DNA of 64,000 bases from positions 1,364,001 to 1,428,000 of the forward strand of contig NZ_CP139970.1 in assembly GCF_034424545.1 (NCBI RefSeq), in the 5' to 3' direction. Origin of the DNA: Trinickia caryophylli. Lineage in GTDB: Bacteria; Pseudomonadota; Gammaproteobacteria; Burkholderiales; Burkholderiaceae. Under the pieces are notes generated by a model that worked only from the letters and a program-made list of their open reading frames with translations, did not search any database and had not been told where the DNA came from. Shown in pieces: positions 1 to 64,000 of the stretch (positions within the stretch are counted from its first letter, which is position 1; every line of letters begins with the position of its first letter). Both the position numbers and the translations under genes were made by a program.

Positions 1-182
1 CCGATCGGCGTGACGCTGACTTCGCTCGTGCCGCGCTCGAAAATCTGCACATTCAGCTCGTCCTCGAGCTTCTTGATCGCAACCGACAACGTCGGTTGGC
101 TGACGAAGCATGCCTCGGCGGCGCGGCCGAAATGTCGCTCGCGCGCCACCGCCACGATGTATTTGAGTTCGGTGAGCGTCAT
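1..182 (-). CDS. oxyR: Hydrogen-peroxide-sensing LysR-type regulator OxyR, N-terminal part only
   Basis: Only the first 60 codons are in the window; the gene runs off the left edge. The visible part is a LysR winged helix-turn-helix: a start MTLTELKYIVAVARE, then the recognition region around FGRAAEACFVSQPTLS and the family-typical KKLEDEL followed by FERG. This matches OxyR closely rather than a generic LysR protein. OxyR is a cytoplasmic activator of catalase, peroxidase and thiol-repair genes; its redox cysteines lie outside the window, so the call rests on the DNA-binding domain. In Pseudomonas and related bacteria oxyR sits beside recG; here a glycan operon separates them. Confidence 0.85.
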   Translation of the reverse strand, partial: MTLTELKYIVAVARERHFGRAAEACFVSQPTLSVAIKKLEDELNVQIFERGTSEVSVTPI

Positions 183-209
183 GGTGGGGACAATCAACGC
201 ATAAAGTTC

Positions 210-228
210 GATAGGTTTATCTTATACA
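210..228 (-). promoter_or_regulatory. Possible oxyR promoter/operator dyad
   Basis: The 140 bp between the oxyR start and the sulfotransferase stop contain the dyad GATAGGTTTATC followed by TTATACACC, AT-rich against a GC-rich background and 28 bp upstream of the oxyR start codon. It loosely resembles the ATAG/CTAT half-sites of OxyR operators, and LysR-type genes are usually autoregulated. This is a pattern match only; no clear -35/-10 pair was assigned. Confidence 0.3.
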
Positions 229-322
229 CCTACCGCGCGAATTCGCCAACCGCTGAACGACGAAGCGGCGCGCGTCTCAGCGAAAGCCCCCATTCATGTG
301 GGCCACACCGAACGATCCGGCC

Positions 323-1207
323 TTACTCGGCCTGCACTGTATTCATGTACAGAAAACCGCCCCACTGTCGATAGAAACGGTTCATGCAGTATTCGTAGAG
401 CGGCAGGTCGTACCGGCACGCCTCCATCAGCAATTCGATCGCGCGCAGGCTCAAGGGCTGCCCATGGCGCGTCACGGTACGGCTGCTGCTGCGAGACACC
501 TGACGCAGCGGCGCCAGCCCGCCGGCCCCGGTGGCCTGCTGGCGGGCGAGGAACTCCGGCTCATGGATCGCGGCCAGGATGGCCGCGGCGTTGGCCAGTT
601 CCTCGAGCGGTGCAGTCAGATAAAAGGACCGCAGCGCTTCGAGTGCCAGCGCGTAGGCGTCTTTCGGGGGCGCGACAATGATCGAGCGCCAGACGTCGTG
701 CCGCACCACGCCCTCGTCGACGAGACAAGCGAAGAAGTAGGTGTAGATATTGAAGACGCTGATATCGTCCATCTTCGATTCGATGAACGACTCCAGCGAT
801 ACCTCGGGCCGGCAGCCGAATTGCTCGTTCTGCGTGTCGCGATAGATCTTCCTGGACCATTCGTAGTACGACACGATGCGATCGAACGGATGACGCAGCA
901 CGGTGAAGCAGGCAACCTTCTCCGGCTCGAGATAGCGCTGGATTTGCACCGGCACGTGAATGTGCAAGAACCGGTGCGAAGCGAACTCGCGTTGGAAGGA
1001 CCCTGAGTCGCGCAGCTCGGCGAAAATCGAGAACCGCTTCGACTCGACGAACGTGTCGAGCACGAAGTCGTTGCCGAGGTTGGTGAAAAGAAAATCGAGT
1101 AACGCGCTACCGCCCGTGCGCGGCACGTGCGCGAAGCAGTACCGATTCACTCCTTCCAATTGGCCCCGGGCCAGTGCCAGGGCCTCGTCTCGCGAGGTCA
1201 ACGACAT
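323..1207 (-). CDS. PAPS-dependent sulfotransferase family protein of the glycan operon
   Basis: A 294-residue protein expected to transfer sulfate from PAPS to a sugar or glycan. The 5'-phosphosulfate loop is seen near residues 26-38 (FAHVPRTGGSALLDF, the P-[KR]-T-G-G-S form typical of carbohydrate sulfotransferases), and a 3'-phosphate motif follows as VLRHPFDRIVSYY. No signal peptide or membrane anchor is seen, so it should act in the cytoplasm before export. The longest frame begins 56 codons earlier inside the thiamine enzyme; the ATG at 1207, 11 bp after that gene's stop, is the likely start. It is the last gene of the operon. The acceptor is unknown; the family call is firm, sulfation of this particular glycan is inferred from context. 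Confidence 0.8.
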   Translation of the reverse strand: MSLTSRDEALALARGQLEGVNRYCFAHVPRTGGSALLDFLFTNLGNDFVLDTFVESKRFSIFAELRDSGSFQREFASHRFLHIHVPVQIQRYLEPEKVACFTVLRHPFDRIVSYYEWSRKIYRDTQNEQFGCRPEVSLESFIESKMDDISVFNIYTYFFACLVDEGVVRHDVWRSIIVAPPKDAYALALEALRSFYLTAPLEELANAAAILAAIHEPEFLARQQATGAGGLAPLRQVSRSSSRTVTRHGQPLSLRAIELLMEACRYDLPLYEYCMNRFYRQWGGFLYMNTVQAE

Positions 1208-1218
1208 ACCGTTGCCGC

Positions 1219-2997
1219 TCACATCAAGTACTTGGCGACGCGCGAGTAGAGCTCTTCGGAGAGCTCCGGCGACATCTTGTGAAGCGGGTTGGACGCCATG
1301 CCCGTCGGCGTCACGCGGCTCGTGATCTTCGGGAAGTAGGTCTGTTCCGGATCGATCGTCACGAGGAACGCACACGGGCCTTCGGCCTCGAACTGCTCGA
1401 TGAAGCGCGGATCGTTTTCGTAACCGACGCCCACGCGCACGGCCGGCACGCCGTACGCGGCAAAAAGCGCTTCCCAGTTCGGCAAGCCGAGGCCGGTCTG
1501 CAGATCGCAGCCGACGTACCGGCCGCCGAAATAATTGCGTTGCGTCATGCGAATCGACGCATAGCCCGAATCGTCGAAGACGAACATCTTGAGATTGAGC
1601 TTGTTGACGCCGACCGTTCCGACTTCCTGCAGGTTCTGCGAGAAACCGCCGTCGCCTTCGACGAGAATCACGCGGCGGTCGCGATTCGCAAACGCCGCGC
1701 CGATCGCGCCCGACAGCCCGTAACCCATCGCCGCCAGCCCCTTGTTCGTCACGATGCGCTGCCCGACCTTTTGAGCGAACGTCTGCATCATGACCGTGAA
1801 CGCGCCGCCGCTGCTGCAGGGAATGACGACATCATCGGCACGCGCGAGCGTCGAGAGCCGCTCCACGAACCGGAACGGCGAGAGGTAGCCTTCCCGGGTC
1901 GCGTTTTCTTCCACGAGCGGCAGTGCCTTCTTGACTTCTTCGCAATGGTGCAGCCACTCGGGCCATTGGCCCTCGATTCGCTGCATGATCGGCACAAGCC
2001 ACGCATTGACGTCGGCGCACACGGGCAGGTCCACGCGCGGGTGGCCCTTCGCGAGCTCCGCCGGGTCGCAATCGATCTGAACCACTTTCGCCTTCAGGCC
2101 GAACTCCTGCCAATTGAAGCCCGTTTGCTGAAGACCGAGCCGCGTGCCGAGCGCGAAGATGACGTCGGCTTGCTGCAGCAGCAGGTTGGCGTACCGCTGG
2201 CCCCAGGTGTTGGGCCGGCCGAAATAGCAGCGATGATCGGCAGGCACACGATCCATACCGTTCCAGGTGGTGAAGAGCGGCAAATCATGCCGCTCGGCAA
2301 CAGCAGCCAGCGCGGCCGCCGTTTCACGCGATACACCGCCCCCGATCAGGAATGCCGGGCGCTTCGCGGCGCCAAGCAATGTCAGCGCTTCGTCGATCGA
2401 TTCCTCGGCGCGCTTCACGCCGGCCGGCAGCACGGGTGCCGCCGGCACGTCCGGCTGCGCTGTCGGCAACTCGTTCTCCGCGAGTTGGCGGCCCTGAACG
2501 TCGAGCGGTAGTTCGATGAAAACGGGGCCGTGGCGACCATTCTCGTTGCTCGCGCAAAGAGCGGAGAACTCGGCACGCGAAACCGGAGCGTCGAGGCGCC
2601 GGCTGACGACCGTCACGGGCTTGGCGATCGCCACCCCGTCGACCTCCTGGATACCGCGCTGGCGCAGTTGGCCAAGCGCGAGATCGCTCGTCTTCACCTG
2701 ACCGCCGATCACGAGCAGCTCACGACTTTCCAGATACGCACCGGCCAATGCCGTCACGATGTTCGTGAGCCCGGGGCCCGCCGTGACCAGCGCAAGTGCC
2801 TTGCCCGAGGTCGACGTCGCGTTGAAGTATTCCGCAGCCACCCCGGCCGCCACTTCATGGACCACAGGCACGCATTCCAAATGATGGCTGAGGCTCTCGA
2901 GCAAGTGCATGATGTTGCCGCCGGCAACGAAAAAGCAATGCGTGTAGCCATCGGCCTTGAGCCATTCGGCGATCCAGTCGCTATATTTCTTCTGCAT
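1219..2997 (-). CDS. Thiamine-diphosphate-dependent enzyme, acetolactate synthase-like (YerE-type candidate)
   Basis: 592 residues with the three-domain acetolactate synthase/pyruvate oxidase layout. The catalytic glutamate that activates ThDP is E48 (in VVHEVAAG), the central FAD/nucleotide domain spans about 195-350, and the ThDP motif GDGGF begins at residue 448. The second metal-side residue, normally Asn, appears as Asp (FVFDDSGY, 475-476). Housekeeping acetolactate synthases are not found in polysaccharide operons; downstream of RfbF/G/H the closest known role is that of YerE, which adds a two-carbon unit from pyruvate to a CDP-4-keto-3,6-dideoxyhexose. The start overlaps wzt by 17 bp, indicating translational coupling. 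Fold is certain; the sugar-branching role is inference. Confidence 0.75.
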   Translation of the reverse strand: MQKKYSDWIAEWLKADGYTHCFFVAGGNIMHLLESLSHHLECVPVVHEVAAGVAAEYFNATSTSGKALALVTAGPGLTNIVTALAGAYLESRELLVIGGQVKTSDLALGQLRQRGIQEVDGVAIAKPVTVVSRRLDAPVSRAEFSALCASNENGRHGPVFIELPLDVQGRQLAENELPTAQPDVPAAPVLPAGVKRAEESIDEALTLLGAAKRPAFLIGGGVSRETAAALAAVAERHDLPLFTTWNGMDRVPADHRCYFGRPNTWGQRYANLLLQQADVIFALGTRLGLQQTGFNWQEFGLKAKVVQIDCDPAELAKGHPRVDLPVCADVNAWLVPIMQRIEGQWPEWLHHCEEVKKALPLVEENATREGYLSPFRFVERLSTLARADDVVIPCSSGGAFTVMMQTFAQKVGQRIVTNKGLAAMGYGLSGAIGAAFANRDRRVILVEGDGGFSQNLQEVGTVGVNKLNLKMFVFDDSGYASIRMTQRNYFGGRYVGCDLQTGLGLPNWEALFAAYGVPAVRVGVGYENDPRFIEQFEAEGPCAFLVTIDPEQTYFPKITSRVTPTGMASNPLHKMSPELSEELYSRVAKYLM

Positions 2998-3727
2998 GAT
3001 TCCGTTCAGTCGTTGAGTCTATCGATTCTTCGCCGACGATCTTGCCGTGCGAAACATGCAGAATCCGACTGCATGTCCGTGCGAGCATCGCCTGATCATG
3101 CGATGCAATCACGACGATCGCCGAGCGGTTCATGAGGTGCGTGAGGCGCTCGGAAGCGCGCTCGCGGAATTCGTCGTCGCCGACGCTGAGCCATTCGTCC
3201 ATCAGCAGGATGTCCGAACCCACCGATGTCGAAATCGCAAAGGCGAGCCGCATCATCATGCCGCTCGAGTAAGTGCGCACGGGGAGTTTCAGGTATTCGC
3301 CGAGCCCCGAGAAATCGGCGATTTCGTCGGCATGCGGGCGAATGCGCTTCGGCGACAGGCCCATCGTGATCCCGCGCAATACGATGTTCTCTTCGCCTGT
3401 GGCGTCGGAGTCGAAGCCCGTTGCGATATCGAGCAGCGAAGTCACCGAGCCTTCGATGTCGAGCCGGCCGGAAGTCGGCTCGTAAATCCCGCTGAGCGCC
3501 CTCAACAACGTGGTCTTGCCCGAGCCGTTGTGACCGAGCAGGCCGATGCGCTCGCCGTCACCGAAGTGAAACGACATGCCGTCGACGGCGCGCACGCTGA
3601 CACGCTTGTCGCTACCGGAGAGCCTGCCGCCCGTCGCGGCCTTGAGAAAAGTCTTTCTCATGGACCGCTGCGCGCCCTGGTAAATCGGAAACTCGACGAC
3701 GAGTTCTTCTGCCGTGATATGAGCCAT
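2981..3727 (-). CDS. wzt: Polysaccharide ABC exporter, ATP-binding protein Wzt
   Basis: A 248-residue nucleotide-binding subunit that would power export of an undecaprenyl-linked glycan with the adjacent permease. Walker A GHNGSGKT is at 65-72, the signature YSSGM at about 153-157 (the YSSGM form typical of TagH/Wzt exporters rather than LSGGQ importers), Walker B ILLMDE at 173-178 and the switch histidine in IASHD. It ends soon after the ATPase fold, so it lacks the C-terminal carbohydrate-binding domain found in Wzt proteins that read a chain-terminating cap. It lies 3 bp after wzm and overlaps the thiamine enzyme gene. Confidence 0.9.
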   Translation of the reverse strand: MAHITAEELVVEFPIYQGAQRSMRKTFLKAATGGRLSGSDKRVSVRAVDGMSFHFGDGERIGLLGHNGSGKTTLLRALSGIYEPTSGRLDIEGSVTSLLDIATGFDSDATGEENIVLRGITMGLSPKRIRPHADEIADFSGLGEYLKLPVRTYSSGMMMRLAFAISTSVGSDILLMDEWLSVGDDEFRERASERLTHLMNRSAIVVIASHDQAMLARTCSRILHVSHGKIVGEESIDSTTERNHAEEI

Positions 3728-3730
3728 GGC

Positions 3731-4534
3731 TTACAACCAATACACGATGCGCGAACGAAAGCGCGAGAAAAAGGCGAACGACAGGAATGCCGTTGCGAGC
3801 ATCACCGCCGCCACGCTTTGCCACAGCACCGGATCGAACCGCTCCCCTAGCAGCGGATTGCGCACGAGCTCGAGCATGTAGAAAAACGGATTCAGCTCCG
3901 CGATCCACTCCCGGTTTTTCAGGACGTCGGCACGCCACATGATCGGAGTCATGAAAAACACGACCTGCAGCACGTTGGCGACGATCTGCGGAATATCGCG
4001 AAACCGCGCGCTCAGAAGGCCTACGAGCAGCGCCAGCCAGAACAGGAATACCGCGACGATGGCGAGCCCCACTACGGCCATCGCCAAGCCGGTGAGGCTC
4101 AACGGCCGGAACCAGAGCACGACAGCCAGCAGCACGACCGCGTTATGCGCGAAGATAATCACGTTGCGCCAGATCAGCCTCAGCACATAGGACGCGATCG
4201 GTATCTGTCCTGACTTGATGCTTCCTTCCGCGCCCATGAACACGAAGCAGCTTTCGTTGATCACGGCCGCCATGAAGTTCCAGGTGATCAACCCCGCCGC
4301 CAGATACGGGATGTAGTGTGCGACGTCCTGATGGAACAGTCCCGCATACATGACCCCGAGGCCGGCGACGAGCAGCGCCGTGCTCAGGGTGATCCAGAAC
4401 GGCCCGAGCACGGAACGGCGGTAGCGCTGACGAATGTCGTGCCAGCCGAGAAAGACCCACGTCTCGGTGGCATTCAACGCCTTGCGCAGATCTCCCGCGG
4501 CTTCCGCCATCCGCGTGGAAAACGACTTTTGCAA
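3731..4534 (-). CDS. wzm: Polysaccharide ABC exporter, permease Wzm
   Basis: A 267-residue integral membrane protein of the ABC-2 type with about six hydrophobic segments, including LGPFWITLSTALLVAGLGVM near the N-terminus and paired helices in the middle. It forms the channel with Wzt for moving a lipid-linked glycan across the inner membrane. The frame opens with TTG at 4534, preceded by AGGA at a good distance; the ATG at 4510 (MAEAAGDL) is an alternative. It sits between rfbH (12 bp upstream) and wzt (3 bp downstream). The partner ATPase next door makes the exporter assignment secure; whether the cargo is O-antigen or a capsule-like polymer is not decided by sequence. Confidence 0.88.
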   Translation of the reverse strand: MQKSFSTRMAEAAGDLRKALNATETWVFLGWHDIRQRYRRSVLGPFWITLSTALLVAGLGVMYAGLFHQDVAHYIPYLAAGLITWNFMAAVINESCFVFMGAEGSIKSGQIPIASYVLRLIWRNVIIFAHNAVVLLAVVLWFRPLSLTGLAMAVVGLAIVAVFLFWLALLVGLLSARFRDIPQIVANVLQVVFFMTPIMWRADVLKNREWIAELNPFFYMLELVRNPLLGERFDPVLWQSVAAVMLATAFLSFAFFSRFRSRIVYWL

Positions 4535-4546
4535 TTGCAGTCCTGA

Positions 4547-5860
4547 TTAAAAATTGACGCCGACGAACGTTTCGAGCCGATCGACGACGTAATCGAGCAT
4601 CTCGGACGTCAGCCCCGGGTATACCCCTACCCAGAACGTCTGGTTCATGATGCGGTCCGTCTGCTCGAGCGTGCCCGACACGCGATAGTTGCGCCCCTTC
4701 ATATACGGCTGGCGAGTCAGATTGCCCGCGAAAAGCAAACGCGTGCCGATTTTATACTGGTCGAGGTACTCGAGCAGATCGACGCGGTTGAACGACGCGG
4801 ATTCGCGAATCGTGATCGGGAAGCCGAACCAGGACGGCTCGCTGCCGGGCGTCGGCTCCGGCAGAATGAGAAACTCCTCGCACGAAGCCAGTTTCGACTT
4901 CAGGTAGTCGAAGTTGTGCTTGCGCGCCTCGATGAAGCTCTCGAGCTTGTCCATCTGCGCGAGCGCGCACGCGGCCTGCATGTCGGAGATCTTCAGGTTG
5001 TAGCCGAGGTGCGAGTACGTGTACTTGTGGTCGTAGCCGAACGGCAGATCGCCCAGCTTCCAGCAAAAGCGCTTGCCGCAGGTGTTGTCCTTGCCCGGCT
5101 GGCAGTAGCAGTCGCGGCCCCAATCGCGGATCGATTCCACCGCGCGGCGCAGGTCCGGATTGTTCGTGAACACCGCACCGCCCTCGCCCATCGTGATGTG
5201 ATGCGCGGGGTAGAAGCTCAACGTGCCGATATCGCCGAACGTGCCGACGAGCCGCCCATCGTAGCGCGAGCCGAGCGCGTCGCAGCAGTCTTCGACGAGC
5301 CACAGGTTGTACTTGTCGCACAGTTCGCGCACGACCTTCAGGTTGTACGGATTGCCGAGCGTGTGCGCCAGCATGATCGCCTTCGTCTTCGGCGTGATCG
5401 CCGCCTCGATCAACGCCGGATCGACGTTGTAGGTCGGAATGTCCACGTCGACGAAAACGGGAATCGCACCGTTCTGAATGATCGGATTGACCGTCGTCGG
5501 GAAGCCCGCCGCCACGCCGATCACTTCGTCGCCGGGCACGATCGCGCGCTCGCCGAGCGTCGGCGAGGTCAGCGCCGTGAAGGCAAGCAGGTTGGCCGAC
5601 GAACCGGAGTTCGTCGTCAAGACGTTCTGCACGCCCAGGAATTTGGCAAGGCGCGCCTCGAATGCTTCGTTGAAGCGTCCCGTCGTCAACCAGCCATCGA
5701 GGGCCGCTTCGATCATCAGCCCGACTTCAGCGCCGTCGATCACCTTGCCGGAGGGCGGGATGACGGTCACGCCCGGTTCGAAGTCGCGCCGGCGAAACGC
5801 CTCTTTCGAATATTGTTGAGCGAGTTCGCCGATTTGCTTTCTCAGGGAATCTTGAGTCAT
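4547..5860 (-). CDS. rfbH: CDP-4-dehydro-6-deoxyglucose 3-dehydrase (E1, RfbH/DdhC)
   Basis: A 437-residue PMP- and [2Fe-2S]-dependent enzyme that removes the C3 hydroxyl of CDP-4-keto-6-deoxyglucose, giving the 3,6-dideoxyhexose precursor. Two diagnostic features are present: the usual PLP lysine is replaced by histidine (H220 in [13 protein letters not shown]), and the cluster ligands follow C-X57-C-X1-C-X7-C exactly at C193, C251, C253 and C261. These numbers coincide with those known for the Yersinia enzyme when the ATG at 5860 is used, supporting that start over the TTG at 5878 and ATG at 5875. No gene for the E3 iron-sulfur flavin reductase that feeds it electrons is present in the operon. 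Confidence 0.95.
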
Positions 5861-5881
5861 TGTGAGGACTTCCATCAAGGG

Positions 5882-6967
5882 TCACGCTTCGCAAAAGCGT
5901 GAAATTTGTTCCAGGCACACCTCGCGCATGTCGGCGCCGCCGAGATAGGCGCGATGCCACGAGACCACTTCGTCGAGCGCGCGCGCAAGATCCCAGCGCG
6001 GCTGCCAGCCGAGCCGGCTGCGCGCCTTGGAGCAGTCGAGCTTCAGGTAATGCGCCTCGTGCGGGTGCTTCGTCGCATCGTCGACGCGGTAACCGGCGCC
6101 ATTGCCCCAGATCTGCGCCATGCGCTCGGCAATCCACGACACCGGCTTCGCATCATTGTCGCCCGGTCCGAAGTTCCAGCCTTCCGCGCAATCCATCCCG
6201 CCGCTGGCAAGCCGCTGTGCCAGCACGAGGTAGCCCGACACGGGCTCGAGCACGTGCTGCCAGGGCCGGATCGCGTGCGGATTGCGGATCTGCGCCGGCT
6301 TGCCGCTCTCGAATGCTCGCAGCAAATCAGGCACCAGTCTGTCCGTCGCCCAGTCGCCGCCGCCGATCACGTTGCCCGCGCGGCCGCTCGCCAACGCAAG
6401 GCCGTGCCGCGAGAAATCGGCGGCATTGAAATACGAATTCCGATACGCCGAGACGACAAGCTCCGTACACCCCTTGCTGCTGCTATAGGGGTCGTACCCG
6501 CCCATCGCTTCGTTCTCGCGATAGCCCCACGGCCATTCGCGGTTCTCGTAGCACTTGTCGGAGCTCACCACCACGCACGCCTTGGCCTGTCCCCAGGCAC
6601 GCACGGCCTCGAGCAGATGGACCGTGCCCATGACGTTGGTGGCATACGTTTCGACGGGCGCCTCGTACGAATACCGCACGAGCGGCTGCGCCGCCAGATG
6701 CAGCACGATATCGGGTGCCGCATCGCGCAGCGCGCGCGAGAGCGTATCCGGATCGCGAATGTCGCCGATCACCGAGGCCATATTCTCGCCGACTTTCGCC
6801 TGCGTGAAGAGATTCGGCTCGTCGGGCGGCGCGAGCGCGAAGCCCGTCACCTGCGCGCCCATCCGCTGCAGCCACAAGGCGAGCCAGCCGCCCTTGAAGC
6901 CCGTATGGCCCGTCAGGAAAACGCGCTTGCCTTGCCAGAACGCCGGATCGACTACCACTTTTTCCAC
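5882..6967 (-). CDS. rfbG: CDP-glucose 4,6-dehydratase
   Basis: A 361-residue extended short-chain dehydrogenase. It converts CDP-glucose to CDP-4-keto-6-deoxyglucose, using a tightly bound NAD. The Rossmann motif is [19 protein letters not shown] near residue 15, and the catalytic YxxxK is in [12 protein letters not shown] with the SSDK region upstream ([15 protein letters not shown]). The GTG at 6967 gives the family length and overlaps the end of rfbF by 16 bp; the longer frame starting at 7174 lies wholly inside rfbF and is not used. Gene order rfbF-rfbG-rfbH is the classical CDP-dideoxyhexose block. Confidence 0.95.
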
Positions 6968-7722
6968 GGTGCCTCCCCGCGCGCCCAAAGCTCCTCGAGG
7001 TGGTGCTTGTCGCGCAACGTGTCCATCGGCTGCCAGAAGCCTTGATGCTCGTAGGCCTGCAGTTGGCCTTGACGGGCCAGCGTCTCGAGCGGCTTGCGTT
7101 CCCAGATCGTGTCGTCGCCGTCGATGAGGTCGATGACCGCGGGCTTCAGAACGAAATAGCCGCCATTGATCCACGCGCCGTCGCCTTGAGGCTTTTCGCG
7201 AAAACTTTCGACTTGCCCGTGATTGATGTTCAGCGCGCCGAAGCGGCCCGGCGGCTGCGTGGCGGTGATCGTCGCCTGCTTGCCGTGCGCGCGATGGAAC
7301 GCGATCAGCTTGCCGACGTCGACGTCGGCCACCCCGTCACCGTAGGTGAAGCAGAAATCCTCTTCGCCCGCCAGGTAATCGCGAACGCGACCGAGTCGGC
7401 CGCCGGTCTGCGTGTCCGCGCCCGTCTCGACGAGCGTCACGCGCCACGGCTCCGCGTTGTTCTGGTGAACTTCCATCTTGTTGCTGGCCATGTCGAACGT
7501 GACGTCGGACATGTGCAGGAAGTAGTTCGCGAAATACTCCTTGATCACATAGCCCTTATAGCCGAGGCAGATGATGAAGTCGTTCACGCCATGATGCGAA
7601 TAGATCTTCATGATGTGCCAGAGAATGGGCCGCCCGCCCACTTCCACCATCGGCTTGGGCCGCAGCCCCGTTTCCTCGCTGAGCCGCGTGCCGAGGCCCC
7701 CCGCCAAAATCACCGCTTTCAT
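6952..7722 (-). CDS. rfbF: Glucose-1-phosphate cytidylyltransferase
   Basis: A 256-residue nucleotidyltransferase that makes CDP-glucose from CTP and glucose-1-phosphate, the first committed step of CDP-dideoxy sugar synthesis. The N-terminal signature [18 protein letters not shown] and the following [19 protein letters not shown] are diagnostic, as is the [11 protein letters not shown] metal site near residue 130. The ATG at 7722 is preceded by a strong ribosome-binding site (GGAGGTGG); the open frame extends 19 codons further without such a site. Its 3' end overlaps rfbG. Length and motifs match the family throughout. Confidence 0.96.
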
Positions 7723-7771
7723 TCCACCTCCCTGTATCGTTGCCCGTCTTCGCGCAGCCGCCCACGACGGC

Positions 7772-9304
7772 TCATGCATTCGTCAAGCGCCCCACGGCGC
7801 GCCGCACGACGTTTCTCGCCCGCCGGATCGGATTGACGATCAAGTTCGACACGACGCGCACGGGCGCGGTCGTCTGCCGGCTGATTTCCACCCGGGTCGC
7901 ATATTGCCCGAGGATGGCATGGCTGACGCCGAGGAACTCCCGGCCGAGGCTCAACAGTTCCGCCTGGCTACCCTGCCTGAAGGCATCGTTGGCCGCAAGC
8001 GACATGCGGTACTCGGTGATGTTCGCAACCAGCCTGTTCAGGTCCGTGTCCACCCAGACATGCGGCCGCGCCTCGGCGATATCGAGCACGGCGAGCACGG
8101 CCGCCACTCCCCCCGGCACCGCCGGATCGACGGCAACCCATCCGCACGGCATTTGATAGATGTCGAAGCCCGAGCGGTTAAAGCGCTTGCAGTCGCGATA
8201 GATGTCGCGGTCGTGCTCGGCGTACGTGCGGTGGAAAAGGCGCGTCCACTTGCGCAGTTCGCCGCGCGGCCGCTTGCCTTCGGCAATCTCCTGGATTCGC
8301 TCGATCGGCTCGAACAGATCATAAGCGAACAGGTCGCACGAAACGAGAAAGTCGCGAACCGAGCGGAAAACATCGGGTGCGACCTGATTGCGCGGCTCAC
8401 CGGTAAGGACCGCGGCCTCGACCTGCTTGAAGACCTTGTGGATGCACTCGTGCAGAAACTTGAAACGCGTGCCGTCACGCCGGCCTTCGAAAATCTGAGG
8501 AATGACGGACGGCTTCAATACCCCCTTCGATACGAGGTACTGTAATTGCCGGGTCACACCTATACCCCAGAAATAAAAATCGCCAATTCCATGACGCTTG
8601 GCGAAATTACGGAAGTGATCGAATTGCTGCGTGTCGCCGGCGTGACGATAAAAAACGAGCGGCCGGTTGACGATTCTCGTGCGTCTCTGGTTGAAGCACT
8701 CGAGCAGCCAGCATACGTGCGAGTAGATCTTCTGGACGGCGAGCGCCTCGCGCGCGAGCGAAACCTCGGCGAACCGGCGCCTGAAGATGACGTTCGATAT
8801 ACCGGCGAGCATGAACATGAAGCCGACGGCACGGACGAACTCGTCACCGGTGGCATCGAAATGATCGCCGTTCATCGGCACCATGAACTCGGCCAACAAC
8901 GCGCCGTCGCCGTCGATGAGCCGCGAATTGAAAATGAAGAGATCGGCGGTGTCCGCGCGGATGAGATCGACGAGATCGAGGATCGTATCGCACACGGGAA
9001 CTTCGTCATCGCCATGGAACCATACGAATTCGCCGTTGCAGAACTCGAGCGACTCGAACATGTTCTCTTCGGCTGTCGGCAGGAATTCGGTGCGATTGAT
9101 CAGGCGTACGCGGTCTCCGGCAAGCGGCTCGATGAGCTGCTGCGTCTCGTCCTTGGAGCAGTTGTTGACCACGACGATTTCGACCTGGTCGGTAAACGGC
9201 AGAAGGTTGCGCTTCAGATAAAGCACGAGCGCATGCACCCGCTTGCCGCGGTTGTAGGTCGGAATGCAAATGGTCAGCGCATAGCGCTGGTCGGCAGTTG
9301 CCAT
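7772..9304 (-). CDS. Family 2 (GT-A) glycosyltransferase with a long C-terminal extension
   Basis: 510 residues. The first ~230 form a GT-A domain: [19 protein letters not shown] at the N-terminus, [11 protein letters not shown] around residue 45, and an acidic metal-binding stretch WFHGDDEVP near 95-103. It should add a nucleotide-activated sugar to the growing glycan on the cytoplasmic side. The C-terminal half (about 250-510) has no motif I recognise and lacks membrane segments; it may be a second catalytic or docking domain. It lies 49 bp upstream of rfbF in the operon. Donor and acceptor cannot be deduced; a CDP-sugar donor is plausible from the neighbours. Confidence 0.78.
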
Positions 9305-9338
9305 GAAAAGCTATCTCCGGGAAACCACTTGATTGGAT

Positions 9339-10421
9339 CTATGCCTGATACAGCTTCGTGCGACCAGCTTTGAGCCGGTTCTTGATCACATTCGCCGTAT
9401 ACAGAGGGCCCCGTTCTTTCGACATCAGCCAGATCGTGCGTGCAATCGTCAAATACCGCTCGGCCGGCGTGATCTTCGCCACGTAAGCATCGGACATCGG
9501 CTCCGAGTAAGGCACGCCGCCGACCGCTTCCTGCGTTTGCGCGACAAATCGCCGCAACTCGGCCTCCGCTCGCGCAAACAGGTTCATATACCGCTCGCGC
9601 GCGAGGTGCACCGTCTCGCGCGCGAGCCGCAGTCCTGCCGGATCGTCGCCCCAGACATAGCCCTCGGTGCCGAGCTCGCTGCGGCCGATCAATTCGGTGA
9701 AATGCTCGTTCGGCAGGAAGACGACCGGGCACCCGCAAAGCATGGCTTCGATCGCGAGCGCCGAATTCTCATAGCAATAGAAAACGTCGGAGCGCTGAAA
9801 AAGATCGCGCAGCTGGTCGGGCGTTTGCGCATCCGGGCGGTCGCGAACGATCTCGACCATGCCGTCGGTGACCGGAAACGTCTCGCCGCCATGGTAATAC
9901 TTGTACTTGCCGGCGTAATAGCAGCCGCCCTCGCGCTTCGCTCCGGCCGGCGGAGGAACGAAGAACAACGGATCCGACGCGGGGATGAAAATCGTGTGGC
10001 GTGACTGCGGAACAGTAGCGGCGATGGTGTCGCTGTACGAAATGCAGTACTCGTCGGCCGGAAACTCCTTGTCGCCGCCGAGCAGGCCCGCGTAATTGAG
10101 CACGTAACGGACGACGAAAGGCGCATTGAGCGGATTACCCTTCACGCTCTCCGCGTAAATCGTAATCGGCGTCAATCCGTTCTCGCGGTGGTAGTCCATG
10201 ATGCGCTTCGTCAATTGCGGCGTATTCAGAGCCGGGTGCGCGGACAGGTACGGCGGGAAATGAGGATGCACGATCAAAAACGCTTGCTCGCCCATGCGAT
10301 TGAGCGCATGGCAAAGATAGTGCAGGACCTTGATGCCGGCCGAAGTCCGCACGTAGCGCGGCGCAACTACGTAATACGGGTTTCGCGGCTTCGCGAAGAA
10401 AATGGACTCTAACTCACTCAC
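9339..10421 (-). CDS. Probable GT-B fold glycosyltransferase
   Basis: 360 residues. The N-terminal half begins with YYVVAPRYVRTSAGIKVLHYL and resembles the acceptor domain of GT4-like enzymes. The C-terminal half has a recognisable nucleotide-sugar region, DVFYCYENSALAIEAMLCGC followed by PVVFLPNEHF, equivalent to the E-x7-E/'EAMACGxPV' region of GT-B transferases. The start is the GTG at 10421, which overlaps the epimerase stop by 8 bp and has AGGGA upstream; the 40 codons before it lie within the epimerase gene. Sugar specificity is unknown. With the GT2 gene it is one of only two transferases in the operon, too few for a complex repeat unit unless others are encoded elsewhere. Confidence 0.65.
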   Translation of the reverse strand: MSELESIFFAKPRNPYYVVAPRYVRTSAGIKVLHYLCHALNRMGEQAFLIVHPHFPPYLSAHPALNTPQLTKRIMDYHRENGLTPITIYAESVKGNPLNAPFVVRYVLNYAGLLGGDKEFPADEYCISYSDTIAATVPQSRHTIFIPASDPLFFVPPPAGAKREGGCYYAGKYKYYHGGETFPVTDGMVEIVRDRPDAQTPDQLRDLFQRSDVFYCYENSALAIEAMLCGCPVVFLPNEHFTELIGRSELGTEGYVWGDDPAGLRLARETVHLARERYMNLFARAEAELRRFVAQTQEAVGGVPYSEPMSDAYVAKITPAERYLTIARTIWLMSKERGPLYTANVIKNRLKAGRTKLYQA

Positions 10422-11370
10422 CCGTGGATTTCCCTGCAAAGGAACGCAGATAGGCTGCCGTATCGAGGATCTGTCGATCGAGCGAGCGCGGTGCGATATT
10501 GCAGCGCGCCTCGAGCGTACGTATGCCCGCCGGCGCGCCAACGTAGTAGTTGTTCGGCTCGGCTTTGACGTAAGGCCGCTCGACCGATACCTGGGCGGCG
10601 CCGAGCACGTGCCGGCACCGCTGGGCCAGTTCTCCGACCTCGATCACTTCCGTGCCGACCGTATCGATGATCGACTCGATGCCGATCGTTTCATCCGTCA
10701 TCGAGGCAATAGCCAGCGAGATCAGATCCTCCACCGCATAGTACGAGCGCCAGACCGGATGCGACGCCTGGATGCGTACGGGCTCGTTTCTCAAGCAGGC
10801 GAGGATGATGGACGACAGCGCGTAGAGTTCGTGCTTGTTGATGTACGGCCCGCTCAGATTGAACACGCGCGCGATGACCGCGCGGAATCCGTTTTGCGCG
10901 GCCTTTCCGGCGAACACGCGCTCGTCGTCGAGCTTGCAGCGGCCGTAGATCGCGGCATCCGACCGATTGTCGCGCTCGAGGCCCGCATAGGCCGCACCGC
11001 TCGACGGAACGAACATGCCCGCCATCGCATGAGTGTCGATAAACTCGACGAGTGCCCGGCGGATGCCTTCGTTGCTGCGTACGTACTCGTCGACGGACAT
11101 ATCGCCGACACGATCCTTGGTACGAAACGCATAATGAAACACGATGGCCGGACGAGAAAGCTTGCGCGCGGGCAGCGAGTCGAGCGCATCGACGGCGACG
11201 GTCGCACCGTCAGCGAGCATCACCTCCCGCGCGCTCGAAGCGAACGCATGAATCCGCCCTTCGCCGCCATCCGGAAGACGCCGGCGAAGGTGGTCGAGCG
11301 TTGCGCGCCCCAGCCAGCCCGTCGCGCCGGCAACGACGTAGTCGAAGTCGGTATCGGTTGCCATCGCCAT
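10414..11370 (-). CDS. NAD-dependent epimerase/dehydratase (extended SDR)
   Basis: 318 residues. The N-terminal Rossmann motif is YVVAGATGWLGRATLDHL, and the active site is seen as a serine in VPSSGAAYAG followed by YGRCK (YxxxK). The C-terminal half carries a substrate-binding region with conserved WRSYYAVEDLISL, as in sugar-nucleotide epimerases and reductases. It may epimerise or reduce a nucleotide sugar; one option is the keto-reduction that follows branching in yersiniose synthesis (YerF role). ATGs at 11370 and 11364 are both possible starts; 11370 lies 5 bp beyond the upstream stop. Exact reaction not determinable. Confidence 0.75.
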   Translation of the reverse strand: MAMATDTDFDYVVAGATGWLGRATLDHLRRRLPDGGEGRIHAFASSAREVMLADGATVAVDALDSLPARKLSRPAIVFHYAFRTKDRVGDMSVDEYVRSNEGIRRALVEFIDTHAMAGMFVPSSGAAYAGLERDNRSDAAIYGRCKLDDERVFAGKAAQNGFRAVIARVFNLSGPYINKHELYALSSIILACLRNEPVRIQASHPVWRSYYAVEDLISLAIASMTDETIGIESIIDTVGTEVIEVGELAQRCRHVLGAAQVSVERPYVKAEPNNYYVGAPAGIRTLEARCNIAPRSLDRQILDTAAYLRSFAGKSTGE

Positions 11371-11375
11371 GCCAG

Positions 11376-12452
11376 TCAGAAGGTCTCGATCCCGCGGGCA
11401 AACGCCCCGACGATCGCGGCCTGGTTGGCCTCGTTGCGCTCGAGCGGCACGCGCTGGAGCTCGCCGTCGCCCACCGGCATGATCACGCGATAATGCGTTT
11501 GCGAATGCTTCTTGTCGCTTTCGAAATGCTCGAAGAGCGACTGAGCCGACACGCGGCCGAGCGAACTCAACGTGCCGCGCACCGGCTCGAGCAACGTCTT
11601 GACATGCGCGGCGAGCGTCGCCGCACGCGCTTTCCCGTGCTCGGACAAGCGCTGCGTCTCGAGTGCGAACTGATGGGCCGTCAGCATGCCGACGCCCACG
11701 GCGATGCCGTGCGGCACCTCGAAGTGCGTAGCGGATTCGAGCGCGTGACCGAACGTGTGTCCGAAGTTGAGCAGCAACCGTTCCGCGCGATCGAACTCGT
11801 CCGTCTCGATAAACCACTTCTTCGCTTTCAGGCTGCGCTCGACGATCGAAAACGCCTTGTCGCGCGCGAGCGGAACACCGGGCTGCAATGCCAGATAGGC
11901 GTCGAATTCGTCAGCGCCGCGTGCATAACAGATCTTCACCGATTCCATGAGGCCGCTCGTCAGTTGAGCGGCGTCCAGGCTGTCGGTGAAGCCAAGATCG
12001 ATGAGGATCCGCGCCGGCGGATGGAAGTTGCCGACGAGATTCTTGTACGTGCCGACGTTGATGGACGACTTGCCGCCGATGCAGGAATCGACCATGCCGA
12101 GCAAGGTCGTCGGACAGTAGTGCCAGCGCAGGCCTCGCATGTACACCGATGCGACGAACGTCGCGATGTCCTGGACGATGCCGCCACCTACGGCGACGAT
12201 CTCGGTCTCGCGCGTGGCGCCGAAGCGCTTCAACTGCTCGATGACCGGGGCCATGCGCTCGAGCGCCTTGTTTTCCTCGGTCGCATCGATTTCGATGACG
12301 GGGCCGGAAACGAAGCTCACCTGCTCGCGCAGCCGTGCATCGACGATAAAGATACGGTGCGCGGGCGATTCGACGACCTCGCGCACCAGTCCCTCTCCCA
12401 GCGCGACGCTGTAAGCGCCCGTGGAGCTATTGATTTCAAAGGATGCGCGCAT
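11376..12452 (-). CDS. 3-dehydroquinate synthase-like sugar phosphate cyclase
   Basis: 358 residues of the dehydroquinate synthase family, whose members cyclise a keto-sugar phosphate to a six-membered carbocycle with NAD and zinc or cobalt. Seen: the NAD loop VAVGGGIVQDIATFVAS (about 87-103), VDSCIGGKSSIN (121-132), KNLVG, the metal ligands E170, H232 (NFGHTFGHALE) and H248 (PHGIAVG), and a C-terminal DKK. The core is thus intact. It is not the housekeeping aroB: it lies inside a glycan operon without aroK and overlaps an SDR gene by 17 bp. Paralogues make valiolones or deoxy-inosose, so a carbocyclic sugar for the glycan is a reasonable inference; the real substrate is unknown. Confidence 0.82.
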   Translation of the reverse strand: MRASFEINSSTGAYSVALGEGLVREVVESPAHRIFIVDARLREQVSFVSGPVIEIDATEENKALERMAPVIEQLKRFGATRETEIVAVGGGIVQDIATFVASVYMRGLRWHYCPTTLLGMVDSCIGGKSSINVGTYKNLVGNFHPPARILIDLGFTDSLDAAQLTSGLMESVKICYARGADEFDAYLALQPGVPLARDKAFSIVERSLKAKKWFIETDEFDRAERLLLNFGHTFGHALESATHFEVPHGIAVGVGMLTAHQFALETQRLSEHGKARAATLAAHVKTLLEPVRGTLSSLGRVSAQSLFEHFESDKKHSQTHYRVIMPVGDGELQRVPLERNEANQAAIVGAFARGIETF

Positions 12453-13143
12453 ACGAAAAACCTTTATCGACAGTGATGAACTGCCCTGTGATCGCCCGAT
12501 GCGAGGGCGAGCAGCAGAATTCCACCGCTGCCGCGACATCGTCGACGCGCGCAAGCTTGCCCGACGGCGTGGCAGCCTCGAGCTTCGCGATTTGTTCGGC
12601 GCTCAGATTCGCCCGCGTCATCGGCGTATCGAGCGCGCCGGGCAGCACCGCGTTGATGACGTGGCCCGCCGCGGCGAGATCGATCGAGACCGAACGCACG
12701 AGCCCCTGCAATGCCGACTTGGTCACGCAATAGGACAGCTTGTTCTGGCGGGCGATGTCCTGCCAGATCGAACTGATCACGCACAACCGCGCACCGTCGC
12801 GCGCAAGGCGCCCATGCTCGATGAGCGCGTGCAGCGAGGCAAGCACGTGCACGACGTTGGCCTCGTACATCTGACGATGCCGTTCGAGGTCGAACTGGGC
12901 GATGTTGTCGTTGCAGTTGTCGCCCTGCGCCCATACCACCGCATCGAGCGACTCCAGTGGAGCAGGCGGCACGGCCTGCGCCGCGGGCGCCCACGCCACG
13001 CGCGCGCAGCCGGCCACGGGCTCGCCGTCGCCACGGGCGACGGCGAGTACCTCCCACCCTCGCTGGGCAAACCAGGCCACCAGCGCACTGCCGATGGCCC
13101 CGGTCGCACCGAAGACGGCGATTCGAGCTCGCTTCGATGACAC
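12436..13143 (-). CDS. Short-chain dehydrogenase/reductase
   Basis: 235 residues of the classical SDR type: cofactor motif IAVFGATGAIGSALVAWF at 8-25, the NNAG-equivalent VVWAQGDN, the catalytic serine in CVISSIWQD and the YxxxK pair in SYCVTKSALQG, ending with a family-typical GQFITVDKGFS. It should oxidise or reduce a hydroxyl or keto group on the product of the cyclase or aldolase that flank it. It starts 10 bp after the aldolase stop and overlaps the cyclase start by 17 bp, so the three are probably made together. Substrate unknown. Confidence 0.85.
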   Translation of the reverse strand: MSSKRARIAVFGATGAIGSALVAWFAQRGWEVLAVARGDGEPVAGCARVAWAPAAQAVPPAPLESLDAVVWAQGDNCNDNIAQFDLERHRQMYEANVVHVLASLHALIEHGRLARDGARLCVISSIWQDIARQNKLSYCVTKSALQGLVRSVSIDLAAAGHVINAVLPGALDTPMTRANLSAEQIAKLEAATPSGKLARVDDVAAAVEFCCSPSHRAITGQFITVDKGFSYARIL

Positions 13144-13153
13144 GACGCGCCTC

Positions 13154-13957
13154 TTAGGAGTTGCCGTTCAGCACTTTCCACCGCTCTTCGAGCATGCGGA
13201 TGCGCTTGTCGTCTTCCTTCTCGATGAGGCCGTAGTACTCACGCTTGTTTTGCAGCCACAGCAATTCGAAGTGCACGGCCTGCAGCAGACCGGCCTCGAT
13301 GTTCGGCTGGCGCAGCGCATCCGCCGAGTAGATGATCTTGCGCGTTTCGAAACGCGTGAGATAGTTTTCGCTGAGACGGCGCAGGGCCGGCAAGGCATCC
13401 ATCGACACGCCGCCGCCCACGACGAGCTCGAGGCCCGCCTGCTTCGCCGCCGTGCCGGTGGCGATCGCATAGTCGGTTACCTTGTCGCTGTTGATATCGT
13501 CACGCGACATGCCGTTCGAGAGCGAGAAATCCACGCGGCCGAACACGACACCCGTCAGGCCGTTGGGTACGCTCGCCGCGCCCACGAGGCCCTGCAGGTT
13601 GTTGTAGCCAGTGATCGTCTCGAGGTTGAACAGGAACTTCGTATCCTGTTGCTCTTCGGCCGAATAGACCTTGTTCTTGGCTTCGATAAACTTGCTCACC
13701 GCATAGGGCGACTCGATCATCGGCGCAATGATGTATTCGACGCCGATTTGCTTGCTTTCGAGCAGATCGCGGATGGCTTCACAGCCGCCGATCTTCAAAC
13801 CCACACCGACACCCGCCTTGCGCGCGATTTCGATCAGGCGCAGCAGTTCGTCGACACGCGTGCCCTCCGCTTCGAACTCGGCCTTCACGGCGAGGTAGCC
13901 GAATTCCTCCTTCCCTCGGCGAAGGATTTCCAACATCTTGCGTTCACGGCTATTCAT
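13154..13957 (-). CDS. HpcH/HpaI (citrate lyase beta)-type aldolase, first gene of the glycan operon
   Basis: 267 residues of the pyruvate/acetyl-CoA-utilising TIM-barrel aldolases. Family marks are [19 protein letters not shown] in the middle, the metal-binding glutamate in [11 protein letters not shown], and [14 protein letters not shown], equivalent to the FGxxDfs Asp site. Such enzymes cleave or form a bond between pyruvate (or a CoA ester) and an aldehyde. The ATG at 13957 is preceded by GAGGAG seven bases upstream; the frame to 14086 is not needed. It could supply or consume a keto-acid sugar in concert with the cyclase. Function in a surface glycan pathway is not known to me. Confidence 0.75.
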
Positions 13958-14112
13958 CAACAGCTCCTCATTAAGAATATCTGCGCTGACGCCGCCAACG
14001 GCCAGCGGCGGCAACCACTTCTGTTCGACTTTGGGAATGCGGGGGGCGCATTTTCGCTCGCTGACTTGTCGTTGGCGGGCAAACAATACCCGGCCGGCCC
14101 TGAGCAGCGTGC

Positions 14113-14140
14113 AGTGTACTCGTTACAGTTTGCGCTGCAA
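14113..14140 (-). promoter_or_regulatory. Candidate sigma-70 promoter of the glycan operon
   Basis: On the minus strand TTGCAG (14135-14140), a 16-bp spacer and TACACT (14113-14118) form a fair promoter, predicting a start near 14106 and a leader of about 150 nt before the aldolase gene. No JUMPstart/ops element (GGCGGTAG) was found in the leader, so RfaH-type antitermination is not indicated. Remaining sequence of the 341-bp gap (13958-14298) holds the inverted repeat listed separately and no gene I can support. Confidence 0.45.
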
Positions 14141-14238
14141 AGCCTTCGGAGACCGGCCATGGGGGCGAGTCGGCAAACGTTTCCCGATTTCGGCTGCACA
14201 AACCACATCTGTAGGGATTTTCTGCCCGATCTTTAAGG

Positions 14239-14267
14239 CAATTGCCAATGATACTCATTGACAATTG
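14239..14267. repeat. 13-bp near-perfect inverted repeat between recG and the glycan operon
   Basis: CAATTGCCAATGA (14239-14251) and TCATTGACAATTG (14255-14267) are inverted copies with one mismatch and a 3-bp spacer. There is no T-run on either side, so it is a poor intrinsic terminator. It sits 31 bp after the recG stop and about 100 bp upstream of the candidate operon promoter. The core AATGATACTCATT is AT-rich and resembles dimeric repressor sites (Fur-like spacing). An operator role is inference. Confidence 0.6.
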
Positions 14268-14298
14268 TTGATACTCCTACCGTTTGTAACCAGCCGTA

Positions 14299-16629
14299 TC
14301 ACGCCTTGAGGAATTGTTCGCGCCCCCCGAGCCAGCGCCCAAGGTGTTGCGCCACCGTCTCGGGATAATCGGACATGAGGCGTGCCGCCGCCTCTCGTGC
14401 CGGCTCGATGAGCCACGCGTCATGCTCGAGGTTGGCAAAACGCAACATGGCCGCCCCCGATTGACGCGCCCCGAGAAATTCGCCCGGGCCGCGGATCTCG
14501 AGGTCGCGCCGAGCGATTTCGAAGCCGTCGGTCGTCTCGCGCATCGTCTTGAGCCGCGCACGCCCCGTGAGCGACAGCGGTCCGCCATAAAGCAGCACGC
14601 AGACGGAAGCCGTGCTGCCGCGGCCAACCCGCCCTCGCAACTGGTGCAATTGGGCAAGCCCGAACCGTTCCGCATGCTCGATCACCATCAGCGAGGCATT
14701 CGGCACGTCCACGCCCACTTCAATAACCGTCGTGGCCACGAGCAGTTGGACCTCGTTGCGCGAAAACGCATCCATGACGGCGGCCTTTTCGGCAGGCGCC
14801 AGACGGCCATGCACGAGCCCCACGCGCAATTCGGGCAAGGCCGCGACGAGCGTCTCGAACGTTTCGACGGCCGTCTGCAACTGCAGCGTCTCGCTTTCCT
14901 CGATGAGCGGACATACCCAATACACCTGCCGCCCGCCGAGCGCCGCCTCGCGCACGCGCGCGATCACTTCGTCGCGGCGCCCATCCGATATGAGCTTGGT
15001 CACGATTGGCGTCCGGCCCGGGGGCAGTTCGTCGATCGTCGATACGTCGAGATCGGCGTAATACGTCATCGCGAGCGTGCGCGGAATCGGCGTGGCCGAC
15101 ATCATCAGCTGATGCGGCTGAAAGTCGCTCGCGCCGTCGGCCGCGCGATGCGCCTTGGCCCGCAGCGCGAGCCGCTGCGCGACGCCGAAGCGGTGCTGTT
15201 CGTCGACGATGACGAGGCCGAGCCGCGCGAATTCGACGGTGTCCTGGATGATGGCGTGCGTACCGACCACGAGCTGCGCGGCGCCCGATGCCGCGGCTTC
15301 GAGCGCCGCGCGCTTGTCTTTCGCCTTGAGGCTGCCCGCGAGCCAGGCCACGCTCACCCCCAGCGGCTCGAGCCAGCCGCGCAGCTTGCGGGCATGCTGC
15401 TCCGCCAGGATTTCCGTCGGCGCCATCATCGCCGCCTGGTAGCCCGCGCCGATCGCCTGGGCAGCGGCAAGCGCCGCCACCACGGTCTTGCCGCTGCCGA
15501 CGTCGCCCTGCAAGAGCCGCTGCATCGGATGCGGCGCGGCCAGGTCGCCCGAGATTTCCGCGCTGACGCGCCGCTGCGCGCCCGTCAGCGCGAACGGCAG
15601 CGCGCCGAGCAGCCGGGCCGTGAGCGAGCCCGCGTCCGCCTCGGCCGGCCGTGGCATGGGCGGCGCCGTGCGGCGGCGCCGTTCGTCGTGCGCGCGCTTG
15701 AGCGAAAGCTGCTGCGCCAGCAACTCGTCGAACTTGATGCGCGCCCAGGCGGGATGGGTGCCGTCGATGAGCGCCGTTTCATCCGCATCCGCACTCGGAT
15801 GATGCAGCGTGCGCACGGCCTCGTCGAGCGGCGGCAGGCCGAGCGGGCGGCACAGGGCGTTCTCCACCGGCTCCGGCAGAAGTTCGGGCAGCCGCGTGCA
15901 CGCGAGCGCATTGTCGATCGCCTTGCGCAGGTAGGCTTGGGATACACCGGCCGTGCTCGGATAGACGGGCGTGAGCGCCTGCGGCAGCGGCGTATCGTCC
16001 TCGACCGGCCGCACCGCCGGGTGCACCATCTCGAGCCCGAAAAAGCCCCCGCGCACATCGCCGCGCACACGCAGGCGGTGCCCCACCGCCATCTGCTTCA
16101 CCTGCGAGCCGTAGAAGTTCAGGAACCGCAGCATCAACTCGTGGCCAGCTTCGTCGCGCAGCTTGACCACGAGCTGGCGCCTGGGCCGATAGGCGATCTC
16201 GTTGTCGACCACGACCCCTTCCGCCTGTGCCGTTTCGCCGGGCAGCAACTCGCCGATCGGCGTGAGCGACGTTTCGTCCTCGTAGCGCATCGGCAGATGC
16301 AAGACGAGATCGATGTCGCGCAGCAGGCCGAGCTTGGCGAGCTTGTCGGCCGGCTTCGGGGCGGACTTCGGCGCCTGCTTTTGCGGCTGCTTCGGCGCCT
16401 GGTTTGCCCCCTTGGGCGCGGATGCGGCGTCATCGGCCGCCGGCTGCCTGTCGGTGGCCGGGGTAGCCGGGGTAGCCGGGGTAGCCGCAGCGGCCGGTCC
16501 GCGCTTTTTCACCCGCGCCACCGCGCCGCGGCGCGGGCCGGCTGCCGGCTCGCCCGCATGCGGCAATGCCCCGGCGGAATCGACGGCATCGGCCAGGGGT
16601 TCGGACGGGCTGCGGCGCGGCAAGGGCAT
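14299..16629 (-). CDS. recG: ATP-dependent DNA helicase RecG
   Basis: A 776-residue branch-migration helicase that remodels stalled forks and R-loops. The wedge (OB) domain begins near residue 95 (KLAKLGLLRDIDLVLHLPMRYED). Helicase motifs follow: Walker A in LLQGDVGSGKTVVAAL, DEQH in LVIVDEQHRFGVAQR, SATPIPRT, and motif VI in QLRGRVGRG. The first ~95 residues are a low-complexity Ala/Pro/Lys extension absent from E. coli RecG, containing a 9-bp tandem repeat; start MPLPRR at 16629 is the longest in-frame ATG and the true start could be further in. Divergent from queA. Confidence 0.93.
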   Translation of the reverse strand: MPLPRRSPSEPLADAVDSAGALPHAGEPAAGPRRGAVARVKKRGPAAAATPATPATPATDRQPAADDAASAPKGANQAPKQPQKQAPKSAPKPADKLAKLGLLRDIDLVLHLPMRYEDETSLTPIGELLPGETAQAEGVVVDNEIAYRPRRQLVVKLRDEAGHELMLRFLNFYGSQVKQMAVGHRLRVRGDVRGGFFGLEMVHPAVRPVEDDTPLPQALTPVYPSTAGVSQAYLRKAIDNALACTRLPELLPEPVENALCRPLGLPPLDEAVRTLHHPSADADETALIDGTHPAWARIKFDELLAQQLSLKRAHDERRRRTAPPMPRPAEADAGSLTARLLGALPFALTGAQRRVSAEISGDLAAPHPMQRLLQGDVGSGKTVVAALAAAQAIGAGYQAAMMAPTEILAEQHARKLRGWLEPLGVSVAWLAGSLKAKDKRAALEAAASGAAQLVVGTHAIIQDTVEFARLGLVIVDEQHRFGVAQRLALRAKAHRAADGASDFQPHQLMMSATPIPRTLAMTYYADLDVSTIDELPPGRTPIVTKLISDGRRDEVIARVREAALGGRQVYWVCPLIEESETLQLQTAVETFETLVAALPELRVGLVHGRLAPAEKAAVMDAFSRNEVQLLVATTVIEVGVDVPNASLMVIEHAERFGLAQLHQLRGRVGRGSTASVCVLLYGGPLSLTGRARLKTMRETTDGFEIARRDLEIRGPGEFLGARQSGAAMLRFANLEHDAWLIEPAREAAARLMSDYPETVAQHLGRWLGGREQFLKA
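16454..16487. repeat. 9-bp tandem repeat within the 5' part of recG
   Basis: The unit GTAGCCGGG is repeated perfectly twice with a degenerate copy on each side, encoding repeated Ala-Thr-Pro in the unstructured N-terminal extension of RecG. Units are multiples of three, so copy-number change would not shift the frame. Confidence 0.8.
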
Positions 16630-16791
16630 GACTCTCTTCGCAAGTACAATATCGGTTTTCGTTCATTCGATCGCGCTGCACACGCGCGAAGCGGGCCTGG
16701 ATGATCGCTCGCGGCTGCCGCGATCTTGCGATCATAGCGGCTCGCAGCGCTCGCGCACGCCGCGGCGCGGTGCAGTGCGGATCAACCCAGC

Positions 16792-17841
16792 ATGTTCACG
16801 CTTTCCGATTTCGATTTCAATCTGCCGCCCGAACTGATCGCGCAAGAAGCGCTGCCCGAACGCAGCGCGAGCCGCCTGCTCGAGGTCGACGCGGCGCACG
16901 CGCCGGCGCGCCTCGTCGATCGCCGCTTCGCCGAGCTGCCCGATTGCCTGGCGCCCGGCGACCTGCTCGTATTCAACGATACGAAGGTGATCAAAGCACG
17001 CTTTTTCGGGACCAAGGCGAGCGGCGGCAAGATCGAGGTGCTGATCGAGCGCCTGACCGGGGAGCGCACGGCGCTCGCGCAGATCCGCGCGAGCAAGAGC
17101 CCTGCGCCAGGCACGACGCTGCGCCTGGCCGACGCCTTCGACGTCTCGGTGGGCGAGCGCGTCGAGCCGTTCTACACCCTGCATTTCCCCGCGCCGTGTC
17201 TCGCGCTCATCGAGCGCCACGGACGTCTGCCGTTGCCGCCCTATATCGAGCACGATCCCGATTCGACCGACGAGGCGCGCTACCAGACGGTGTTCGCGCG
17301 CAACCCCGGCGCCGTGGCAGCGCCCACGGCGGGGCTGCATTTCGACGACGCGGTTCTCGCGCGGCTCGAGGCACGCGGCATCGAACGGGCGACGCTCACG
17401 CTGCACGTCGGCGCAGGAACCTTCCAACCCGTGCGCGTGGAAAATATCGCCGAGCACAAGATGCACAGCGAGTGGTACCAGCTCCCGCAGGCGCTCGTCG
17501 ATAAAATCGCGGCCACGCGGGCGCGCGGCGGGCGCGTCGTCGCCGTCGGCACCACCTCGCTGCGCGCGCTCGAAGCCGCCGCGCGCGACGCCGAGGCGGC
17601 GGGCGGGCCGCTCGCGGCCGCCACGGCGGAGACCGACATCTTCATCACGCCCGGCTACCGGTTTCGTCTCGTCGACCGCCTCGTCACGAACTTCCACCTG
17701 CCGAAGTCGACCCTGCTGATGCTCGTGTCCGCGTTCGCGGGCATGGACACGATACGCGCCGCCTACCGGCACGCCGTCGAAGCACACTATCGCTTCTTCA
17801 GCTACGGCGACGCCATGCTGCTCACGCGGCGGGACGGCTGA
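16792..17841 (+). CDS. queA: S-adenosylmethionine:tRNA ribosyltransferase-isomerase
   Basis: 349 residues, full family length. It transfers and rearranges the ribosyl part of SAM onto 7-aminomethyl-7-deazaguanine in tRNA, giving epoxyqueuosine. Diagnostic stretches are [20 protein letters not shown] at the N-terminus, [26 protein letters not shown] and [20 protein letters not shown] near the C-terminus. It begins the rightward block queA-tgt-yajC-secD-secF, a conserved order, and is divergent from recG with 162 bp between the starts. Confidence 0.96.
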
Positions 17842-17974
17842 TTTCCTCGCCGTGGGGCTCGCTCTGCGGCTTTCGCCCGCGCAAGACCAATTCGCGCGCG
17901 GGTGCTCGTGCGCATTTCGCCGGGCCGCGCCGCACCGCGACGCGCCCGGCGGTACAAGAAGCAAGGAGTTTTGA

Positions 17975-19159
<1,185 letters not shown>

Positions 19160-19248
19160 GCCTCGGACCGCCGTCGCCGCTTGGCGCCGGTGGTAAAATA
19201 CGCGGCCCTTTTTCGATCGTCCCGATCGTTTTTAACGGAGAAACCAAC

Positions 19249-19578
19249 GTGTCGCTGATTCCCAACGCATTCGCGCAAGGCGCAGCCGGCGGTGGAGCCG
19301 AGTCGAGCCTGATGAGCTTTTTGCCGCTCATCCTCATGTTCGCGGTGCTCTATTTCATCATGATCCGCCCGCAAATGAAGCGCCAGAAGGAGCATCGCAA
19401 TATGCTGGCGGCGATGGCCAAGGGCGACGAAGTGGTGACCACCGGCGGCGTCGTCGGCAAGGTGACGAAGGTCGGCGAGGCGTATGTCGGCGTCGAGATC
19501 GCCGAGGGAACCGAGATCACCGTGCAAAAGGCCGCCGTGACGACGATCCTGCCCAAGGGCACGATCAAGTCGCTCTGA
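19249..19578 (+). CDS. yajC: Sec translocon accessory protein YajC
   Basis: 109 residues with one transmembrane segment (SFLPLILMFAVLYFIMI) followed by the conserved RPQMKRQKEHRNM and a small basic cytosolic domain with EVVTTGGVVGKV. YajC binds SecD-SecF at the inner membrane. The start is a GTG at 19249 giving VSLIPNAFAQG, 9 bp after ACGGAG; the longer frame from 18949 lies inside tgt. A TAAAAT at 19194-19199 in the 89-bp gap may be part of a separate promoter. Confidence 0.94.
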   Translation: MSLIPNAFAQGAAGGGAESSLMSFLPLILMFAVLYFIMIRPQMKRQKEHRNMLAAMAKGDEVVTTGGVVGKVTKVGEAYVGVEIAEGTEITVQKAAVTTILPKGTIKSL

Positions 19579-19684
19579 CGCGACCACACTCCGCGCGCGG
19601 CGGCTACGCGCGCGGCCGGCGCGCCGAAAGCCGCGCTCAGCCGCGCCCCGACGCCCTCACGCCCACACCCGTTCGGCAGACCCC

Positions 19685-21736
19685 ATGAATCGTTATCCCC
19701 TCTGGAAATATGTCGTGATGGTCGTGGCGCTCGCCATCGGCCTTCTCTACACATTGCCCAACTTCTTCGGCGAAGCGCCGGCGGTGCAGGTGTTGAGCGG
19801 CAAGGCCACCGTCAAGCTCGACGCCACCACGCTCTCCGAGGTCGAGGCTGCGCTGGCCGCGAACCAGATCAAGCCCGACGACGTCACGTTCGACAACAAC
19901 GCGGCGAACCCGACCATCCGCGTGCGGCTGAAGGACACCGACACCCAGCTCCACGCGAAGGACGCACTGCAAAAGGCGCTGAACCCCGATGCCGGCGATC
20001 CGCAGTACGTCGTCGCGCTGAATCTGCAAAGCGCCTCGCCGCGCTGGCTTTCCGCGCTGCACGCGCTGCCGATGTACCTCGGCCTCGACTTGCGCGGCGG
20101 CGTGCACTTCCTCATGCAGGTGGACATGGCCGGCGCGATCAACAAGCGCCTGGACGCCGATGCGTCCGAAGCCCGCACGCTCCTGCGCTCGAAGAGCATC
20201 CGCGAGGGCGGCGTCAATCGCGTCGGCCAGAGCGTCGTCGTCAGCTTCGCCGATCCCGACGCGGCGAACCGCGCCCGCGGCGAGCTCGCCAGCGCGGTGA
20301 CGGAGCTGCAGTGGAACAGCCGGCCCGCGGCCGGCGGCGGCGTGGAGCTCGTCGGCACCTTCGCGCCGGCGCAGCAGCAGGCGGTCGAGGAAGCCGCCGT
20401 CAAGCAGAACATCACGACCCTGCACAACCGCGTCAACGAACTCGGCGTGGCCGAGCCGATCATCCAGCAACAAGGCGCCGATCGCATCGTCGTCGAGCTG
20501 CCGGGCGTGCAGGACACGGCCAAGGCGAAGGAAATCATCGGCCGCACGGCCACCCTCGAAGCCCGCCTCGCCGATCCGCTCAACACGCACCCCACCCCCG
20601 GCGCGCCCGTGCCGGCCGGCGACGAGCTCTTCACCGAAGGCAATCAGGTGCCGGTACTGCTGCGCAAGCAGGTCATCTTCACGGGCGACAGCATCATCGA
20701 CGCTTCGGCGGGCTTCGACGAGCATCAGCGGCCGTCGGTCAACATCCGACTGAATTCGTCGGCCGGCCGCGAACTCGCCAGCGTCTCGCGCGACAACCTG
20801 TATAAGCCGATGGCGATCGTGCTCTTCGAAAAGGGCAAGGGCCAGGTGCTCACGGTCGCGACGATCCAATCCGAGCTGGGCGACCGCTTCCAGATCACGG
20901 GCCAGCCCACGCCGCAGGCGGCCACCGATCTCGCCTTGCTGCTGCGCGCGGGCTCGCTCGCCGCGCCCATGGACATCATCGAAGAGCGCACGATCGGCCC
21001 GAGCCTCGGCGCCGACAACATCAGGAAGGGCTTCGACTCGGTTGTCTACGGCTTCGCGGCCATCGCCGCCTTCATGATCGCCTATTACCTGCTCTTCGGG
21101 CTCGTCTCGGTCATCGGCCTGTCGGTGAACCTGCTGCTGCTCGTCGCCGTGCTGTCGATGCTTCAGGCCACGCTCACGCTGCCCGGCATCGCGGCCATCG
21201 CGCTCGCGCTCGGTATGGCGATCGACTCGAACGTGCTCATCAACGAGCGCGTACGCGAGGAGCTGCGCAACGGCGCGCCGCCGCAGTTGGCCATCCAGAA
21301 CGGTTATGCGCATGCCTGGGCCACGATCATCGACTCGAACGTAACCACGCTGATCGCCGGCCTCGCACTGCTTGCCTTCGGGTCCGGTCCGGTGCGCGGC
21401 TTCGCCGTGGTGCACTGCATCGGCATTCTCACGTCGATGTTCTCGGCGGTGTTCTTCTCGCGCGGCCTCGTCAACCTTTGGTATGGCGGCAAGAAGAAGC
21501 TGAAGTCGCTCGCGATCGGGCAGGTGTGGCGTCCGGCCGGCGCCGGCGCGTCCTACGCGGGTGTCGATACGGATGCCGATGCCGAGGGTGCGGCGCAAGC
21601 CCCCGCGCTCAACGCGCCGGGCAACGCGGCTGCCGCGCCGAAAGCAAGGAACAAGGGTGGCCGCGAAGGAAAGCCGGTGCTGCGCAATCGCGCGCGCGAC
21701 GGCGCGGCCCCGCGTAAACCGGGCTCGCCCAGCTAA
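19685..21736 (+). CDS. secD: Protein translocase subunit SecD
   Basis: 683 residues of the RND-type Sec accessory subunit that uses the proton gradient to pull proteins into the periplasm. TM1 is YVVMVVALAIGLLYTL; the large periplasmic P1 region contains LGLDLRGGVHFL; TM2-6 cluster after residue 440, including the conserved LGMAIDSNVLINERVREEL. A hydrophilic C-terminal tail of about 75 residues rich in Ala, Lys and Arg follows TM6 and is not part of the family core. It lies 106 bp after yajC and 29 bp before secF. Confidence 0.97.
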   Translation: MNRYPLWKYVVMVVALAIGLLYTLPNFFGEAPAVQVLSGKATVKLDATTLSEVEAALAANQIKPDDVTFDNNAANPTIRVRLKDTDTQLHAKDALQKALNPDAGDPQYVVALNLQSASPRWLSALHALPMYLGLDLRGGVHFLMQVDMAGAINKRLDADASEARTLLRSKSIREGGVNRVGQSVVVSFADPDAANRARGELASAVTELQWNSRPAAGGGVELVGTFAPAQQQAVEEAAVKQNITTLHNRVNELGVAEPIIQQQGADRIVVELPGVQDTAKAKEIIGRTATLEARLADPLNTHPTPGAPVPAGDELFTEGNQVPVLLRKQVIFTGDSIIDASAGFDEHQRPSVNIRLNSSAGRELASVSRDNLYKPMAIVLFEKGKGQVLTVATIQSELGDRFQITGQPTPQAATDLALLLRAGSLAAPMDIIEERTIGPSLGADNIRKGFDSVVYGFAAIAAFMIAYYLLFGLVSVIGLSVNLLLLVAVLSMLQATLTLPGIAAIALALGMAIDSNVLINERVREELRNGAPPQLAIQNGYAHAWATIIDSNVTTLIAGLALLAFGSGPVRGFAVVHCIGILTSMFSAVFFSRGLVNLWYGGKKKLKSLAIGQVWRPAGAGASYAGVDTDADAEGAAQAPALNAPGNAAAAPKARNKGGREGKPVLRNRARDGAAPRKPGSPS

Positions 21737-21765
21737 CGGGTCCATCGGGCTCCGGAGATCAGAAC

Positions 21766-22716
21766 ATGGAATTTTTCCGCATTCGCAAAGACATTCCGTT
21801 CATGCAGCGCGCGTTGATCTTCAACGCGATCTCGTTTCTCACCTTTTTCGCAGCGGTGTTCTTTCTGCTCCATCGCGGGCTGCATCTGTCGGTGGAATTC
21901 ACCGGCGGCACGGTGATCGAGGTGCAGTATCCGCAGGCGGCACAACTCGAGCCCGTGCGCGAAACGCTCGGCAAGCTCGGCTACCCTGACGCGCAGGTGC
22001 AGATTTTCGGCACCTCGCGCGACGTCATGATCCGCCTGCCGCTCAAGGCCGGCCTCAGCTCGTCGCAGCAGAGCAATCAGGTCATGGACGCGCTCAAGCA
22101 GCGCGACGCGGCCGCCCAGTTGCAGCGCGTCGAGTTCGTCGGTCCGCAAGTCGGCAAGGAACTGGCAACGAACGGTCTGCTCGCGCTCGCCTGCGTCGTC
22201 GCGGGCATCATGATTTACCTGTCGTTTCGCTTCGAATGGAAGTACGCGGTGGCCGGCATCATCGCCAACCTGCACGACGTCGTGATCATTCTCGGCTTCT
22301 TCGCATTCTTCCAGTGGGAGTTCTCGCTATCCGTGCTGGCCGCCGTGCTGGCCGTGCTCGGCTACTCGGTGAACGAGTCGGTCGTCATCTTCGACCGGAT
22401 CCGCGAAACGTTCCGGCGCGAACGCAAGATGGGCGTGATCGACGTCATCAATCACGCGATTACGAGCACGATGTCGCGTACGATCATCACGCACGGTTGT
22501 ACGCAGATGATGGTGCTGTCGATGTTCTTGTTCGGCGGCCCGACACTGCACTACTTCGCGCTCGCGCTGACCATCGGCATTCTCTTCGGCATCTACTCGT
22601 CCGTGTTCGTCGCGGCCGCGCTCGCGATGTGGCTCGGCGTCAAACGCGAAGACCTGCTCAAGGAAAAGCGTCCGCGTCACGACCCCAACGATCCGAACGC
22701 GGGCGCCGAGGTCTGA
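21766..22716 (+). CDS. secF: Protein translocase subunit SecF
   Basis: 316 residues, partner of SecD. TM1 is FNAISFLTFFAAVFFLLHRG, the periplasmic domain starts with LSVEFTGGTVIEVQYP, and the TM4 motif GYSVNESVVIFDRIRETFRR holds the conserved acidic residue near 205. The start has GGAG 8 bp upstream. The operon ends with a strong intrinsic terminator at 22806-22836. Confidence 0.97.
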   Translation: MEFFRIRKDIPFMQRALIFNAISFLTFFAAVFFLLHRGLHLSVEFTGGTVIEVQYPQAAQLEPVRETLGKLGYPDAQVQIFGTSRDVMIRLPLKAGLSSSQQSNQVMDALKQRDAAAQLQRVEFVGPQVGKELATNGLLALACVVAGIMIYLSFRFEWKYAVAGIIANLHDVVIILGFFAFFQWEFSLSVLAAVLAVLGYSVNESVVIFDRIRETFRRERKMGVIDVINHAITSTMSRTIITHGCTQMMVLSMFLFGGPTLHYFALALTIGILFGIYSSVFVAAALAMWLGVKREDLLKEKRPRHDPNDPNAGAEV

Positions 22717-22805
22717 CGCACGTTCGGGGCGGCCCACCCGGTCAAGGCGTTTCGAACACCGTCGACGCCTGGCCGAGAAACGTTTCCCGTCCAACGCCCA
22801 ACGAT

Positions 22806-22836
22806 CGCGTGGCCATCCGGCCGCGCGATTTTTTTT
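22806..22836 (+). terminator. Intrinsic terminator after secF
   Basis: CGCGTGGCC and GGCCGCGCG form a 9-bp stem (one G-T pair) around an ATCC loop, followed by A and eight T. It lies 90 bp beyond the secF stop and closes the queA-to-secF block. Confidence 0.9.
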
Positions 22837-22865
22837 GCCCACCCGCATCGCGCACGCGCGCCCGA

Positions 22866-22897
22866 CAAACAAAGAAAAGCCGCCACGGGCAGGCGGC
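22866..22897 (-). terminator. Intrinsic terminator of the yceI-cybB operon
   Basis: Read on the minus strand, GCCGCC and GGCGGC pair around a 7-nt loop and are followed by TTTTCTTTGTTT. It lies 39 bp past the stop of the first yceI gene. Confidence 0.8.
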
Positions 22898-22935
22898 CCG
22901 AGGCGGCTGGTGGCGGATGCGGCGCGCCGGCGGAT

Positions 22936-23517
22936 TTATTGCTGCTTGACGCCTTCAGCCTGGATCTGAAGCGCCGTTTCCATCTTGAAGCCGTACTGCT
23001 TGCCGAAGTCAAGACCGTAGTCGGCGCGGTCGAACTTCGCACTGGCTTCGACGCCGCACACTTCACGCTTGAGCATCGGATGCATCATGCATTTGAACGA
23101 ATCGATCTTCAGGTTCAGCGGTTTCGTCACGCCATGCAGCGTCAGCGTGCCGATGACCTCCACGGGCTTGTCGCCGTCGAACTTGATCTGAGTGCCCTTG
23201 TACGTAGCGGCCGGGAATTTCGAGGTATTGAAGAACTCGTCGCCCTTCAGGTGATCGTCGAGCTTCGCGTTACCGGTGTCGATCGAGGCCGGATCGATCG
23301 TGACGTCGACGGTTCCCGTCTTGGCCTGACGATCGAGCGTCACGGTGCCGGCTGCCTTCGTGAACTTGCCGCGCCAGACAGACAGGCCGCCGAAGTGGTC
23401 GGCCGCGAAGCTCGGGTAGGTGTGGCTCGGATCCAACTGGTACGTGTCGGCGGCGAAGACACCGCACGAGAGGGAAGCGGCGATCGCCGCGGCGGCGGCC
23501 AGAACGGTCGTTTTCAA
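22936..23517 (-). CDS. yceI: YceI family periplasmic protein (copy 1)
   Basis: 193 residues with a Sec signal peptide ([22 protein letters not shown], cleavage before ADTYQLD). The mature part is the lipocalin-like YceI beta-barrel with [20 protein letters not shown] and [18 protein letters not shown]. Family members bind isoprenoid chains such as polyprenyl quinones in the periplasm; E. coli YceI is induced by high pH. It is the last gene of cybB-yceI-yceI on the minus strand. Its mature region has three cysteines (in KCMMHP and EVCGVE region), unlike copy 2. Confidence 0.9.
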
Positions 23518-23610
23518 AGGACTCTCCTTATACGAGCAATAAGTGCGTTAAATGCGCACAACGCGCAGAAAGCGAAAAAACGTCAACAACGCGACAGCGA
23601 GCGGACAGAA

Positions 23611-23630
23611 CCCCGGGGGCAGCCCCGGGG
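23611..23630 (-). terminator. Strong GC hairpin between the two yceI genes
   Basis: CCCCGGGG, a 4-nt loop and CCCCGGGG again form an 8-bp all-GC stem 14 bp after the stop of the upstream yceI copy. On the minus strand it is followed by TTCTGTCC, only weakly T-rich, so it may attenuate transcription or protect the upstream mRNA rather than terminate fully. Confidence 0.5.
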
Positions 23631-23644
23631 CCGGGCGTTCGGTT

Positions 23645-24226
23645 TCACGCCTTTTTAGCCGAACCGGCAACGACGATATGGAACTTGATGATGACCTCGT
23701 CCGCAACGACAGAGGTGTCTTTCCATTCGCCGGTGCCGACCCCGAACTGCAGGCGCTTGATCGGCAATGCACCGTCGAATACCTGCAACGGACCTTGCTG
23801 TGTCACGGTCACGGGCACGGTTACGTCCTGCGCGTGGCCCTTGATCGTGATCTTGCCCTTCACGTTGTATTTATTGCCGCCCGCCGGGGCGATAGCGCTC
23901 GAGACGAACGTCGCCGTCGGATAGCTCTTTGCATCGAACCAGTCCTTGCCCGCGACCTGGTTGTTGTATTCCTTGTCGCCGAGATCGTAGCTCGCGACAT
24001 CGATGGTGAACTGCGCGCTGCCGGCGGTTGGCTTGGCCGGATCGAAGCTCACCTGCGCGGTGAACTTGTTGAACTTGCCGTCTACCGGCACGTTCATCTG
24101 CTTGGACGTGGCCACGATCGAGCTTTTGGCGGTGTCGACCTCGGCTCGCGCGGCGCCGCTCGCGGCGAGCGCCGTCGCGGCAAACGCGGCAAGCATGTAG
24201 CGATAAAACGAAGCTTTCATCTTCAT
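23645..24226 (-). CDS. YceI family periplasmic protein (copy 2)
   Basis: 193 residues with a signal peptide (hydrophobic LAAFAATALAASGAARA, cleavage before EVDTAKS). The mature protein keeps the YceI pattern GKFNKFTAQVSFDPAKP and AGKDWFDAKSYPTATFVSS but is clearly diverged from copy 1. It starts 10 bp after the cytochrome b561 gene stop, so both are probably in one mRNA. YceI with cytochrome b561 is a recurrent pairing, suggesting quinone or electron-transfer-linked function in the periplasm. Confidence 0.88.
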   Translation of the reverse strand: MKMKASFYRYMLAAFAATALAASGAARAEVDTAKSSIVATSKQMNVPVDGKFNKFTAQVSFDPAKPTAGSAQFTIDVASYDLGDKEYNNQVAGKDWFDAKSYPTATFVSSAIAPAGGNKYNVKGKITIKGHAQDVTVPVTVTQQGPLQVFDGALPIKRLQFGVGTGEWKDTSVVADEVIIKFHIVVAGSAKKA

Positions 24227-24236
24227 GTGGTTGAGC

Positions 24237-24815
24237 TCAGGAGGAGGATCGTTTCAAAAACGGGATCATCCGCGCGAGCAGCCCGTCGCGGTCGATCCAA
24301 TGATGCTTGAGCGCCGCGGCCACATGCGCGAGCACGAACGCGCCGAGGACATAATCGAGCGTCACGTGCGCCGTCTTCAACACTTCCTTCAACGTCGGAT
24401 CGGGCGCGATGATGCGCGGCAGCGGCACAAGGCCAAGGTAGACGACAGGCACGTTGGCAGCCGAGCTGTACAGATAGCCGGTGACGGGCACCGCGATCAT
24501 CAGCAGATAAAGCAGTCCGTGCACGGCATGGGCGGCGGTGCGCTGCCATGCCGACATTCGCTGAGGCAACCCGGGTGCTTCGTGCGTGAGGCGCCAGAGG
24601 ATCCGCAGCAGCGCGAGCGCGAAGACCGTCACCCCGATCCACTTGTGCCACGAGAAATAGCGGAGCTTTTGCGGCGTGAAGCCGGGAATGTCGGTCATGA
24701 CGAGGCCGATCGCGAAAGCGCTCACGATCAAAAGCGCGATAAGCCAGTGCAAGGCGATCGCAGTGCGCGTGTAAGCCTCGGCAGAGGCAAATGAAGGCAG
24801 TCGTTCAGTCGACAT
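24237..24815 (-). CDS. cybB: Cytochrome b561
   Basis: 192 residues, four transmembrane helices of the di-heme b561 family. Heme-ligand histidines are seen in IALHWLIALLIV (TM1), YFSWHKWIGVTVF (TM2), and in the AAHAVHGLLYLLM and HVAAALKHHWIDRDGL stretches. It moves electrons between membrane quinol and a periplasmic acceptor. The ATG at 24815 (MSTERLPSF) is chosen; the 62 codons upstream are arginine-rich and do not resemble the family. First gene of the minus-strand operon with the two yceI genes, divergent from the pqi operon. Confidence 0.9.
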   Translation of the reverse strand: MSTERLPSFASAEAYTRTAIALHWLIALLIVSAFAIGLVMTDIPGFTPQKLRYFSWHKWIGVTVFALALLRILWRLTHEAPGLPQRMSAWQRTAAHAVHGLLYLLMIAVPVTGYLYSSAANVPVVYLGLVPLPRIIAPDPTLKEVLKTAHVTLDYVLGAFVLAHVAAALKHHWIDRDGLLARMIPFLKRSSS

Positions 24816-25138
24816 ATGAAGCGGCGGCGATTGAGCGCGAGAAAAAAAATGAAAGGGCGGATATCGCAACAACGAACGGGCGACGGTCCTTATTCCACAC
24901 CGGCGCCATGCTACCGCAAGCGGGGATGGCGTGGGGAAGGCGCCCGGCCCCGATTCCGGCTGCTTGCGGCGCATGGCCGGGCGTCCCAGCCGCGAGGACA
25001 CGCCCGGCCGGCAACGAAACGAAATATGCGGCGCTGCCCGGGCCGAGTTGCCGCAAATCCCCTTTTGGTAAGATGGGCGCGGGTTTGCGGCCCCTGGCCA
25101 CGACCCCGATCTGCCCCGAACCGTGAGGACCGCAGCCC

Positions 25139-25807
25139 GTGCCTATGAACCGCCTGAACGTGATTGCATGCCACGAATGCGACGCACTGTTGCAAAAACC
25201 GCACCACGCGCAACAGGCGAACACACGCTGCCCACGCTGCGGAGCCATCCTTTTCCGCTCGAGCGCGATGCATATCGACCGCATCGCCGCCCTCGCGCTC
25301 GCCGCGCTGATCACGTTCGTGATCGCTCAGGGCTTTCCGATCGTCGAGCTCGAACTCAATGGCAACACGTCGCAAACGACGCTGATGGGCGCGCTCGTGG
25401 CACTGTGGAGCGAGGGCATGGAACTCGTCGCCGTCATCGTCTTCTGCTCGACCATCCTCTTTCCGCTGATCGAGCTCGTCGCGCTGCTCTACGTGCTGAT
25501 GCCGATACGCTCGGGCGTCGTACCGCCTGGGTTCAATCTCGTCTTGCGCGCCATTCAGTTCGTGCGCCCATGGGGAATGGTCGAGGTGCTGATGCTCGGC
25601 ATTCTGGTCACGATCGTGAAAATGACTTCGCTCGCACGCGTGGTTCCGGAAGCCGCGCTCTTCGCCTTCGGCGGCCTCACGCTGATGCTCGCCGTCGTGG
25701 TCATGTTCGATCCGCGGGCGCTCTGGGACATCGCCGATTCGCTCGAGAACCGGCGTGCCGATACGGCGGGCACGGACGCAGCCCGATCCCACCCGGGCGC
25801 GCGATGA
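25139..25807 (+). CDS. pqiA: Paraquat-inducible protein A domain, first half (PqiA-like)
   Basis: 222 residues. An N-terminal zinc ribbon (CHECD, then CPRCG about 20 residues on) precedes four predicted transmembrane helices, beginning IAALALAALITFVIAQGFPI. This equals one half of E. coli PqiA, the inner-membrane partner of the MCE protein PqiB in lipid trafficking to the outer membrane. GTG at 25139 is 9 bp after GAGGAC; the ATG at 25145 is an alternative. The stop overlaps the next start (ATGA). The 323 bp upstream, shared with divergent cybB, contain a weak promoter-like TTGCCG/TAAGAT (25048-25074) and no gene I can support. Confidence 0.88.
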   Translation: MPMNRLNVIACHECDALLQKPHHAQQANTRCPRCGAILFRSSAMHIDRIAALALAALITFVIAQGFPIVELELNGNTSQTTLMGALVALWSEGMELVAVIVFCSTILFPLIELVALLYVLMPIRSGVVPPGFNLVLRAIQFVRPWGMVEVLMLGILVTIVKMTSLARVVPEAALFAFGGLTLMLAVVVMFDPRALWDIADSLENRRADTAGTDAARSHPGAR

Positions 25808-26511
25808 AGTACACAACGGCGGCGCGCACAGGACTCGTCGGCTGCCATGCATGCGGCAACGTCGAGCCGCGCGTGCGGCCGGCGCACGGCCATCAGCATT
25901 GCTCGCGCTGCGGCGCCGCGCTGCACCTGCGCAACCCCGACAGCATCATGCGAACATGGGCGCTCCTCATCGCGGCGGCGCTGCTCTACATCCCGGCCAA
26001 TCTGCTGCCGGTGCTGCACACGAGCTCGCTCTTCGGTGACGAAGACGACACCATCATGAGCGGCGTCGTGTACTTCTGGGTGTCCGGAGACTGGCCGCTC
26101 GCCGTCATCGTCTTCGTCGCCAGCATCCTCGTGCCGATGATGAAGCTCTCGGTGCTCGCCCTGCTCGCCGCCACCGCCCAGCAACGTTCGCCGTGGCGGC
26201 CGCTCGAGCGCACCCGGCTCTACCGCATCGTCGAGCGCATCGGCCGCTGGTCGATGCTGGACGTATTCGTCGTCACGCTGACCGTCGCGCTCGTGCGCTT
26301 CAAGTCGCTCGCCGTCATCACCGCGGGCTGGGGCGCGCTTGCGTTTGCCGCCGTCGTCGTACTTACGATGCTGGCCTCGCTGCAATTCGACCCTCGCCTC
26401 ATCTGGGATGCCATCGATGACGATGGCGAAGGCAACGGCCAAAACGAAGCCTACGGACGCGGCCGCCCCACGCCCCCTCGCCGCAGCAACGATTCAGGAA
26501 CCACGCCATGA
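25804..26511 (+). CDS. Paraquat-inducible protein A domain, second half (PqiA-like)
   Basis: 235 residues with the same plan as its upstream neighbour: zinc ribbon CHACG and CSRCG in the first 40 residues, then four helices beginning with TWALLIAAALLYIPANLLPV. In E. coli both halves are one 417-residue protein; here they are two genes with an ATGA overlap. The stop overlaps the pqiB start, again by ATGA. This predicts a heteromeric PqiA. Confidence 0.88.
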   Translation: MKYTTAARTGLVGCHACGNVEPRVRPAHGHQHCSRCGAALHLRNPDSIMRTWALLIAAALLYIPANLLPVLHTSSLFGDEDDTIMSGVVYFWVSGDWPLAVIVFVASILVPMMKLSVLALLAATAQQRSPWRPLERTRLYRIVERIGRWSMLDVFVVTLTVALVRFKSLAVITAGWGALAFAAVVVLTMLASLQFDPRLIWDAIDDDGEGNGQNEAYGRGRPTPPRRSNDSGTTP

Positions 26512-28148
26512 CCAGCCCGCAAGGACAGCCCCCCCGATCCAACGGCGGCGGGAATTTGCCGCCCGATCTGCCAGAGCCGCTGAGCGCGCGGCGCGGCGGC
26601 TGGCTGCCATCGCTCGTCTGGCTCGTGCCGCTCATCGCCGCATTGATCGGCATCTCGCTCGTCGTCAAATCGATCGCCGAGCGCGGCCCGACGATCACAA
26701 TCAGCTTTTCGACGGCCGAAGGGCTCGAGCCCGGCAAGACCAAGGTCAAGTACAAGGACGTCGATATCGGCGCGGTCAAGACGATCCGGCTCTCGAAGGA
26801 CCACCGGCGCGTGCTGGTCGAGGTACAGCTCTCGAAGGAAGCCGAGGATTTCGCGGTAGAGGACACGAAGTTCTGGATCGTGCGCCCGCGCATCGGCACG
26901 AGCGGCGTATCGGGGCTCGGCACGCTGCTGTCGGGCGCCTACATCGGGGTCGATGCGGGGCGCTCGCACAACGCCGAATCGAGCTTCGTCGGGCTCGAAA
27001 AGCCGCCGGCCGTGACGGGCGACCAGCGCGGCCGCCGCTACACGCTGGAGGGCGGCTCGCTCGGCTCGATCGACATCGGCTCGCCCATTTATTACCGGCG
27101 CGTGCAGGTAGGCCAAGTGGTCGGTTTCTCGCTCGACAAGGACGGCACCGGCGTGACGATCGAAGTCTTCGTCGACGCGCCTTACGATCAATACGTGGGC
27201 ACCAACTCCCGCTGGTGGCACGCGAGCGGCGTCGATCTGCGCCTCGATTCGAGCGGGCTCAAGCTGAACACGCAATCGCTCGCAACGGTGATCATCGGCG
27301 GCATCGCGTTCGAGTCGCCTCCTGGCCAGGCGGTAGGCGAAACGGCGCCCGACAACGCGGTGTTCCGCCTCGCCTCGAACGAGGGCGATGCGATGCGCGA
27401 ACCCGATGGGCCGCCCGTCACCGTGGTCATGAAGTTCAATCAGTCGCTGCGCGGGCTGTCGCCGGGCGCGACGGTCGATTTCCGCGGCATCGAGCTCGGT
27501 GAGGTCACCCAGATTGGCGTCGAGTATGACCCGAAGGCGCGCAACTTCACGATGCCGGTCACGATCAACCTCTACCCCGACCGGCTCGGCAAGCAATTCC
27601 GCGAAGCGATCGCGCGCGGCGGCCCGAGCGCCGGCAACGATCTGCTGAGCACGCTCGTCGCGCATGGTCTGCGCGGCCAGTTGCGCACGGGCAATCTGCT
27701 CACGAACCAGCTTTACGTGGCGCTCGATATGTTCCCGAACGTGCCGAAGGCGGCGGTCGACGTGAGCAAATCGCCGATCGTACTGCCGACCGTACCCAAC
27801 ACGCTCGATGAACTGCAGCTGCAAGTAGCGGACATCGCCAAGAAACTCGACAAGATACCGTTCGACGAAATCAGTCAGAACCTGAACGGCACGCTCAAGA
27901 ACGCGAACAACCTGTTCAAGCAGCTCGACACCGAGCTCGCTCCGCAGGCACGCGAGACGCTCGCGGCCGCCCGCCAGACGTTCGGTGCCGCGCAAGCGAC
28001 GCTGCAGCAGGATTCGCCGCTGCAGTCGGACATGCATCAGGCGCTCAATCAGCTCACCCAAACGCTGCAATCGCTCAATGCGCTTGCCGACTACCTGGAA
28101 CGGCACCCCGAATCGCTGCTTCGCGGCAAGCCCAAGGACCAACCATGA
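26508..28148 (+). CDS. pqiB: MCE-domain intermembrane transport protein PqiB
   Basis: 546 residues with one N-terminal transmembrane anchor (SLVWLVPLIAALIGISLVV) and three successive MCE domains, visible as repeated patterns of the type TISFSTAEGLEPGKTKVKY (about 63), RRYTLEGGSLGSIDIGSPIY (about 175) and VTVVMKFNQSLRGLSPGATV (about 304). A C-terminal helical region rich in Gln and Leu follows. It should form a periplasm-spanning tube between PqiA in the inner membrane and PqiC in the outer membrane. Overlaps both neighbours by ATGA. Confidence 0.93.
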   Translation: MTSPQGQPPRSNGGGNLPPDLPEPLSARRGGWLPSLVWLVPLIAALIGISLVVKSIAERGPTITISFSTAEGLEPGKTKVKYKDVDIGAVKTIRLSKDHRRVLVEVQLSKEAEDFAVEDTKFWIVRPRIGTSGVSGLGTLLSGAYIGVDAGRSHNAESSFVGLEKPPAVTGDQRGRRYTLEGGSLGSIDIGSPIYYRRVQVGQVVGFSLDKDGTGVTIEVFVDAPYDQYVGTNSRWWHASGVDLRLDSSGLKLNTQSLATVIIGGIAFESPPGQAVGETAPDNAVFRLASNEGDAMREPDGPPVTVVMKFNQSLRGLSPGATVDFRGIELGEVTQIGVEYDPKARNFTMPVTINLYPDRLGKQFREAIARGGPSAGNDLLSTLVAHGLRGQLRTGNLLTNQLYVALDMFPNVPKAAVDVSKSPIVLPTVPNTLDELQLQVADIAKKLDKIPFDEISQNLNGTLKNANNLFKQLDTELAPQARETLAAARQTFGAAQATLQQDSPLQSDMHQALNQLTQTLQSLNALADYLERHPESLLRGKPKDQP

Positions 28149-28837
28149 TGGATGCATGCCTTTCGCGCGGCACGCGCGCCCTGCTCCGCCTCACGGCGCT
28201 TGCCGCCGCTCTGGCGCTCGCCGCCTGCGCCTCGCCCGCGAGCCGCTTCTATACGCTCGGCGCCGGCAGCGGACCGGCAGGCGGCGACGCGCCGGGCGCG
28301 GCCCGCACAGCCGGGGCCAAACCGGCGTTCCTCTTCGAATTGGCGCCAGTCGACGTGCCGTCGCAAGTGGCGCGCAACCAGCTCGTCGTGGAAGCGGGCG
28401 GTTCGCGCGTCGACGTCCTCGAGCAGGAACGCTGGGCCTCGCTTCCGGGCGACGAGATCCGCCGCGCGCTCTCGGGCGATCTCGCGGCCCGGCTCGGCAC
28501 GTTCGACGTCTATGGCGCGCCCTATCCTGCCGGCGTACCCGTCTATCGCGTGACGGCGAACGTGCGCCGCTTCGAGTCGTGGCCGGGCGAGCGGGCCGTG
28601 CTCGATGCCGTCTGGAGCGTGCGTGCCGTCAGCTCGCAGTCGGTTCTGACGTGCCGGACGCTCGCGGACGTGCCGGTGGGTGCAGGCTACGCCGCGCTCG
28701 TGGAAGGCCACCGGCGCGCCGTGGCGCAAATGGCCGATCAGATCGCGGCGGTCCTGCGCGCGCAACGCGGGCCGTCGCAGCCGGTGCCGCCGGCCGACAT
28801 CGACTGTACCGTGGGACGCCCGACGCCAGTCAAATGA
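28145..28837 (+). CDS. pqiC: Outer-membrane lipoprotein PqiC
   Basis: 230 residues. A lipoprotein signal peptide ends in LALAACAS (lipobox cysteine near residue 28), followed by SRFYTLG, the characteristic start of the PqiC/YmbA (former DUF330) family. The central region VDVPSQVARNQLVV and RWASLPGDEIRRALSGDLA fit the family. It probably caps the PqiB tunnel at the outer membrane. Last gene of the operon. Confidence 0.9.
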   Translation: MMDACLSRGTRALLRLTALAAALALAACASPASRFYTLGAGSGPAGGDAPGAARTAGAKPAFLFELAPVDVPSQVARNQLVVEAGGSRVDVLEQERWASLPGDEIRRALSGDLAARLGTFDVYGAPYPAGVPVYRVTANVRRFESWPGERAVLDAVWSVRAVSSQSVLTCRTLADVPVGAGYAALVEGHRRAVAQMADQIAAVLRAQRGPSQPVPPADIDCTVGRPTPVK

Positions 28838-28928
28838 GCGCGGAGCTCGAACGGTTGCATTGCCCTCGGCCCCATCGAGCGCTATCGGACGCCGCCTGCT
28901 CGGGAACGAGCCGGGGAAAATCCCAAGC

Positions 28929-28960
28929 CTCGGTGGCTGCGTGTCTCGGTGGCTGCGTGT
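28929..28960. repeat. Perfect 16-bp tandem duplication downstream of pqiC
   Basis: CTCGGTGGCTGCGTGT occurs twice head-to-tail. It lies in the 282-bp gap between pqiC and the methyltransferase gene; the gap otherwise holds a TACAAT (29086-29091) that may be the -10 of the next gene. Confidence 0.85.
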
Positions 28961-29119
28961 TCCTGACGCCCGCGTGCGACCGCGGTATTTAGTCGGGCCA
29001 CACGCTCGGCCGGCATAAGGCAATCGATCTGCTCGTGCCAGGGACCAGCGCATCGGCCCGGGAGTGCCCGCTGCGGCGGGCCGCGTACAATGGCGTCTTT
29101 GCACGCCTTGTGTCGCCTT

Positions 29120-30418
29120 ATGTCCTCCCCCACGCCGTTCGATTTTTTCGCCCCCTGCCCGCGCGGGCTCGAAGCCGCACTTGCAGCCGAACTCGCGGAG
29201 ATCGCCGCGCGCCTCGCGCGTGACGCGACCGCACCCGCCCTGTTCGAAGCCGGCTCACAGGTGCCCGGCGGCGTGCATTTTCGCGGCGGCTGGCCGATCG
29301 GCATGGCCGCCAATCTGCATTCGCGCATCGCCAGCCGTGTCTTGCTCAAAGTCGCCGAGCGACCCTATCGCAACGAGCAGGACATTTACGCGCTTGCCGC
29401 GGAGCAGCGCTGGGAACAGTGGTTTTCCGCGAACGAAACGCTGCGCGTGGATCTGACCGCGATCAAATCGCCGCTGCGCAGCCTCGAGTTCGCCACGCTG
29501 CGTGTCAAAGATGCGATCTGCGACCGCCTGCGCAGCATCAGCGGCGCGCGCCCGAGCATCGACACGGCGCAGCCCGATGTGCGCGTGTTCGCCTTCCTCA
29601 CGGCCGATGCCTGCACGCTCTATCTCGACACCTCGGGCGAGCCGCTTTTCAAGCGCGGCTGGCGCCTCGACAAGGGCGCGGCACCGCTGCGGGAAAACCT
29701 GGCGGCAGGCATCCTGCGCGTCGCGGGCTGGGCGCCCGGCACGCCGCTTTACGATCCGATGTGCGGCAGCGGCACCTTTCTCGCCGAAGCCGCGCAGATG
29801 GCACTCGGCGTCGCGCCCGGCGTCGAACGCCGCTTCGGCTTCGAAAAGCTCAAGCAATACGACGTCGGCGCGTGGCAGGCCATGAAGGTCGCCGCCCTCG
29901 ACGCGAAGCGCGCCGCACGCGCGACGGACGCCGCCACCTTGCAGGTTTTCGGCAGCGACATCTCCGGCGACATGCTCGAAAAAGCGCGCGCCAATCTCGC
30001 GCGAGCCGGCGTGCCTGCGCTCGCCCTCAAGCAGATCGACGCGCGCGCGATGACGCCGCCTTGCACGACACCCGGCATCATCGTCGCCAATCCGCCCTAC
30101 GGCGAGCGGATCGCCGTTCGCGGGCGAGGGCCTCGCGACGCCGGCGGCGATGGCTTCCGGCGCGCACAGGACGAGACACCCGACGCCGAGTTTTTCCACG
30201 CCTTCGGCGACGCGCTCAAGCAGCGCTTCGCGGGCTGGCGCGCGTTCGTACTCACGGCCGACCGCAAGCTTCCCGGGCAGATGCGCCTGCGGGAATCGGC
30301 CAAGACGCCTCTTTTCAACGGCGCGCTCGAGTGCCGGCTCTTCCGCTTCGATCTCGTGGCGGGCAGCGTGAAATCACGCTCGGCCGGCACATCGGAAGAT
30401 ACGACGCGCGCCGGGTAA
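29120..30418 (+). CDS. rlmL: 23S rRNA (guanine-N2)-methyltransferase, THUMP domain (RlmL-like)
   Basis: 432 residues. The N-terminal THUMP/ferredoxin-like region (FDFFAPCPRGLEAALAAELAE onwards) binds RNA; the SAM-dependent domain has LYDPMCGSGTFLAEAAQ, the acidic GSDISGDMLEKA loop and the catalytic IIVANPPYGERI. This corresponds to the N-terminal methyltransferase module of E. coli RlmL without the RlmK half, the usual betaproteobacterial form. ATG at 29120 is chosen from two in-frame starts because MSSPTPFDFF matches the family beginning. Exact target (m2G2445) is inferred from family. Confidence 0.85.
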   Translation: MSSPTPFDFFAPCPRGLEAALAAELAEIAARLARDATAPALFEAGSQVPGGVHFRGGWPIGMAANLHSRIASRVLLKVAERPYRNEQDIYALAAEQRWEQWFSANETLRVDLTAIKSPLRSLEFATLRVKDAICDRLRSISGARPSIDTAQPDVRVFAFLTADACTLYLDTSGEPLFKRGWRLDKGAAPLRENLAAGILRVAGWAPGTPLYDPMCGSGTFLAEAAQMALGVAPGVERRFGFEKLKQYDVGAWQAMKVAALDAKRAARATDAATLQVFGSDISGDMLEKARANLARAGVPALALKQIDARAMTPPCTTPGIIVANPPYGERIAVRGRGPRDAGGDGFRRAQDETPDAEFFHAFGDALKQRFAGWRAFVLTADRKLPGQMRLRESAKTPLFNGALECRLFRFDLVAGSVKSRSAGTSEDTTRAG

Positions 30419-30434
30419 ATCGCGACGCGCAGTA

Positions 30435-30494
30435 CCAGGCACAGCCAGGCAAAACCAGGCAGTACCCCGCAGAAGCAGGCAAAAGCAGACAAAA
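30435..30494. repeat. Degenerate 10-bp tandem repeat, six copies
   Basis: Six consecutive 10-mers of the form CCAGGCAnnn (CCAGGCACAG, CCAGGCAAAA, CCAGGCAGTA and three more diverged) follow the methyltransferase stop by 16 bp. The rest of the 329-bp gap to the VOC gene shows no gene I can support. Confidence 0.7.
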
Positions 30495-30747
30495 ACGAGC
30501 TGACGCGGCGCGGGAGGCAATCCGCGCCGCACTTCGCTGCAAGCCCCATCAAGACACGTCCGCTCCCGGTCGAAAACCGCGCCTTCGGCGTTCGTGCCCG
30601 CCGCGCGCGCCCCTCGGCGCGTCCTTCGCTCCCTCATTCCTCCCGCCATCCTGCTGACAGAACGGTGTCAGCAGTGCCTGTGCACACTTCTCCTCACGCG
30701 CTACCCGGCGCTTCCCTCACACCCCGCCACTCTGTATGGAGACTGAC

Positions 30748-31149
30748 ATGACTGCCGTCGCTACTGCCAATCGCGTCATCAACTGGTTCGAAATTCCCGC
30801 CATCGATTTCGAGCGCGCAGTCCGCTTCTATGAAACGGCGCTCGACGTCGAGCTGCGCCGCGAGACGATGGCGGGCGTGCCGATGGCCATTTTCTCCCGC
30901 GCCGACGAAGCGACGGGCGGCTCGATCGTTCACAACCCGCGCCAGATGCTGCCGGCCGAAAACGGCGCGGGTGTGGCCGTCTATCTGAACGCCGAGCCCT
31001 CGCTGCAGGCAACGCTGGCCCGCATCGAACGCGCGGGCGGCAAGCAATCGGGCTCGCTCCTCGAATTGCCGCGCGATCTCGGCTATATCGGCTTTTTCGT
31101 CGATACGGAAGGCAACCGGATCGGCCTTCACTCGCAGCAGTTGCGCTAA
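30748..31149 (+). CDS. VOC (glyoxalase/dioxygenase superfamily) protein
   Basis: 133 residues forming the two beta-alpha-beta-beta-beta modules of the vicinal oxygen chelate fold: INWFEIPAIDFERAVRFYE at the N-terminus and YIGFFVDTEGNRIGLHS at the C-terminus. The usual metal ligands are only partly conserved (the N-terminal module has Glu in WFEIP, the C-terminal has no His at the first position), so it could be a non-catalytic or binding member. The ATG at 30748 follows GGAGA; an upstream ATG at 30736 is possible. Substrate unknown; the downstream YafY-like regulator may control it. Confidence 0.8.
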   Translation: MTAVATANRVINWFEIPAIDFERAVRFYETALDVELRRETMAGVPMAIFSRADEATGGSIVHNPRQMLPAENGAGVAVYLNAEPSLQATLARIERAGGKQSGSLLELPRDLGYIGFFVDTEGNRIGLHSQQLR

Positions 31150-31220
31150 GGCGCTTTCTGCCCCGCGCGCGCTATCATCGCGCCATTCCCCGCGCGCCGC
31201 GCGGGCCACGTCATGCCGCC

Positions 31221-31253
31221 GCCCCATCGACGCCCCATCGACGCCCCATCGAC
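31221..31253. repeat. Perfect 11-bp tandem repeat, three copies, ahead of the YafY-type regulator
   Basis: GCCCCATCGAC is repeated three times without error, ending 13 bp before the chosen start codon of the regulator at 31267. The unit length is not a multiple of three, so copy changes would alter leader length and any upstream frame. Confidence 0.9.
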
Positions 31254-31266
31254 GACCGTTGCCAGA

Positions 31267-31953
31267 ATGAGCCGCCGAGCCGACCGTCTTTTCCAAATCG
31301 CCGAATTGCTGCGCGGCAGGCGGCTCACGACCGCGCAGCAACTGGCCGAATGGCTGCGCGTATCGCCGCGCACCGTTTATCGCGATGTGCGCGATCTGCA
31401 GCTTTCGGGAGTGCCGATCGAGGGCGAGGCCGGCATCGGCTATCGGCTGAGCCGCTCGGCCAGCCTTCCGCCGCTCACGTTCACGGCCGACGAACTGGCG
31501 GCCTTGGCGGCCGGCGCGCGCATGATCGAAACGTGGGGCGGCACGGCCATGGCGGGCGGTGCCCGCAGCGCGCTGGCGAAAATCGCCTCGGCCATGCCCG
31601 CCGAAAAGCGAGCGACGCTCGAGCGGCTCGCCGTCTTCGCTCCCTCGTATCACATCGATCGCCAATTCTTCGAGAACGTCGACGCGCTGCATCGCGCGGT
31701 CGACACGCGTCATGTCGTGGAGTTTGCCTACCGCGATAAAGTCGGCGCCGAGACACGGCGGCGCATCTGGCCGCTCAGCCTCGTCTACTGGGGCGGTCAG
31801 TGGACCGTCGGCGCGTGGTGCGAGCTGCGCGCCGACTTCCGCAACTTCGATATCTCGCGCATGAGCGAAGTCATGCTGCACGAGCGCTTTCCCGACACCG
31901 AGGGCCGGCGGCTCGCCGACTACCTGCGCCGCGTCGAAGCGCCATCGGCGTGA
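31267..31953 (+). CDS. YafY/DeoR-like transcriptional regulator with WYL domain
   Basis: 228 residues. The N-terminal HTH_11 is clear (SRRADRLFQIAELLRGRRLT, then TAQQLAEWLRVSPRTVYRDV), and the C-terminal half has the WYL-type ligand-binding pattern (VVEFAYRDKVG and IWPLSLVYWGGQWTVGAWC; W-Y-L core read as LVYWGGQW). It is a predicted cytoplasmic repressor or activator of unknown ligand. The ATG at 31267 begins the conserved MSRRADRL; the earlier ATG at 31213 would translate through the 11-bp repeats. It is convergent with pntB, 16 bp apart. Confidence 0.85.
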   Translation: MSRRADRLFQIAELLRGRRLTTAQQLAEWLRVSPRTVYRDVRDLQLSGVPIEGEAGIGYRLSRSASLPPLTFTADELAALAAGARMIETWGGTAMAGGARSALAKIASAMPAEKRATLERLAVFAPSYHIDRQFFENVDALHRAVDTRHVVEFAYRDKVGAETRRRIWPLSLVYWGGQWTVGAWCELRADFRNFDISRMSEVMLHERFPDTEGRRLADYLRRVEAPSA

Positions 31954-31969
31954 TGGCGGCACCCGGCGG

Positions 31970-33424
31970 TCATTCGACGGCCTTCACCATGTCCTCGATG
32001 ACTTTCTTCGCATCGCCGAAGACCATCATCGTCTTGTCCATGTAGAAGAGCTCGTTGTCGAGGCCCGCATAGCCGGCCGCCATCGACCGCTTGTTGACGA
32101 TCACGGTACGCGCCTTGTATGCCTCGATGATCGGCATGCCCGCGATCGGCGATTTGGGGTCGTTCTTCGCGGCGGGGTTCACCACGTCGTTGGCGCCGAG
32201 CACGAGCACGACGTCGGTCTGCCCGAACTCGTTGTTGATGTCCTCCATCTCGTAGACGAGATCGTAGGGCACCTCGGCTTCCGCGAGCAGCACGTTCATG
32301 TGCCCCGGCATACGGCCCGCAACAGGATGGATCGCATAGCGCACATCCACGCCCTTGTGGACCAGTTTGTCGGTCAGTTCCTTGAGCGCATGCTGTGCGC
32401 GCGCCACGGCAAGCCCATAGCCGGGCACGATCACGACGTTCTCGGCATTCGAGAGCATGAACGCCGCGTCGTCGGCCGAACCTGACTTCACCGGCCGCTG
32501 CTCCGCCGCGCCGCCCGCCGCGGCCGCTCCGGGTTCAGCGCCGAAGCCGCCGAGCAGCACGTTGAAGAACGAGCGGTTCATCGCGTGGCACATGATGTAC
32601 GACAGAATCGCGCCCGAGGAACCGACGAGCGAGCCGGCCACGATCAGCATCGCGTTGTTGAGCGAAAACCCGATACCGGCCGCAGCCCAACCCGAATACG
32701 AGTTCAGCATCGACACCACGACGGGCATATCCGCTCCGCCGATCGGGATGATGATCAGCACGCCGAGCGCGAACGCGATCAGCGTCATGACGATGAACGG
32801 CAGCCACGACTGCGTGAGAAAGAAGATGACGCCGAAGCCGACCATTCCGAGCGCAAGCATGAGGTTGATCAGATGCTGACCGGGATATACGACGGGCGCG
32901 CCCTGAAAGAGCCGGAACTTGTATTTGCCCGAGAGCTTGCCGAACGCGATGACGGAGCCCGAAAACGTAATGGCGCCGACGAACGTACCGATGAAAAGCT
33001 CGACGCGGTTGCCATACGGCAGATAGCCGTCGAACGGTGCATCGGGCGGCACGAGGCCGAATGCGGCGGGCTCGGAAACGACCGCATAGGCGATCGCCAC
33101 CGCCGCGAGGCCGATCAGCGAGTGCATCGCGGCAACGAGCTCGGGCATCTTCGTCATCTCGACGCGTGCGGCCACATAGGCGCCCACGGCGCCGCCGACG
33201 ACGAGCGCGGCAAAGAGCAGCCCAAGGCCGAGCCCCAGGTTGGAGCCGAAAAGCGCCGCCTCCTTGACGATGAGCGCGAGCGTCGTGAGGATGGCAATCG
33301 CCATGCCGGCCATGCCGAAGACATTGCCGGCTCGCGCGCTTTTCGGATTCGAGAGCCCCTTGAGCGCCTGGATGAAGCAGACCGACGCGACGAGGTAGAG
33401 GAGCGTGACGACATTCATGCTCAT
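31970..33424 (-). CDS. pntB: NAD(P) transhydrogenase beta subunit
   Basis: 484 residues. About nine transmembrane helices (domain II) fill the first ~270 residues, then a linker and the NADP(H)-binding domain III with VVIVPGYGLAVARAQHALKE and GYAGLDNELFYMDKTMMVFG. With PntAA and PntAB it couples proton entry to NADPH formation. It starts directly after the pntAB stop (TAA then ATG), so translation is likely coupled; a second ATG two codons on is possible. Confidence 0.95.
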   Translation of the reverse strand: MSMNVVTLLYLVASVCFIQALKGLSNPKSARAGNVFGMAGMAIAILTTLALIVKEAALFGSNLGLGLGLLFAALVVGGAVGAYVAARVEMTKMPELVAAMHSLIGLAAVAIAYAVVSEPAAFGLVPPDAPFDGYLPYGNRVELFIGTFVGAITFSGSVIAFGKLSGKYKFRLFQGAPVVYPGQHLINLMLALGMVGFGVIFFLTQSWLPFIVMTLIAFALGVLIIIPIGGADMPVVVSMLNSYSGWAAAGIGFSLNNAMLIVAGSLVGSSGAILSYIMCHAMNRSFFNVLLGGFGAEPGAAAAGGAAEQRPVKSGSADDAAFMLSNAENVVIVPGYGLAVARAQHALKELTDKLVHKGVDVRYAIHPVAGRMPGHMNVLLAEAEVPYDLVYEMEDINNEFGQTDVVLVLGANDVVNPAAKNDPKSPIAGMPIIEAYKARTVIVNKRSMAAGYAGLDNELFYMDKTMMVFGDAKKVIEDMVKAVE

Positions 33425-33745
33425 TTACGCACCCTCCTTGCCGGCCTGCTTCTTCGGCTCTTTCTTCTTGAACATCTCGAGCATGCGCCGGGTGACGAGA
33501 AAGCCGCCGAACACGTTGACCGCCGCGAGAAGCACGGCGAACGTGCCGAAGAACTTGCCCGCGCCGCCGACGGTCAGGCCCGTGGCCAACATTGCACCGA
33601 CGATGACGATCGCCGAAATCGCGTTCGTCACGGCCATGAGCGGCGTATGCAGCGCGGGCGTGACGTTCCAGACCACGTGGTAGCCGACATAGACGGCCAG
33701 CACGAAGATGATGAGGTTGATGACCGTGTGGCTGATGATTTCCAT
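33425..33745 (-). CDS. pntAB: NAD(P) transhydrogenase alpha subunit, membrane part (PntAB)
   Basis: 106 residues with three predicted transmembrane helices ([38 protein letters not shown] and [20 protein letters not shown]) and a charged tail [13 protein letters not shown]. This corresponds to the C-terminal membrane part of the E. coli PntA protein, here a separate gene, as in other three-subunit transhydrogenases. Lies 18 bp after pntAA. Confidence 0.93.
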
Positions 33746-33763
33746 CGTCTGTCTCCCTGAGCC

Positions 33764-34915
33764 TCAGGCTTTGCGCGCGAGCTCGCCGTCGCGCGCGATC
33801 AGCGTCGCGGCGACGATGTCGTCGGCCATGTCGATGTTGAGTGCGCCTTCTTTCGTCACGATCAGTTTCAGAAAATCGAACAGATTGCGCGCATAGAGCG
33901 AGGATGCGTCGGCGGCCACCATCGCCGGCAGATTCGTGTGGCCCACGATCGTCACGCCGTACTTCGTCACGACCTTGTCGGCCTCGGTAAGCGGGCAGTT
34001 GCCGCCGCGCACGCCGGGCTGTCCCGGCAGTTCGGCACCGCGCCCGGCCGCCAGATCGACGACGACCGAGCCCGGCCGCATGGCCTGGACGGTGGCCTCC
34101 GGCAGCAGCATCGGTGCGTCGCGCCCTGGAATCAGCGCCGTGGTGACGACGATATCGGCCTGCTTCGCGCGCTCGTGCACGCGTTCGGCCTGGCGCGCAA
34201 GCCAGCTGGGCGGCATCGGTCGCGCATAGCCGCCGACGCCCTCGGCCGCCTCGCGCTCCTCCTGGGTTTCGTACGGCACGTCGACGAACTTGGCGCCGAG
34301 CGATTCGATCTGCTCCTTGACGGCCGGCCGCACATCCGAGGCCTCGATCACCGCGCCGAGCCGCTTCGCCGTGGCGATCGCCTGCAGGCCCGCCACGCCC
34401 GCGCCCAATATCAACACGCGCGCGGCTTTGACGGTGCCCGCCGCCGTCATCAGCATCGGCATGAAGCGCGGGTAGAGATCGGCCGCGATCAACACGGCCT
34501 TGTAGCCGGCGATGTTGGCCTGCGACGACAGCACGTCGAGGCTTTGCGCGCGCGTCGTACGCGGCGCGGCCTCGAGCGCGAACGCGGTGAGGCCGGCTGT
34601 TGCGAGCCGCCCGGCGTTCGCGGCGTTGAACGGTTCGAGCATGCCCACGAGCACCGCGCCGCGCTTCATCATCGAAAGCTCGGTTTCGTTCGGGGACTGG
34701 ACTTTGAGTACGAGCTCGGCGCCGAACGCCGTGGCGGCATCGGTGAGCTCGGCGCCCACCGCGGCAAAGGCGTCGTCGGTATAACTCGCGGCGCTGCCCG
34801 CGCCTCGCTCGATCGTGACGCGGTGACCCGCCGCCACGTATTTCCTGACCGTCTCGGGCGTCGCGGCCACGCGCGCTTCATACGGGCGTGTCTCGGCTGG
34901 CACTCCGATGTGCAT
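33764..34915 (-). CDS. pntAA: NAD(P) transhydrogenase alpha subunit, NAD-binding part (PntAA)
   Basis: 383 residues, soluble domain I. N-terminal MHIGVPAETRPYEARVAATPE resembles alanine dehydrogenase; the NAD site is VLILGAGVAGLQAIATAKRLGA with Asp in IEASDVRP. The mobile loop near 230 (VGGYARPMPPSW) is present. The ATG at 34915 has GAGGAGGAT upstream; the frame extends another 115 codons to 35260 but lacks similarity. First gene of pntAA-pntAB-pntB. Confidence 0.94.
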   Translation of the reverse strand: MHIGVPAETRPYEARVAATPETVRKYVAAGHRVTIERGAGSAASYTDDAFAAVGAELTDAATAFGAELVLKVQSPNETELSMMKRGAVLVGMLEPFNAANAGRLATAGLTAFALEAAPRTTRAQSLDVLSSQANIAGYKAVLIAADLYPRFMPMLMTAAGTVKAARVLILGAGVAGLQAIATAKRLGAVIEASDVRPAVKEQIESLGAKFVDVPYETQEEREAAEGVGGYARPMPPSWLARQAERVHERAKQADIVVTTALIPGRDAPMLLPEATVQAMRPGSVVVDLAAGRGAELPGQPGVRGGNCPLTEADKVVTKYGVTIVGHTNLPAMVAADASSLYARNLFDFLKLIVTKEGALNIDMADDIVAATLIARDGELARKA

Positions 34916-35153
34916 CGTTCGATCCTCCTCACCTTCTCGTTCATCAAGCGAAGACGGGCCGACGATGCGTGGGGCCGGCTCCATCTCTCGAGTACTCGGC
35001 TTCAACGGCTGATTCGGGTGCTTCCGGTCGGAGCGCGGCTCCTGCGAGGGGGCGCGCCGAAGCGTCACTTTAACCGAACTTGCCCGGTGCGACGAAAATC
35101 GGTGCGGATCCACCACGGGCAGCCGCGGCCGGCAGGCGGTAAAATGCCGGGCT

Positions 35154-35645
35154 ATGGCACAGTCGCGCTGGACACCGCATGTCACGGTCGCCGCCGTCGT
35201 GGAGCGCGCGGGGCGCTTTCTCGTCGTCGAGGAAAACACCATCGACGGCTTGCGTATCAATCAGCCGGCGGGCCATCTCGAGGCCGGCGAGACGCTCGTC
35301 GATGCCGTGGTGCGGGAAACGCGCGAGGAAACCGCGCACGCGTTCGCGCCAGCAGCACTGGTCGGCGTCTACATGACCCACATCGACCGGCCGGACGGCG
35401 GCGCCACCTATTTGCGCTTCACGTTTTGCGGCACGACGGCCACGCGCGGCCACGAGGCCGCCTCGAGCAGGCTCGACGCGGGCATCGTGCGCGCGCTGTG
35501 GCTCACGGCCGACGAGTTGCGCGCGTGCCGCGCGCGGCACCGCACGCCGCTCGTGCTGCGCTCGCTCGAGGATTACCTCGCGGGGCGCCGTTTTCCGCTC
35601 GACTTCGTGCACACGCACTCGGTCGCGCCGCCGGGCACGAAATAA
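35154..35645 (+). CDS. nudJ: NUDIX hydrolase NudJ-like
   Basis: 163 residues with a canonical NUDIX box, G-x5-E-x7-REUxEE, at about 39-61 ([14 protein letters not shown] followed by RETREET). Such enzymes hydrolyse nucleoside polyphosphates or pyrophosphates; NudJ is known to act on thiamine pyrophosphate analogues and nucleotides. In E. coli nudJ also precedes mnmA, as here (31 bp). A TAAAAT (35140-35145) lies just before the start, so the mRNA leader may be very short. Confidence 0.88.
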
Positions 35646-35676
35646 CCCCGGCATCAACCAGGCAGCAATTGATTCG

Positions 35677-36816
35677 ATGAGCAAGCAAAGAGTCGTAGTA
35701 GGGATGTCGGGCGGCGTCGATTCGTCGGTCACCGCATGGCTCCTGAAGGAAGCGGGTTACGAAGTCGTCGGCCTCTTCATGAAGAACTGGGAGGACGATG
35801 ACGACAGCGAGTACTGCTCGACGCGGCAGGACTGGATCGACGTCGTCTCGGTGGCCGACCTCATCGGCATCGACGTGGAGGCAGTCAACTTCGCATCCGA
35901 GTACAAGGACCGGGTATTCGCGGAGTTCCTGCGCGAATACTCGGCCGGCCGCACCCCCAACCCGGACGTGCTTTGCAACGCCGAGATCAAGTTCAAGGCG
36001 TTTCTCGACCACGCGATGTCGCTGGGCGCCGAGACCATCGCAACCGGCCACTACGCGCGCGTGCGCGAGGTGGACGGCCGCTTCGAGCTGCTCAAGGCCA
36101 ATGATCTGACGAAAGACCAATCGTATTTCCTGCATCGGCTCAATCAAGCCCAACTGTCGCGCACGCTCTTTCCGCTCGGGGAGATGCCGAAGACGCGGGT
36201 CCGTGCAATCGCCGAGCAGATCGGGTTGCCGAACGCGAAGAAAAAAGACTCCACCGGCATCTGCTTCATCGGCGAACGGCCGTTTCGCGAGTTCCTCAGC
36301 CGTTATCTGCCGACGAAGCCGGGCCCGATGAAGACGCCCGACGGGAAGATCGTTGGCGAGCACATCGGGCTGGCGTTCTACACGTTCGGCCAGCGCAAGG
36401 GGATCGGCATCGGCGGCAGCAAGGCCGGCAGCGGCGAGCCCTGGTTCGTGGCCGGCAAGGACATGGCGGCAAACACGCTCTACGTCGTGCAGGGCCACGA
36501 CCATCCGTGGCTGCTGTCGGAAACGCTCGTGGCCGGCAACACGAGCTGGGTCTCCGGCGCGGCGCCGCAACCGGGCACCCGCCTCGGCGCGAAGACGCGC
36601 TACCGGCAGGCCGACGCACCGTGCGTCGTCGGTCCGCGGGACGATCCCGAGCGCTTCTCGCTGCACTTCGACACGGCTCAATGGGCGGTCACGCCCGGGC
36701 AGTCGGCCGTGCTCTACGACGGAGAGATCTGCCTCGGCGGCGGCATCATCGAGGAGGTGGCGGCCAATCGCCAGATCGCGCAGGCCCACGAGTCCGCGCT
36801 CGTCCAGGCGGGTTGA
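35677..36816 (+). CDS. mnmA: tRNA 2-thiouridylase
   Basis: 379 residues. MnmA adenylates and thiolates U34 of Lys, Glu and Gln tRNAs. The PP-loop is [20 protein letters not shown], the first catalytic cysteine is in [15 protein letters not shown] (about 102) and the second in [14 protein letters not shown] (about 200). The C-terminal beta-barrel region is complete ([15 protein letters not shown] to VAANRQIAQ). Full family length. Confidence 0.97.
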
Positions 36817-36892
36817 GCCGCTCGAGCAGGCGCGGCGCCGCGTCGGCTCCCGGCACTCGACGGCGGCCGAACCGCATGGCCGTCGCGCCGCG

Positions 36893-37747
36893 CTAGTCGC
36901 GCCATTGCCGCGGCGATGGCCGCCCGCGCACGAAAGCCGACAGCAGGGCCGCCAGTAACCGGAAGACAAGCGTCAGCCCGATAAGCAGAAAGAATGCGGC
37001 ATAAACACCGCTCGCGTTGAACTGGCGAAGCGAGTGGACAAGCAGAAAGCCAATGCCGTCACGCGCGGCGACGCACTCTCCAAGCACGGCGCCCGCGAGA
37101 GCCAGCCCGCAACGCGCCTCGAACCGAGCGAGCAGCGGGATGCGCAGCGAGGGATCGGTGAGTGCGATTGCTTCGTCGCCGCCGCGTGCGCGTGTTCCGC
37201 GGCGTGCGCGTATCCCGCGGCGTGCGCGTGTTCCGCGGCACGATTCAAGAAAGACCAGCAGCGCGGCACAGGCAACCGCCGCCAGCATCGAGCCGCCGCC
37301 CGCCAGCGCGACGGCGGCCACCAGCGCAATCCACGCCCCCGGCCAAAGCAGGCGCACGACGAGCCAGACAGCGTCGCCAGCCCACGTATCACGTGCCAGC
37401 GCGACCGCGCCGAGCCAACCGACAAGCGAGCCGGCAACGAGGCCAAGGGCGGCGTCGCGCAGCGTCGCACCGATATGGCGAATGAGCGGCCCGCGCGAGG
37501 TGGCGCCATTGCACCAGTCGACGATTTGCCACGCGATGGCCGACGGCCGCGAAACGAAGAACGGATCGGCGAACCCGCGGCGGACCGCCAGCTCCCATGC
37601 GAGCAAGAGCACACCGGCCGAAACGGCAACGGCCGCCCAGGCGGCGACCGCCCGGCGCAAGCGTCCGCGCGGCGCAATCGCGCGCAGGCCGGAAGCCGGC
37701 GCCGCGACGGGACGGCCGCTATGCGGCGCGCCGGTGGGCTCGGGCAT
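36893..37747 (-). pseudogene. ABC transporter permease of the nitrate/taurine type, probably non-functional
   Basis: A 284-residue frame with the BPD permease layout: TM helices WAAVAVSAGVLLLAWELAV, DAALGLVAGSLVGWLGAVAL, a pair around 120-165, and two C-terminal ones including AFFLLIGLTLVFRLLAALLS. The cytoplasmic EAA loop, which docks the ATPase, should lie between about 165 and 205; there the protein instead reads RGTRARRGIRARRGTRARGG from an 18-bp DNA triplication, and no EAA---G core is left. No ATPase or binding-protein gene adjoins it. The frame itself is open, so this is a judgement from the lost motif and the orphan context. Confidence 0.55.
37184..37237. repeat. 18-bp tandem repeat (three copies) inside the permease frame
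   Basis: Copies 1 and 3 (GCGTGCGCGTGTTCCGCG) are identical; copy 2 differs at two positions. On the minus strand they encode a six-residue Arg/Gly-rich repeat in place of the EAA loop. Confidence 0.85.
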
Positions 37748-37795
37748 GCGTACTCCTCACTGAACGTCGGCGCCCCGCCCGTGGCCCCTCGGCGC

Positions 37796-38407
37796 TCAGG
37801 CGGGGATGGTATCGAGGAACGACTGGCGTTGCGACAGCTTGGCGAAGTGCTTATCCAGATTGACGTGCTTCTCGCGCCAGTTCAGGTCCGGCATGCGGAA
37901 GTCGAGATAACCGAGCGCGCAGCCGACGGCAACATCGGCGAGCGACATATGATTGTTCGAGCACCAGGGCTTGCCGGCCAGCCCCTGCGACATCGCATCG
38001 AGCCCTTCGTCGATCTTGCGCTGCTGGCGCGCGACCCAGCGCTCGCTGCGCTCCTCCTGCCCGCGCTGCGTGGTTTCGAGCCGGATCAACACCGCGGCAT
38101 CGAGCACGCCGTCGGCGAGCGCTTCCCAGCATCGAACCTCCACCCGCTCGCGGCCGGACTGCGGAATGAGCCGCCCGACCGGCGACAGCGTATCGACGTA
38201 CTCGCAGATGACGCGCGAATCGAACACAGCCTCTCCGTCTTCCATGACGAGGCACGGCACCTTGCCGATGGGGTTGAAGGTATGGATGGTCGTTTCGGGC
38301 GACCAGACGTCCTCGAGCACCAGTTGGTAGTCGATCTTCTTTTCGGCCAGCACGATGCGTGCTTTACGCACGAAGGGGCTGGCGAGCGAACCGATTAGCT
38401 TGATCAT
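37796..38407 (-). CDS. Glutathione S-transferase family protein (YibF-like)
   Basis: 203 residues. The N-terminal thioredoxin-like domain starts MIKLIGSLASPFVRKARIVL and has the glutathione-binding cis-proline region GKVPCLVMEDGEAVFDSRVI; the C-terminal all-helical domain has SLADVAVGCALGYLDFR. The catalytic residue is probably Ser in the SxxP position (ASPFVRK). The ATG at 38407 is used; the upstream 23 codons do not belong to the fold. Substrate unknown. Divergent from pepP. Confidence 0.88.
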   Translation of the reverse strand: MIKLIGSLASPFVRKARIVLAEKKIDYQLVLEDVWSPETTIHTFNPIGKVPCLVMEDGEAVFDSRVICEYVDTLSPVGRLIPQSGRERVEVRCWEALADGVLDAAVLIRLETTQRGQEERSERWVARQQRKIDEGLDAMSQGLAGKPWCSNNHMSLADVAVGCALGYLDFRMPDLNWREKHVNLDKHFAKLSQRQSFLDTIPA

Positions 38408-38597
38408 CTGCTTTTCTCTGAAGTGCGACGAAGAGTATACGTTGCCGACGATCATAATGGCGGACAGGCCTCCCATGCTATCGGCCCGATGACACCCCCC
38501 GGCGGCTGTCGGAGGAATGCAACAGCCCGGCAGGCGGCTCGTGCCGCATGGCGCGGCCGCCCGGCGTACCGCGCCCTTTGAGCGCTACAATCTCACG

Positions 38598-39995
38598 ATG
38601 AATCAGCCGATCGAAACCCCTATCGCCACGGCCGTCTACCGCGAGCGGCGCGAACGCGTGCTTGCGGCCCTGCGCGCGGCGGGCGGCGGCATCGCCGTCG
38701 TGCCGACCGCTCCCGAGGTGGCGCGCAACCGCGACAGCGACTACCCATACCGGCACGACAGCTACTTCTACTACCTGAGCGGGTTCACCGAACCTCAGGC
38801 GATGATCGTGCTCGATGCAGATGCCCCGCCGGGCGAGCCCGCGTCGATCCTCTTTTGCCGCCCGAGAAACGCCGAACGGGAGACCTGGGAAGGCTTCCAC
38901 TACGGCCCCGAGGCGGCGCGCGAGGCCTTCGGCTTCGACGCGGCGTTCGCCATCGAGGAGCTCGACACCCAGTTGCCCCGCCTGCTCGCCGACGCGCCCG
39001 CCGTCCATTACGCCTTCGGCCGCTCGCGCGAGCTCGATGCCCAGGTGCGCCGCTGGATCGAGGCCGTGCGGGCGCAAGGCCGCAGCGGCCTGACCGCCCC
39101 CACGGCACTCGTCGACATCGCGCCGGCGCTCGACGACATGCGCCTGTTCAAGGACGAGCACGAGCTCGGCATCATGCGGCGCGCGGCGCGGATCTCGGCC
39201 GAAGCGCATCGCCGTGCCATGGCCGCCTGCCGCGCCGGCATGCGCGAGTACGAGATCGAAGCGGAGCTGCTTTACACGTTTCGCCGCCGGGGCGCGCAGG
39301 CGCCCGCGTACGGTTCGATCGTCGCAGCGGGCGCCAACGCCTGCGTGCTGCACTACCCGGCCGGCAACGCCCTCGTGCGCGACGGCGAACTCGTGCTGAT
39401 CGACGCTGCCTGCGAACTAGACGGCTACGCGGCGGACATTACGCGCACCTTCCCTGCGAACGGACGTTTCTCCGCGGCCCAGCGTGAACTGTACGAGATC
39501 GTGCTGGCCGCGCAGCAGGCCGCGATCGATGCCACCCGCGCGGGCGCCGGCTTCGAAACGCCGCACGATGCAGCCGTGCGCGTGCTCGCGCAGGGTCTGC
39601 TCGACACAGGCATCATCCCGCATACGCGCTTTTCCTCGGTGGACGACGTCATCGCCGAGCGCGCCTACGCGCGTTTCTACATGCATCGCACGGGGCACTG
39701 GCTCGGCATGGACGTGCACGATTGCGGCGACTATCGCGAGCGCGGCGGGCAGCACGACGCGGCGCTCCCGCCGCCGTGGCGCACGCTTCGCCCATCGATG
39801 GTGCTCACGATCGAGCCAGGGCTCTACGTACGGGCGGCAGAAGACGTGCCCGAGCGCTACTGGAACATCGGCATTCGCATCGAGGACGATGCGATCGTCA
39901 CGGATAACGGCTGCGAGCTCATCACGCGCGACGTCCCGGTAGCGGCGGACGACATCGAAGCGCTGATGCGCGAGGCGCGGCACACAGCGTCATGA
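38598..39995 (+). CDS. pepP: Xaa-Pro aminopeptidase P
   Basis: 465 residues of the pita-bread metallopeptidases. It removes N-terminal residues before proline, with two Mn ions. Metal ligands are seen as D in LVLIDAACELDGYAADITR (two Asp), H in HRTGHWLGMDVHDCGDY, E in MVLTIEPGLYV and E in IGIRIEDDAIV. Start MNQPIETP at 38598 is chosen over the frame from 38517 because of family length. pepP-ubiH is a conserved pair (9 bp apart here), as in E. coli pepP-ubiH-ubiI. Confidence 0.93.
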   Translation: MNQPIETPIATAVYRERRERVLAALRAAGGGIAVVPTAPEVARNRDSDYPYRHDSYFYYLSGFTEPQAMIVLDADAPPGEPASILFCRPRNAERETWEGFHYGPEAAREAFGFDAAFAIEELDTQLPRLLADAPAVHYAFGRSRELDAQVRRWIEAVRAQGRSGLTAPTALVDIAPALDDMRLFKDEHELGIMRRAARISAEAHRRAMAACRAGMREYEIEAELLYTFRRRGAQAPAYGSIVAAGANACVLHYPAGNALVRDGELVLIDAACELDGYAADITRTFPANGRFSAAQRELYEIVLAAQQAAIDATRAGAGFETPHDAAVRVLAQGLLDTGIIPHTRFSSVDDVIAERAYARFYMHRTGHWLGMDVHDCGDYRERGGQHDAALPPPWRTLRPSMVLTIEPGLYVRAAEDVPERYWNIGIRIEDDAIVTDNGCELITRDVPVAADDIEALMREARHTAS

Positions 39996-40004
39996 GCGGC
40001 GACG

Positions 40005-41243
40005 ATGAACGCAATTCATTCGTCTGATTCAGCGGTGGCGCCCGCCGATTTCGACGTCACGATCGTCGGCGCGGGCCCGGTCGGCCTTGCGCTTGCCGCC
40101 TGGCTCGCGCGGCGCAGCGCAAGCGCGGATTTCTCGGTTGCGCTCGTCGATGCGCGCGAACCCGAGGATGCCGCCGGCGACCCTCGCGCGATCGCCGTAT
40201 CGGAAGGCAGCCGGATGTTGCTCGAGCCGCTCGGCGCCTGGCCGGCCGACGCACACCCGATCGAGCGCATTCATGTGTCGGAGCGCGGCCGCTTCGGCCG
40301 CACGCTGATCGAACGCGACGAGCACGCGCTCAGCGCGCTCGGCTACGTCGCGCGCTATGGCTCGATCGTACATGCGCTTGCGGCAGCCGTACGACGCACG
40401 CCCGTGCACTGGCTCACGTCGAGCAAGGCGCTGGCGCCGCAATCGCTGCCGGGCGATGCGATCGTCGCGCTGCCGATCGAGCAGGGCCCCGTGCGGCGCA
40501 CGCTCCGCACCCGCATTCTCGTCAACGCCGAAGGCGGCCTTTACGGCGACACGCGCGCAATCGAGCATCCGCAGGCCGGCGAACGCGGCCACGCACGCCG
40601 CGAGACGCGCGACTACGGGCAGACCGCGATCGTCGGCACCGTATCTGTTTCGGCGCCGCAGCCCAACACGGCATGGGAGCGTTTCACGCAGGAAGGGCCC
40701 ATCGCTCTGCTGCCGACAGGCGGCGTGCGCCATGCGGACTATGCGCTCGTCTGGTGCATGCGGCCGGACGAGGCGCAGCGGCGCATGCAGCTCGCGGACG
40801 GCGACTTCCTCGCCGAGCTCGGAGCCGCCTTCGGCGCGCGGATGGGGCGTTTCAACTCGATTCGTGCGCGCGCGGCCTTTCCGCTCGGCCTCGCGGCCGC
40901 GAAAACGCTCGTCGACGGACGCATCGCCGCGATCGGCAACGCGGCGCAAACACTGCATCCTGTCGCGGGCCAGGGGCTCAATCTTGGCTTGCGCGATGCA
41001 CACGCGCTGGCCGATGCGCTCGCCCGGCGGGGCTCGACACCCGAGGCGCTGGCCGAGTTCGGCCGCACGCGCGCGCTCGACCGGCGCCTCACGATCGGCG
41101 CCACCGACACGCTCGCCCGGGTTTTCACGGCCGACCTCGGCCCGTTTTCGGCACTGCGCGGCCTGGCGCTGACCGCGCTCGAGTTTGTGCCGCCCGTCAA
41201 GAAGGCGCTCGCGCGGCAGATGATGTTCGGCCAGCGGCAGTAG
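40005..41243 (+). CDS. ubiH: 2-octaprenyl-6-methoxyphenol hydroxylase-type FAD monooxygenase
   Basis: 412 residues of the class A flavin monooxygenases of ubiquinone synthesis. FAD motifs: DVTIVGAGPVGLALAAWLA near residue 17, the DG-like region ILVNAEGGLYG (weakened), and GNAAQTLHPVAGQGLNLGLRDAHAL near 310 (the GD motif reads GNAAQ, as in UbiH). It hydroxylates the quinone ring; the neighbour pepP supports ubiH over ubiF/ubiI, although the three are hard to tell apart by eye. Confidence 0.85.
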   Translation: MNAIHSSDSAVAPADFDVTIVGAGPVGLALAAWLARRSASADFSVALVDAREPEDAAGDPRAIAVSEGSRMLLEPLGAWPADAHPIERIHVSERGRFGRTLIERDEHALSALGYVARYGSIVHALAAAVRRTPVHWLTSSKALAPQSLPGDAIVALPIEQGPVRRTLRTRILVNAEGGLYGDTRAIEHPQAGERGHARRETRDYGQTAIVGTVSVSAPQPNTAWERFTQEGPIALLPTGGVRHADYALVWCMRPDEAQRRMQLADGDFLAELGAAFGARMGRFNSIRARAAFPLGLAAAKTLVDGRIAAIGNAAQTLHPVAGQGLNLGLRDAHALADALARRGSTPEALAEFGRTRALDRRLTIGATDTLARVFTADLGPFSALRGLALTALEFVPPVKKALARQMMFGQRQ

Positions 41244-41376
41244 CGAAACGCAGGCGGCGCCCGTTCGGGATCGCCGCACTCGCCGAAGCCCCGCCCGTTA
41301 ACGGTAAAATGCCTGTTTCCCTTGTCGCGTTCGCCGCGCCCGAGCATCCGGCCCGAGCGCGGTCAACCGTTTCGTC

Positions 41377-42441
41377 ATGCCCACCATCGGCCCGCACACC
41401 CTGCGCAACAACCTGTTCGTCGCCCCGATGGCCGGTGTGACAGACCGGCCGTTCCGCCAGCTCTGCAAGCGGCTCGGCGCGGGCTATGCCGTGTCCGAGA
41501 TGGTTGCATCGAACGCCCAGCTCTGGAAAAGCGAAAAAACGATGCGGCGCGCCAACCATGCAGGCGAAGTGGAGCCGATCGCCGTGCAGATCGCCGGCGC
41601 CGAGCCGGAGATGATGGCCGAAGCCGCCCGCTACAACGTGGCGAATGGCGCGCAGGTCATCGACATCAACATGGGCTGCCCGGCCAAGAAGGTCTGCAAC
41701 GTCGCCGCGGGTTCGGCGCTGCTGCAAAACGAGCCGCTCGTCGCGCGCATCGTCGAAGCCGTTGTGGCGGCGGTCGGCACGGGCGCGGGCGCCGTGCCGG
41801 TCACGCTGAAGATCCGTACCGGCTGGGACCGCGAGCACAAGAACGCGCTGCGGATCGCACGCATCGCCGAAGACGCCGGTATTTCGATGCTGACGGTCCA
41901 CGGCCGCACGCGAGCGGATCTCTATCACGGTGAAGCGGAGTACGACACGATTGCGGCCGTGAAGGCGGCCTCGCGCATTCCGGTCGTCGCCAACGGCGAT
42001 ATCGACTCGCCGGCGAAAGCGCGGGCGGTGCTGGCGGCGACACGAGCCGACGCGCTGATGATCGGCCGTGCCGCACAAGGGCGTCCCTGGCTCTTTCGCG
42101 AGATCGGGCATTTCCTCCAGACGGGCGAATTGCTGCCGCCGCCGCGCATCGCCGAGATCCGCGAGCTGATGAACGAACACCTCGAGGATCATTACGCGTT
42201 TTACGGAGAATTCACGGGCGTACGTACTGCGCGCAAGCACATCGGCTGGTACACTCGCGGCCTTCCTGGCGCCAACGCGTTCCGGCACAGGATGAATACG
42301 CTCGATACCACACGCGAACAGCTGCGTGCCGTCAACGAGTTTTTCGACGCGCAACAGGCTCTGTCCGATCGCCTCGTCTACGTGGAGGACGACGCACCCG
42401 AGAACGGCGAGCCTTCCCGAAACGAACCCTTAGCAGCATGA
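41377..42441 (+). CDS. dusB: tRNA-dihydrouridine synthase B
   Basis: 354 residues, FMN TIM-barrel. It reduces uridine in the tRNA D-loop. Seen: LFVAPMAGVTDRPFRQLC, the substrate-binding NMGCPAKKVCNVAAGSALL with the catalytic cysteine, RTGWDR and the FMN phosphate site IGRAAQGRPWLFREI. The dusB-fis order with an ATGA overlap is the classical fis operon. A TAAAAT is at 41305-41310 in the 133-bp leader region. Confidence 0.96.
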   Translation: MPTIGPHTLRNNLFVAPMAGVTDRPFRQLCKRLGAGYAVSEMVASNAQLWKSEKTMRRANHAGEVEPIAVQIAGAEPEMMAEAARYNVANGAQVIDINMGCPAKKVCNVAAGSALLQNEPLVARIVEAVVAAVGTGAGAVPVTLKIRTGWDREHKNALRIARIAEDAGISMLTVHGRTRADLYHGEAEYDTIAAVKAASRIPVVANGDIDSPAKARAVLAATRADALMIGRAAQGRPWLFREIGHFLQTGELLPPPRIAEIRELMNEHLEDHYAFYGEFTGVRTARKHIGWYTRGLPGANAFRHRMNTLDTTREQLRAVNEFFDAQQALSDRLVYVEDDAPENGEPSRNEPLAA

Positions 42442-42671
42442 GCAAGCACAACATCGAACAATGCGTCCGCGACAGCCTGGAGATGTATTTCCAGGACCTC
42501 GACGGCGCCAAAGCGCACGACGTCTATGAAATGGTGATGTCGTGCGTGGAAAAACCGATGCTCGAGGTGGTGCTCGAGCAGGCGGGCGGCAATCAGTCGC
42601 TTGCCGCCGAATATCTCGGCATCAACCGCAATACGTTGCGCAAGAAGCTGCAACAGCACGGTCTGCTGTAG
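42438..42671 (+). CDS. fis: Fis family DNA-binding protein
   Basis: 77 residues, shorter than E. coli Fis (98) but ending in the same helix-turn-helix: LEVVLEQAGGNQSLAAEYLG and INRNTLRKKLQQHGLL. Fis bends DNA at many promoters, rRNA operons and recombination sites. The missing residues are from the N-terminal beta-hairpin arm that in E. coli contacts invertases; betaproteobacterial Fis proteins commonly lack it. Translationally coupled to dusB by ATGA. Confidence 0.93.
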   Translation: MSKHNIEQCVRDSLEMYFQDLDGAKAHDVYEMVMSCVEKPMLEVVLEQAGGNQSLAAEYLGINRNTLRKKLQQHGLL

Positions 42672-42710
42672 TCGCGCCGCCCTCGTCTCTTTTCGGTCTC
42701 CGTTCCTATC

Positions 42711-44276
42711 ATGATCAAGCAAGCGCTCATCTCCGTCTCCGACAAATCCGGCATTGTCGAATTCGCCCAATCGCTCTCGGCGCTCGGCGTCAAGATCCTG
42801 TCGACGGGCGGCACGGCCAGGCTGCTCGCCAACGCGGGCCTGCCGGTCACCGAGGTCGCCGATTACACGGGCTTTCCCGAGATGCTCGATGGCCGCGTGA
42901 AGACGCTGCATCCGAAGGTGCACGGCGGTATTCTCGCGCGGCGCGATCTGCCCGAGCACATGGCCGCGCTCGAGGCGCACGGCATTCCGACGATCGACCT
43001 GCTCGTCGTGAACCTCTACCCGTTCGTCGCCACCGTGTCGAAGGATGAATGCACGCTTGAGGAAGCGATCGAGAACATCGACATCGGCGGCCCGACAATG
43101 CTGCGCTCGGCTGCCAAGAATCACCGCGACGTGACGGTCGTCGTCGATCCGGCCGACTACGCGGCGGTGCTCGACGAAATGCGCGCGAACGGGAACACGG
43201 TCGGCTACAAGACGAACTTCCGCCTCGCGACGAAGGTATTCGCGCATACGGCGCAGTACGACGGCGCGATCACGAACTACCTGACGAGCCTGACCGAAGC
43301 GCTTCAGCACAACTCGCGCAACACGTACCCGGCCACGCTGAACCTCGCGTTCGAGAAGGTGCAGGACCTCCGCTACGGCGAAAACCCGCACCAGAGCGCC
43401 GCGTTCTACCGCGATCTCGCGGCGCCGGCCGGCGCGCTCGCCGCTTACCGCCAGTTGCAGGGCAAGGAGCTTTCGTACAACAACATCGCCGATGCCGATG
43501 CGGCCTGGGAATGCGTGAAGACATTCGACGCAGCGGCCTGCGTCATCATCAAGCATGCGAACCCTTGCGGCGTGGCCGTCGGAGCGGAACCGCTCGAGGC
43601 CTACTCGAAAGCGTTCCAGACCGATCCGACCTCGGCATTCGGCGGCATCATCGCGTTCAACCGCGAAGTGGACGAAGCCGCGGCCACGGCCGTGTCCAAG
43701 CAGTTCGTCGAAGTTCTGATCGCCCCGTCGTTCACCGATGGCGCAAAAGCCGTGTTCGCTGCGAAGCAAAACGTGCGGCTGCTCGAAATCGCGCTGGGCA
43801 ACGGCCAGAACGCGTTCGACTTCAAGCGCGTCGGCGGCGGGCTGCTCGTGCAGTCGCCCGATGCGAGAAACGTCTTGCCGCGGGAGTTGCGCGTCGTCAC
43901 GAAGCGCCATCCGACGCCGCAGGAAATGGACGATCTGCTCTTCGCCTGGCGCGTCGCGAAGTACGTCAAGTCGAATGCGATCGTGTTCTGTGGCAAGGGC
44001 ATGACGCTCGGCGTCGGCGCGGGCCAGATGAGCCGGGTCGATTCCGCTCGCATCGCGAGCATCAAGGCGCAAAATGCGGGCTTGAGCCTGAGCGGTTCCG
44101 CCGTGGCCTCCGATGCATTCTTCCCGTTCCGCGACGGCCTCGACGTGGTAGTGGGTGCCGGTGCCACCTGCGTGATCCAGCCCGGCGGCTCGATGCGCGA
44201 CGATGAAGTGATCGCCGCCGCCGACGAGCACAATATCGCCATGGTCATGACGGGTGTGCGCCACTTCCGGCATTGA
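42711..44276 (+). CDS. purH: Bifunctional AICAR formyltransferase/IMP cyclohydrolase
   Basis: 521 residues, complete. The N-terminal IMP cyclohydrolase part has [18 protein letters not shown] and [10 protein letters not shown]; the C-terminal transformylase has [31 protein letters not shown] (Lys-His pair of the active site) and [20 protein letters not shown]. These catalyse the last two steps of purine synthesis. It lies 39 bp after fis and may be read from the same promoter. Confidence 0.97.
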
Positions 44277-44404
44277 TCGTCTCAGCGCTGCGCCCGCATC
44301 CGCGGGCGCACGCGCGCCGCAGGCTCTTCCGCGCTTCCCTTTCCCCGCCTCTCTTTCCCCGCTTCCCCTCCCTCCTTCTCCGCGCTTTTGCGTCGCTCCA
44401 TTTC

Positions 44405-44425
44405 GTCCGATTTTTACTATCGGAC
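44405..44425. promoter_or_regulatory. Perfect 7-bp inverted repeat upstream of the PAS/HTH gene
   Basis: GTCCGAT, a 7-nt loop (TTTTACT) and ATCGGAC. It lies 70 bp before the start codon of the regulator at 44495 and could be an operator or a leader hairpin. The same 218-bp gap has a pyrimidine-rich tract at about 44325-44384 on the plus strand and no other gene. Confidence 0.45.
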
Positions 44426-44494
44426 AGCCAGAGCGCGCGCAGGGCGATGGCACGCTCCACCGCTCGAAGGCGATTTCCCGCACGGAGGACAGCC

Positions 44495-45280
44495 ATGAGC
44501 TACAGCCTCGTTTCACCCGAGCAGTTCACCGAAAAGCAACAGCAATACGTCGAGCGGTTCCGGCGCGCGATAGAAGGCGCATCCAAGCGCTCGGCCACCT
44601 GCTTCGGCGCGAAGGACATCCATTCGAGGCACATCGTCGCGACCGACGCCTACGCGAAGATCGTCGGCCTGACCAAAGGCGGCGAGGTGGCGGGGCGCTT
44701 CGATCGCGACATGCCGTGCGAGGGCACGGCACGATTCGCCGAGTGCTACGTACGCGAGGACGGCGCACTGCTCTCGCGCCGCGATCCGAACCGCATGACG
44801 TCCGTGCTCAACGTGCACGAGTACAGCGACGGCCTCAAGGCGCTCGTGTTCGATAAATTCACGCTGGAGCACCGCGCCTCGCGCGCCATCCTCGGCACGA
44901 TATACAGCGCCCGCCGCGTCGACCTTTCGCGCTTCTTCACGACGCTGCCCACCTACACGTTCGAGTTCGGTCTCGGCTGCAGCATCGAATGCACCGATAG
45001 CGACGCAGTCGCCGCGAACGTTGCCCTCACCGATCACGAGCACGAGGTAGCGTTTCTGTTCGCCATGAACTGGACCGTCGAAGAGATCGCGCAGTTCATG
45101 CGCGCACGCATGCCGTCGCCCGACACGCGCGTGCTCGAAACGCTGGCCATGCTGGCGGAAAAATTCGACGAGGGCGCGCTTGCCGCCTACCGTCTGCGCG
45201 AAAAACTGATCGATTTGCGCGTTCATCAGAAAATGCCGCGCGCGCTCTTCGACAGACTGATCGGCTCCGCCTCGTTGTAG
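44495..45280 (+). CDS. PAS-like sensor with LuxR-type helix-turn-helix
   Basis: 261 residues. The N-terminal ~150 residues resemble a PAS fold (KDIHSRHIVATDAYAKIVGL, a PAS-like N-terminal element, through DKFTLEHRASRAILGTIY). The C-terminus has a LuxR-like HTH start, VALTDHEHEVAFLFAMNWTV followed by EEIAQFMRARMPSPDTRV. It is probably a cytoplasmic regulator responding to an unknown small molecule. The ATG at 44495 has a strong GGAGGA 8 bp upstream; the frame open from 44273 overlaps the pyrimidine-rich gap. No nearby gene is an obvious target. Confidence 0.7.
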   Translation: MSYSLVSPEQFTEKQQQYVERFRRAIEGASKRSATCFGAKDIHSRHIVATDAYAKIVGLTKGGEVAGRFDRDMPCEGTARFAECYVREDGALLSRRDPNRMTSVLNVHEYSDGLKALVFDKFTLEHRASRAILGTIYSARRVDLSRFFTTLPTYTFEFGLGCSIECTDSDAVAANVALTDHEHEVAFLFAMNWTVEEIAQFMRARMPSPDTRVLETLAMLAEKFDEGALAAYRLREKLIDLRVHQKMPRALFDRLIGSASL

Positions 45281-45335
45281 ACTGCTCTCCCGCGCCTCGC
45301 ATTTGCCTCGAACCTCACACGACCCGTCGCTTTCC

Positions 45336-46466
45336 ATGTACGCAAACGCCCCGCTCATCGGCGCCCCCGGTGGCCGCGCCCGGCTCGATACGCCGGCCCT
45401 CGTCGTCGATCTGCCCGCCCTGAAGCGCAACATCTCGCGCATGGCGGCGCTCGCCCAAGCACGAGGCATTGCGCTGCGCCCGCACGTGAAAAGCCACAAA
45501 TCCGCGCGCATCGCACGGCTCCAAATCGATGCCGGCGCACACGGCGTGTCGTGTGCGACGCTTGGCGAAGCGCAGGTCATGGTCGATGCCGGCATCCGCG
45601 GCGTACTCGTCACGTCGCCCGTCGTCGGCGAGCACAAGGTGCACCGGCTCGTCGAGCTGGCTCGCAAGGCCGGGCCGCGAGCGGTGATGGCGGTCGTCGA
45701 TCATCCCGACAACGTCGCCGAGCTCGCGAGTGCGGCCGCGAGCCTCGCCTTCCCGCTCGGCGTGCTGATCGATTACCACGCCGGCTACGGACGCACCGGC
45801 GTGACCGACGAGCACGCCGCGCTGGCGCTGGCAAAACGGATCGGCGAAGCTGCTCCGCTCGCGCTGCGCGGCCTCCAGGCGTACGGCGGAAACCTGCAGC
45901 ATATCGGGGAACGCGCGCAACGCGAAGCAGCGGCGGCCGCGCTGCGCGCCAGAATCGTGAAGATCGTCGAGACCTTGCAGGCGGCGGGGATCGAACTCGA
46001 AATCGTGACCGGCGTGGGCACCGGCACGCACGACATCGATTCGTCCGACGAGGTCTTCACTGAAATGCAGGTCGGCTCGTACGTCTTCATGGACGCCGAG
46101 TATGCGCAGGTGCTCAGCGCCGCTTCGGATACCCGCTTCGAAACGTCGCTCTTCGTGCAGAGCACGGTCGTGAGCGTGAATGCGCCCGACTGGGTGACGG
46201 TGGATGCCGGCATCAAGAGCTTCGCCACCGACAGCGGCATCCCGCTCGCAGCACGCGGAATCGACGGCCCCTCGCAGTACGCCTTTTTTGGCGACGAGCA
46301 CGGCAAGCTCGTGGTGGACGCCCCGCATCGGCCCACGCTCGGAGCGCATATCGAATTCGTCGCGCCACATTGCGACCCGACTGTCAATCTCCATCAGGTC
46401 TATCACATAGTCGACGGCGATACGCTCGTCGGCATCTGGCCCGTCGACGCGCGCGGGCATTTTTGA
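45336..46466 (+). CDS. DSD1/D-threonine aldolase family PLP enzyme
   Basis: 376 residues of the fold-type III PLP family shared with alanine racemase. The N-terminal barrel begins with [20 protein letters not shown] and the PLP lysine lies in [16 protein letters not shown] (about 53). The metal site that marks D-threonine aldolases and D-serine dehydratases is PHCDPTVN near the C-terminus (His and Asp, one residue apart). It should cleave D-threonine-type beta-hydroxy amino acids to glycine and an aldehyde, or dehydrate D-serine; these cannot be separated by eye. ATG at 45336 is preferred over the TTG at 45303. Confidence 0.83.
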
Positions 46467-46549
46467 GATTTTCGACGCGCGGTGCAGGCGGCTTTCAGCG
46501 CGATGCCCGTTCGTTGTAGTATCGCTAGCACCTCGTTTCCGCCGCCTTC

Positions 46550-47092
46550 ATGAAAATCCTCGGCATCGACCCCGGCTTGCGCGTCACGGGCTTTGGCGTC
46601 ATCGAACAATCCGGCCAGCGCCTCACCTATGTGACGAGCGGCGTCATCCGCACGGCCGATGCCGATCTGCCTTCCCGGCTCGGCACGATCTTCGCGGGCA
46701 TTTCCACGCTGATCCGCGAGTACGCGCCCGATCAGTCGGCCATCGAAAAGGTCTTCGTCAACGTCAATCCGCAATCGACGCTGCTGCTCGGTCAGGCCCG
46801 CGGCGCCGCCATCTGCGGCCTCGTCGCGGGGGGCGTGCCCGTTGCCGAGTACACCGCACTGCAGCTCAAGCAGGCCGTGGTCGGCTACGGCCGGGCGACC
46901 AAGGAGCAAATGCAGCAGATGGTCGGCCGGCTGCTGAACCTGCCGGGCCTGCCCGGCACCGACGCGGCCGATGCGCTCGGCATGGCCATCTGCCACGCGC
47001 ACGGCGGCAGCGCGATCGGCGCACTGGGCGGCATGGCGCCGTCGCTCGCGAAGAAGGGGCTGCGCGTGCGCCGCGGGCGGCTCGTCGGCTAA
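46550..47092 (+). CDS. ruvC: Holliday junction resolvase RuvC
   Basis: 180 residues. The catalytic acidic residues are visible: Asp7 in [19 protein letters not shown], Glu in [10 protein letters not shown], and the C-terminal acidic pair in [19 protein letters not shown]. It cleaves symmetric Holliday junctions with RuvA-RuvB, encoded just downstream in the order C-A-B. Confidence 0.97.
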
Positions 47093-47181
47093 GGCTTGTC
47101 GCGTCACGCCGGACCGGGCGGTGCAGCGCACGCGCGGCAGTGCGCTACACTCGCGCTTTCGCTCCCCCCCTCGTATCCGTC

Positions 47182-47763
47182 ATGATCGGTCGCATTGCCG
47201 GCACGCTGCTGGAAAAGAATCCGCCTCACCTGCTCGTCGACTGCCACGGCGTCGGCTATGAGATCGACGTGCCGATGAGCACGTTCTACAACCTGCCCGC
47301 CACCGGCGAGAAGGTCATCCTGCTGACCCAGTTGATCGTGCGCGAAGATGCGCATCTGCTCTATGGCTTCGGCACGACGGAGGAACGTACGACGTTTCGA
47401 GAGCTGCTGAAGATCAGCGGCATCGGCGCGCGCATGGCGCTGGCCGTGCTGTCGGGCATGAGCGTGCAGGACCTCTCGCAAGCCGTCACGCTGCAGGACG
47501 CAGCACGCCTCACGCGCGTGCCCGGCATCGGCAAGAAAACGGCCGAACGGCTCTTGCTCGAGCTCAAAGGCAAGCTCGGCGCCGATATCGGCGCCGTTGC
47601 CGCGGCGGCCTCTCCGTCCGACCACGCCTCGGACATTCTCAACGCGCTGCTGGCCCTCGGCTACTCGGAAAAGGAAGCGCTCGCGGCCATCAAGAACGTG
47701 CCGGCCGGCACGGGGGTGTCCGAAGGCATCAAGCTTGCCCTGAAGGCGCTCTCGAAGGGCTGA
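47182..47763 (+). CDS. ruvA: Holliday junction DNA helicase RuvA
   Basis: 193 residues. Domain I starts [20 protein letters not shown]; domain II has the two helix-hairpin-helix motifs ([18 protein letters not shown] and [19 protein letters not shown]); the C-terminal domain III ([19 protein letters not shown]) binds RuvB. The ATG at 47182 is the universal family start; the frame upstream to 47140 is not used. Confidence 0.97.
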
Positions 47764-47826
47764 GGCAGCTGAGGCCGCGCCGCGTCCGACGCTTGAGCAG
47801 CCGGCGCGCGCGGTACAATGGCGCGC

Positions 47827-48891
47827 ATGATCGAGACCGACAAGCTCGCCGCCGAGCGCATCATTTCCGCCACGCCCGCCTCCTCGCACGAGGAGGCGTT
47901 CGAACGCGCGCTGCGTCCGCGTCAGCTCGACGAATACGTCGGACAGCAAAAAGTCCGCAACCAGCTCGAAATCTTCATCGAGGCCGCCAAGCGCCGCTCG
48001 GAGGCGCTCGACCACGTCCTGCTGTTCGGGCCGCCCGGGCTCGGCAAGACGACGCTCGCGCACATCATTGCACGCGAGATGGGCGTGAACCTGCGGCAAA
48101 CGTCGGGGCCCGTCCTCGAGCGGGCCGGCGATCTGGCCGCCCTGCTGACGAACCTCGAAGCGAACGACGTCCTTTTCATCGACGAGATTCACCGGCTGTC
48201 GCCCGTCGTCGAGGAAATCCTCTATCCGGCGCTCGAGGACTATCAGATCGACATCATGATCGGCGAAGGGCCCGCCGCACGCAGCGTCAAGCTCGACCTT
48301 CAGCCGTTTACGCTCGTCGGCGCCACCACGCGTGCCGGCATGCTCACGAACCCGCTGCGCGACCGCTTCGGCATCGTCGCACGCCTCGAATTCTATGGCG
48401 CCGACGAACTCGCGCGGATCGTCACGCGCTCGGCGTCGCTGCTCGGCGCGCAAATCCATGCCGACGGCGCGCTCGAAATCGCCAAGCGCTCGCGCGGTAC
48501 GCCCCGAATCGCCAACCGGCTCCTGCGCCGCGTGCGCGATTTCGCCGAGGTCAAGGCCGATGGCAACATCACGGCACGCGTGGCCGACTCTGCGCTGAAG
48601 ATGCTCGATGTCGACCCCGTCGGCTTCGACCTCATGGACCGCAAGCTGCTGGAAGCGATCCTGCACAAGTTCGACGGCGGCCCCGTCGGCGTCGACAATC
48701 TGGCGGCCGCCATCGGCGAAGAACGGGATACGATCGAAGACGTTCTGGAGCCCTACCTGATTCAGCAGGGCTATCTGCAGCGCACGCCGCGCGGGCGCGT
48801 AGCCACACTCGCCGCCTATCGGCACTTCGGGCTGGCTGCGCCCGATGCCGCGAGCCCCGTGCGCGGCCTCTGGGACACGGATGCGCCCTGA
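47827..48891 (+). CDS. ruvB: Holliday junction branch migration ATPase RuvB
   Basis: 354 residues. Walker A in [19 protein letters not shown], Walker B in [13 protein letters not shown], sensor 1 in [11 protein letters not shown], and arginine finger region in [14 protein letters not shown]; a C-terminal winged helix follows. [12 protein letters not shown] is the usual beginning in this family; an ATG three codons earlier at 47818 overlaps a TACAAT and is less likely. It lies 63 bp after ruvA. Confidence 0.96.
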
Positions 48892-48947
48892 GCGCGCCCC
48901 GCCCCGCGCAGAGGCCCGCTCAGGCGTCACGCAGTGAGGAAAGCACG

Positions 48948-49886
48948 ATGTCCGACCAGGCACGCGACCAGCCCAGCGAGCCCGTCCGGCTCGGGCAGCG
49001 GCTTGCCGGCGCCCTCAGAACGCAGTTGGCGGGCGCCGTCACGCATTTGACCACGGGCGGCGGCGGTCCGTCGCTCGACTACTCGTCTCCGCCGGGCGAT
49101 CCGGGTCTCTTCGGCCCCGATGCCGTCTGCTGGCGCGTGCACGCCGATTTCACGTCGATGATGGTAGGGGGTGTCAGCGCGCTGATGCTGCAGGCGCTGC
49201 ATCCGCTCGCGCTCGCGGGCGTGTGGGATCACTCCACCTTCCGTAACGATATTCTCGGCCGCCTGCGCCGCACCGCAACGTTTATCTCGGGCACGACGTT
49301 CGGCAACCGGCACGATGCGCTGGTGCTGATCGAGCGCGTCAAGCGCATTCACGAGAGCGTCACGGGCGTGGCTCCCGACGGCCGGCCCTACCGCGCCAGC
49401 GATCCCGCGTTGCTTACCTGGGTACACGTTGCCGAAGTGTCGAGCTTTCTGGCCGCACACCTGCGCTATGTGAACCCGGCACTGAGCAATGCGGAGCAGG
49501 ATCGCTATTTCTCCGAAATGGCGCGCATTGCCGCACTGCTGGGCGCGCCCGACGTGCCGGCTTCGCGCCGCGAGATCGCAGCCTATCTGAGCGAGATGCA
49601 GCCGGAACTCGACGCCGGGCCGCGAGTTCAGGAGGTCGTGCGGATTCTGCGGCATGCCGCCCCGCCGTCGCCCCTCGTGCGTCCAGCCGGCGCCATGCTG
49701 ATGCACGCCGGCATTGATTTGCTGCCGCCATGGGCGCAGCGCAAGATCGGCTTCACGGCACTCGCGCGCCTCGGCGGACGATGCGCACGCCCAGGCGTTC
49801 GCGCGTTGGCGCCGGTGCTGCGCTGGGCGCTCGTCAATGGGGTGTCGAAACGGGCACGGCGCCGCGTGGCCGGCACGCAAAGCTGA
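48948..49886 (+). CDS. MpaB/Lcp-like (DUF2236) oxygenase family protein
   Basis: 312 residues, mostly helical. The family pattern is clear: SALMLQALHPLALAGVWDHS (histidine in LHP), TATFISGTTFGNRHDAL, VKRIHESVTGVAPDGRPYRA and SDPALLTWVHVAEVSSF. Relatives include the rubber oxygenase Lcp and the mycophenolic acid oxygenase MpaB, b-type heme proteins; no signal peptide is seen here. Substrate unknown. The ATG at 48948 follows GAGGAAAG. It ends 22 bp before the convergent phosphatase gene. Confidence 0.85.
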   Translation: MSDQARDQPSEPVRLGQRLAGALRTQLAGAVTHLTTGGGGPSLDYSSPPGDPGLFGPDAVCWRVHADFTSMMVGGVSALMLQALHPLALAGVWDHSTFRNDILGRLRRTATFISGTTFGNRHDALVLIERVKRIHESVTGVAPDGRPYRASDPALLTWVHVAEVSSFLAAHLRYVNPALSNAEQDRYFSEMARIAALLGAPDVPASRREIAAYLSEMQPELDAGPRVQEVVRILRHAAPPSPLVRPAGAMLMHAGIDLLPPWAQRKIGFTALARLGGRCARPGVRALAPVLRWALVNGVSKRARRRVAGTQS

Positions 49887-49908
49887 ACGCCGCGGGGAGG
49901 CCCCTTGC

Positions 49909-50586
49909 TCAGCGCCCGGCGGCGGCCCGCCGTGGCTGAAGACCGTCGTCGTCGGCTGCTTCGCCGAGATGATCGACGTCGCCCCAGGAGACGATGTCCA
50001 CCCGCCCTTCGCGATCGAATTCGACCGTATTGATGCTCGCGTTGAGCAGCGGGTAGCTGCGCGGCACGTCGAGCGATAGTCCGCGCGCCCGGCGATAGAT
50101 GCAATCGAGCACGCCGCCGTGTGTGACACAGGCGATACGGCCTTGCGGGTGGGCGACGACGACGTCGGCGACCGCACTCAGCACTCGATCGTAGAACGCA
50201 CGCGACGATTCTCCGCCTTCGGGCACGAACCCGGCATCTCGCGTCTGCCAGACTGCATAGGCTTCAGGAAACCGCGCCGCGATTTCGTGGCGCTCGAGTC
50301 CTTGAAACGCACCATAGTGGCGTTCGCGCAACCCCGGCACGAGTTGCAACGGCAGGCCGAGCACGCTCGCGCTCGGCTGCGCGGTTTGCCGCGCGCGGGT
50401 CAGATCGCTCGCATAGATGGCATCGAGCCCTGAGCCGTCACGGGCCTCACGCTCGAGTCGCGCCGCGAGCCGGTCGGCTTGCGCCACGCCCGATTGCGCG
50501 AGGGGAATATCGATATGGCCCTGAATCCGCTTGACGCGGTTCCATTCGGTTTCGCCGTGGCGGATAAAAAGAATGCGAGTTGTCAT
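49909..50586 (-). CDS. Histidine phosphatase family protein (phosphoglycerate mutase-like)
   Basis: 225 residues. The phosphohistidine motif is ILFIRHGETEWNRVKRIQGH at 5-24, the second catalytic region is ASDLTRARQTAQPSA, Glu in LRERHYGAFQGLE and the second His in IACVTHGGVLDCIYR. This is the branch-1 family with GpmB, CobC and broad phosphatases; a true mutase role is unlikely but the substrate is not defined. The ATG at 50586 sits 8 bp after the dtd stop, so it is in the tyrS-dtd operon. Confidence 0.88.
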   Translation of the reverse strand: MTTRILFIRHGETEWNRVKRIQGHIDIPLAQSGVAQADRLAARLEREARDGSGLDAIYASDLTRARQTAQPSASVLGLPLQLVPGLRERHYGAFQGLERHEIAARFPEAYAVWQTRDAGFVPEGGESSRAFYDRVLSAVADVVVAHPQGRIACVTHGGVLDCIYRRARGLSLDVPRSYPLLNASINTVEFDREGRVDIVSWGDVDHLGEAADDDGLQPRRAAAGR

Positions 50587-50594
50587 GCGATGGC

Positions 50595-51056
50595 TCACGC
50601 GGCGCGCGTGCGCAGCCAGAACGTGACAGGGCCGTCGTTGACGAGCGAGACCTGCATGTCGGCGCCGAACTCTCCCGTCTCGACGTCTGGGTGGCGCGTG
50701 CGCGCTGCGGCGACGAAGTAGTCGAAAAGACGCCTGCCTTCGTCGGGCGGCGCCGCGGGTGTGAAGCTCGGGCGCAAGCCGCTGTCGGTATCGGCAGCAA
50801 GCGTGAACTGCGAAACCAGCAACAGCCCCCCCATGCGCCCGGCCCCATCGATATTCGTCACGGGCAGATTCATCTTGCCGGCTGCGTCGCTGAACACGCG
50901 GTAGCCGAGCACCTTGGCGAGCAGCCTGTCGGCGCTCGCTTCGGTGTCGCCGCGCTCTGCGCAAACGAGTGCGAGCAGCCCGGCTCCGATCTCGCCGGTG
51001 ATACGGCCACCGACGCGCACGTCGGCGCGCGCGACCCGCTGAATCAACGCGATCAT
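50595..51056 (-). CDS. dtd: D-aminoacyl-tRNA deacylase
   Basis: 153 residues. It hydrolyses D-amino acids (and glycine) mischarged on tRNA. Start [17 protein letters not shown] is the family form; the active-site signatures are [13 protein letters not shown] and [15 protein letters not shown], the latter with the cross-subunit Gly-cisPro pair. It directly follows tyrS (10 bp), fitting quality control of tyrosyl-tRNA, a classical DTD substrate. Confidence 0.96.
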
Positions 51057-51066
51057 GGCCGCAACA

Positions 51067-52314
51067 TCATGCCGACAGCGAGACGCGCGCGAACCGGCGC
51101 TTGCCGACCTGCACGACATATTCGCCCGCTTCGATTTTCAGCGCCTTGTCGGACACCGTCGTGCCGTCGATCTTGACACCGCCCTGCTCGATGTTGCGCA
51201 GCGCTTCGCTCGTCGACGGCACGAGCCCGGCCTGCTTGAGCAACTGGCCGATGCCGAGCGGCGCGCCCGCGAGCGAGACGGTCGGAATGTCGTCCGGCAC
51301 GCCGCCCTTCGCGCGGTGGTTGAAATCCTCCAGTGCGCGCTCGGCATCGGCCTGCGAATGAAAGCGGGCGACGATTTCCTGTGCGAGCAGCACCTTGAAG
51401 TCACGCGGGTTGCGCCCTTCCTCGATCTCGCGCTTGAAGCGGGCGATGTCGTCGAGGCTGCGGAACGACAGCAGTTCGTAATAGCGCCACATCAGCGTGT
51501 CGGAAATGCTCATCAGCTTGCCGAACATATCCGACGGCTTTTCTGTGATGCCGACGTAGTTGCCTTTCGATTTCGACATCTTCTCGACGCCGTCGAGCCC
51601 TTCGAGCAGCGGCATCGTGAGGATGCACTGCTGCTCCTGCCCGTACTGCTTCTGGAGTTCGCGCCCCACCAGCAGGTTGAATTTCTGGTCGGTGCCGCCC
51701 AGTTCGAGATCGGCATTGAGCGCCACGGAATCGTAACCCTGCATGAGCGGGTAGAGAAACTCGTGAATCGAGATCGCCACGCCGCCCTGAAAACGCTTCG
51801 TGAAGTCTTCGCGCTCGAGGATGCGCGCGACCGTGTAGCGCGAGGCGAGCTTGATCATGCCGTCGGCACCGAGCGGCATCGACCATTCGCTGTTGAAGCG
51901 GATCTCGGTCTTCTCGCGATCGAGCACGAGCGCAGCCTGGTCGAAGTAAGTCTTCGCATTCGATTCGATCTGCTCGCGCGTGAGCGGCGGGCGCGTTGCG
52001 TTGCGGCCGGAAGGATCGCCGATCAGCGACGTAAAGTCGCCGATCAGAAAGATCACCGTATGGCCGAGATCCTGCAACTGACGCATCTTGTTCAGCACGA
52101 CGGTGTGGCCGATATGGATGTCGGGCGCCGTCGGGTCGAGCCCGAGCTTGATCCGCAGCGGCTTGCCGGTGGCGCCGCTGCGTGCGAGCTTCTGCGCAAA
52201 CTCCTCTTCGATCAGCAGTTCATCGGCACCGCGCTTGGCGACGGCGAGCGCATGGCGGACCTCGTCCGTGACCGGGAACGTCGAGGTGGGTTGGGCAGTG
52301 GACGCGTTGCTCAT
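51067..52314 (-). CDS. tyrS: Tyrosyl-tRNA synthetase
   Basis: 415 residues, class I. HIGH is present as [17 protein letters not shown] and KMSKS as [14 protein letters not shown]; the C-terminal S4 RNA-binding domain starts near [20 protein letters not shown]. It is the TyrZ-like form common in proteobacteria. The ATG at 52314 (MSNASTAQ) is chosen over the frame to 52404, which would overlap the anmK leader. Confidence 0.96.
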
Positions 52315-52510
52315 CTGGGAATCTGTCGGGCGGAAACGTTGCAAAAGTCTCAATTCTCCCATATTCTCGCCGCGCCCCGCCCTGTCAGTTCCGCTGACGT
52401 GCAAGCCCCGCAGCGGGGATAATCTATAGCCACTGCCACGACGATGCTCGAAGGCGAAGCTCGAGCACTTTCATCACGCCAAGGCCGCCCAAGACGACGA
52501 GGAGCCCTCC

Positions 52511-53665
52511 GTGCCACGAACCCCAACCGCCGCACCCGGCGACGGTGATGCGATCTACTTCGGCCTGATGTCGGGCACGAGCATGGACGGTGTCGACGGC
52601 ATCGCCGCGCGGTTTTCGCCGGCCAAGGCGCCCGTCGTGCTGGCGGATGCGTTCGTCGGCTTTGCCGACGGTCTGCGCGAGGCGCTGTTCGCGCTGCAAC
52701 AGCCGGGCGAAAACGAGATCGAACGCGAAGCGCTGGCGGCATCGGCGCTCGCCGCGCGCTACGCCGTGTGCTGCCATGAGCTGCTGCGCTCCGCCGGCAT
52801 CGCGCCGTCGGACGTCCGGGCGGTCGGCGTGCACGGCCAAACCATTCGCCACCGCGTCGATCTCGGCTTCACGCGCCAAACCAACAACCCGTCGCTGCTC
52901 GCGGAAATGACGCATATCGACGTCGTAGCCGACTTCCGCAGCCGCGATGTGGCGGCCGGCGGTCAGGGCGCACCGCTCGCACCGGCATTCCATGCGCAGA
53001 TATTCGGCAGCGAGAACGAAACGCGCGTCGTCTGCAATCTGGGCGGCATCAGCAACATCACGATCCTGCCCGCGGGCGGCACGCAGGCCGTACGCGGCTT
53101 CGATTGCGGTCCGGCGAACGTCCTGCTCGACGAATGGGCGAAGCGCAAGCTCGGCACGCCTTTCGATGAAGGCGGGCGTTTCGCCGCAAGCGGTAACGTG
53201 CACCAGGCGCTCTTGAACGTTCTGCTCGACGAGCCGTTTTTCGAGCTGCAGCCGCCGAAAAGCACGGGGCGGGATCTGTTCAACGCCGATTGGCTCGATA
53301 CGAAGCTACGCGGCTTCGAGCAATTGAGCCCGGCAGACGTTCAAGCGACGCTCACCGCGCTGACCGCCGTCACGATCGCCCGGGAAATCGAACGGCATGC
53401 GGGCGGTTGCCGCGCGGTCTATGTGTGCGGCGGCGGCGCGCGCAACCCGCACCTGCTGGCCGCATTGGCCGACGCGCTGGAGAAAACGGGGGTGAGCGGT
53501 GCGCGCGTGGAGACGACGGACGCGCTGGGGGTACCGCCCAATCACGTGGAAGCGCTGGCGTTCGCGTGGCTGGCCATGCGTTGCGTCGAGCGCGAAAGCG
53601 GCAATCTGCCGGCCGTGACGGGCGCAGCGGGCGAGCGCGTGCTGGGCGCGATCTACCCGCGGTGA
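52511..53665 (+). CDS. anmK: Anhydro-N-acetylmuramic acid kinase
   Basis: 384 residues of the ASKHA fold. It hydrolyses and phosphorylates 1,6-anhydroMurNAc from cell-wall turnover to MurNAc-6-P. Seen: [20 protein letters not shown], the catalytic Asp region [20 protein letters not shown], and NLGGISNIT then [15 protein letters not shown]. Start is GTG at 52511. The 196-bp gap to divergent tyrS has no gene. Confidence 0.95.
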
Positions 53666-53711
53666 GCGGTGAGCCGCGTCAGTCGCACAATTTCCCGGCA
53701 TCAATGAGAAA

Positions 53712-53728
53712 CGGGGCCATAGGCCCCG
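53712..53728 (-). terminator. Hairpin between convergent anmK and erpA
   Basis: CGGGGCC, ATA and GGCCCCG form a 7-bp stem. On the minus strand it is followed by TTTCTCATTG, 74 bp beyond the erpA stop, so it most likely ends erpA transcription. Confidence 0.6.
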
Positions 53729-53801
53729 CTTGGCGCAATCGATCACAATCGCTCGGCCGGCGGCCCGCACTCGCCGGGTGCCGGCCTGCGATCGGGCTCG
53801 T

Positions 53802-54167
53802 TCAGACGGAAAACGACGATCCGCAGCCGCAGGTGCTGTTTGCGTTCGGATTCTTGATGACGAACTGCGCGCCGTTGAGGTCGTCCTTATAGTCGATCTC
53901 TGCGCCAACGAGGTACTGATAGCTCATCGAATCAATGAGCAACTGCACGCCCGCCTTGTTCATGATGGTGTCGTCTTCGTTCACCGTCTCGTCGAACGTG
54001 AAGCCGTACTGGAAGCCCGAGCACCCGCCGCCCTGCACGAACACGCGCAGTTTGAGCTCAGGGTTGCCCTCTTCGTCGATCAATTGCTTCACTTTCTCGG
54101 CCGCCGCGTCCGTGAAGACGAAGGGGGCCGGCATTTCGGTCACGGGATTTTCGGTCACGGCGTTCAT
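53802..54167 (-). CDS. erpA: Iron-sulfur cluster insertion protein ErpA
   Basis: 121 residues of the A-type carrier family. Cluster-ligand cysteines are in [14 protein letters not shown] (about 49) and the terminal STCGCGSSF (two cysteines). The family start [19 protein letters not shown] is clear. ErpA delivers clusters to apoproteins such as IspG/IspH. It follows rplM-rpsI on the minus strand but is separated from rpsI by a strong terminator. Confidence 0.96.
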
Positions 54168-54321
54168 TCGAACTCTCCAAAAAAGCTGCTACCCGCCATT
54201 GTAGGGTGCTTCCGAAGATCGTGCTGGAAGCCCTCGAAATCAATGGGTGCTTGCAAAATCGGGGCAGAGCCCTCTGCCCATGGGTAGCCGAACGTTGCGC
54301 CCGACAGTTGCGCCCACACGA

Positions 54322-54360
54322 CAAAAAAGCCGCCCATGCGGTTCGCATCGGCGGCTTTTT
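54322..54360. terminator. Bidirectional-looking intrinsic terminator after rpsI
   Basis: GCCGCC-C-ATGCG pairs with CGCAT-C-GGCGGC around a 3-nt loop, with six A before and five T after. On the minus strand it gives a strong hairpin plus T-run 45-80 bp past the rpsI stop. Confidence 0.9.
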
Positions 54361-54404
54361 CGTGCAGCCACGCCGGAAACACCGGCGCGGCGTGCAAAGC
54401 GGGA

Positions 54405-54797
54405 TTAACGCTTCGAGAACTGCTTGCGGCGGCGTGCCTTGTGGAAGCCGACCTTCTTGCGCTCCACTTCACGAGCGTCACGCGTCACGAAGCCGGCGCT
54501 CGACAGTGCCGGCTTCAGCGTTGCGTCGTAGTCCATCAGCGCACGGGTGATACCGTGGCGAACGGCGCCTGCCTGGCCCGTTTCACCGCCGCCCGCGACG
54601 TTGACCTTGATGTCGAACGTCGCGGCGTGGTTCGTGAGCTCGAGCGGCTGACGAACGATCATCAGCGATGTTTCGCGCGAGAAGTAATCCGCGATGGGCT
54701 TGCCGTTGACGACGATGTCGCCCTTGCCAGCCTTGATGAAGACACGAGCGACGGCGCTTTTGCGGCGGCCCGTACCATAGTTCCAGTTACCGATCAT
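54405..54797 (-). CDS. rpsI: 30S ribosomal protein S9
   Basis: 130 residues. Family features: [20 protein letters not shown] at the N-terminus and the C-terminal tail ending [14 protein letters not shown], whose final Lys-Arg reaches the P-site tRNA. It lies 11 bp after rplM, the conserved rplM-rpsI operon. Confidence 0.98.
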
Positions 54798-54808
54798 GTA
54801 CGATCCCC

Positions 54809-55237
54809 TTAGATCTCGAGCACTTTCGGCTGCTGCGCCGTGTGCGGATGCGTGGCTTCAGCGTAGACCTTCAGCTTCTTGATCATCGCGTAGCCGAGCG
54901 GGCCCTTCGGGAGCATGCCCTTGACGGCCTTCTCGAGCGCGCGGCCCGGGAAACGCTCTTGCATCTTGCCGAACGTCGTCTCGTAGATACCGCCCGGGTA
55001 GCCCGAGTGACGGTAGTACTTCTTGTCCGTGGTCTTGTTGCCCGTGACCTTCAGCTTGCCGGCGTTGATGACGACGATGAAATCGCCAGTGTCGACGTGC
55101 GGAGTGAACTCAGGCTTGTGTTTGCCGCGAAGACGGCGTGCCACTTCGCTGGCGACACGGCCGAGAACCTTATCCGTCGCGTCAATCACGTACCATTCGC
55201 GCTTCACCTCTTCGGCTTTTGCGGAAAAAGTCTTCAT
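54809..55237 (-). CDS. rplM: 50S ribosomal protein L13
   Basis: 142 residues, universal length. Seen: [20 protein letters not shown], the conserved [20 protein letters not shown] and [20 protein letters not shown]. The ATG at 55237 ([15 protein letters not shown]) is the standard start; the longer frame upstream covers the untranslated leader. In E. coli L13 represses its own operon by binding the leader; whether that holds here is not visible. Confidence 0.98.
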
Positions 55238-55385
55238 GATCGATCCAAAAAAATAGGCCAGCCCTTGATGTTGTTCCTGCTTGGATGGTGCGCTTCGAGG
55301 CGCGGTGCAGGCTCTCCCTGTTCTTCTTCCGCGGGCGTGGTTGCGGAAGAGCCCTGAATTATAAAGGAATTCGAACCGCCTAGTC

Positions 55386-55416
55386 AAAAAAAAGCCCGAA
55401 CGCTCGGTTCGGGCTT
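55386..55416 (-). terminator. Intrinsic terminator of the predicted small RNA
   Basis: Stem of ten pairs around a 5-nt loop (GCTCG), followed on the minus strand by eight T. No protein-coding gene on the minus strand lies immediately upstream, which is why a separate transcript is inferred. Confidence 0.9.
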
Positions 55417-55478
55417 AATCCACCTAAGGAGGAGGGTGGAGGAGACATGCGGAGATTGCCGGACGTCAGCAATCAATG
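55386..55478 (-). ncRNA. Predicted small RNA with anti-Shine-Dalgarno motifs
   Basis: About 93 nt on the minus strand between rplM and the OsmC gene. It has its own promoter (55485-55513) and ends in a textbook intrinsic terminator (55386-55416, 10-bp stem AAGCCCGAAC/GTTCGGGCTT then eight T). Between them the RNA carries two blocks CUCCUCC (complement of 55426-55445) in an unpaired, pyrimidine-rich stretch that could base-pair with ribosome-binding sites. No start codon with a credible frame is seen. This is the layout of an Hfq-type trans-acting sRNA; targets are unknown. Confidence 0.7.
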
Positions 55479-55484
55479 TGTTGC

Positions 55485-55513
55485 ATTGTACAGACGCATC
55501 GCCCAGCATGCAA
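55485..55513 (-). promoter_or_regulatory. Sigma-70 promoter of the predicted small RNA
   Basis: On the minus strand TTGCAT (55508-55513), a 17-bp spacer and TACAAT (55485-55490). This is one of the best promoter matches in the window and points at a start near 55478. Confidence 0.7.
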
Positions 55514-55662
55514 GAAAATTTGCATTGCGAAAACGGAACTCATAATGCGAAATGAAGGGCATGCCGCGCCGGCTCGGCGGAGCGGGCGGCGCACGGCTAC
55601 AATGCGCCTTCGATTGACCGACTCATTGATTCACCGATTACACACTCGACGGGAGCCACGAT

Positions 55663-56085
55663 ATGGAATGCAAGGTGAGCTGGATGGGGCCTGACGGCAT
55701 GGCGTTCGCCGCCGAAACCGGCAGCGGCCATCTGGCCATGATGGATGGCGCTCCGGAAGGGGGCGGCCGCAACCTCGCGCCGCGGCCGATGGAAATGGTG
55801 CTGCTCGGCACGGGCGGCTGCACGGCATACGACGTGGTCATGATCCTGAAGAAGAGCCGGCAGGAGATCGCCGGCTGCTCGGTCACGCTGAAGGCCGAGC
55901 GGGCGAGCGTGGACCCCAAGGTGTTCACGAAGATCCACTTCCACTTCACGGTGACGGGCAAGAACCTGAACCCGGCCACGGTCGAACGCGCGATCAATCT
56001 TTCCCACGACAAGTACTGCTCCGCGTCGATCATGCTTGCCAAGACGGCCGAACTCACCCACTCTTTCGAGATCGTCGAGCAGTAG
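55663..56085 (+). CDS. OsmC family protein
   Basis: 140 residues of the OsmC/Ohr peroxidase fold. The two reactive cysteines are in LLGTGGCTAYDVVMILKK (about 53) and LSHDKYCSASIMLAK (about 119); the intervening FTKIHFHFTVTGKNL fits the YhfA/OsmC branch rather than Ohr. It may reduce organic peroxides or bind acyl thiols. A TACAAT (55598-55603) lies 60 bp upstream. The gene ends 66 bp before a strong terminator. Confidence 0.88.
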   Translation: MECKVSWMGPDGMAFAAETGSGHLAMMDGAPEGGGRNLAPRPMEMVLLGTGGCTAYDVVMILKKSRQEIAGCSVTLKAERASVDPKVFTKIHFHFTVTGKNLNPATVERAINLSHDKYCSASIMLAKTAELTHSFEIVEQ

Positions 56086-56150
56086 CCCCTGGCTGCCATG
56101 CCGGCAGGCCTGCTCCGCGCAGGTGCGCGAAGCAAAAGAGCAAAAACAAA

Positions 56151-56189
56151 ACCGGCGCCCGGTTCATGAACCGCGGCGCCGGTTTTTTT
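56151..56189. terminator. Intrinsic terminator between OsmC gene and rnpB
   Basis: ACCGGCGCC-C-GGTTC pairs with GAACC-GC-GGCGCCGGT, followed by seven T on the plus strand and preceded by an A-rich stretch, so it can serve the OsmC gene (+) and RNase P RNA (-). Confidence 0.9.
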
Positions 56190-56193
56190 CATC

Positions 56194-56620
<427 letters not shown>

Positions 56621-56625
56621 CTGCG

Positions 56626-56631
56626 ATTCTA
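56626..56631 (-). promoter_or_regulatory. rnpB: -10 element of rnpB
   Basis: TAGAAT on the minus strand, seven bases ahead of the 5' end of the RNA predicted independently from helix P1, and abutting the stop codon of the DUF3025 gene. No good -35 was found at 17 bp; that position is inside the coding end of DUF3025. Confidence 0.5.
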
Positions 56632-57495
56632 TCACCGGCCAGCCCCGCCGCCGCCGCGCCGCCCACGCCGGAACACGCGTTCATCGCCATAAAAAGCGGG
56701 ATTCGCGTTGTCCGCGCACCATCCCGGGATACCGAGCACGGGCAACGGCGCAAAAAGCCGGCTGGTCAGCGGCGCGCATAGCAGCGCTTCGCTGACCGCC
56801 GCATCGAGCCAGTTGGCCTGCTCGGCGGCGGGCCAGCCGAAAAAGCCGTCGGGCGCGTCCACAAGCCACGCGTGCGCGGTGCAAGCCTTATAGGGTGAAA
56901 TCAGCTTCTCGAGCAGCGCGTGCCCGAACGGCCGCACCGCGCACCGTGTGCCCCACGCCGCACGCGCCTGCCCGAAAAGCCGCCCCCAGTCGAACGCGAT
57001 GAGCGCTTCGCGCAGCGCCGGGTCCGTCGACACGAAAAGCACCGCGTTCTCGTCGAAAAGCGTCAGCGCATCACGCTCGGCGCCGCGGGTACCGCCGACG
57101 CCGTCGCGCGCGATTGCGTCCGCCTGCCGCGCATTGAGCACCGCTTTGATGCGCGGATAGGCAAACCAGGTCAGCGCGTTGAAGAAATCATGGAGGTTCT
57201 CGCGCGTCGGCACGCCGCCCGTCTCGGCGATGTGCGCCTCGTAGGCGGTGCCGGGAGGAAGATCGTCTTGCGCGATAAAACGAAGCGGGGCGCCACGGCC
57301 CGTGCGCTGGCCGCTTTCGATAGCGTCGCGTGTCAGTTCCGCCAGATACGCGTCTGGCCGGGCGAGCGCGACCGCCTGCCAGCGGCGGCCGCGCGCGGCC
57401 AATGCGGCGAGCCACGGCGCGGACCAGTCGATGCGTTCGAATCCGGCGAAACGGGGCATGGCCGGCGCCGCCGGCGCACACGATACGGGCGTCAT
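56632..57495 (-). CDS. DUF3025 protein of unknown function
   Basis: 287 residues. The family marks are the central NLHDFFNALTWFAYPRIKAVLN and a histidine/tyrosine-rich C-terminal part (FGHALLEKLISPYKACTAHA, then VLGIPGWCADNANPAFY). No signal peptide, membrane segment or known catalytic motif is visible. It starts 16 bp after the pyrC stop and is probably cotranscribed with it; rnpB follows 12 bp downstream. The function is unknown. Confidence 0.85.
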   Translation of the reverse strand: MTPVSCAPAAPAMPRFAGFERIDWSAPWLAALAARGRRWQAVALARPDAYLAELTRDAIESGQRTGRGAPLRFIAQDDLPPGTAYEAHIAETGGVPTRENLHDFFNALTWFAYPRIKAVLNARQADAIARDGVGGTRGAERDALTLFDENAVLFVSTDPALREALIAFDWGRLFGQARAAWGTRCAVRPFGHALLEKLISPYKACTAHAWLVDAPDGFFGWPAAEQANWLDAAVSEALLCAPLTSRLFAPLPVLGIPGWCADNANPAFYGDERVFRRGRRGGGGAGR

Positions 57496-57511
57496 GACGG
57501 CAGGCCGCGCG

Positions 57512-58600
57512 TCAGACGAGCCGCCAGCCGATCTCTTCCCCGCCCCTCAGCGGCACGACGGTCGTATCGCCGGCATCGAAGGCCGGCGGCAAGGTCCAGC
57601 GTTCGCGCACGAGTGTGACCGTCTCCCCGCTGCGCGGCAACCCGTAGAAATCCGCGCCGAAAAAGCTCGCGAAACCTTCGAGCTTGTCGAGCGCGCCGGC
57701 CTGCTCGAACGCCTCCGCGTAAAGTTCGACCGCGTGCAGCGCCGTGTAGCACCCCGCGCAGCCGCAGGCGTGCTCTTTCGCGCCTTTCGAATGCGGCGCG
57801 CTGTCCGTGCCGAGGAAAAAGCGCGGATTGCCCGAGATCGCAGCCGCAACGAGCGCCACACGGTGCGTCTCGCGCTTGAGCACCGGCAGGCAGTAGTAAT
57901 GCGGGCGAATGCCGCCCTGGAAAATGGCGTTGCGGTTGTAAAGCAGATGGTGCGCGGTGATGGTCGCCCCGAGCAGCCCGGGCGCCGCGCCCGCATCGCG
58001 CACGTATTCGGCCGCGTCCTTCGTGGTGATGTGCTCGAACACCACCCTCAGCGCCGGGAAATCGCGCCGTAGCGGAATCATGACGCGATCGATGAAGACC
58101 TTCTCGCGATCGAAGAGATCGATTGCCGGATCCGTCACCTCGCCGTGGACGAGCAGCGGCATCCCCGTCTCCTGCATGGCTTCGAGCGTCTTCCCGCATT
58201 TCGCGAGATCGGTCACGCCGGCATCGGAATTCGTCGTTGCGCCGGCCGGGTAGAGTTTCACGCCATGGACGAATCCGCTTTCGCGCGCACGCCGGATTTC
58301 GTCGGGCGGCGTGTTGTCGGTCAGGTAGAGCGTCATCAGCGGCTCGAAAACGGCCCCGGCCGGCAAGGCAGCCAGGATCCGCTCCCGATAGGCGCGCGCC
58401 GCCTCCGTGGTCGTAACAGGCGGCTTCAGGTTCGGCATCACGATCGCCCGGCCGAACTGGCGCGCCGTATGCGGCAGTACCGCCGCCAGCATCGCGCCGT
58501 CGCGCACATGCAGATGCCAATCGTCAGGCCGGGCGAACGTGAGCGACGACGGAGCGCCGGCACCCACGGCGGCGGCTATTGAAGAAGGAGAAACGGTCAT
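57512..58600 (-). CDS. pyrC: Dihydroorotase
   Basis: 362 residues, class II (PyrC) amidohydrolase of pyrimidine synthesis. The first zinc pair is [15 protein letters not shown], the carbamylated lysine is in [14 protein letters not shown], further ligands are in [18 protein letters not shown], and the catalytic Asp in [16 protein letters not shown]. Start [11 protein letters not shown] at 58600 follows AAGGAG region; the frame continuing to 58768 has no family similarity. The 222-bp gap to the divergent amidotransferase contains an AT-rich stretch (58766-58785), a likely promoter region. Confidence 0.96.
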
Positions 58601-58822
58601 GGCGACGATCGGACGAAGGAGGAGGTACGAGCGAGCCGGCCCGAAGGCGCGGCGATACGAGGCGAAAAAAATACCGGCGCCGCACAGGCCGTGGAGAAAG
58701 CGCAACGCCCGGACAGGCACTCGCGCCGATTTCGCTTTTTTCGACCGGCTGCTCGGTATATGCTTCAAAAAAATATATTGTAGCGGGTCGCCCAGCGGCC
58801 CGTTCGGTTACCGCCACGAATC

Positions 58823-59728
58823 ATGTGCCAACTTCTCGGAATGAACTGCGCCGCGCCGACGGACGTCACGTTCTCTTTCACCGGCTTTGCGGCGCGTGGC
58901 GGCGTAACGGATCATCACTCGGACGGCTGGGGCATCGCGTTTTTCGAGGACAAGGCCTGCAGACTCTTCATCGATCATCAGTCGTCGGCCACCTCGCCGA
59001 TCGCCGAGATGGTCAAGCGCTATCCGATCAAGTCGAAGAACACGATCGCGCACATCCGCAAGGCAACCCAAGGCCATATCCTGCTCGAGAACTGCCATCC
59101 GTTCATGCGCGAGTTGTGGGGGCGGCACTGGATCTTCGCGCATAACGGCGATCTGCAAGGCTACCGGCCCACGTTGACGGGCGTCTACCAACCGGTGGGC
59201 ACGACCGATAGCGAGCTCGCGTTTTGCGCGCTCATGCAAGGCTTGCGCGAGGCGTTCCCGTGCGCGCAGCCGCCCCTGCACGACCTCTTCGCCGCCGTTT
59301 CGGCGCTCACGCGCGAGATCACGAATTACGGCGTGTTCAACTTCCTGATGTCGAACGGCCAAGCGCTCTTTGCGCATTGCTCCACGCATTTGCACTATCT
59401 CGTGCGGCGCTGGCCATTTTCCACCGCGCATCTGATCGATGCCGACATGTCGATCGACTTCGCCCAATACACGACGCCCGAAGACCGGGTGGCCGTGATC
59501 GCCACGCAGCCGCTTACCGACGACGAGATCTGGACGGCATTCGCGCCGGGCGACCTGCTGATGTTCCAGGACGGCGATGTGGCCGCACGCACGCACATCC
59601 CCGTGCCGGCATCGGTGCTCGAAAAGGCGCGCAACCCCGCATGCGATCCGAGCGCCTCGGCGCCGCGGCATGCGAGCGGCGGCGACTTCGCCGCGGAAGC
59701 CGACGACATCGCGGCGTTCGAATCGTAG
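58823..59728 (+). CDS. Class II glutamine amidotransferase (YafJ-like)
   Basis: 301 residues. Cys2 (MCQLLGMN) is the N-terminal nucleophile exposed after Met removal; SDGWGIAFFED, HIRKATQG and FAHNGDLQGYRP complete the Ntn glutaminase site. No synthase domain follows, so it is a stand-alone glutaminase domain of the YafJ/Gat-II type with an unknown acceptor. The C-terminal 40 residues are Ala/Ser-rich and variable. It is convergent with the glutamate transporter genes. Confidence 0.88.
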   Translation: MCQLLGMNCAAPTDVTFSFTGFAARGGVTDHHSDGWGIAFFEDKACRLFIDHQSSATSPIAEMVKRYPIKSKNTIAHIRKATQGHILLENCHPFMRELWGRHWIFAHNGDLQGYRPTLTGVYQPVGTTDSELAFCALMQGLREAFPCAQPPLHDLFAAVSALTREITNYGVFNFLMSNGQALFAHCSTHLHYLVRRWPFSTAHLIDADMSIDFAQYTTPEDRVAVIATQPLTDDEIWTAFAPGDLLMFQDGDVAARTHIPVPASVLEKARNPACDPSASAPRHASGGDFAAEADDIAAFES

Positions 59729-59775
59729 GAAAGCCACGCGTACGCTCCGGCGCGGCCCGTTCCGGCAGAAATGCC

Positions 59776-59801
59776 GAGCGGGCACCGGGGTGCCCGCTCG
59801 A
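59776..59801. terminator. 11-bp perfect stem-loop between the convergent amidotransferase and gltL
   Basis: CGAGCGGGCAC, CGGG loop and GTGCCCGCTCG. No T-run on either strand, so it may act as a Rho-assisted or RNA-stabilising hairpin at the shared 3' ends. Confidence 0.6.
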
Positions 59802-59856
59802 TGCGAGGCCGCAAGGGCCTCGAGCGCCTAAAGCCCGGACAGGGCTCGCCCCGGCA

Positions 59857-60582
59857 TCAGTGGAGGATCTTGGCGAGGAAGTCCTTCGCGCGATCCGACT
59901 TGGGATTGGCGAAGAAGTCTTCCTTGCGATCGTCCTCGACGATGACGCCGCGGTCCATGAAGATGACACGGTGCGCGACCTTCTTGGCAAAGCCCATTTC
60001 GTGCGTTACGCACATCATCGTCATGCCTTCGCGCGCGAGTTCGACCATGACGTCGAGCACCTCGTTGATCATTTCCGGATCGAGCGCCGAGGTGGGCTCG
60101 TCGAAGAGCATCGCCACCGGGTCCATCGACAGCGCGCGCGCGATCGCCACACGCTGCTGCTGCCCGCCCGAAAGCTGGCCCGGATACTTGTCCGCATGGG
60201 CTTTCAGCCCGACGCGATCGAGCAGCTTGAGCCCCTTCGTCATGGCTTCGTCCTTCGAGCGGCCGAGCACCTTGATCTGCGCGAGCGTCAGGTTCTCGGT
60301 GATCGACAGATGCGGAAAGAGCTCGAAGTGCTGGAAGACCATGCCGACTTTCGCGCGCAGCTTCGAGAGATTCGTGCTCTTGTCCGTCAGAGACTGACCG
60401 TTCACGACGATATCGCCCTGCTGAAACGGTTCCAGGCCGTTCACCGTCTTGATCAGCGTCGACTTGCCCGAGCCCGACGGGCCGCACACCACGACGACCT
60501 CGCCCTTTTTGACCTCCGTCGTGCAGTCGGTGAGCACCTGGAAGTGGCCGTACCACTTCGATACGTTCTTGATTGAAATCAT
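59857..60582 (-). CDS. gltL: Glutamate/aspartate ABC importer, ATPase
   Basis: 241 residues. Walker [18 protein letters not shown], signature [16 protein letters not shown], Walker [17 protein letters not shown] and switch CVTHEMGF are all intact and of the polar amino acid type (GlnQ/GltL/ArtP). It energises uptake with GltJ, GltK and binding protein GltI. Overlaps the gltK stop by 4 bp; start ATG 60582 gives the standard [12 protein letters not shown]. Confidence 0.95.
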
Positions 60583-61256
60583 CTTGCGACCTTTTTCCGA
60601 AGTCCTTTCACAACGCTTGACGCGACCGAGCAAATGACGAAATACACGGCACCGGCAAAGAGCACCATCTCGACCATCGTACCGTCACGATCGCCGATAT
60701 TCGTCGCCGTGCGGAAGAAGTCCGCCAGACTGATCACGTAGACGAGCGATGTGTCCTGGAACAGAACGATCGCCTGCGTGAGCAAAAGCGGCACCATGGC
60801 GCGAAACGCCTGCGGCAAAATGACGTAGCGCATCGATTGAGCGTAGGTCATGCCGAGCGCGAACGACGCGTTGGCCTGGCCGCGCGAGACGGCCTGAATG
60901 CCGGCGCGGATGATCTCCGAATAATACGCGGCCTCGAACAGCGAGAACGCAATCATCGCCGAGGCAAGCCGGATGTCGATGTCGGGGGACAGGCCGAGCA
61001 CGCTTTGCAGGAACTGCGGCACGATCAGGAAGAACCACAGCAAGACCATGACGAGCGGGATCGAGCGAAATACCGTTACGTATCCCCTCGCGAACCAGCC
61101 GAGCGGCGCGATGCCCGACAAACGCATCAGCGCAAGCACGGTTCCCCAGACGATACCGACCACGATTGCGAGCACCGTGATCTGCAGCGTGATGATGGCG
61201 CCGCTCCATAGCGTCGGCAGTGCGCCTGGAATGCCGCTCCAGTCGAAATGATGCAT
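60579..61256 (-). CDS. gltK: Glutamate/aspartate ABC importer, permease GltK
   Basis: 225 residues, about five transmembrane helices of the HisM/GltK type, beginning [20 protein letters not shown]; the EAA loop is [20 protein letters not shown] and then [13 protein letters not shown]. The start MHHFDWSGI at 61256 shares one base with the gltJ stop (TGATG). Together with GltJ it forms the membrane channel. Confidence 0.95.
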
Positions 61257-61996
61257 CACTTGCCTCCAATGTAGCCGGGCAGGCGGCTCTTGTGCTCGAT
61301 GAAGCGCATGACGCCCATGACAACGAGGTTGATCAGCACGTATGCGAGCGTCACCGCGATGAACGACTCGTAAGTCTGCGCCGTATAGTCGACGAGCTGA
61401 CGCGCCTGAGCCGACAGATCGAGCAGGCCGATCGTCGAGGCGACCGCCGAATTCTTGAAGATATTGAGGAATTCGGAGGTGAGCGGCGGCACGATGATCC
61501 GGTACGCAACGGGCAGCAGCACGTAGCGATACGTCTGCCACTGCGTGAAGCCGAGCGCGAGCCCCGCGGCGCGTTGCCCGCGCGGCAGCGCCTCGATGCC
61601 GGAGCGCACCTGCTCGCACACGCGGGCGCCCGTGAAGAGCCCGAGGCAGATGATCGACGACGAGAAGAACTGCGCGCCTGGCGGCAATTGCTTGAACCAG
61701 GTGCCGATCGACACGGGCAGCAACTCGGGCACGACCAGGTACCAGACGAAAAACTGCACGATGAGCGGCACGTTGCGGAACACGGCCACGTAGACGGTAC
61801 CGATGGCGGCAAGCCGGCGATCCTGTACGGTGCGCAGCACGCCGAAGAGCGAGCCGACGATGAGCGCGATGACCCATGCCGCGAGCGAAACGGTGATCGT
61901 CACGCGCATGCCCGACAGCAGCCAGCCGAGATAGGTCGTGGGTTCGCCCGTCGAAACCGGCTGGAGCAGAATGCCCCAGTTCCAGTGATAGGACAT
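61256..61996 (-). CDS. gltJ: Glutamate/aspartate ABC importer, permease GltJ
   Basis: 246 residues. N-terminal [20 protein letters not shown] is characteristic of GltJ; helices include [20 protein letters not shown], and the EAA loop is [20 protein letters not shown] with [13 protein letters not shown]. It lies 86 bp after gltI and is coupled to gltK. Confidence 0.95.
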
Positions 61997-62082
61997 GATG
62001 AGGACTCCAACGAAAAGAACGGAAGAAGCCAGGCCCTACGCTTCTTCCGTTCGATTCAACTTCCGATTGCGGTGAGCGACGC

Positions 62083-62979
62083 TTAGTCGATCGCCTTGTC
62101 GTTCGGGTTCTTGAACAGCGCCTTCATGTCGTCGCTTTCCGGGAAGTTCAGATTCAGCCCCTTCGGCGGAATCGGCGATTCGAACCACTTCTTGTAGATC
62201 TGATCGCCCTCGCCCGACTTCTCGACCTGTGCGATTGCATCGTCGACGACCTTCTTGAACTCGGTGTCGCCCTTGCGCATCATGCAGCCGTAGGCTTCCT
62301 TCGACTGCGGCGCGCCGACGATCACGTATTCGTTCGGCGTGCGCGACTTCGCACGTTCGCCCGCGAGCAGCGCGTCATCCATCATGAACGCGACGGCACG
62401 GCCGGTTTCGAGCGTCTGGAACGACTCGCCATGGTCCTTGGCGCTGATGATGGTCATCCCCATGCTCTTGTCCTGGTTCATCTTGCGCAGCAGGCGCTCG
62501 GACGTCGTGCCGGCCGTCGTCACGACCGTCTTGCCCTTCAGATCGGCCCAATCCTTTACGCCCGAATCCTTCTTCGTCATGAGGCGCGTGCCGATCACGA
62601 AAATCGTGTTCGAGAAAGCCGCTTGCTGCTGGCGCTCGAGGTTGTTCGTGGTCGAACCGCACTCGATGTCCACCGTGCCGTTCTGCACGAGCGGAATGCG
62701 GTTTTGCGACGTCACGGGAATGTTGCGGACCTGCAGGTTCGGCAGATTCAGCTTCTTCTTGATCGCATCGACGACCTTCATCTGAAAGTCGCGCGAGTAG
62801 CCCACCACTTGCTGCTTGTCGTCGTAGTACGAGAACGGAATCGAAGATTCACGGTGACCGAGCGCGATGACGCCGGTGTCCTTGATCTTCTTCAGCGTGC
62901 CCGATTCCTGTGCAAAGGCGCTGCCGGCGGCAAGCGCGCACAGCGTAACGACGAAAAGCGCGGTCTTCTTGATCTTCAT
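62083..62979 (-). CDS. gltI: Glutamate/aspartate periplasmic binding protein
   Basis: 298 residues with a signal peptide ([18 protein letters not shown], cleavage before QESGTLKK). The mature part is a type II solute-binding protein with [18 protein letters not shown], the ligand arginine region [17 protein letters not shown], and [15 protein letters not shown]. It captures glutamate or aspartate for GltJK-L. The ATG at 62979 fits the signal; the frame upstream is not used. First gene of gltIJKL. Confidence 0.95.
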
Positions 62980-63100
62980 TTGCGGTGATCTCCATGGCCA
63001 AAACCGGCGCCAGTGTACCAAGTTACGTTTTTGAAAGCATCGGTATTCGTATTAATGTCGCTTAACGGTCGCACGCGGTGAACGCCAACCGATAAAGGAA

Positions 63101-63128
63101 GCGGGCGACATCGATCGATGCCGCCCGC
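63101..63128 (-). terminator. Stem-loop downstream of gdhA (first of two)
   Basis: GCGGGCGaCATCG and CGATGcCGCCCGC pair with a short centre. On the minus strand it is followed by TTCCTTTATC, a weak T-rich tail, 73 bp past the gdhA stop. Confidence 0.55.
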
Positions 63129-63140
63129 GCCAAGGCGCCG

Positions 63141-63167
63141 GGCACGCCGCCTTGTGCGCGGCGTGCC
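63141..63167 (-). terminator. Stem-loop downstream of gdhA (second of two)
   Basis: GGCACGCCGC, a 7-nt loop and GCGGCGTGCC give a perfect 10-bp stem 34 bp after the gdhA stop, without a T-run. With its neighbour it separates gdhA from gltI (221-bp gap, otherwise only the gltI leader). Confidence 0.5.
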
Positions 63168-63200
63168 GGACTACGGGGGAAAACTCCCGGGGTAACCGGA

Positions 63201-64000
63201 TCAGGGGTACAACCCGCGCATTTCGCGTGCCATCAGAATGCGTTTGCACGCAACGATGAACGCAGCCGTGCGCATCGAAACACTGTTTTCGCTCGCGACT
63301 TGCCAGACGGCATTGAACGCCTCGCGCATCACGCGCTCGAGGCGCTGGTTGATCTCGTCCTCGGTCCAGAAAAAGCTCGAGAAGTCCTGCACCCATTCGA
63401 AGTACGAGACCGTCACGCCACCTGCGTTGGCCACCACGTCCGGAATGACGAGCACACCCTTGTCGTGAAGGATGTCGTCCGCGGCCGTCGTCGTCGGGCC
63501 GTTCGCACCCTCGACGATAATCTTCGTCTTGATCTTGCCTGCGTTCTTCTCGGTGATCTGGTTCTCGAGTGCCGCCGGGATCAGGATATCGGTCTCGATC
63601 GTCCAGAATTCCTCGTTGGCGACCGGATCCGCACCCGTGAAACCGCCCACGCCGCCCGTTTGCGCCACGTGAGCAAGCAGCGCGACGGTGTCGACGCCCT
63701 TCGCGTTGAAGAGCGAGCCCGTGTGGTCCTGCACCGCCACGACCTTCGCACCCGCTTCCTGAAACAGACGTGCCGCAATGCCGCCCACGTTGCCGAAGCC
63801 CTGCACGGCCACGCGCGCGCCCTCGATGTCGAGGCCCACGCGGCGCGCCGCCTCCGTGCCGACGACGAACACGCCGCGGCCCGTCGCTTCCTTGCGGCCC
63901 AGCGAGCCGCCGAGCGAGATCGGCTTGCCCGTCACGACGCCCGTGGCCGTCTGGCCCTGGTTCATCGAGTAGGTGTCCATCATCCACGCCATGATCTGCT
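63201..64000 (-). CDS. gdhA: Glutamate dehydrogenase, C-terminal part
   Basis: The window holds the last ~266 codons; the 5' part lies beyond the right edge. Seen: [16 protein letters not shown] (hinge after the substrate domain), the NAD(P) motif [38 protein letters not shown] and the C-terminal [20 protein letters not shown]. This is the hexameric Glu/Leu/Phe/Val dehydrogenase family that interconverts 2-oxoglutarate plus ammonia and glutamate. Adjacent gltIJKL suggests joint handling of glutamate. Cofactor preference is not decided from the visible part. Confidence 0.95.

Follow-up and report, generated by a model that had tools for sequence, protein, structure and literature searches.

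An operon of Trinickia caryophylli probably makes CDP-caryophyllose and exports the caryophyllan O-antigen, with three of its genes supplying the 2-keto acid from which the six-carbon branch of the sugar is formed. These three genes, all confirmed on the minus strand of the window (the whole 64,000-nucleotide stretch of DNA that was analyzed), encode an HpcH/HpaI-superfamily aldolase, a classical SDR, and a dehydroquinate synthase (DHQS)-like enzyme, the cyclase of the trio. The lipopolysaccharide (LPS) of T. caryophylli is mainly a caryophyllose homopolymer, and carbocyclic caryose forms a minor polymer. Caryophyllose, which has been in print since 1995, is a 3,6-dideoxyhexose carrying a 4-C-(1,3,4,5-tetrahydroxyhexyl) group, and this methyl-ended C6 chain is what would be expected from a C7 2-keto-3,7-dideoxy acid. 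In the open-licence PMC literature, we found no account of the origin of the side chain and, for the Rhodopseudomonas palustris sugar, nothing past an NMR review. The original prediction had offered either a carbocycle or an unusual keto-acid sugar as the product of the trio; the second is very probably right. The trio is co-located with caryophyllose genes.

The operon extends from the trio through the genes for RfbF/G/H, Wzm, Wzt, and a ThDP-dependent enzyme to a sulfotransferase-like gene ending at about position 323 (Table 1). The trio belongs to a Wzm/Wzt surface-glycan operon, as had been claimed, with the Wzm-like and Wzt-like genes downstream of it. Ten base pairs separate the aldolase stop from the SDR start, and the end of the SDR gene overlaps the start of the DHQS-like gene by 17 nt, so the predicted translational coupling of SDR and cyclase is very probably real. 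With the DHQS-like start placed at 12452, the predicted metal ligands E170, H232, and H248 are all found. The TIGR02622 match of RfbG begins at residue 79 of the open frame, and the true start lies further in. Neither Pfam nor NCBIfam gave a match for the protein encoded at 9339..10541. A genome-wide search with NF011936 detected no second RfbH above cut-off, the Wzm-like permease has one further match in the genome (25% identical), and a genome search for a gene close to that of the YerE-like enzyme returned other matches at most 31% identical to it.

Table 1. Genes of the operon in the window; Pfam scores of the aldolase and the DHQS-like protein were computed on longer open frames
Feature	Position	Strand	Length (aa)	Basis and remarks
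HpcH/HpaI-superfamily aldolase	13154..13957	-	267	PF03328, 29.3 bits
Classical SDR	12436..13143	-	235	PF13561, 93 bits; PF00106, 57 bits
DHQS-like protein	11376..12452	-	358	PF01761, 121 bits; PF24621, 86 bits
NAD-dependent epimerase/reductase-like protein	10414..11370	-	318	PF01370, 58.7 bits; putative YerF role
Putative glycosyltransferase ORF	9339..10541	-		Look of the sequence only; start uncertain
Family 2 glycosyltransferase	7772..9304	-		PF00535, 63 bits
RfbF, glucose-1-phosphate cytidylyltransferase	6952..7722	-		TIGR02623, 479 bits, above cut-off
RfbG, CDP-glucose 4,6-dehydratase (open frame)	5882..7174	-		TIGR02622, 505 bits, above cut-off
RfbH, CDP-4-keto-6-deoxyglucose 3-dehydrase	4547..5878	-		NF011936, 754 bits, above cut-off
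Wzm-like O-antigen exporter permease	3731..4534	-		Look of the sequence and position; TTG ORF start
Wzt-like O-antigen exporter ATPase, short form	2981..3727	-		Look of the sequence
YerE-like ThDP-dependent carboligase	1219..2997	-	592	TPP_enzyme N, M, and C domains
Sulfotransferase-like ORF, operon end	323..1375	-		PF03567, 28.7 bits; start uncertain

The PF03328 score of the aldolase compares with a gathering cut-off of 25 bits and with 38 bits for a mycobacterial aldolase. No match to the protein was found in NCBIfam or, by sequence, in the PDB. Its AlphaFold model (pLDDT 91.5), a TIM barrel of the pyruvate-aldolase type, was matched by Foldseek at a probability of 1.00 to SbnG, HpaI, HpcH, and YfaU with a TM of ~0.6; pyruvate kinases scored equally, and one of them ranked first. 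Residues E113 and D143 are invariant among 16 sequences and, judged by eye, may correspond to the HpcH Glu/Asp metal ligands.

The best model for the DHQS-like protein is TIGR04425, the NCBIfam family of AroB-related putative sugar phosphate phospholyases (cyclizing); the score of 300.6 bits is under the cut-off of 400, as is the 247 bits against the aroB model (cut-off 305). A phylogenetic assignment of the cyclase subfamily, which the original prediction had proposed as a check, was made with two trees, one of them from the 90 sequences left after removal of frames shorter than 300 aa and of identical sequences. The protein falls outside a clade of 18 DHQS homologs presumed to be AroB (support 0.989) and groups weakly with TIGR04425 (0.901 in the 90-sequence tree, 0.741 in the other). 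Since aroB is found elsewhere in the genome, at C1:1720556, and the cyclase has a clade of its own, a housekeeping AroB is ruled out, in agreement with the prediction that the cyclase is distinct from it. All 13 checked DHQS active-site positions are kept in the window cyclase and are identical across 60 trio and 7 mycobacterial cyclases. They include K250 and R264, which bind the substrate carboxylate in DHQS and are invariant in 67/67 module cyclases. ValA, DDGS, and an EEVS-like protein, which act on a substrate lacking a carboxylate, carry M in place of K250; R264 is also present in ValA, and K250 alone separates these enzymes cleanly from the DHQS type. The trio cyclase shares superfamily and metal site with ValA/EEVS and DDGS. 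Besides M in place of K250, D or A replaces N268 and P replaces H275 in ValA and DDGS, whereas the module cyclases keep the DHQS residues at all three positions, which rules out a sedoheptulose-type cyclase. The suggestion that the enzyme acts on a heptulose phosphate was near the mark, but the active site is of the DHQS type, which binds a keto-acid phosphate, and not of the type for sedoheptulose 7-phosphate.

A genome-neighborhood search for the trio, also proposed with the original prediction, was carried out by scanning genome contigs with an aldolase alignment. This gave 591 stretches, 528 of which encode relatives, and we analyzed the best 80, which are the closest relatives of the window aldolase and not a random sample. 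Both SDR and cyclase genes were present at 57 of these best 80 of 591 loci, neither at 20, and only one at 3, where the available sequence ends nearby on the missing side. Among the 53 well-flanked loci of the best 80, 40 have both genes, 13 have neither, and none has a single one. The trio arrangement is not due to chance, and it is not peculiar to the operon of the window but recurs in many genomes, among them that of the non-pathogenic Methylomonas sp. LW13 (L033). In a separate sample of 398 genomes, we found three further window-type cyclases (286-296 bits, with the line set between 286 and 270 bits), all adjoining aldolase, SDR, ThDP, and RfbF/G genes; two of the three genomes are apparently already among the best 80 (L013 and L004). 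The next cyclase, at 270 bits, has no trio partners on its 5.5 kb contig (G482).

A ThDP gene is found in 50 and an RfbF/G/H match in 51 of the 53 well-flanked loci (best 80 of 591), and with such partners a role in aromatic catabolism was rejected. The same partners make it most improbable that the cyclase serves shikimate or aromatic metabolism as an additional DHQ synthase and lies in an O-antigen operon by chance: it has the same residues as AroB at the active-site positions, but aroB stands elsewhere and the cyclase is in a clade apart from the presumed AroB proteins. AroB and the trio cyclase thus share a fold family and the 13 checked active-site residues and differ in clade, in genomic partners and, we propose, in forming a ring. 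Ten of the 40 full-flank cyclase-positive loci (best 80 of 591) have only a distant ThDP gene (<40%) and three have none; some of these also lack RfbH, suggesting that they make other sugars or that the locus is cut.

Cyclase-negative loci often carry a HAD phosphatase in place of the cyclase and SDR. A phosphoglycolate-phosphatase-like HAD gene lies within 1 kb of the aldolase gene in 10/22 cyclase-negative and 0/58 cyclase-positive loci among the best 80 of 591; the HAD profile was built from eight loci that it later scores, so strong scores there are circular, while the 0/58 is not. The 22 include L077, where SDR and cyclase genes are found ~17 kb off, and L024 and L052, where the SDR is present and the sequence ends soon after; in one locus counted as positive (L016), the cyclase falls with TIGR04425. 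Four of the 13 well-flanked cyclase-less loci (best 80 of 591) are without a strong HAD (L037, L048, L071, and L077), aldolase and HAD stand 2.5 to 3.2 kb apart in L034 and L043, and in L066 neither the SDR-cyclase pair nor a HAD was detected in the available stretch.

This distribution also bears on the role of the SDR, which could be the reductase for the C1' ketone of the branch (the YerF role) and unrelated to the cyclase product. Such a reductase is required and SDRs are capable of the reaction, but none of the 12 cyclase-negative loci with good flanks (best 80 of 591; L077 excluded) has the SDR, and there the branch ketone would have to be reduced as well. Epimerase-like relatives occur in both sorts of well-flanked locus, at 17/40 cyclase-positive and 5/12 cyclase-negative loci of the best 80 of 591, and we regard the assignment of the SDR to the branch ketone as improbable.

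The same module is present in mycobacterial lipooligosaccharide (LOS) loci. Genes for ThDP enzyme, aldolase, SDR, cyclase, and an FGGY kinase are contiguous beside RfbF/G/H in five genomes (G243, G168, G104, G038, and G241) and split in two others (G001 and G294). In G243, likened to Mycobacterium marinum from its gene order, PKS, AMP-binding, MMPL, and condensation-domain genes come next. The window ThDP enzyme is 51-53% identical to the mycobacterial LOS ThDP protein (52% in G243), and the DHQS-like proteins are 35-42% identical over the aligned part. M. marinum mutants in MMAR_2331, MMAR_2332, and MMAR_2333 all accumulate LOS-II*, in which terminal caryophyllose is absent. MMAR_2332 is the ThDP gene; the only acceptor on record for its product is a benzaldehyde derivative rather than a ketone. 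From this identity and the gene order, MMAR_2331, whose published role is synthesis or transfer, would be the aldolase. Mycobacterial loci of this layout, the counterpart of the caryophyllose branch of M. marinum, have RfbF/G/H-like proteins, ThDP carboligase, aldolase, SDR, and DHQS-like protein in common with the window, and the sugar family is the same; the mycobacterial module adds the FGGY kinase and serves a glycolipid, whereas that of the window serves a Wzm/Wzt O-polymer. The kinase has no role in the scheme proposed below. The window likewise has RfbF/G/H beside the module and an MMAR_2332-type ThDP gene with three TPP domains, in a species whose published LPS structure contains caryophyllose.

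We propose the following route. The aldolase would join pyruvate (or PEP) to D-erythrose 4-phosphate, giving 3-deoxy-D-ribo-heptulosonate 7-phosphate, the C4 epimer of DAHP; both the erythrose 4-phosphate substrate and the D-ribo configuration are deduced from the name of the sugar. The DHQS-like enzyme would then oxidize C5, eliminate the C7 phosphate, and reduce C5, as DHQ synthase does in the first half of its reaction, after which the C6 enol would become a methyl ketone, 3,7-dideoxy-hepto-2,6-diulosonate, instead of a ring. The enol of DHQS closes to a ring easily, and with the full DHQS active site in place, the sequence gives no sign that aldol closure is suppressed. The SDR would reduce the 6-ketone before the diketo acid closes, yielding the methyl-ended 3,7-dideoxy-heptulosonate, and such a capture would explain the strict pairing of SDR and cyclase. 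The DHQS-like enzyme looks like a shikimate-pathway cyclase that is reused to remove phosphate, leaving a methyl group and no ring. The archaeal DHQ synthase II route passes through 3,7-dideoxy-hepto-2,6-diulosonate and closes it to DHQ; the intermediate is of the same kind as the one proposed here, but the protein is unrelated and a ring is formed. By analogy, the YerE-like ThDP enzyme would decarboxylate the acid and add the C6 acyl group to C4 of CDP-3,6-dideoxyhexos-4-ulose, the acceptor that RfbF/G/H would supply; this role, with a 2-keto acid as donor and a ketone sugar as acceptor, is suggested by homology. YerE and ErwE, of yersiniose and erwiniose biosynthesis, use the same acceptor and ThDP-dependent acyl transfer from a 2-keto acid, which is pyruvate for yersiniose, whereas ErwE favors 4-hydroxy-2-oxo acids and the window enzyme would use the C7 keto acid made by the trio. 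The epimerase-like protein would reduce the C1' ketone, and glycosyltransferases and Wzm/Wzt would follow.

Ring closure, with the trio making a glycan carbocycle such as caryose, was the other half of the original prediction, and it now appears improbable. T. caryophylli does make carbocyclic caryose, and the trio cyclase, with its 13/13 DHQS positions, is the sole DHQS homologue in the genome other than AroB. However, the module is found in the M. marinum-type LOS locus, where the branched caryophyllose is non-carbocyclic, a phosphatase often replaces the cyclase and SDR, and a 2-keto-acid decarboxylase could not use a ring product as its donor. Another export cluster of T. caryophylli, with heptose-type enzymes, a split transketolase, and a radical SAM protein, is the better candidate for caryose, and caryose was accordingly rejected as the trio product; no DHQS homologue was found in that cluster. 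Bradyrhizose, a carbocyclic sugar of Bradyrhizobium that was also considered, is described as the product of an eleven-gene cluster.

The order of the steps might also be reversed, with the DHQS-like enzyme and the SDR first making a 4-deoxy-tetrose from a short sugar phosphate, such as erythrose 4-phosphate, and the aldolase then adding pyruvate to it. This would account just as well for the SDR-cyclase pairing and for the replacement by a phosphatase, and the substrate would be too short to form a ring. We consider it unlikely in view of the invariant carboxylate binders, one of which is M in the enzymes that act on carboxylate-less substrates, and of the TIGR04425 relatives. True members of TIGR04425 number four in the 398-genome sample; three adjoin an SDR match, and the fourth (L164) is preceded by an ORF judged SDR-like by eye. 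KdsB- or PseF-like cytidylyltransferases are found near two of the four, and this vicinity to CMP-ulosonate synthetase-like genes points to ulosonic acids. No window-type aldolase or ThDP match was detected in the available flanks of the four, so that this system has the SDR neighbor in common with the trio, whose cyclase is below the TIGR04425 cut-off and has different partners.

Returning to the order that starts with the aldolase, the proposal assigns MMAR_2331 to the aldolase step, gives a complete gene-by-gene route to caryophyllose for T. caryophylli and for M. marinum-type mycobacterial lipooligosaccharide, and would add a new reaction to those of a textbook fold. On balance, we favor the view that proteobacteria, actinobacteria, and cyanobacteria use the SDR-cyclase pair, with aldolase and ThDP genes or, for TIGR04425, with CMP-ulosonate genes, instead of a phosphatase, which would set a CH3 or a CH2OH end; gastriose of M. 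gastri has a CH2OH end. Such a rule, cyclase and SDR versus HAD phosphatase, would predict how branched sugars end in many genomes, including those of organisms whose glycans may never have been analyzed.

The operon that holds the HpcH/HpaI-type aldolase, the SDR, and the dehydroquinate synthase (DHQS)-like protein (the cyclase) is, in our assessment, very probably the caryophyllose operon of T. caryophylli. The positions and ligands originally predicted for this trio were confirmed on the sequence, with all three genes on the minus strand; 10 bp separate the aldolase and SDR genes, and the SDR and cyclase genes overlap by 17 nt. Downstream on the same strand lie an epimerase-like gene, a putative glycosyltransferase, a family 2 glycosyltransferase, RfbF, RfbG, and RfbH (each above its NCBIfam cut-off), Wzm, Wzt, a ThDP enzyme with three TPP domains, and a sulfotransferase-like gene. 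A LysR regulator, a catalase, and others lie beyond the last of these, which places the end of the operon close to the edge of the window; the opposite flank carries recG, queA, tgt, yajC, and secDF, named by inspection of the sequence. The genome comprises 6,589,281 bases in two contigs, the main one (C1) being 4,294,907. Nearest named relatives of three searched proteins come from Trinickia acidisoli. A search of 11 Trinickia genomes, among them the one that holds the window, found the aldolase in only two, suggesting a variable O-antigen locus.

Coordinates of the trio, the operon end, and related features elsewhere
Feature	Location	Strand	Remark
Aldolase	window 13957-13154	minus	
SDR	window 13143-12436	minus	
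DHQS-like protein	window 12452-11376	minus	E170, H232, H248 present
Sulfotransferase-like gene	window 323-1375		operon end
Second O-antigen-type export cluster (L099)	G000 (T. caryophylli) C1, about 810.8-824.8 kb		outside window
EEVS-like cyclase, Bradyrhizobium sp. CCGUVB4N (L177)	C1:2161401-2163701		
FGGY-family kinases, mycobacterial modules	L122:7298-8569; L104:2420-3697		

RfbF, RfbG, and RfbH produce CDP-3,6-dideoxyhexos-4-ulose. T. caryophylli LPS is described as containing a (1->7) caryophyllose homopolymer as its major and a caryose polymer as its minor component (PMC9026286), caryophyllose being 3,6-dideoxy-4-C-(D-altro-1,3,4,5-tetrahydroxyhexyl)-D-xylo-hexopyranose (PMC5706390). 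YerE-like ThDP enzymes transfer the acyl unit of a 2-keto acid to C4 of CDP-3,6-dideoxyhexos-4-ulose, and ErwE prefers longer hydroxylated keto acids, a preference that Mycobacterium marinum MMAR_2332, so far shown with a benzaldehyde derivative as acceptor, is said to share (PMC12247030). Given a YerE-type transfer, the branch CHOH-CH2-CHOH-CHOH-CHOH-CH3 therefore calls for a 2-keto-3,7-dideoxy C7 acid. In the proposed route, a pyruvate aldolase would act on erythrose 4-phosphate, a phosphate eliminase (the DHQS-like protein) would leave a methyl ketone, and a ketoreductase (the SDR) would then yield this acid. Phosphate elimination of this kind takes place in the first half of the DHQ synthase reaction. 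The printed name of caryophyllose is D-erythro-D-gulo-decose (PMC9026286). From this name we derive a D-ribo side chain, with the D configuration at each of the three centres C7-C9. DAHP, the ordinary shikimate acid, is D-arabino and by our derivation would not serve such a side chain, hence a dedicated aldolase. We consider it likely that the trio makes the branch acid of caryophyllose, and moderately so that the DHQS-like enzyme eliminates phosphate without cyclisation. The aldolase had no sequence match in the PDB; because its AlphaFold model (pLDDT 91.5) matches the barrels of pyruvate kinase, SbnG, HpaI, and HpcH (TM about 0.6), it is likely a pyruvate/PEP-enolate enzyme, an assignment that we take no finer.

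The trio recurs in other genomes, as a neighborhood search showed. Among the best 80 of 591 stretches from the aldolase scan, SDR and cyclase both accompany the aldolase in 57, neither in 20, and one only in three, where the stretch stops close by. In the 53 well-flanked loci (≥4.5 kb either side of the aldolase), the pair is complete in 40 and missing in 13, never single; the 13 include locus L077, whose pair sits about 17 kb off. ThDP matches occur in 50 of the 53 and RfbF, G, or H matches in 51, weak RfbG-like matches counted. Several modules (L161, L058, L059, L054, L010, and similar) have RfbF/RfbG but no RfbH within the available stretch, and their ThDP protein is more distant (32-35%); they are expected to make branched sugars keeping the 3-hydroxyl.

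When gene families near the aldolase were compared with L077 dropped, a HAD family was present in 8 of 12 cyclase-negative versus 0 of 40 cyclase-positive loci. By tblastn plus profile, strong HAD matches occurred in 12/22 versus 0/58, or in 10/22 versus 0/58 if the HAD must lie no more than 1 kb from the aldolase; two cyclase-positive loci have weak matches 4.6 to 6.2 kb distant. Fisher tests gave p = 6e-8 (HAD 9/12 versus 0/40) and 6e-6 (the seven adjacent ones), values that serve as a guide since loci are not independent. Two HADs scanned belong to HAD_2 (Pfam), with PpaX and phosphoglycolate phosphatase the nearest models, under those cut-offs. In the simplest interpretation, the product of the aldolase bears a phosphate that has to be removed, either hydrolytically, which would leave a CH2OH end, or by elimination together with reduction, which would leave a CH3 end. 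Against such replacement, both the pair and a strong HAD are missing from L037, L048, and L071, and L066 lacks pair and HAD alike within its 14.7-kb stretch.

Three Mycobacterium loci were among those from the scan. In a draw of 297 Mycobacterium genomes, eight encode the aldolase, and seven of these, and no others, encode a protein closely related (82-100%) to the M. asiaticum cyclase; G217 gave an eighth, weaker cyclase match (37%), with different partners. In M. terramassiliense (G002, L079), the one genome of the draw with aldolase but no cyclase, a HAD phosphatase gene lies 348 bp behind that of the aldolase. Five of the seven have the ThDP, aldolase, SDR, cyclase, and kinase genes contiguous in this order and adjoining RfbF/G/H; in the other two, the SDR-cyclase-kinase part is separated from the aldolase by about 12 kb (G294) and 17 kb (M. 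asiaticum). The kinase, of the FGGY family, follows the cyclase in these mycobacterial modules but not in the window. In genome G243, PKS, AMP-binding, MMPL, and condensation-domain genes come next, a series that agrees with the printed M. marinum LOS numbering (fad25 = 2341, papA4 = 2343, pks5_1 = 2344). Since MMAR_2332 is the ThDP gene, MMAR_2331 is by gene order the aldolase. Mutants of 2331, 2332, and 2333 are each reported to build up LOS-II*, without terminal caryophyllose; the authors of that work did not choose between synthesis and transfer for MMAR_2331.

The original prediction offered a carbocyclic or an unusual keto-acid sugar in the glycan; of the two, the carbocycle is not supported. 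The genome has no second RfbH over cut-off and no second close YerE-like gene, and the second export cluster (L099) contains Wzm, Wzt with Wzt_C, an HddA-like kinase, an HddC-like nucleotidyltransferase, a GDP-fucose-synthase-like epimerase, an RfbH-like DegT protein (these four under model cut-offs), a split transketolase, and a B12-binding radical SAM protein. As a lead only, L099 is a candidate for carbocyclic caryose: a C7 heptose plus a C2 unit would account for nine carbons, and the radical SAM protein may form the ring bond. With L099 as candidate, the window DHQS-like protein would not be needed for caryose. L099 also encodes two proteins with weak sulfotransferase matches; these and the sulfotransferase-like gene at the operon end may serve to modify the O-polymers.

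Phylogeny, proposed earlier for placing the cyclase, put AroB in its own clade (18 members, support 0.989) and module cyclases with TIGR04425, weakly (0.741 in one tree, 0.901 in another) and in no separate clade. Thirteen DHQS positions, given in A. nidulans numbering and with the residue roles of that enzyme, are the same in all of 60 module cyclases, 7 cyclases from mycobacteria, and 18 proteins presumed to be AroB. Of the sedoheptulose-type cyclases, both ValA and DDGS carry M in place of K250 and P in place of H275, with N268 replaced by D or A; R264 is retained in ValA. Because these positions are kept, the module substrate should, judged by sequence, be a keto-acid phosphate. A third DHQS homologue in Bradyrhizobium L177, with ValA its nearest PDB match, is an EEVS-like sedoheptulose cyclase with M at K250 and D at N268. 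Searched from the cyclase side, 398 genomes of the phylum yielded window-type cyclases (286-301 bits to TIGR04425) in T. caryophylli, G618, G465, and G657; in the latter three, aldolase, SDR, ThDP gene, and RfbF/G all adjoin it, G618 and G465 being probably the genomes of loci L013 and L004, hence not new though drawn independently of the aldolase. Four true TIGR04425 proteins (>400 bits) were found, three with an SDR beside them by blast and none with a match to the window aldolase nearby. TIGR04425-type cyclases in L164, L166, and mycobacterial L168 lie near SDR, 2-hydroxyacid dehydrogenase, and SIS genes (GmhA-like; L164 and, by eye, L166). All three loci have KdsB- or PseF-like cytidylyltransferases, and L168 additionally a GarL/HpaI-like aldolase; by eye, L165 and partial L167 showed no such cytidylyltransferase. 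These three loci may make a CMP-activated deoxy-ulosonic acid that has not been described before. Both contexts, the aldolase-ThDP module and the cytidylyltransferase clusters, would use a free 2-keto-3-deoxy acid.
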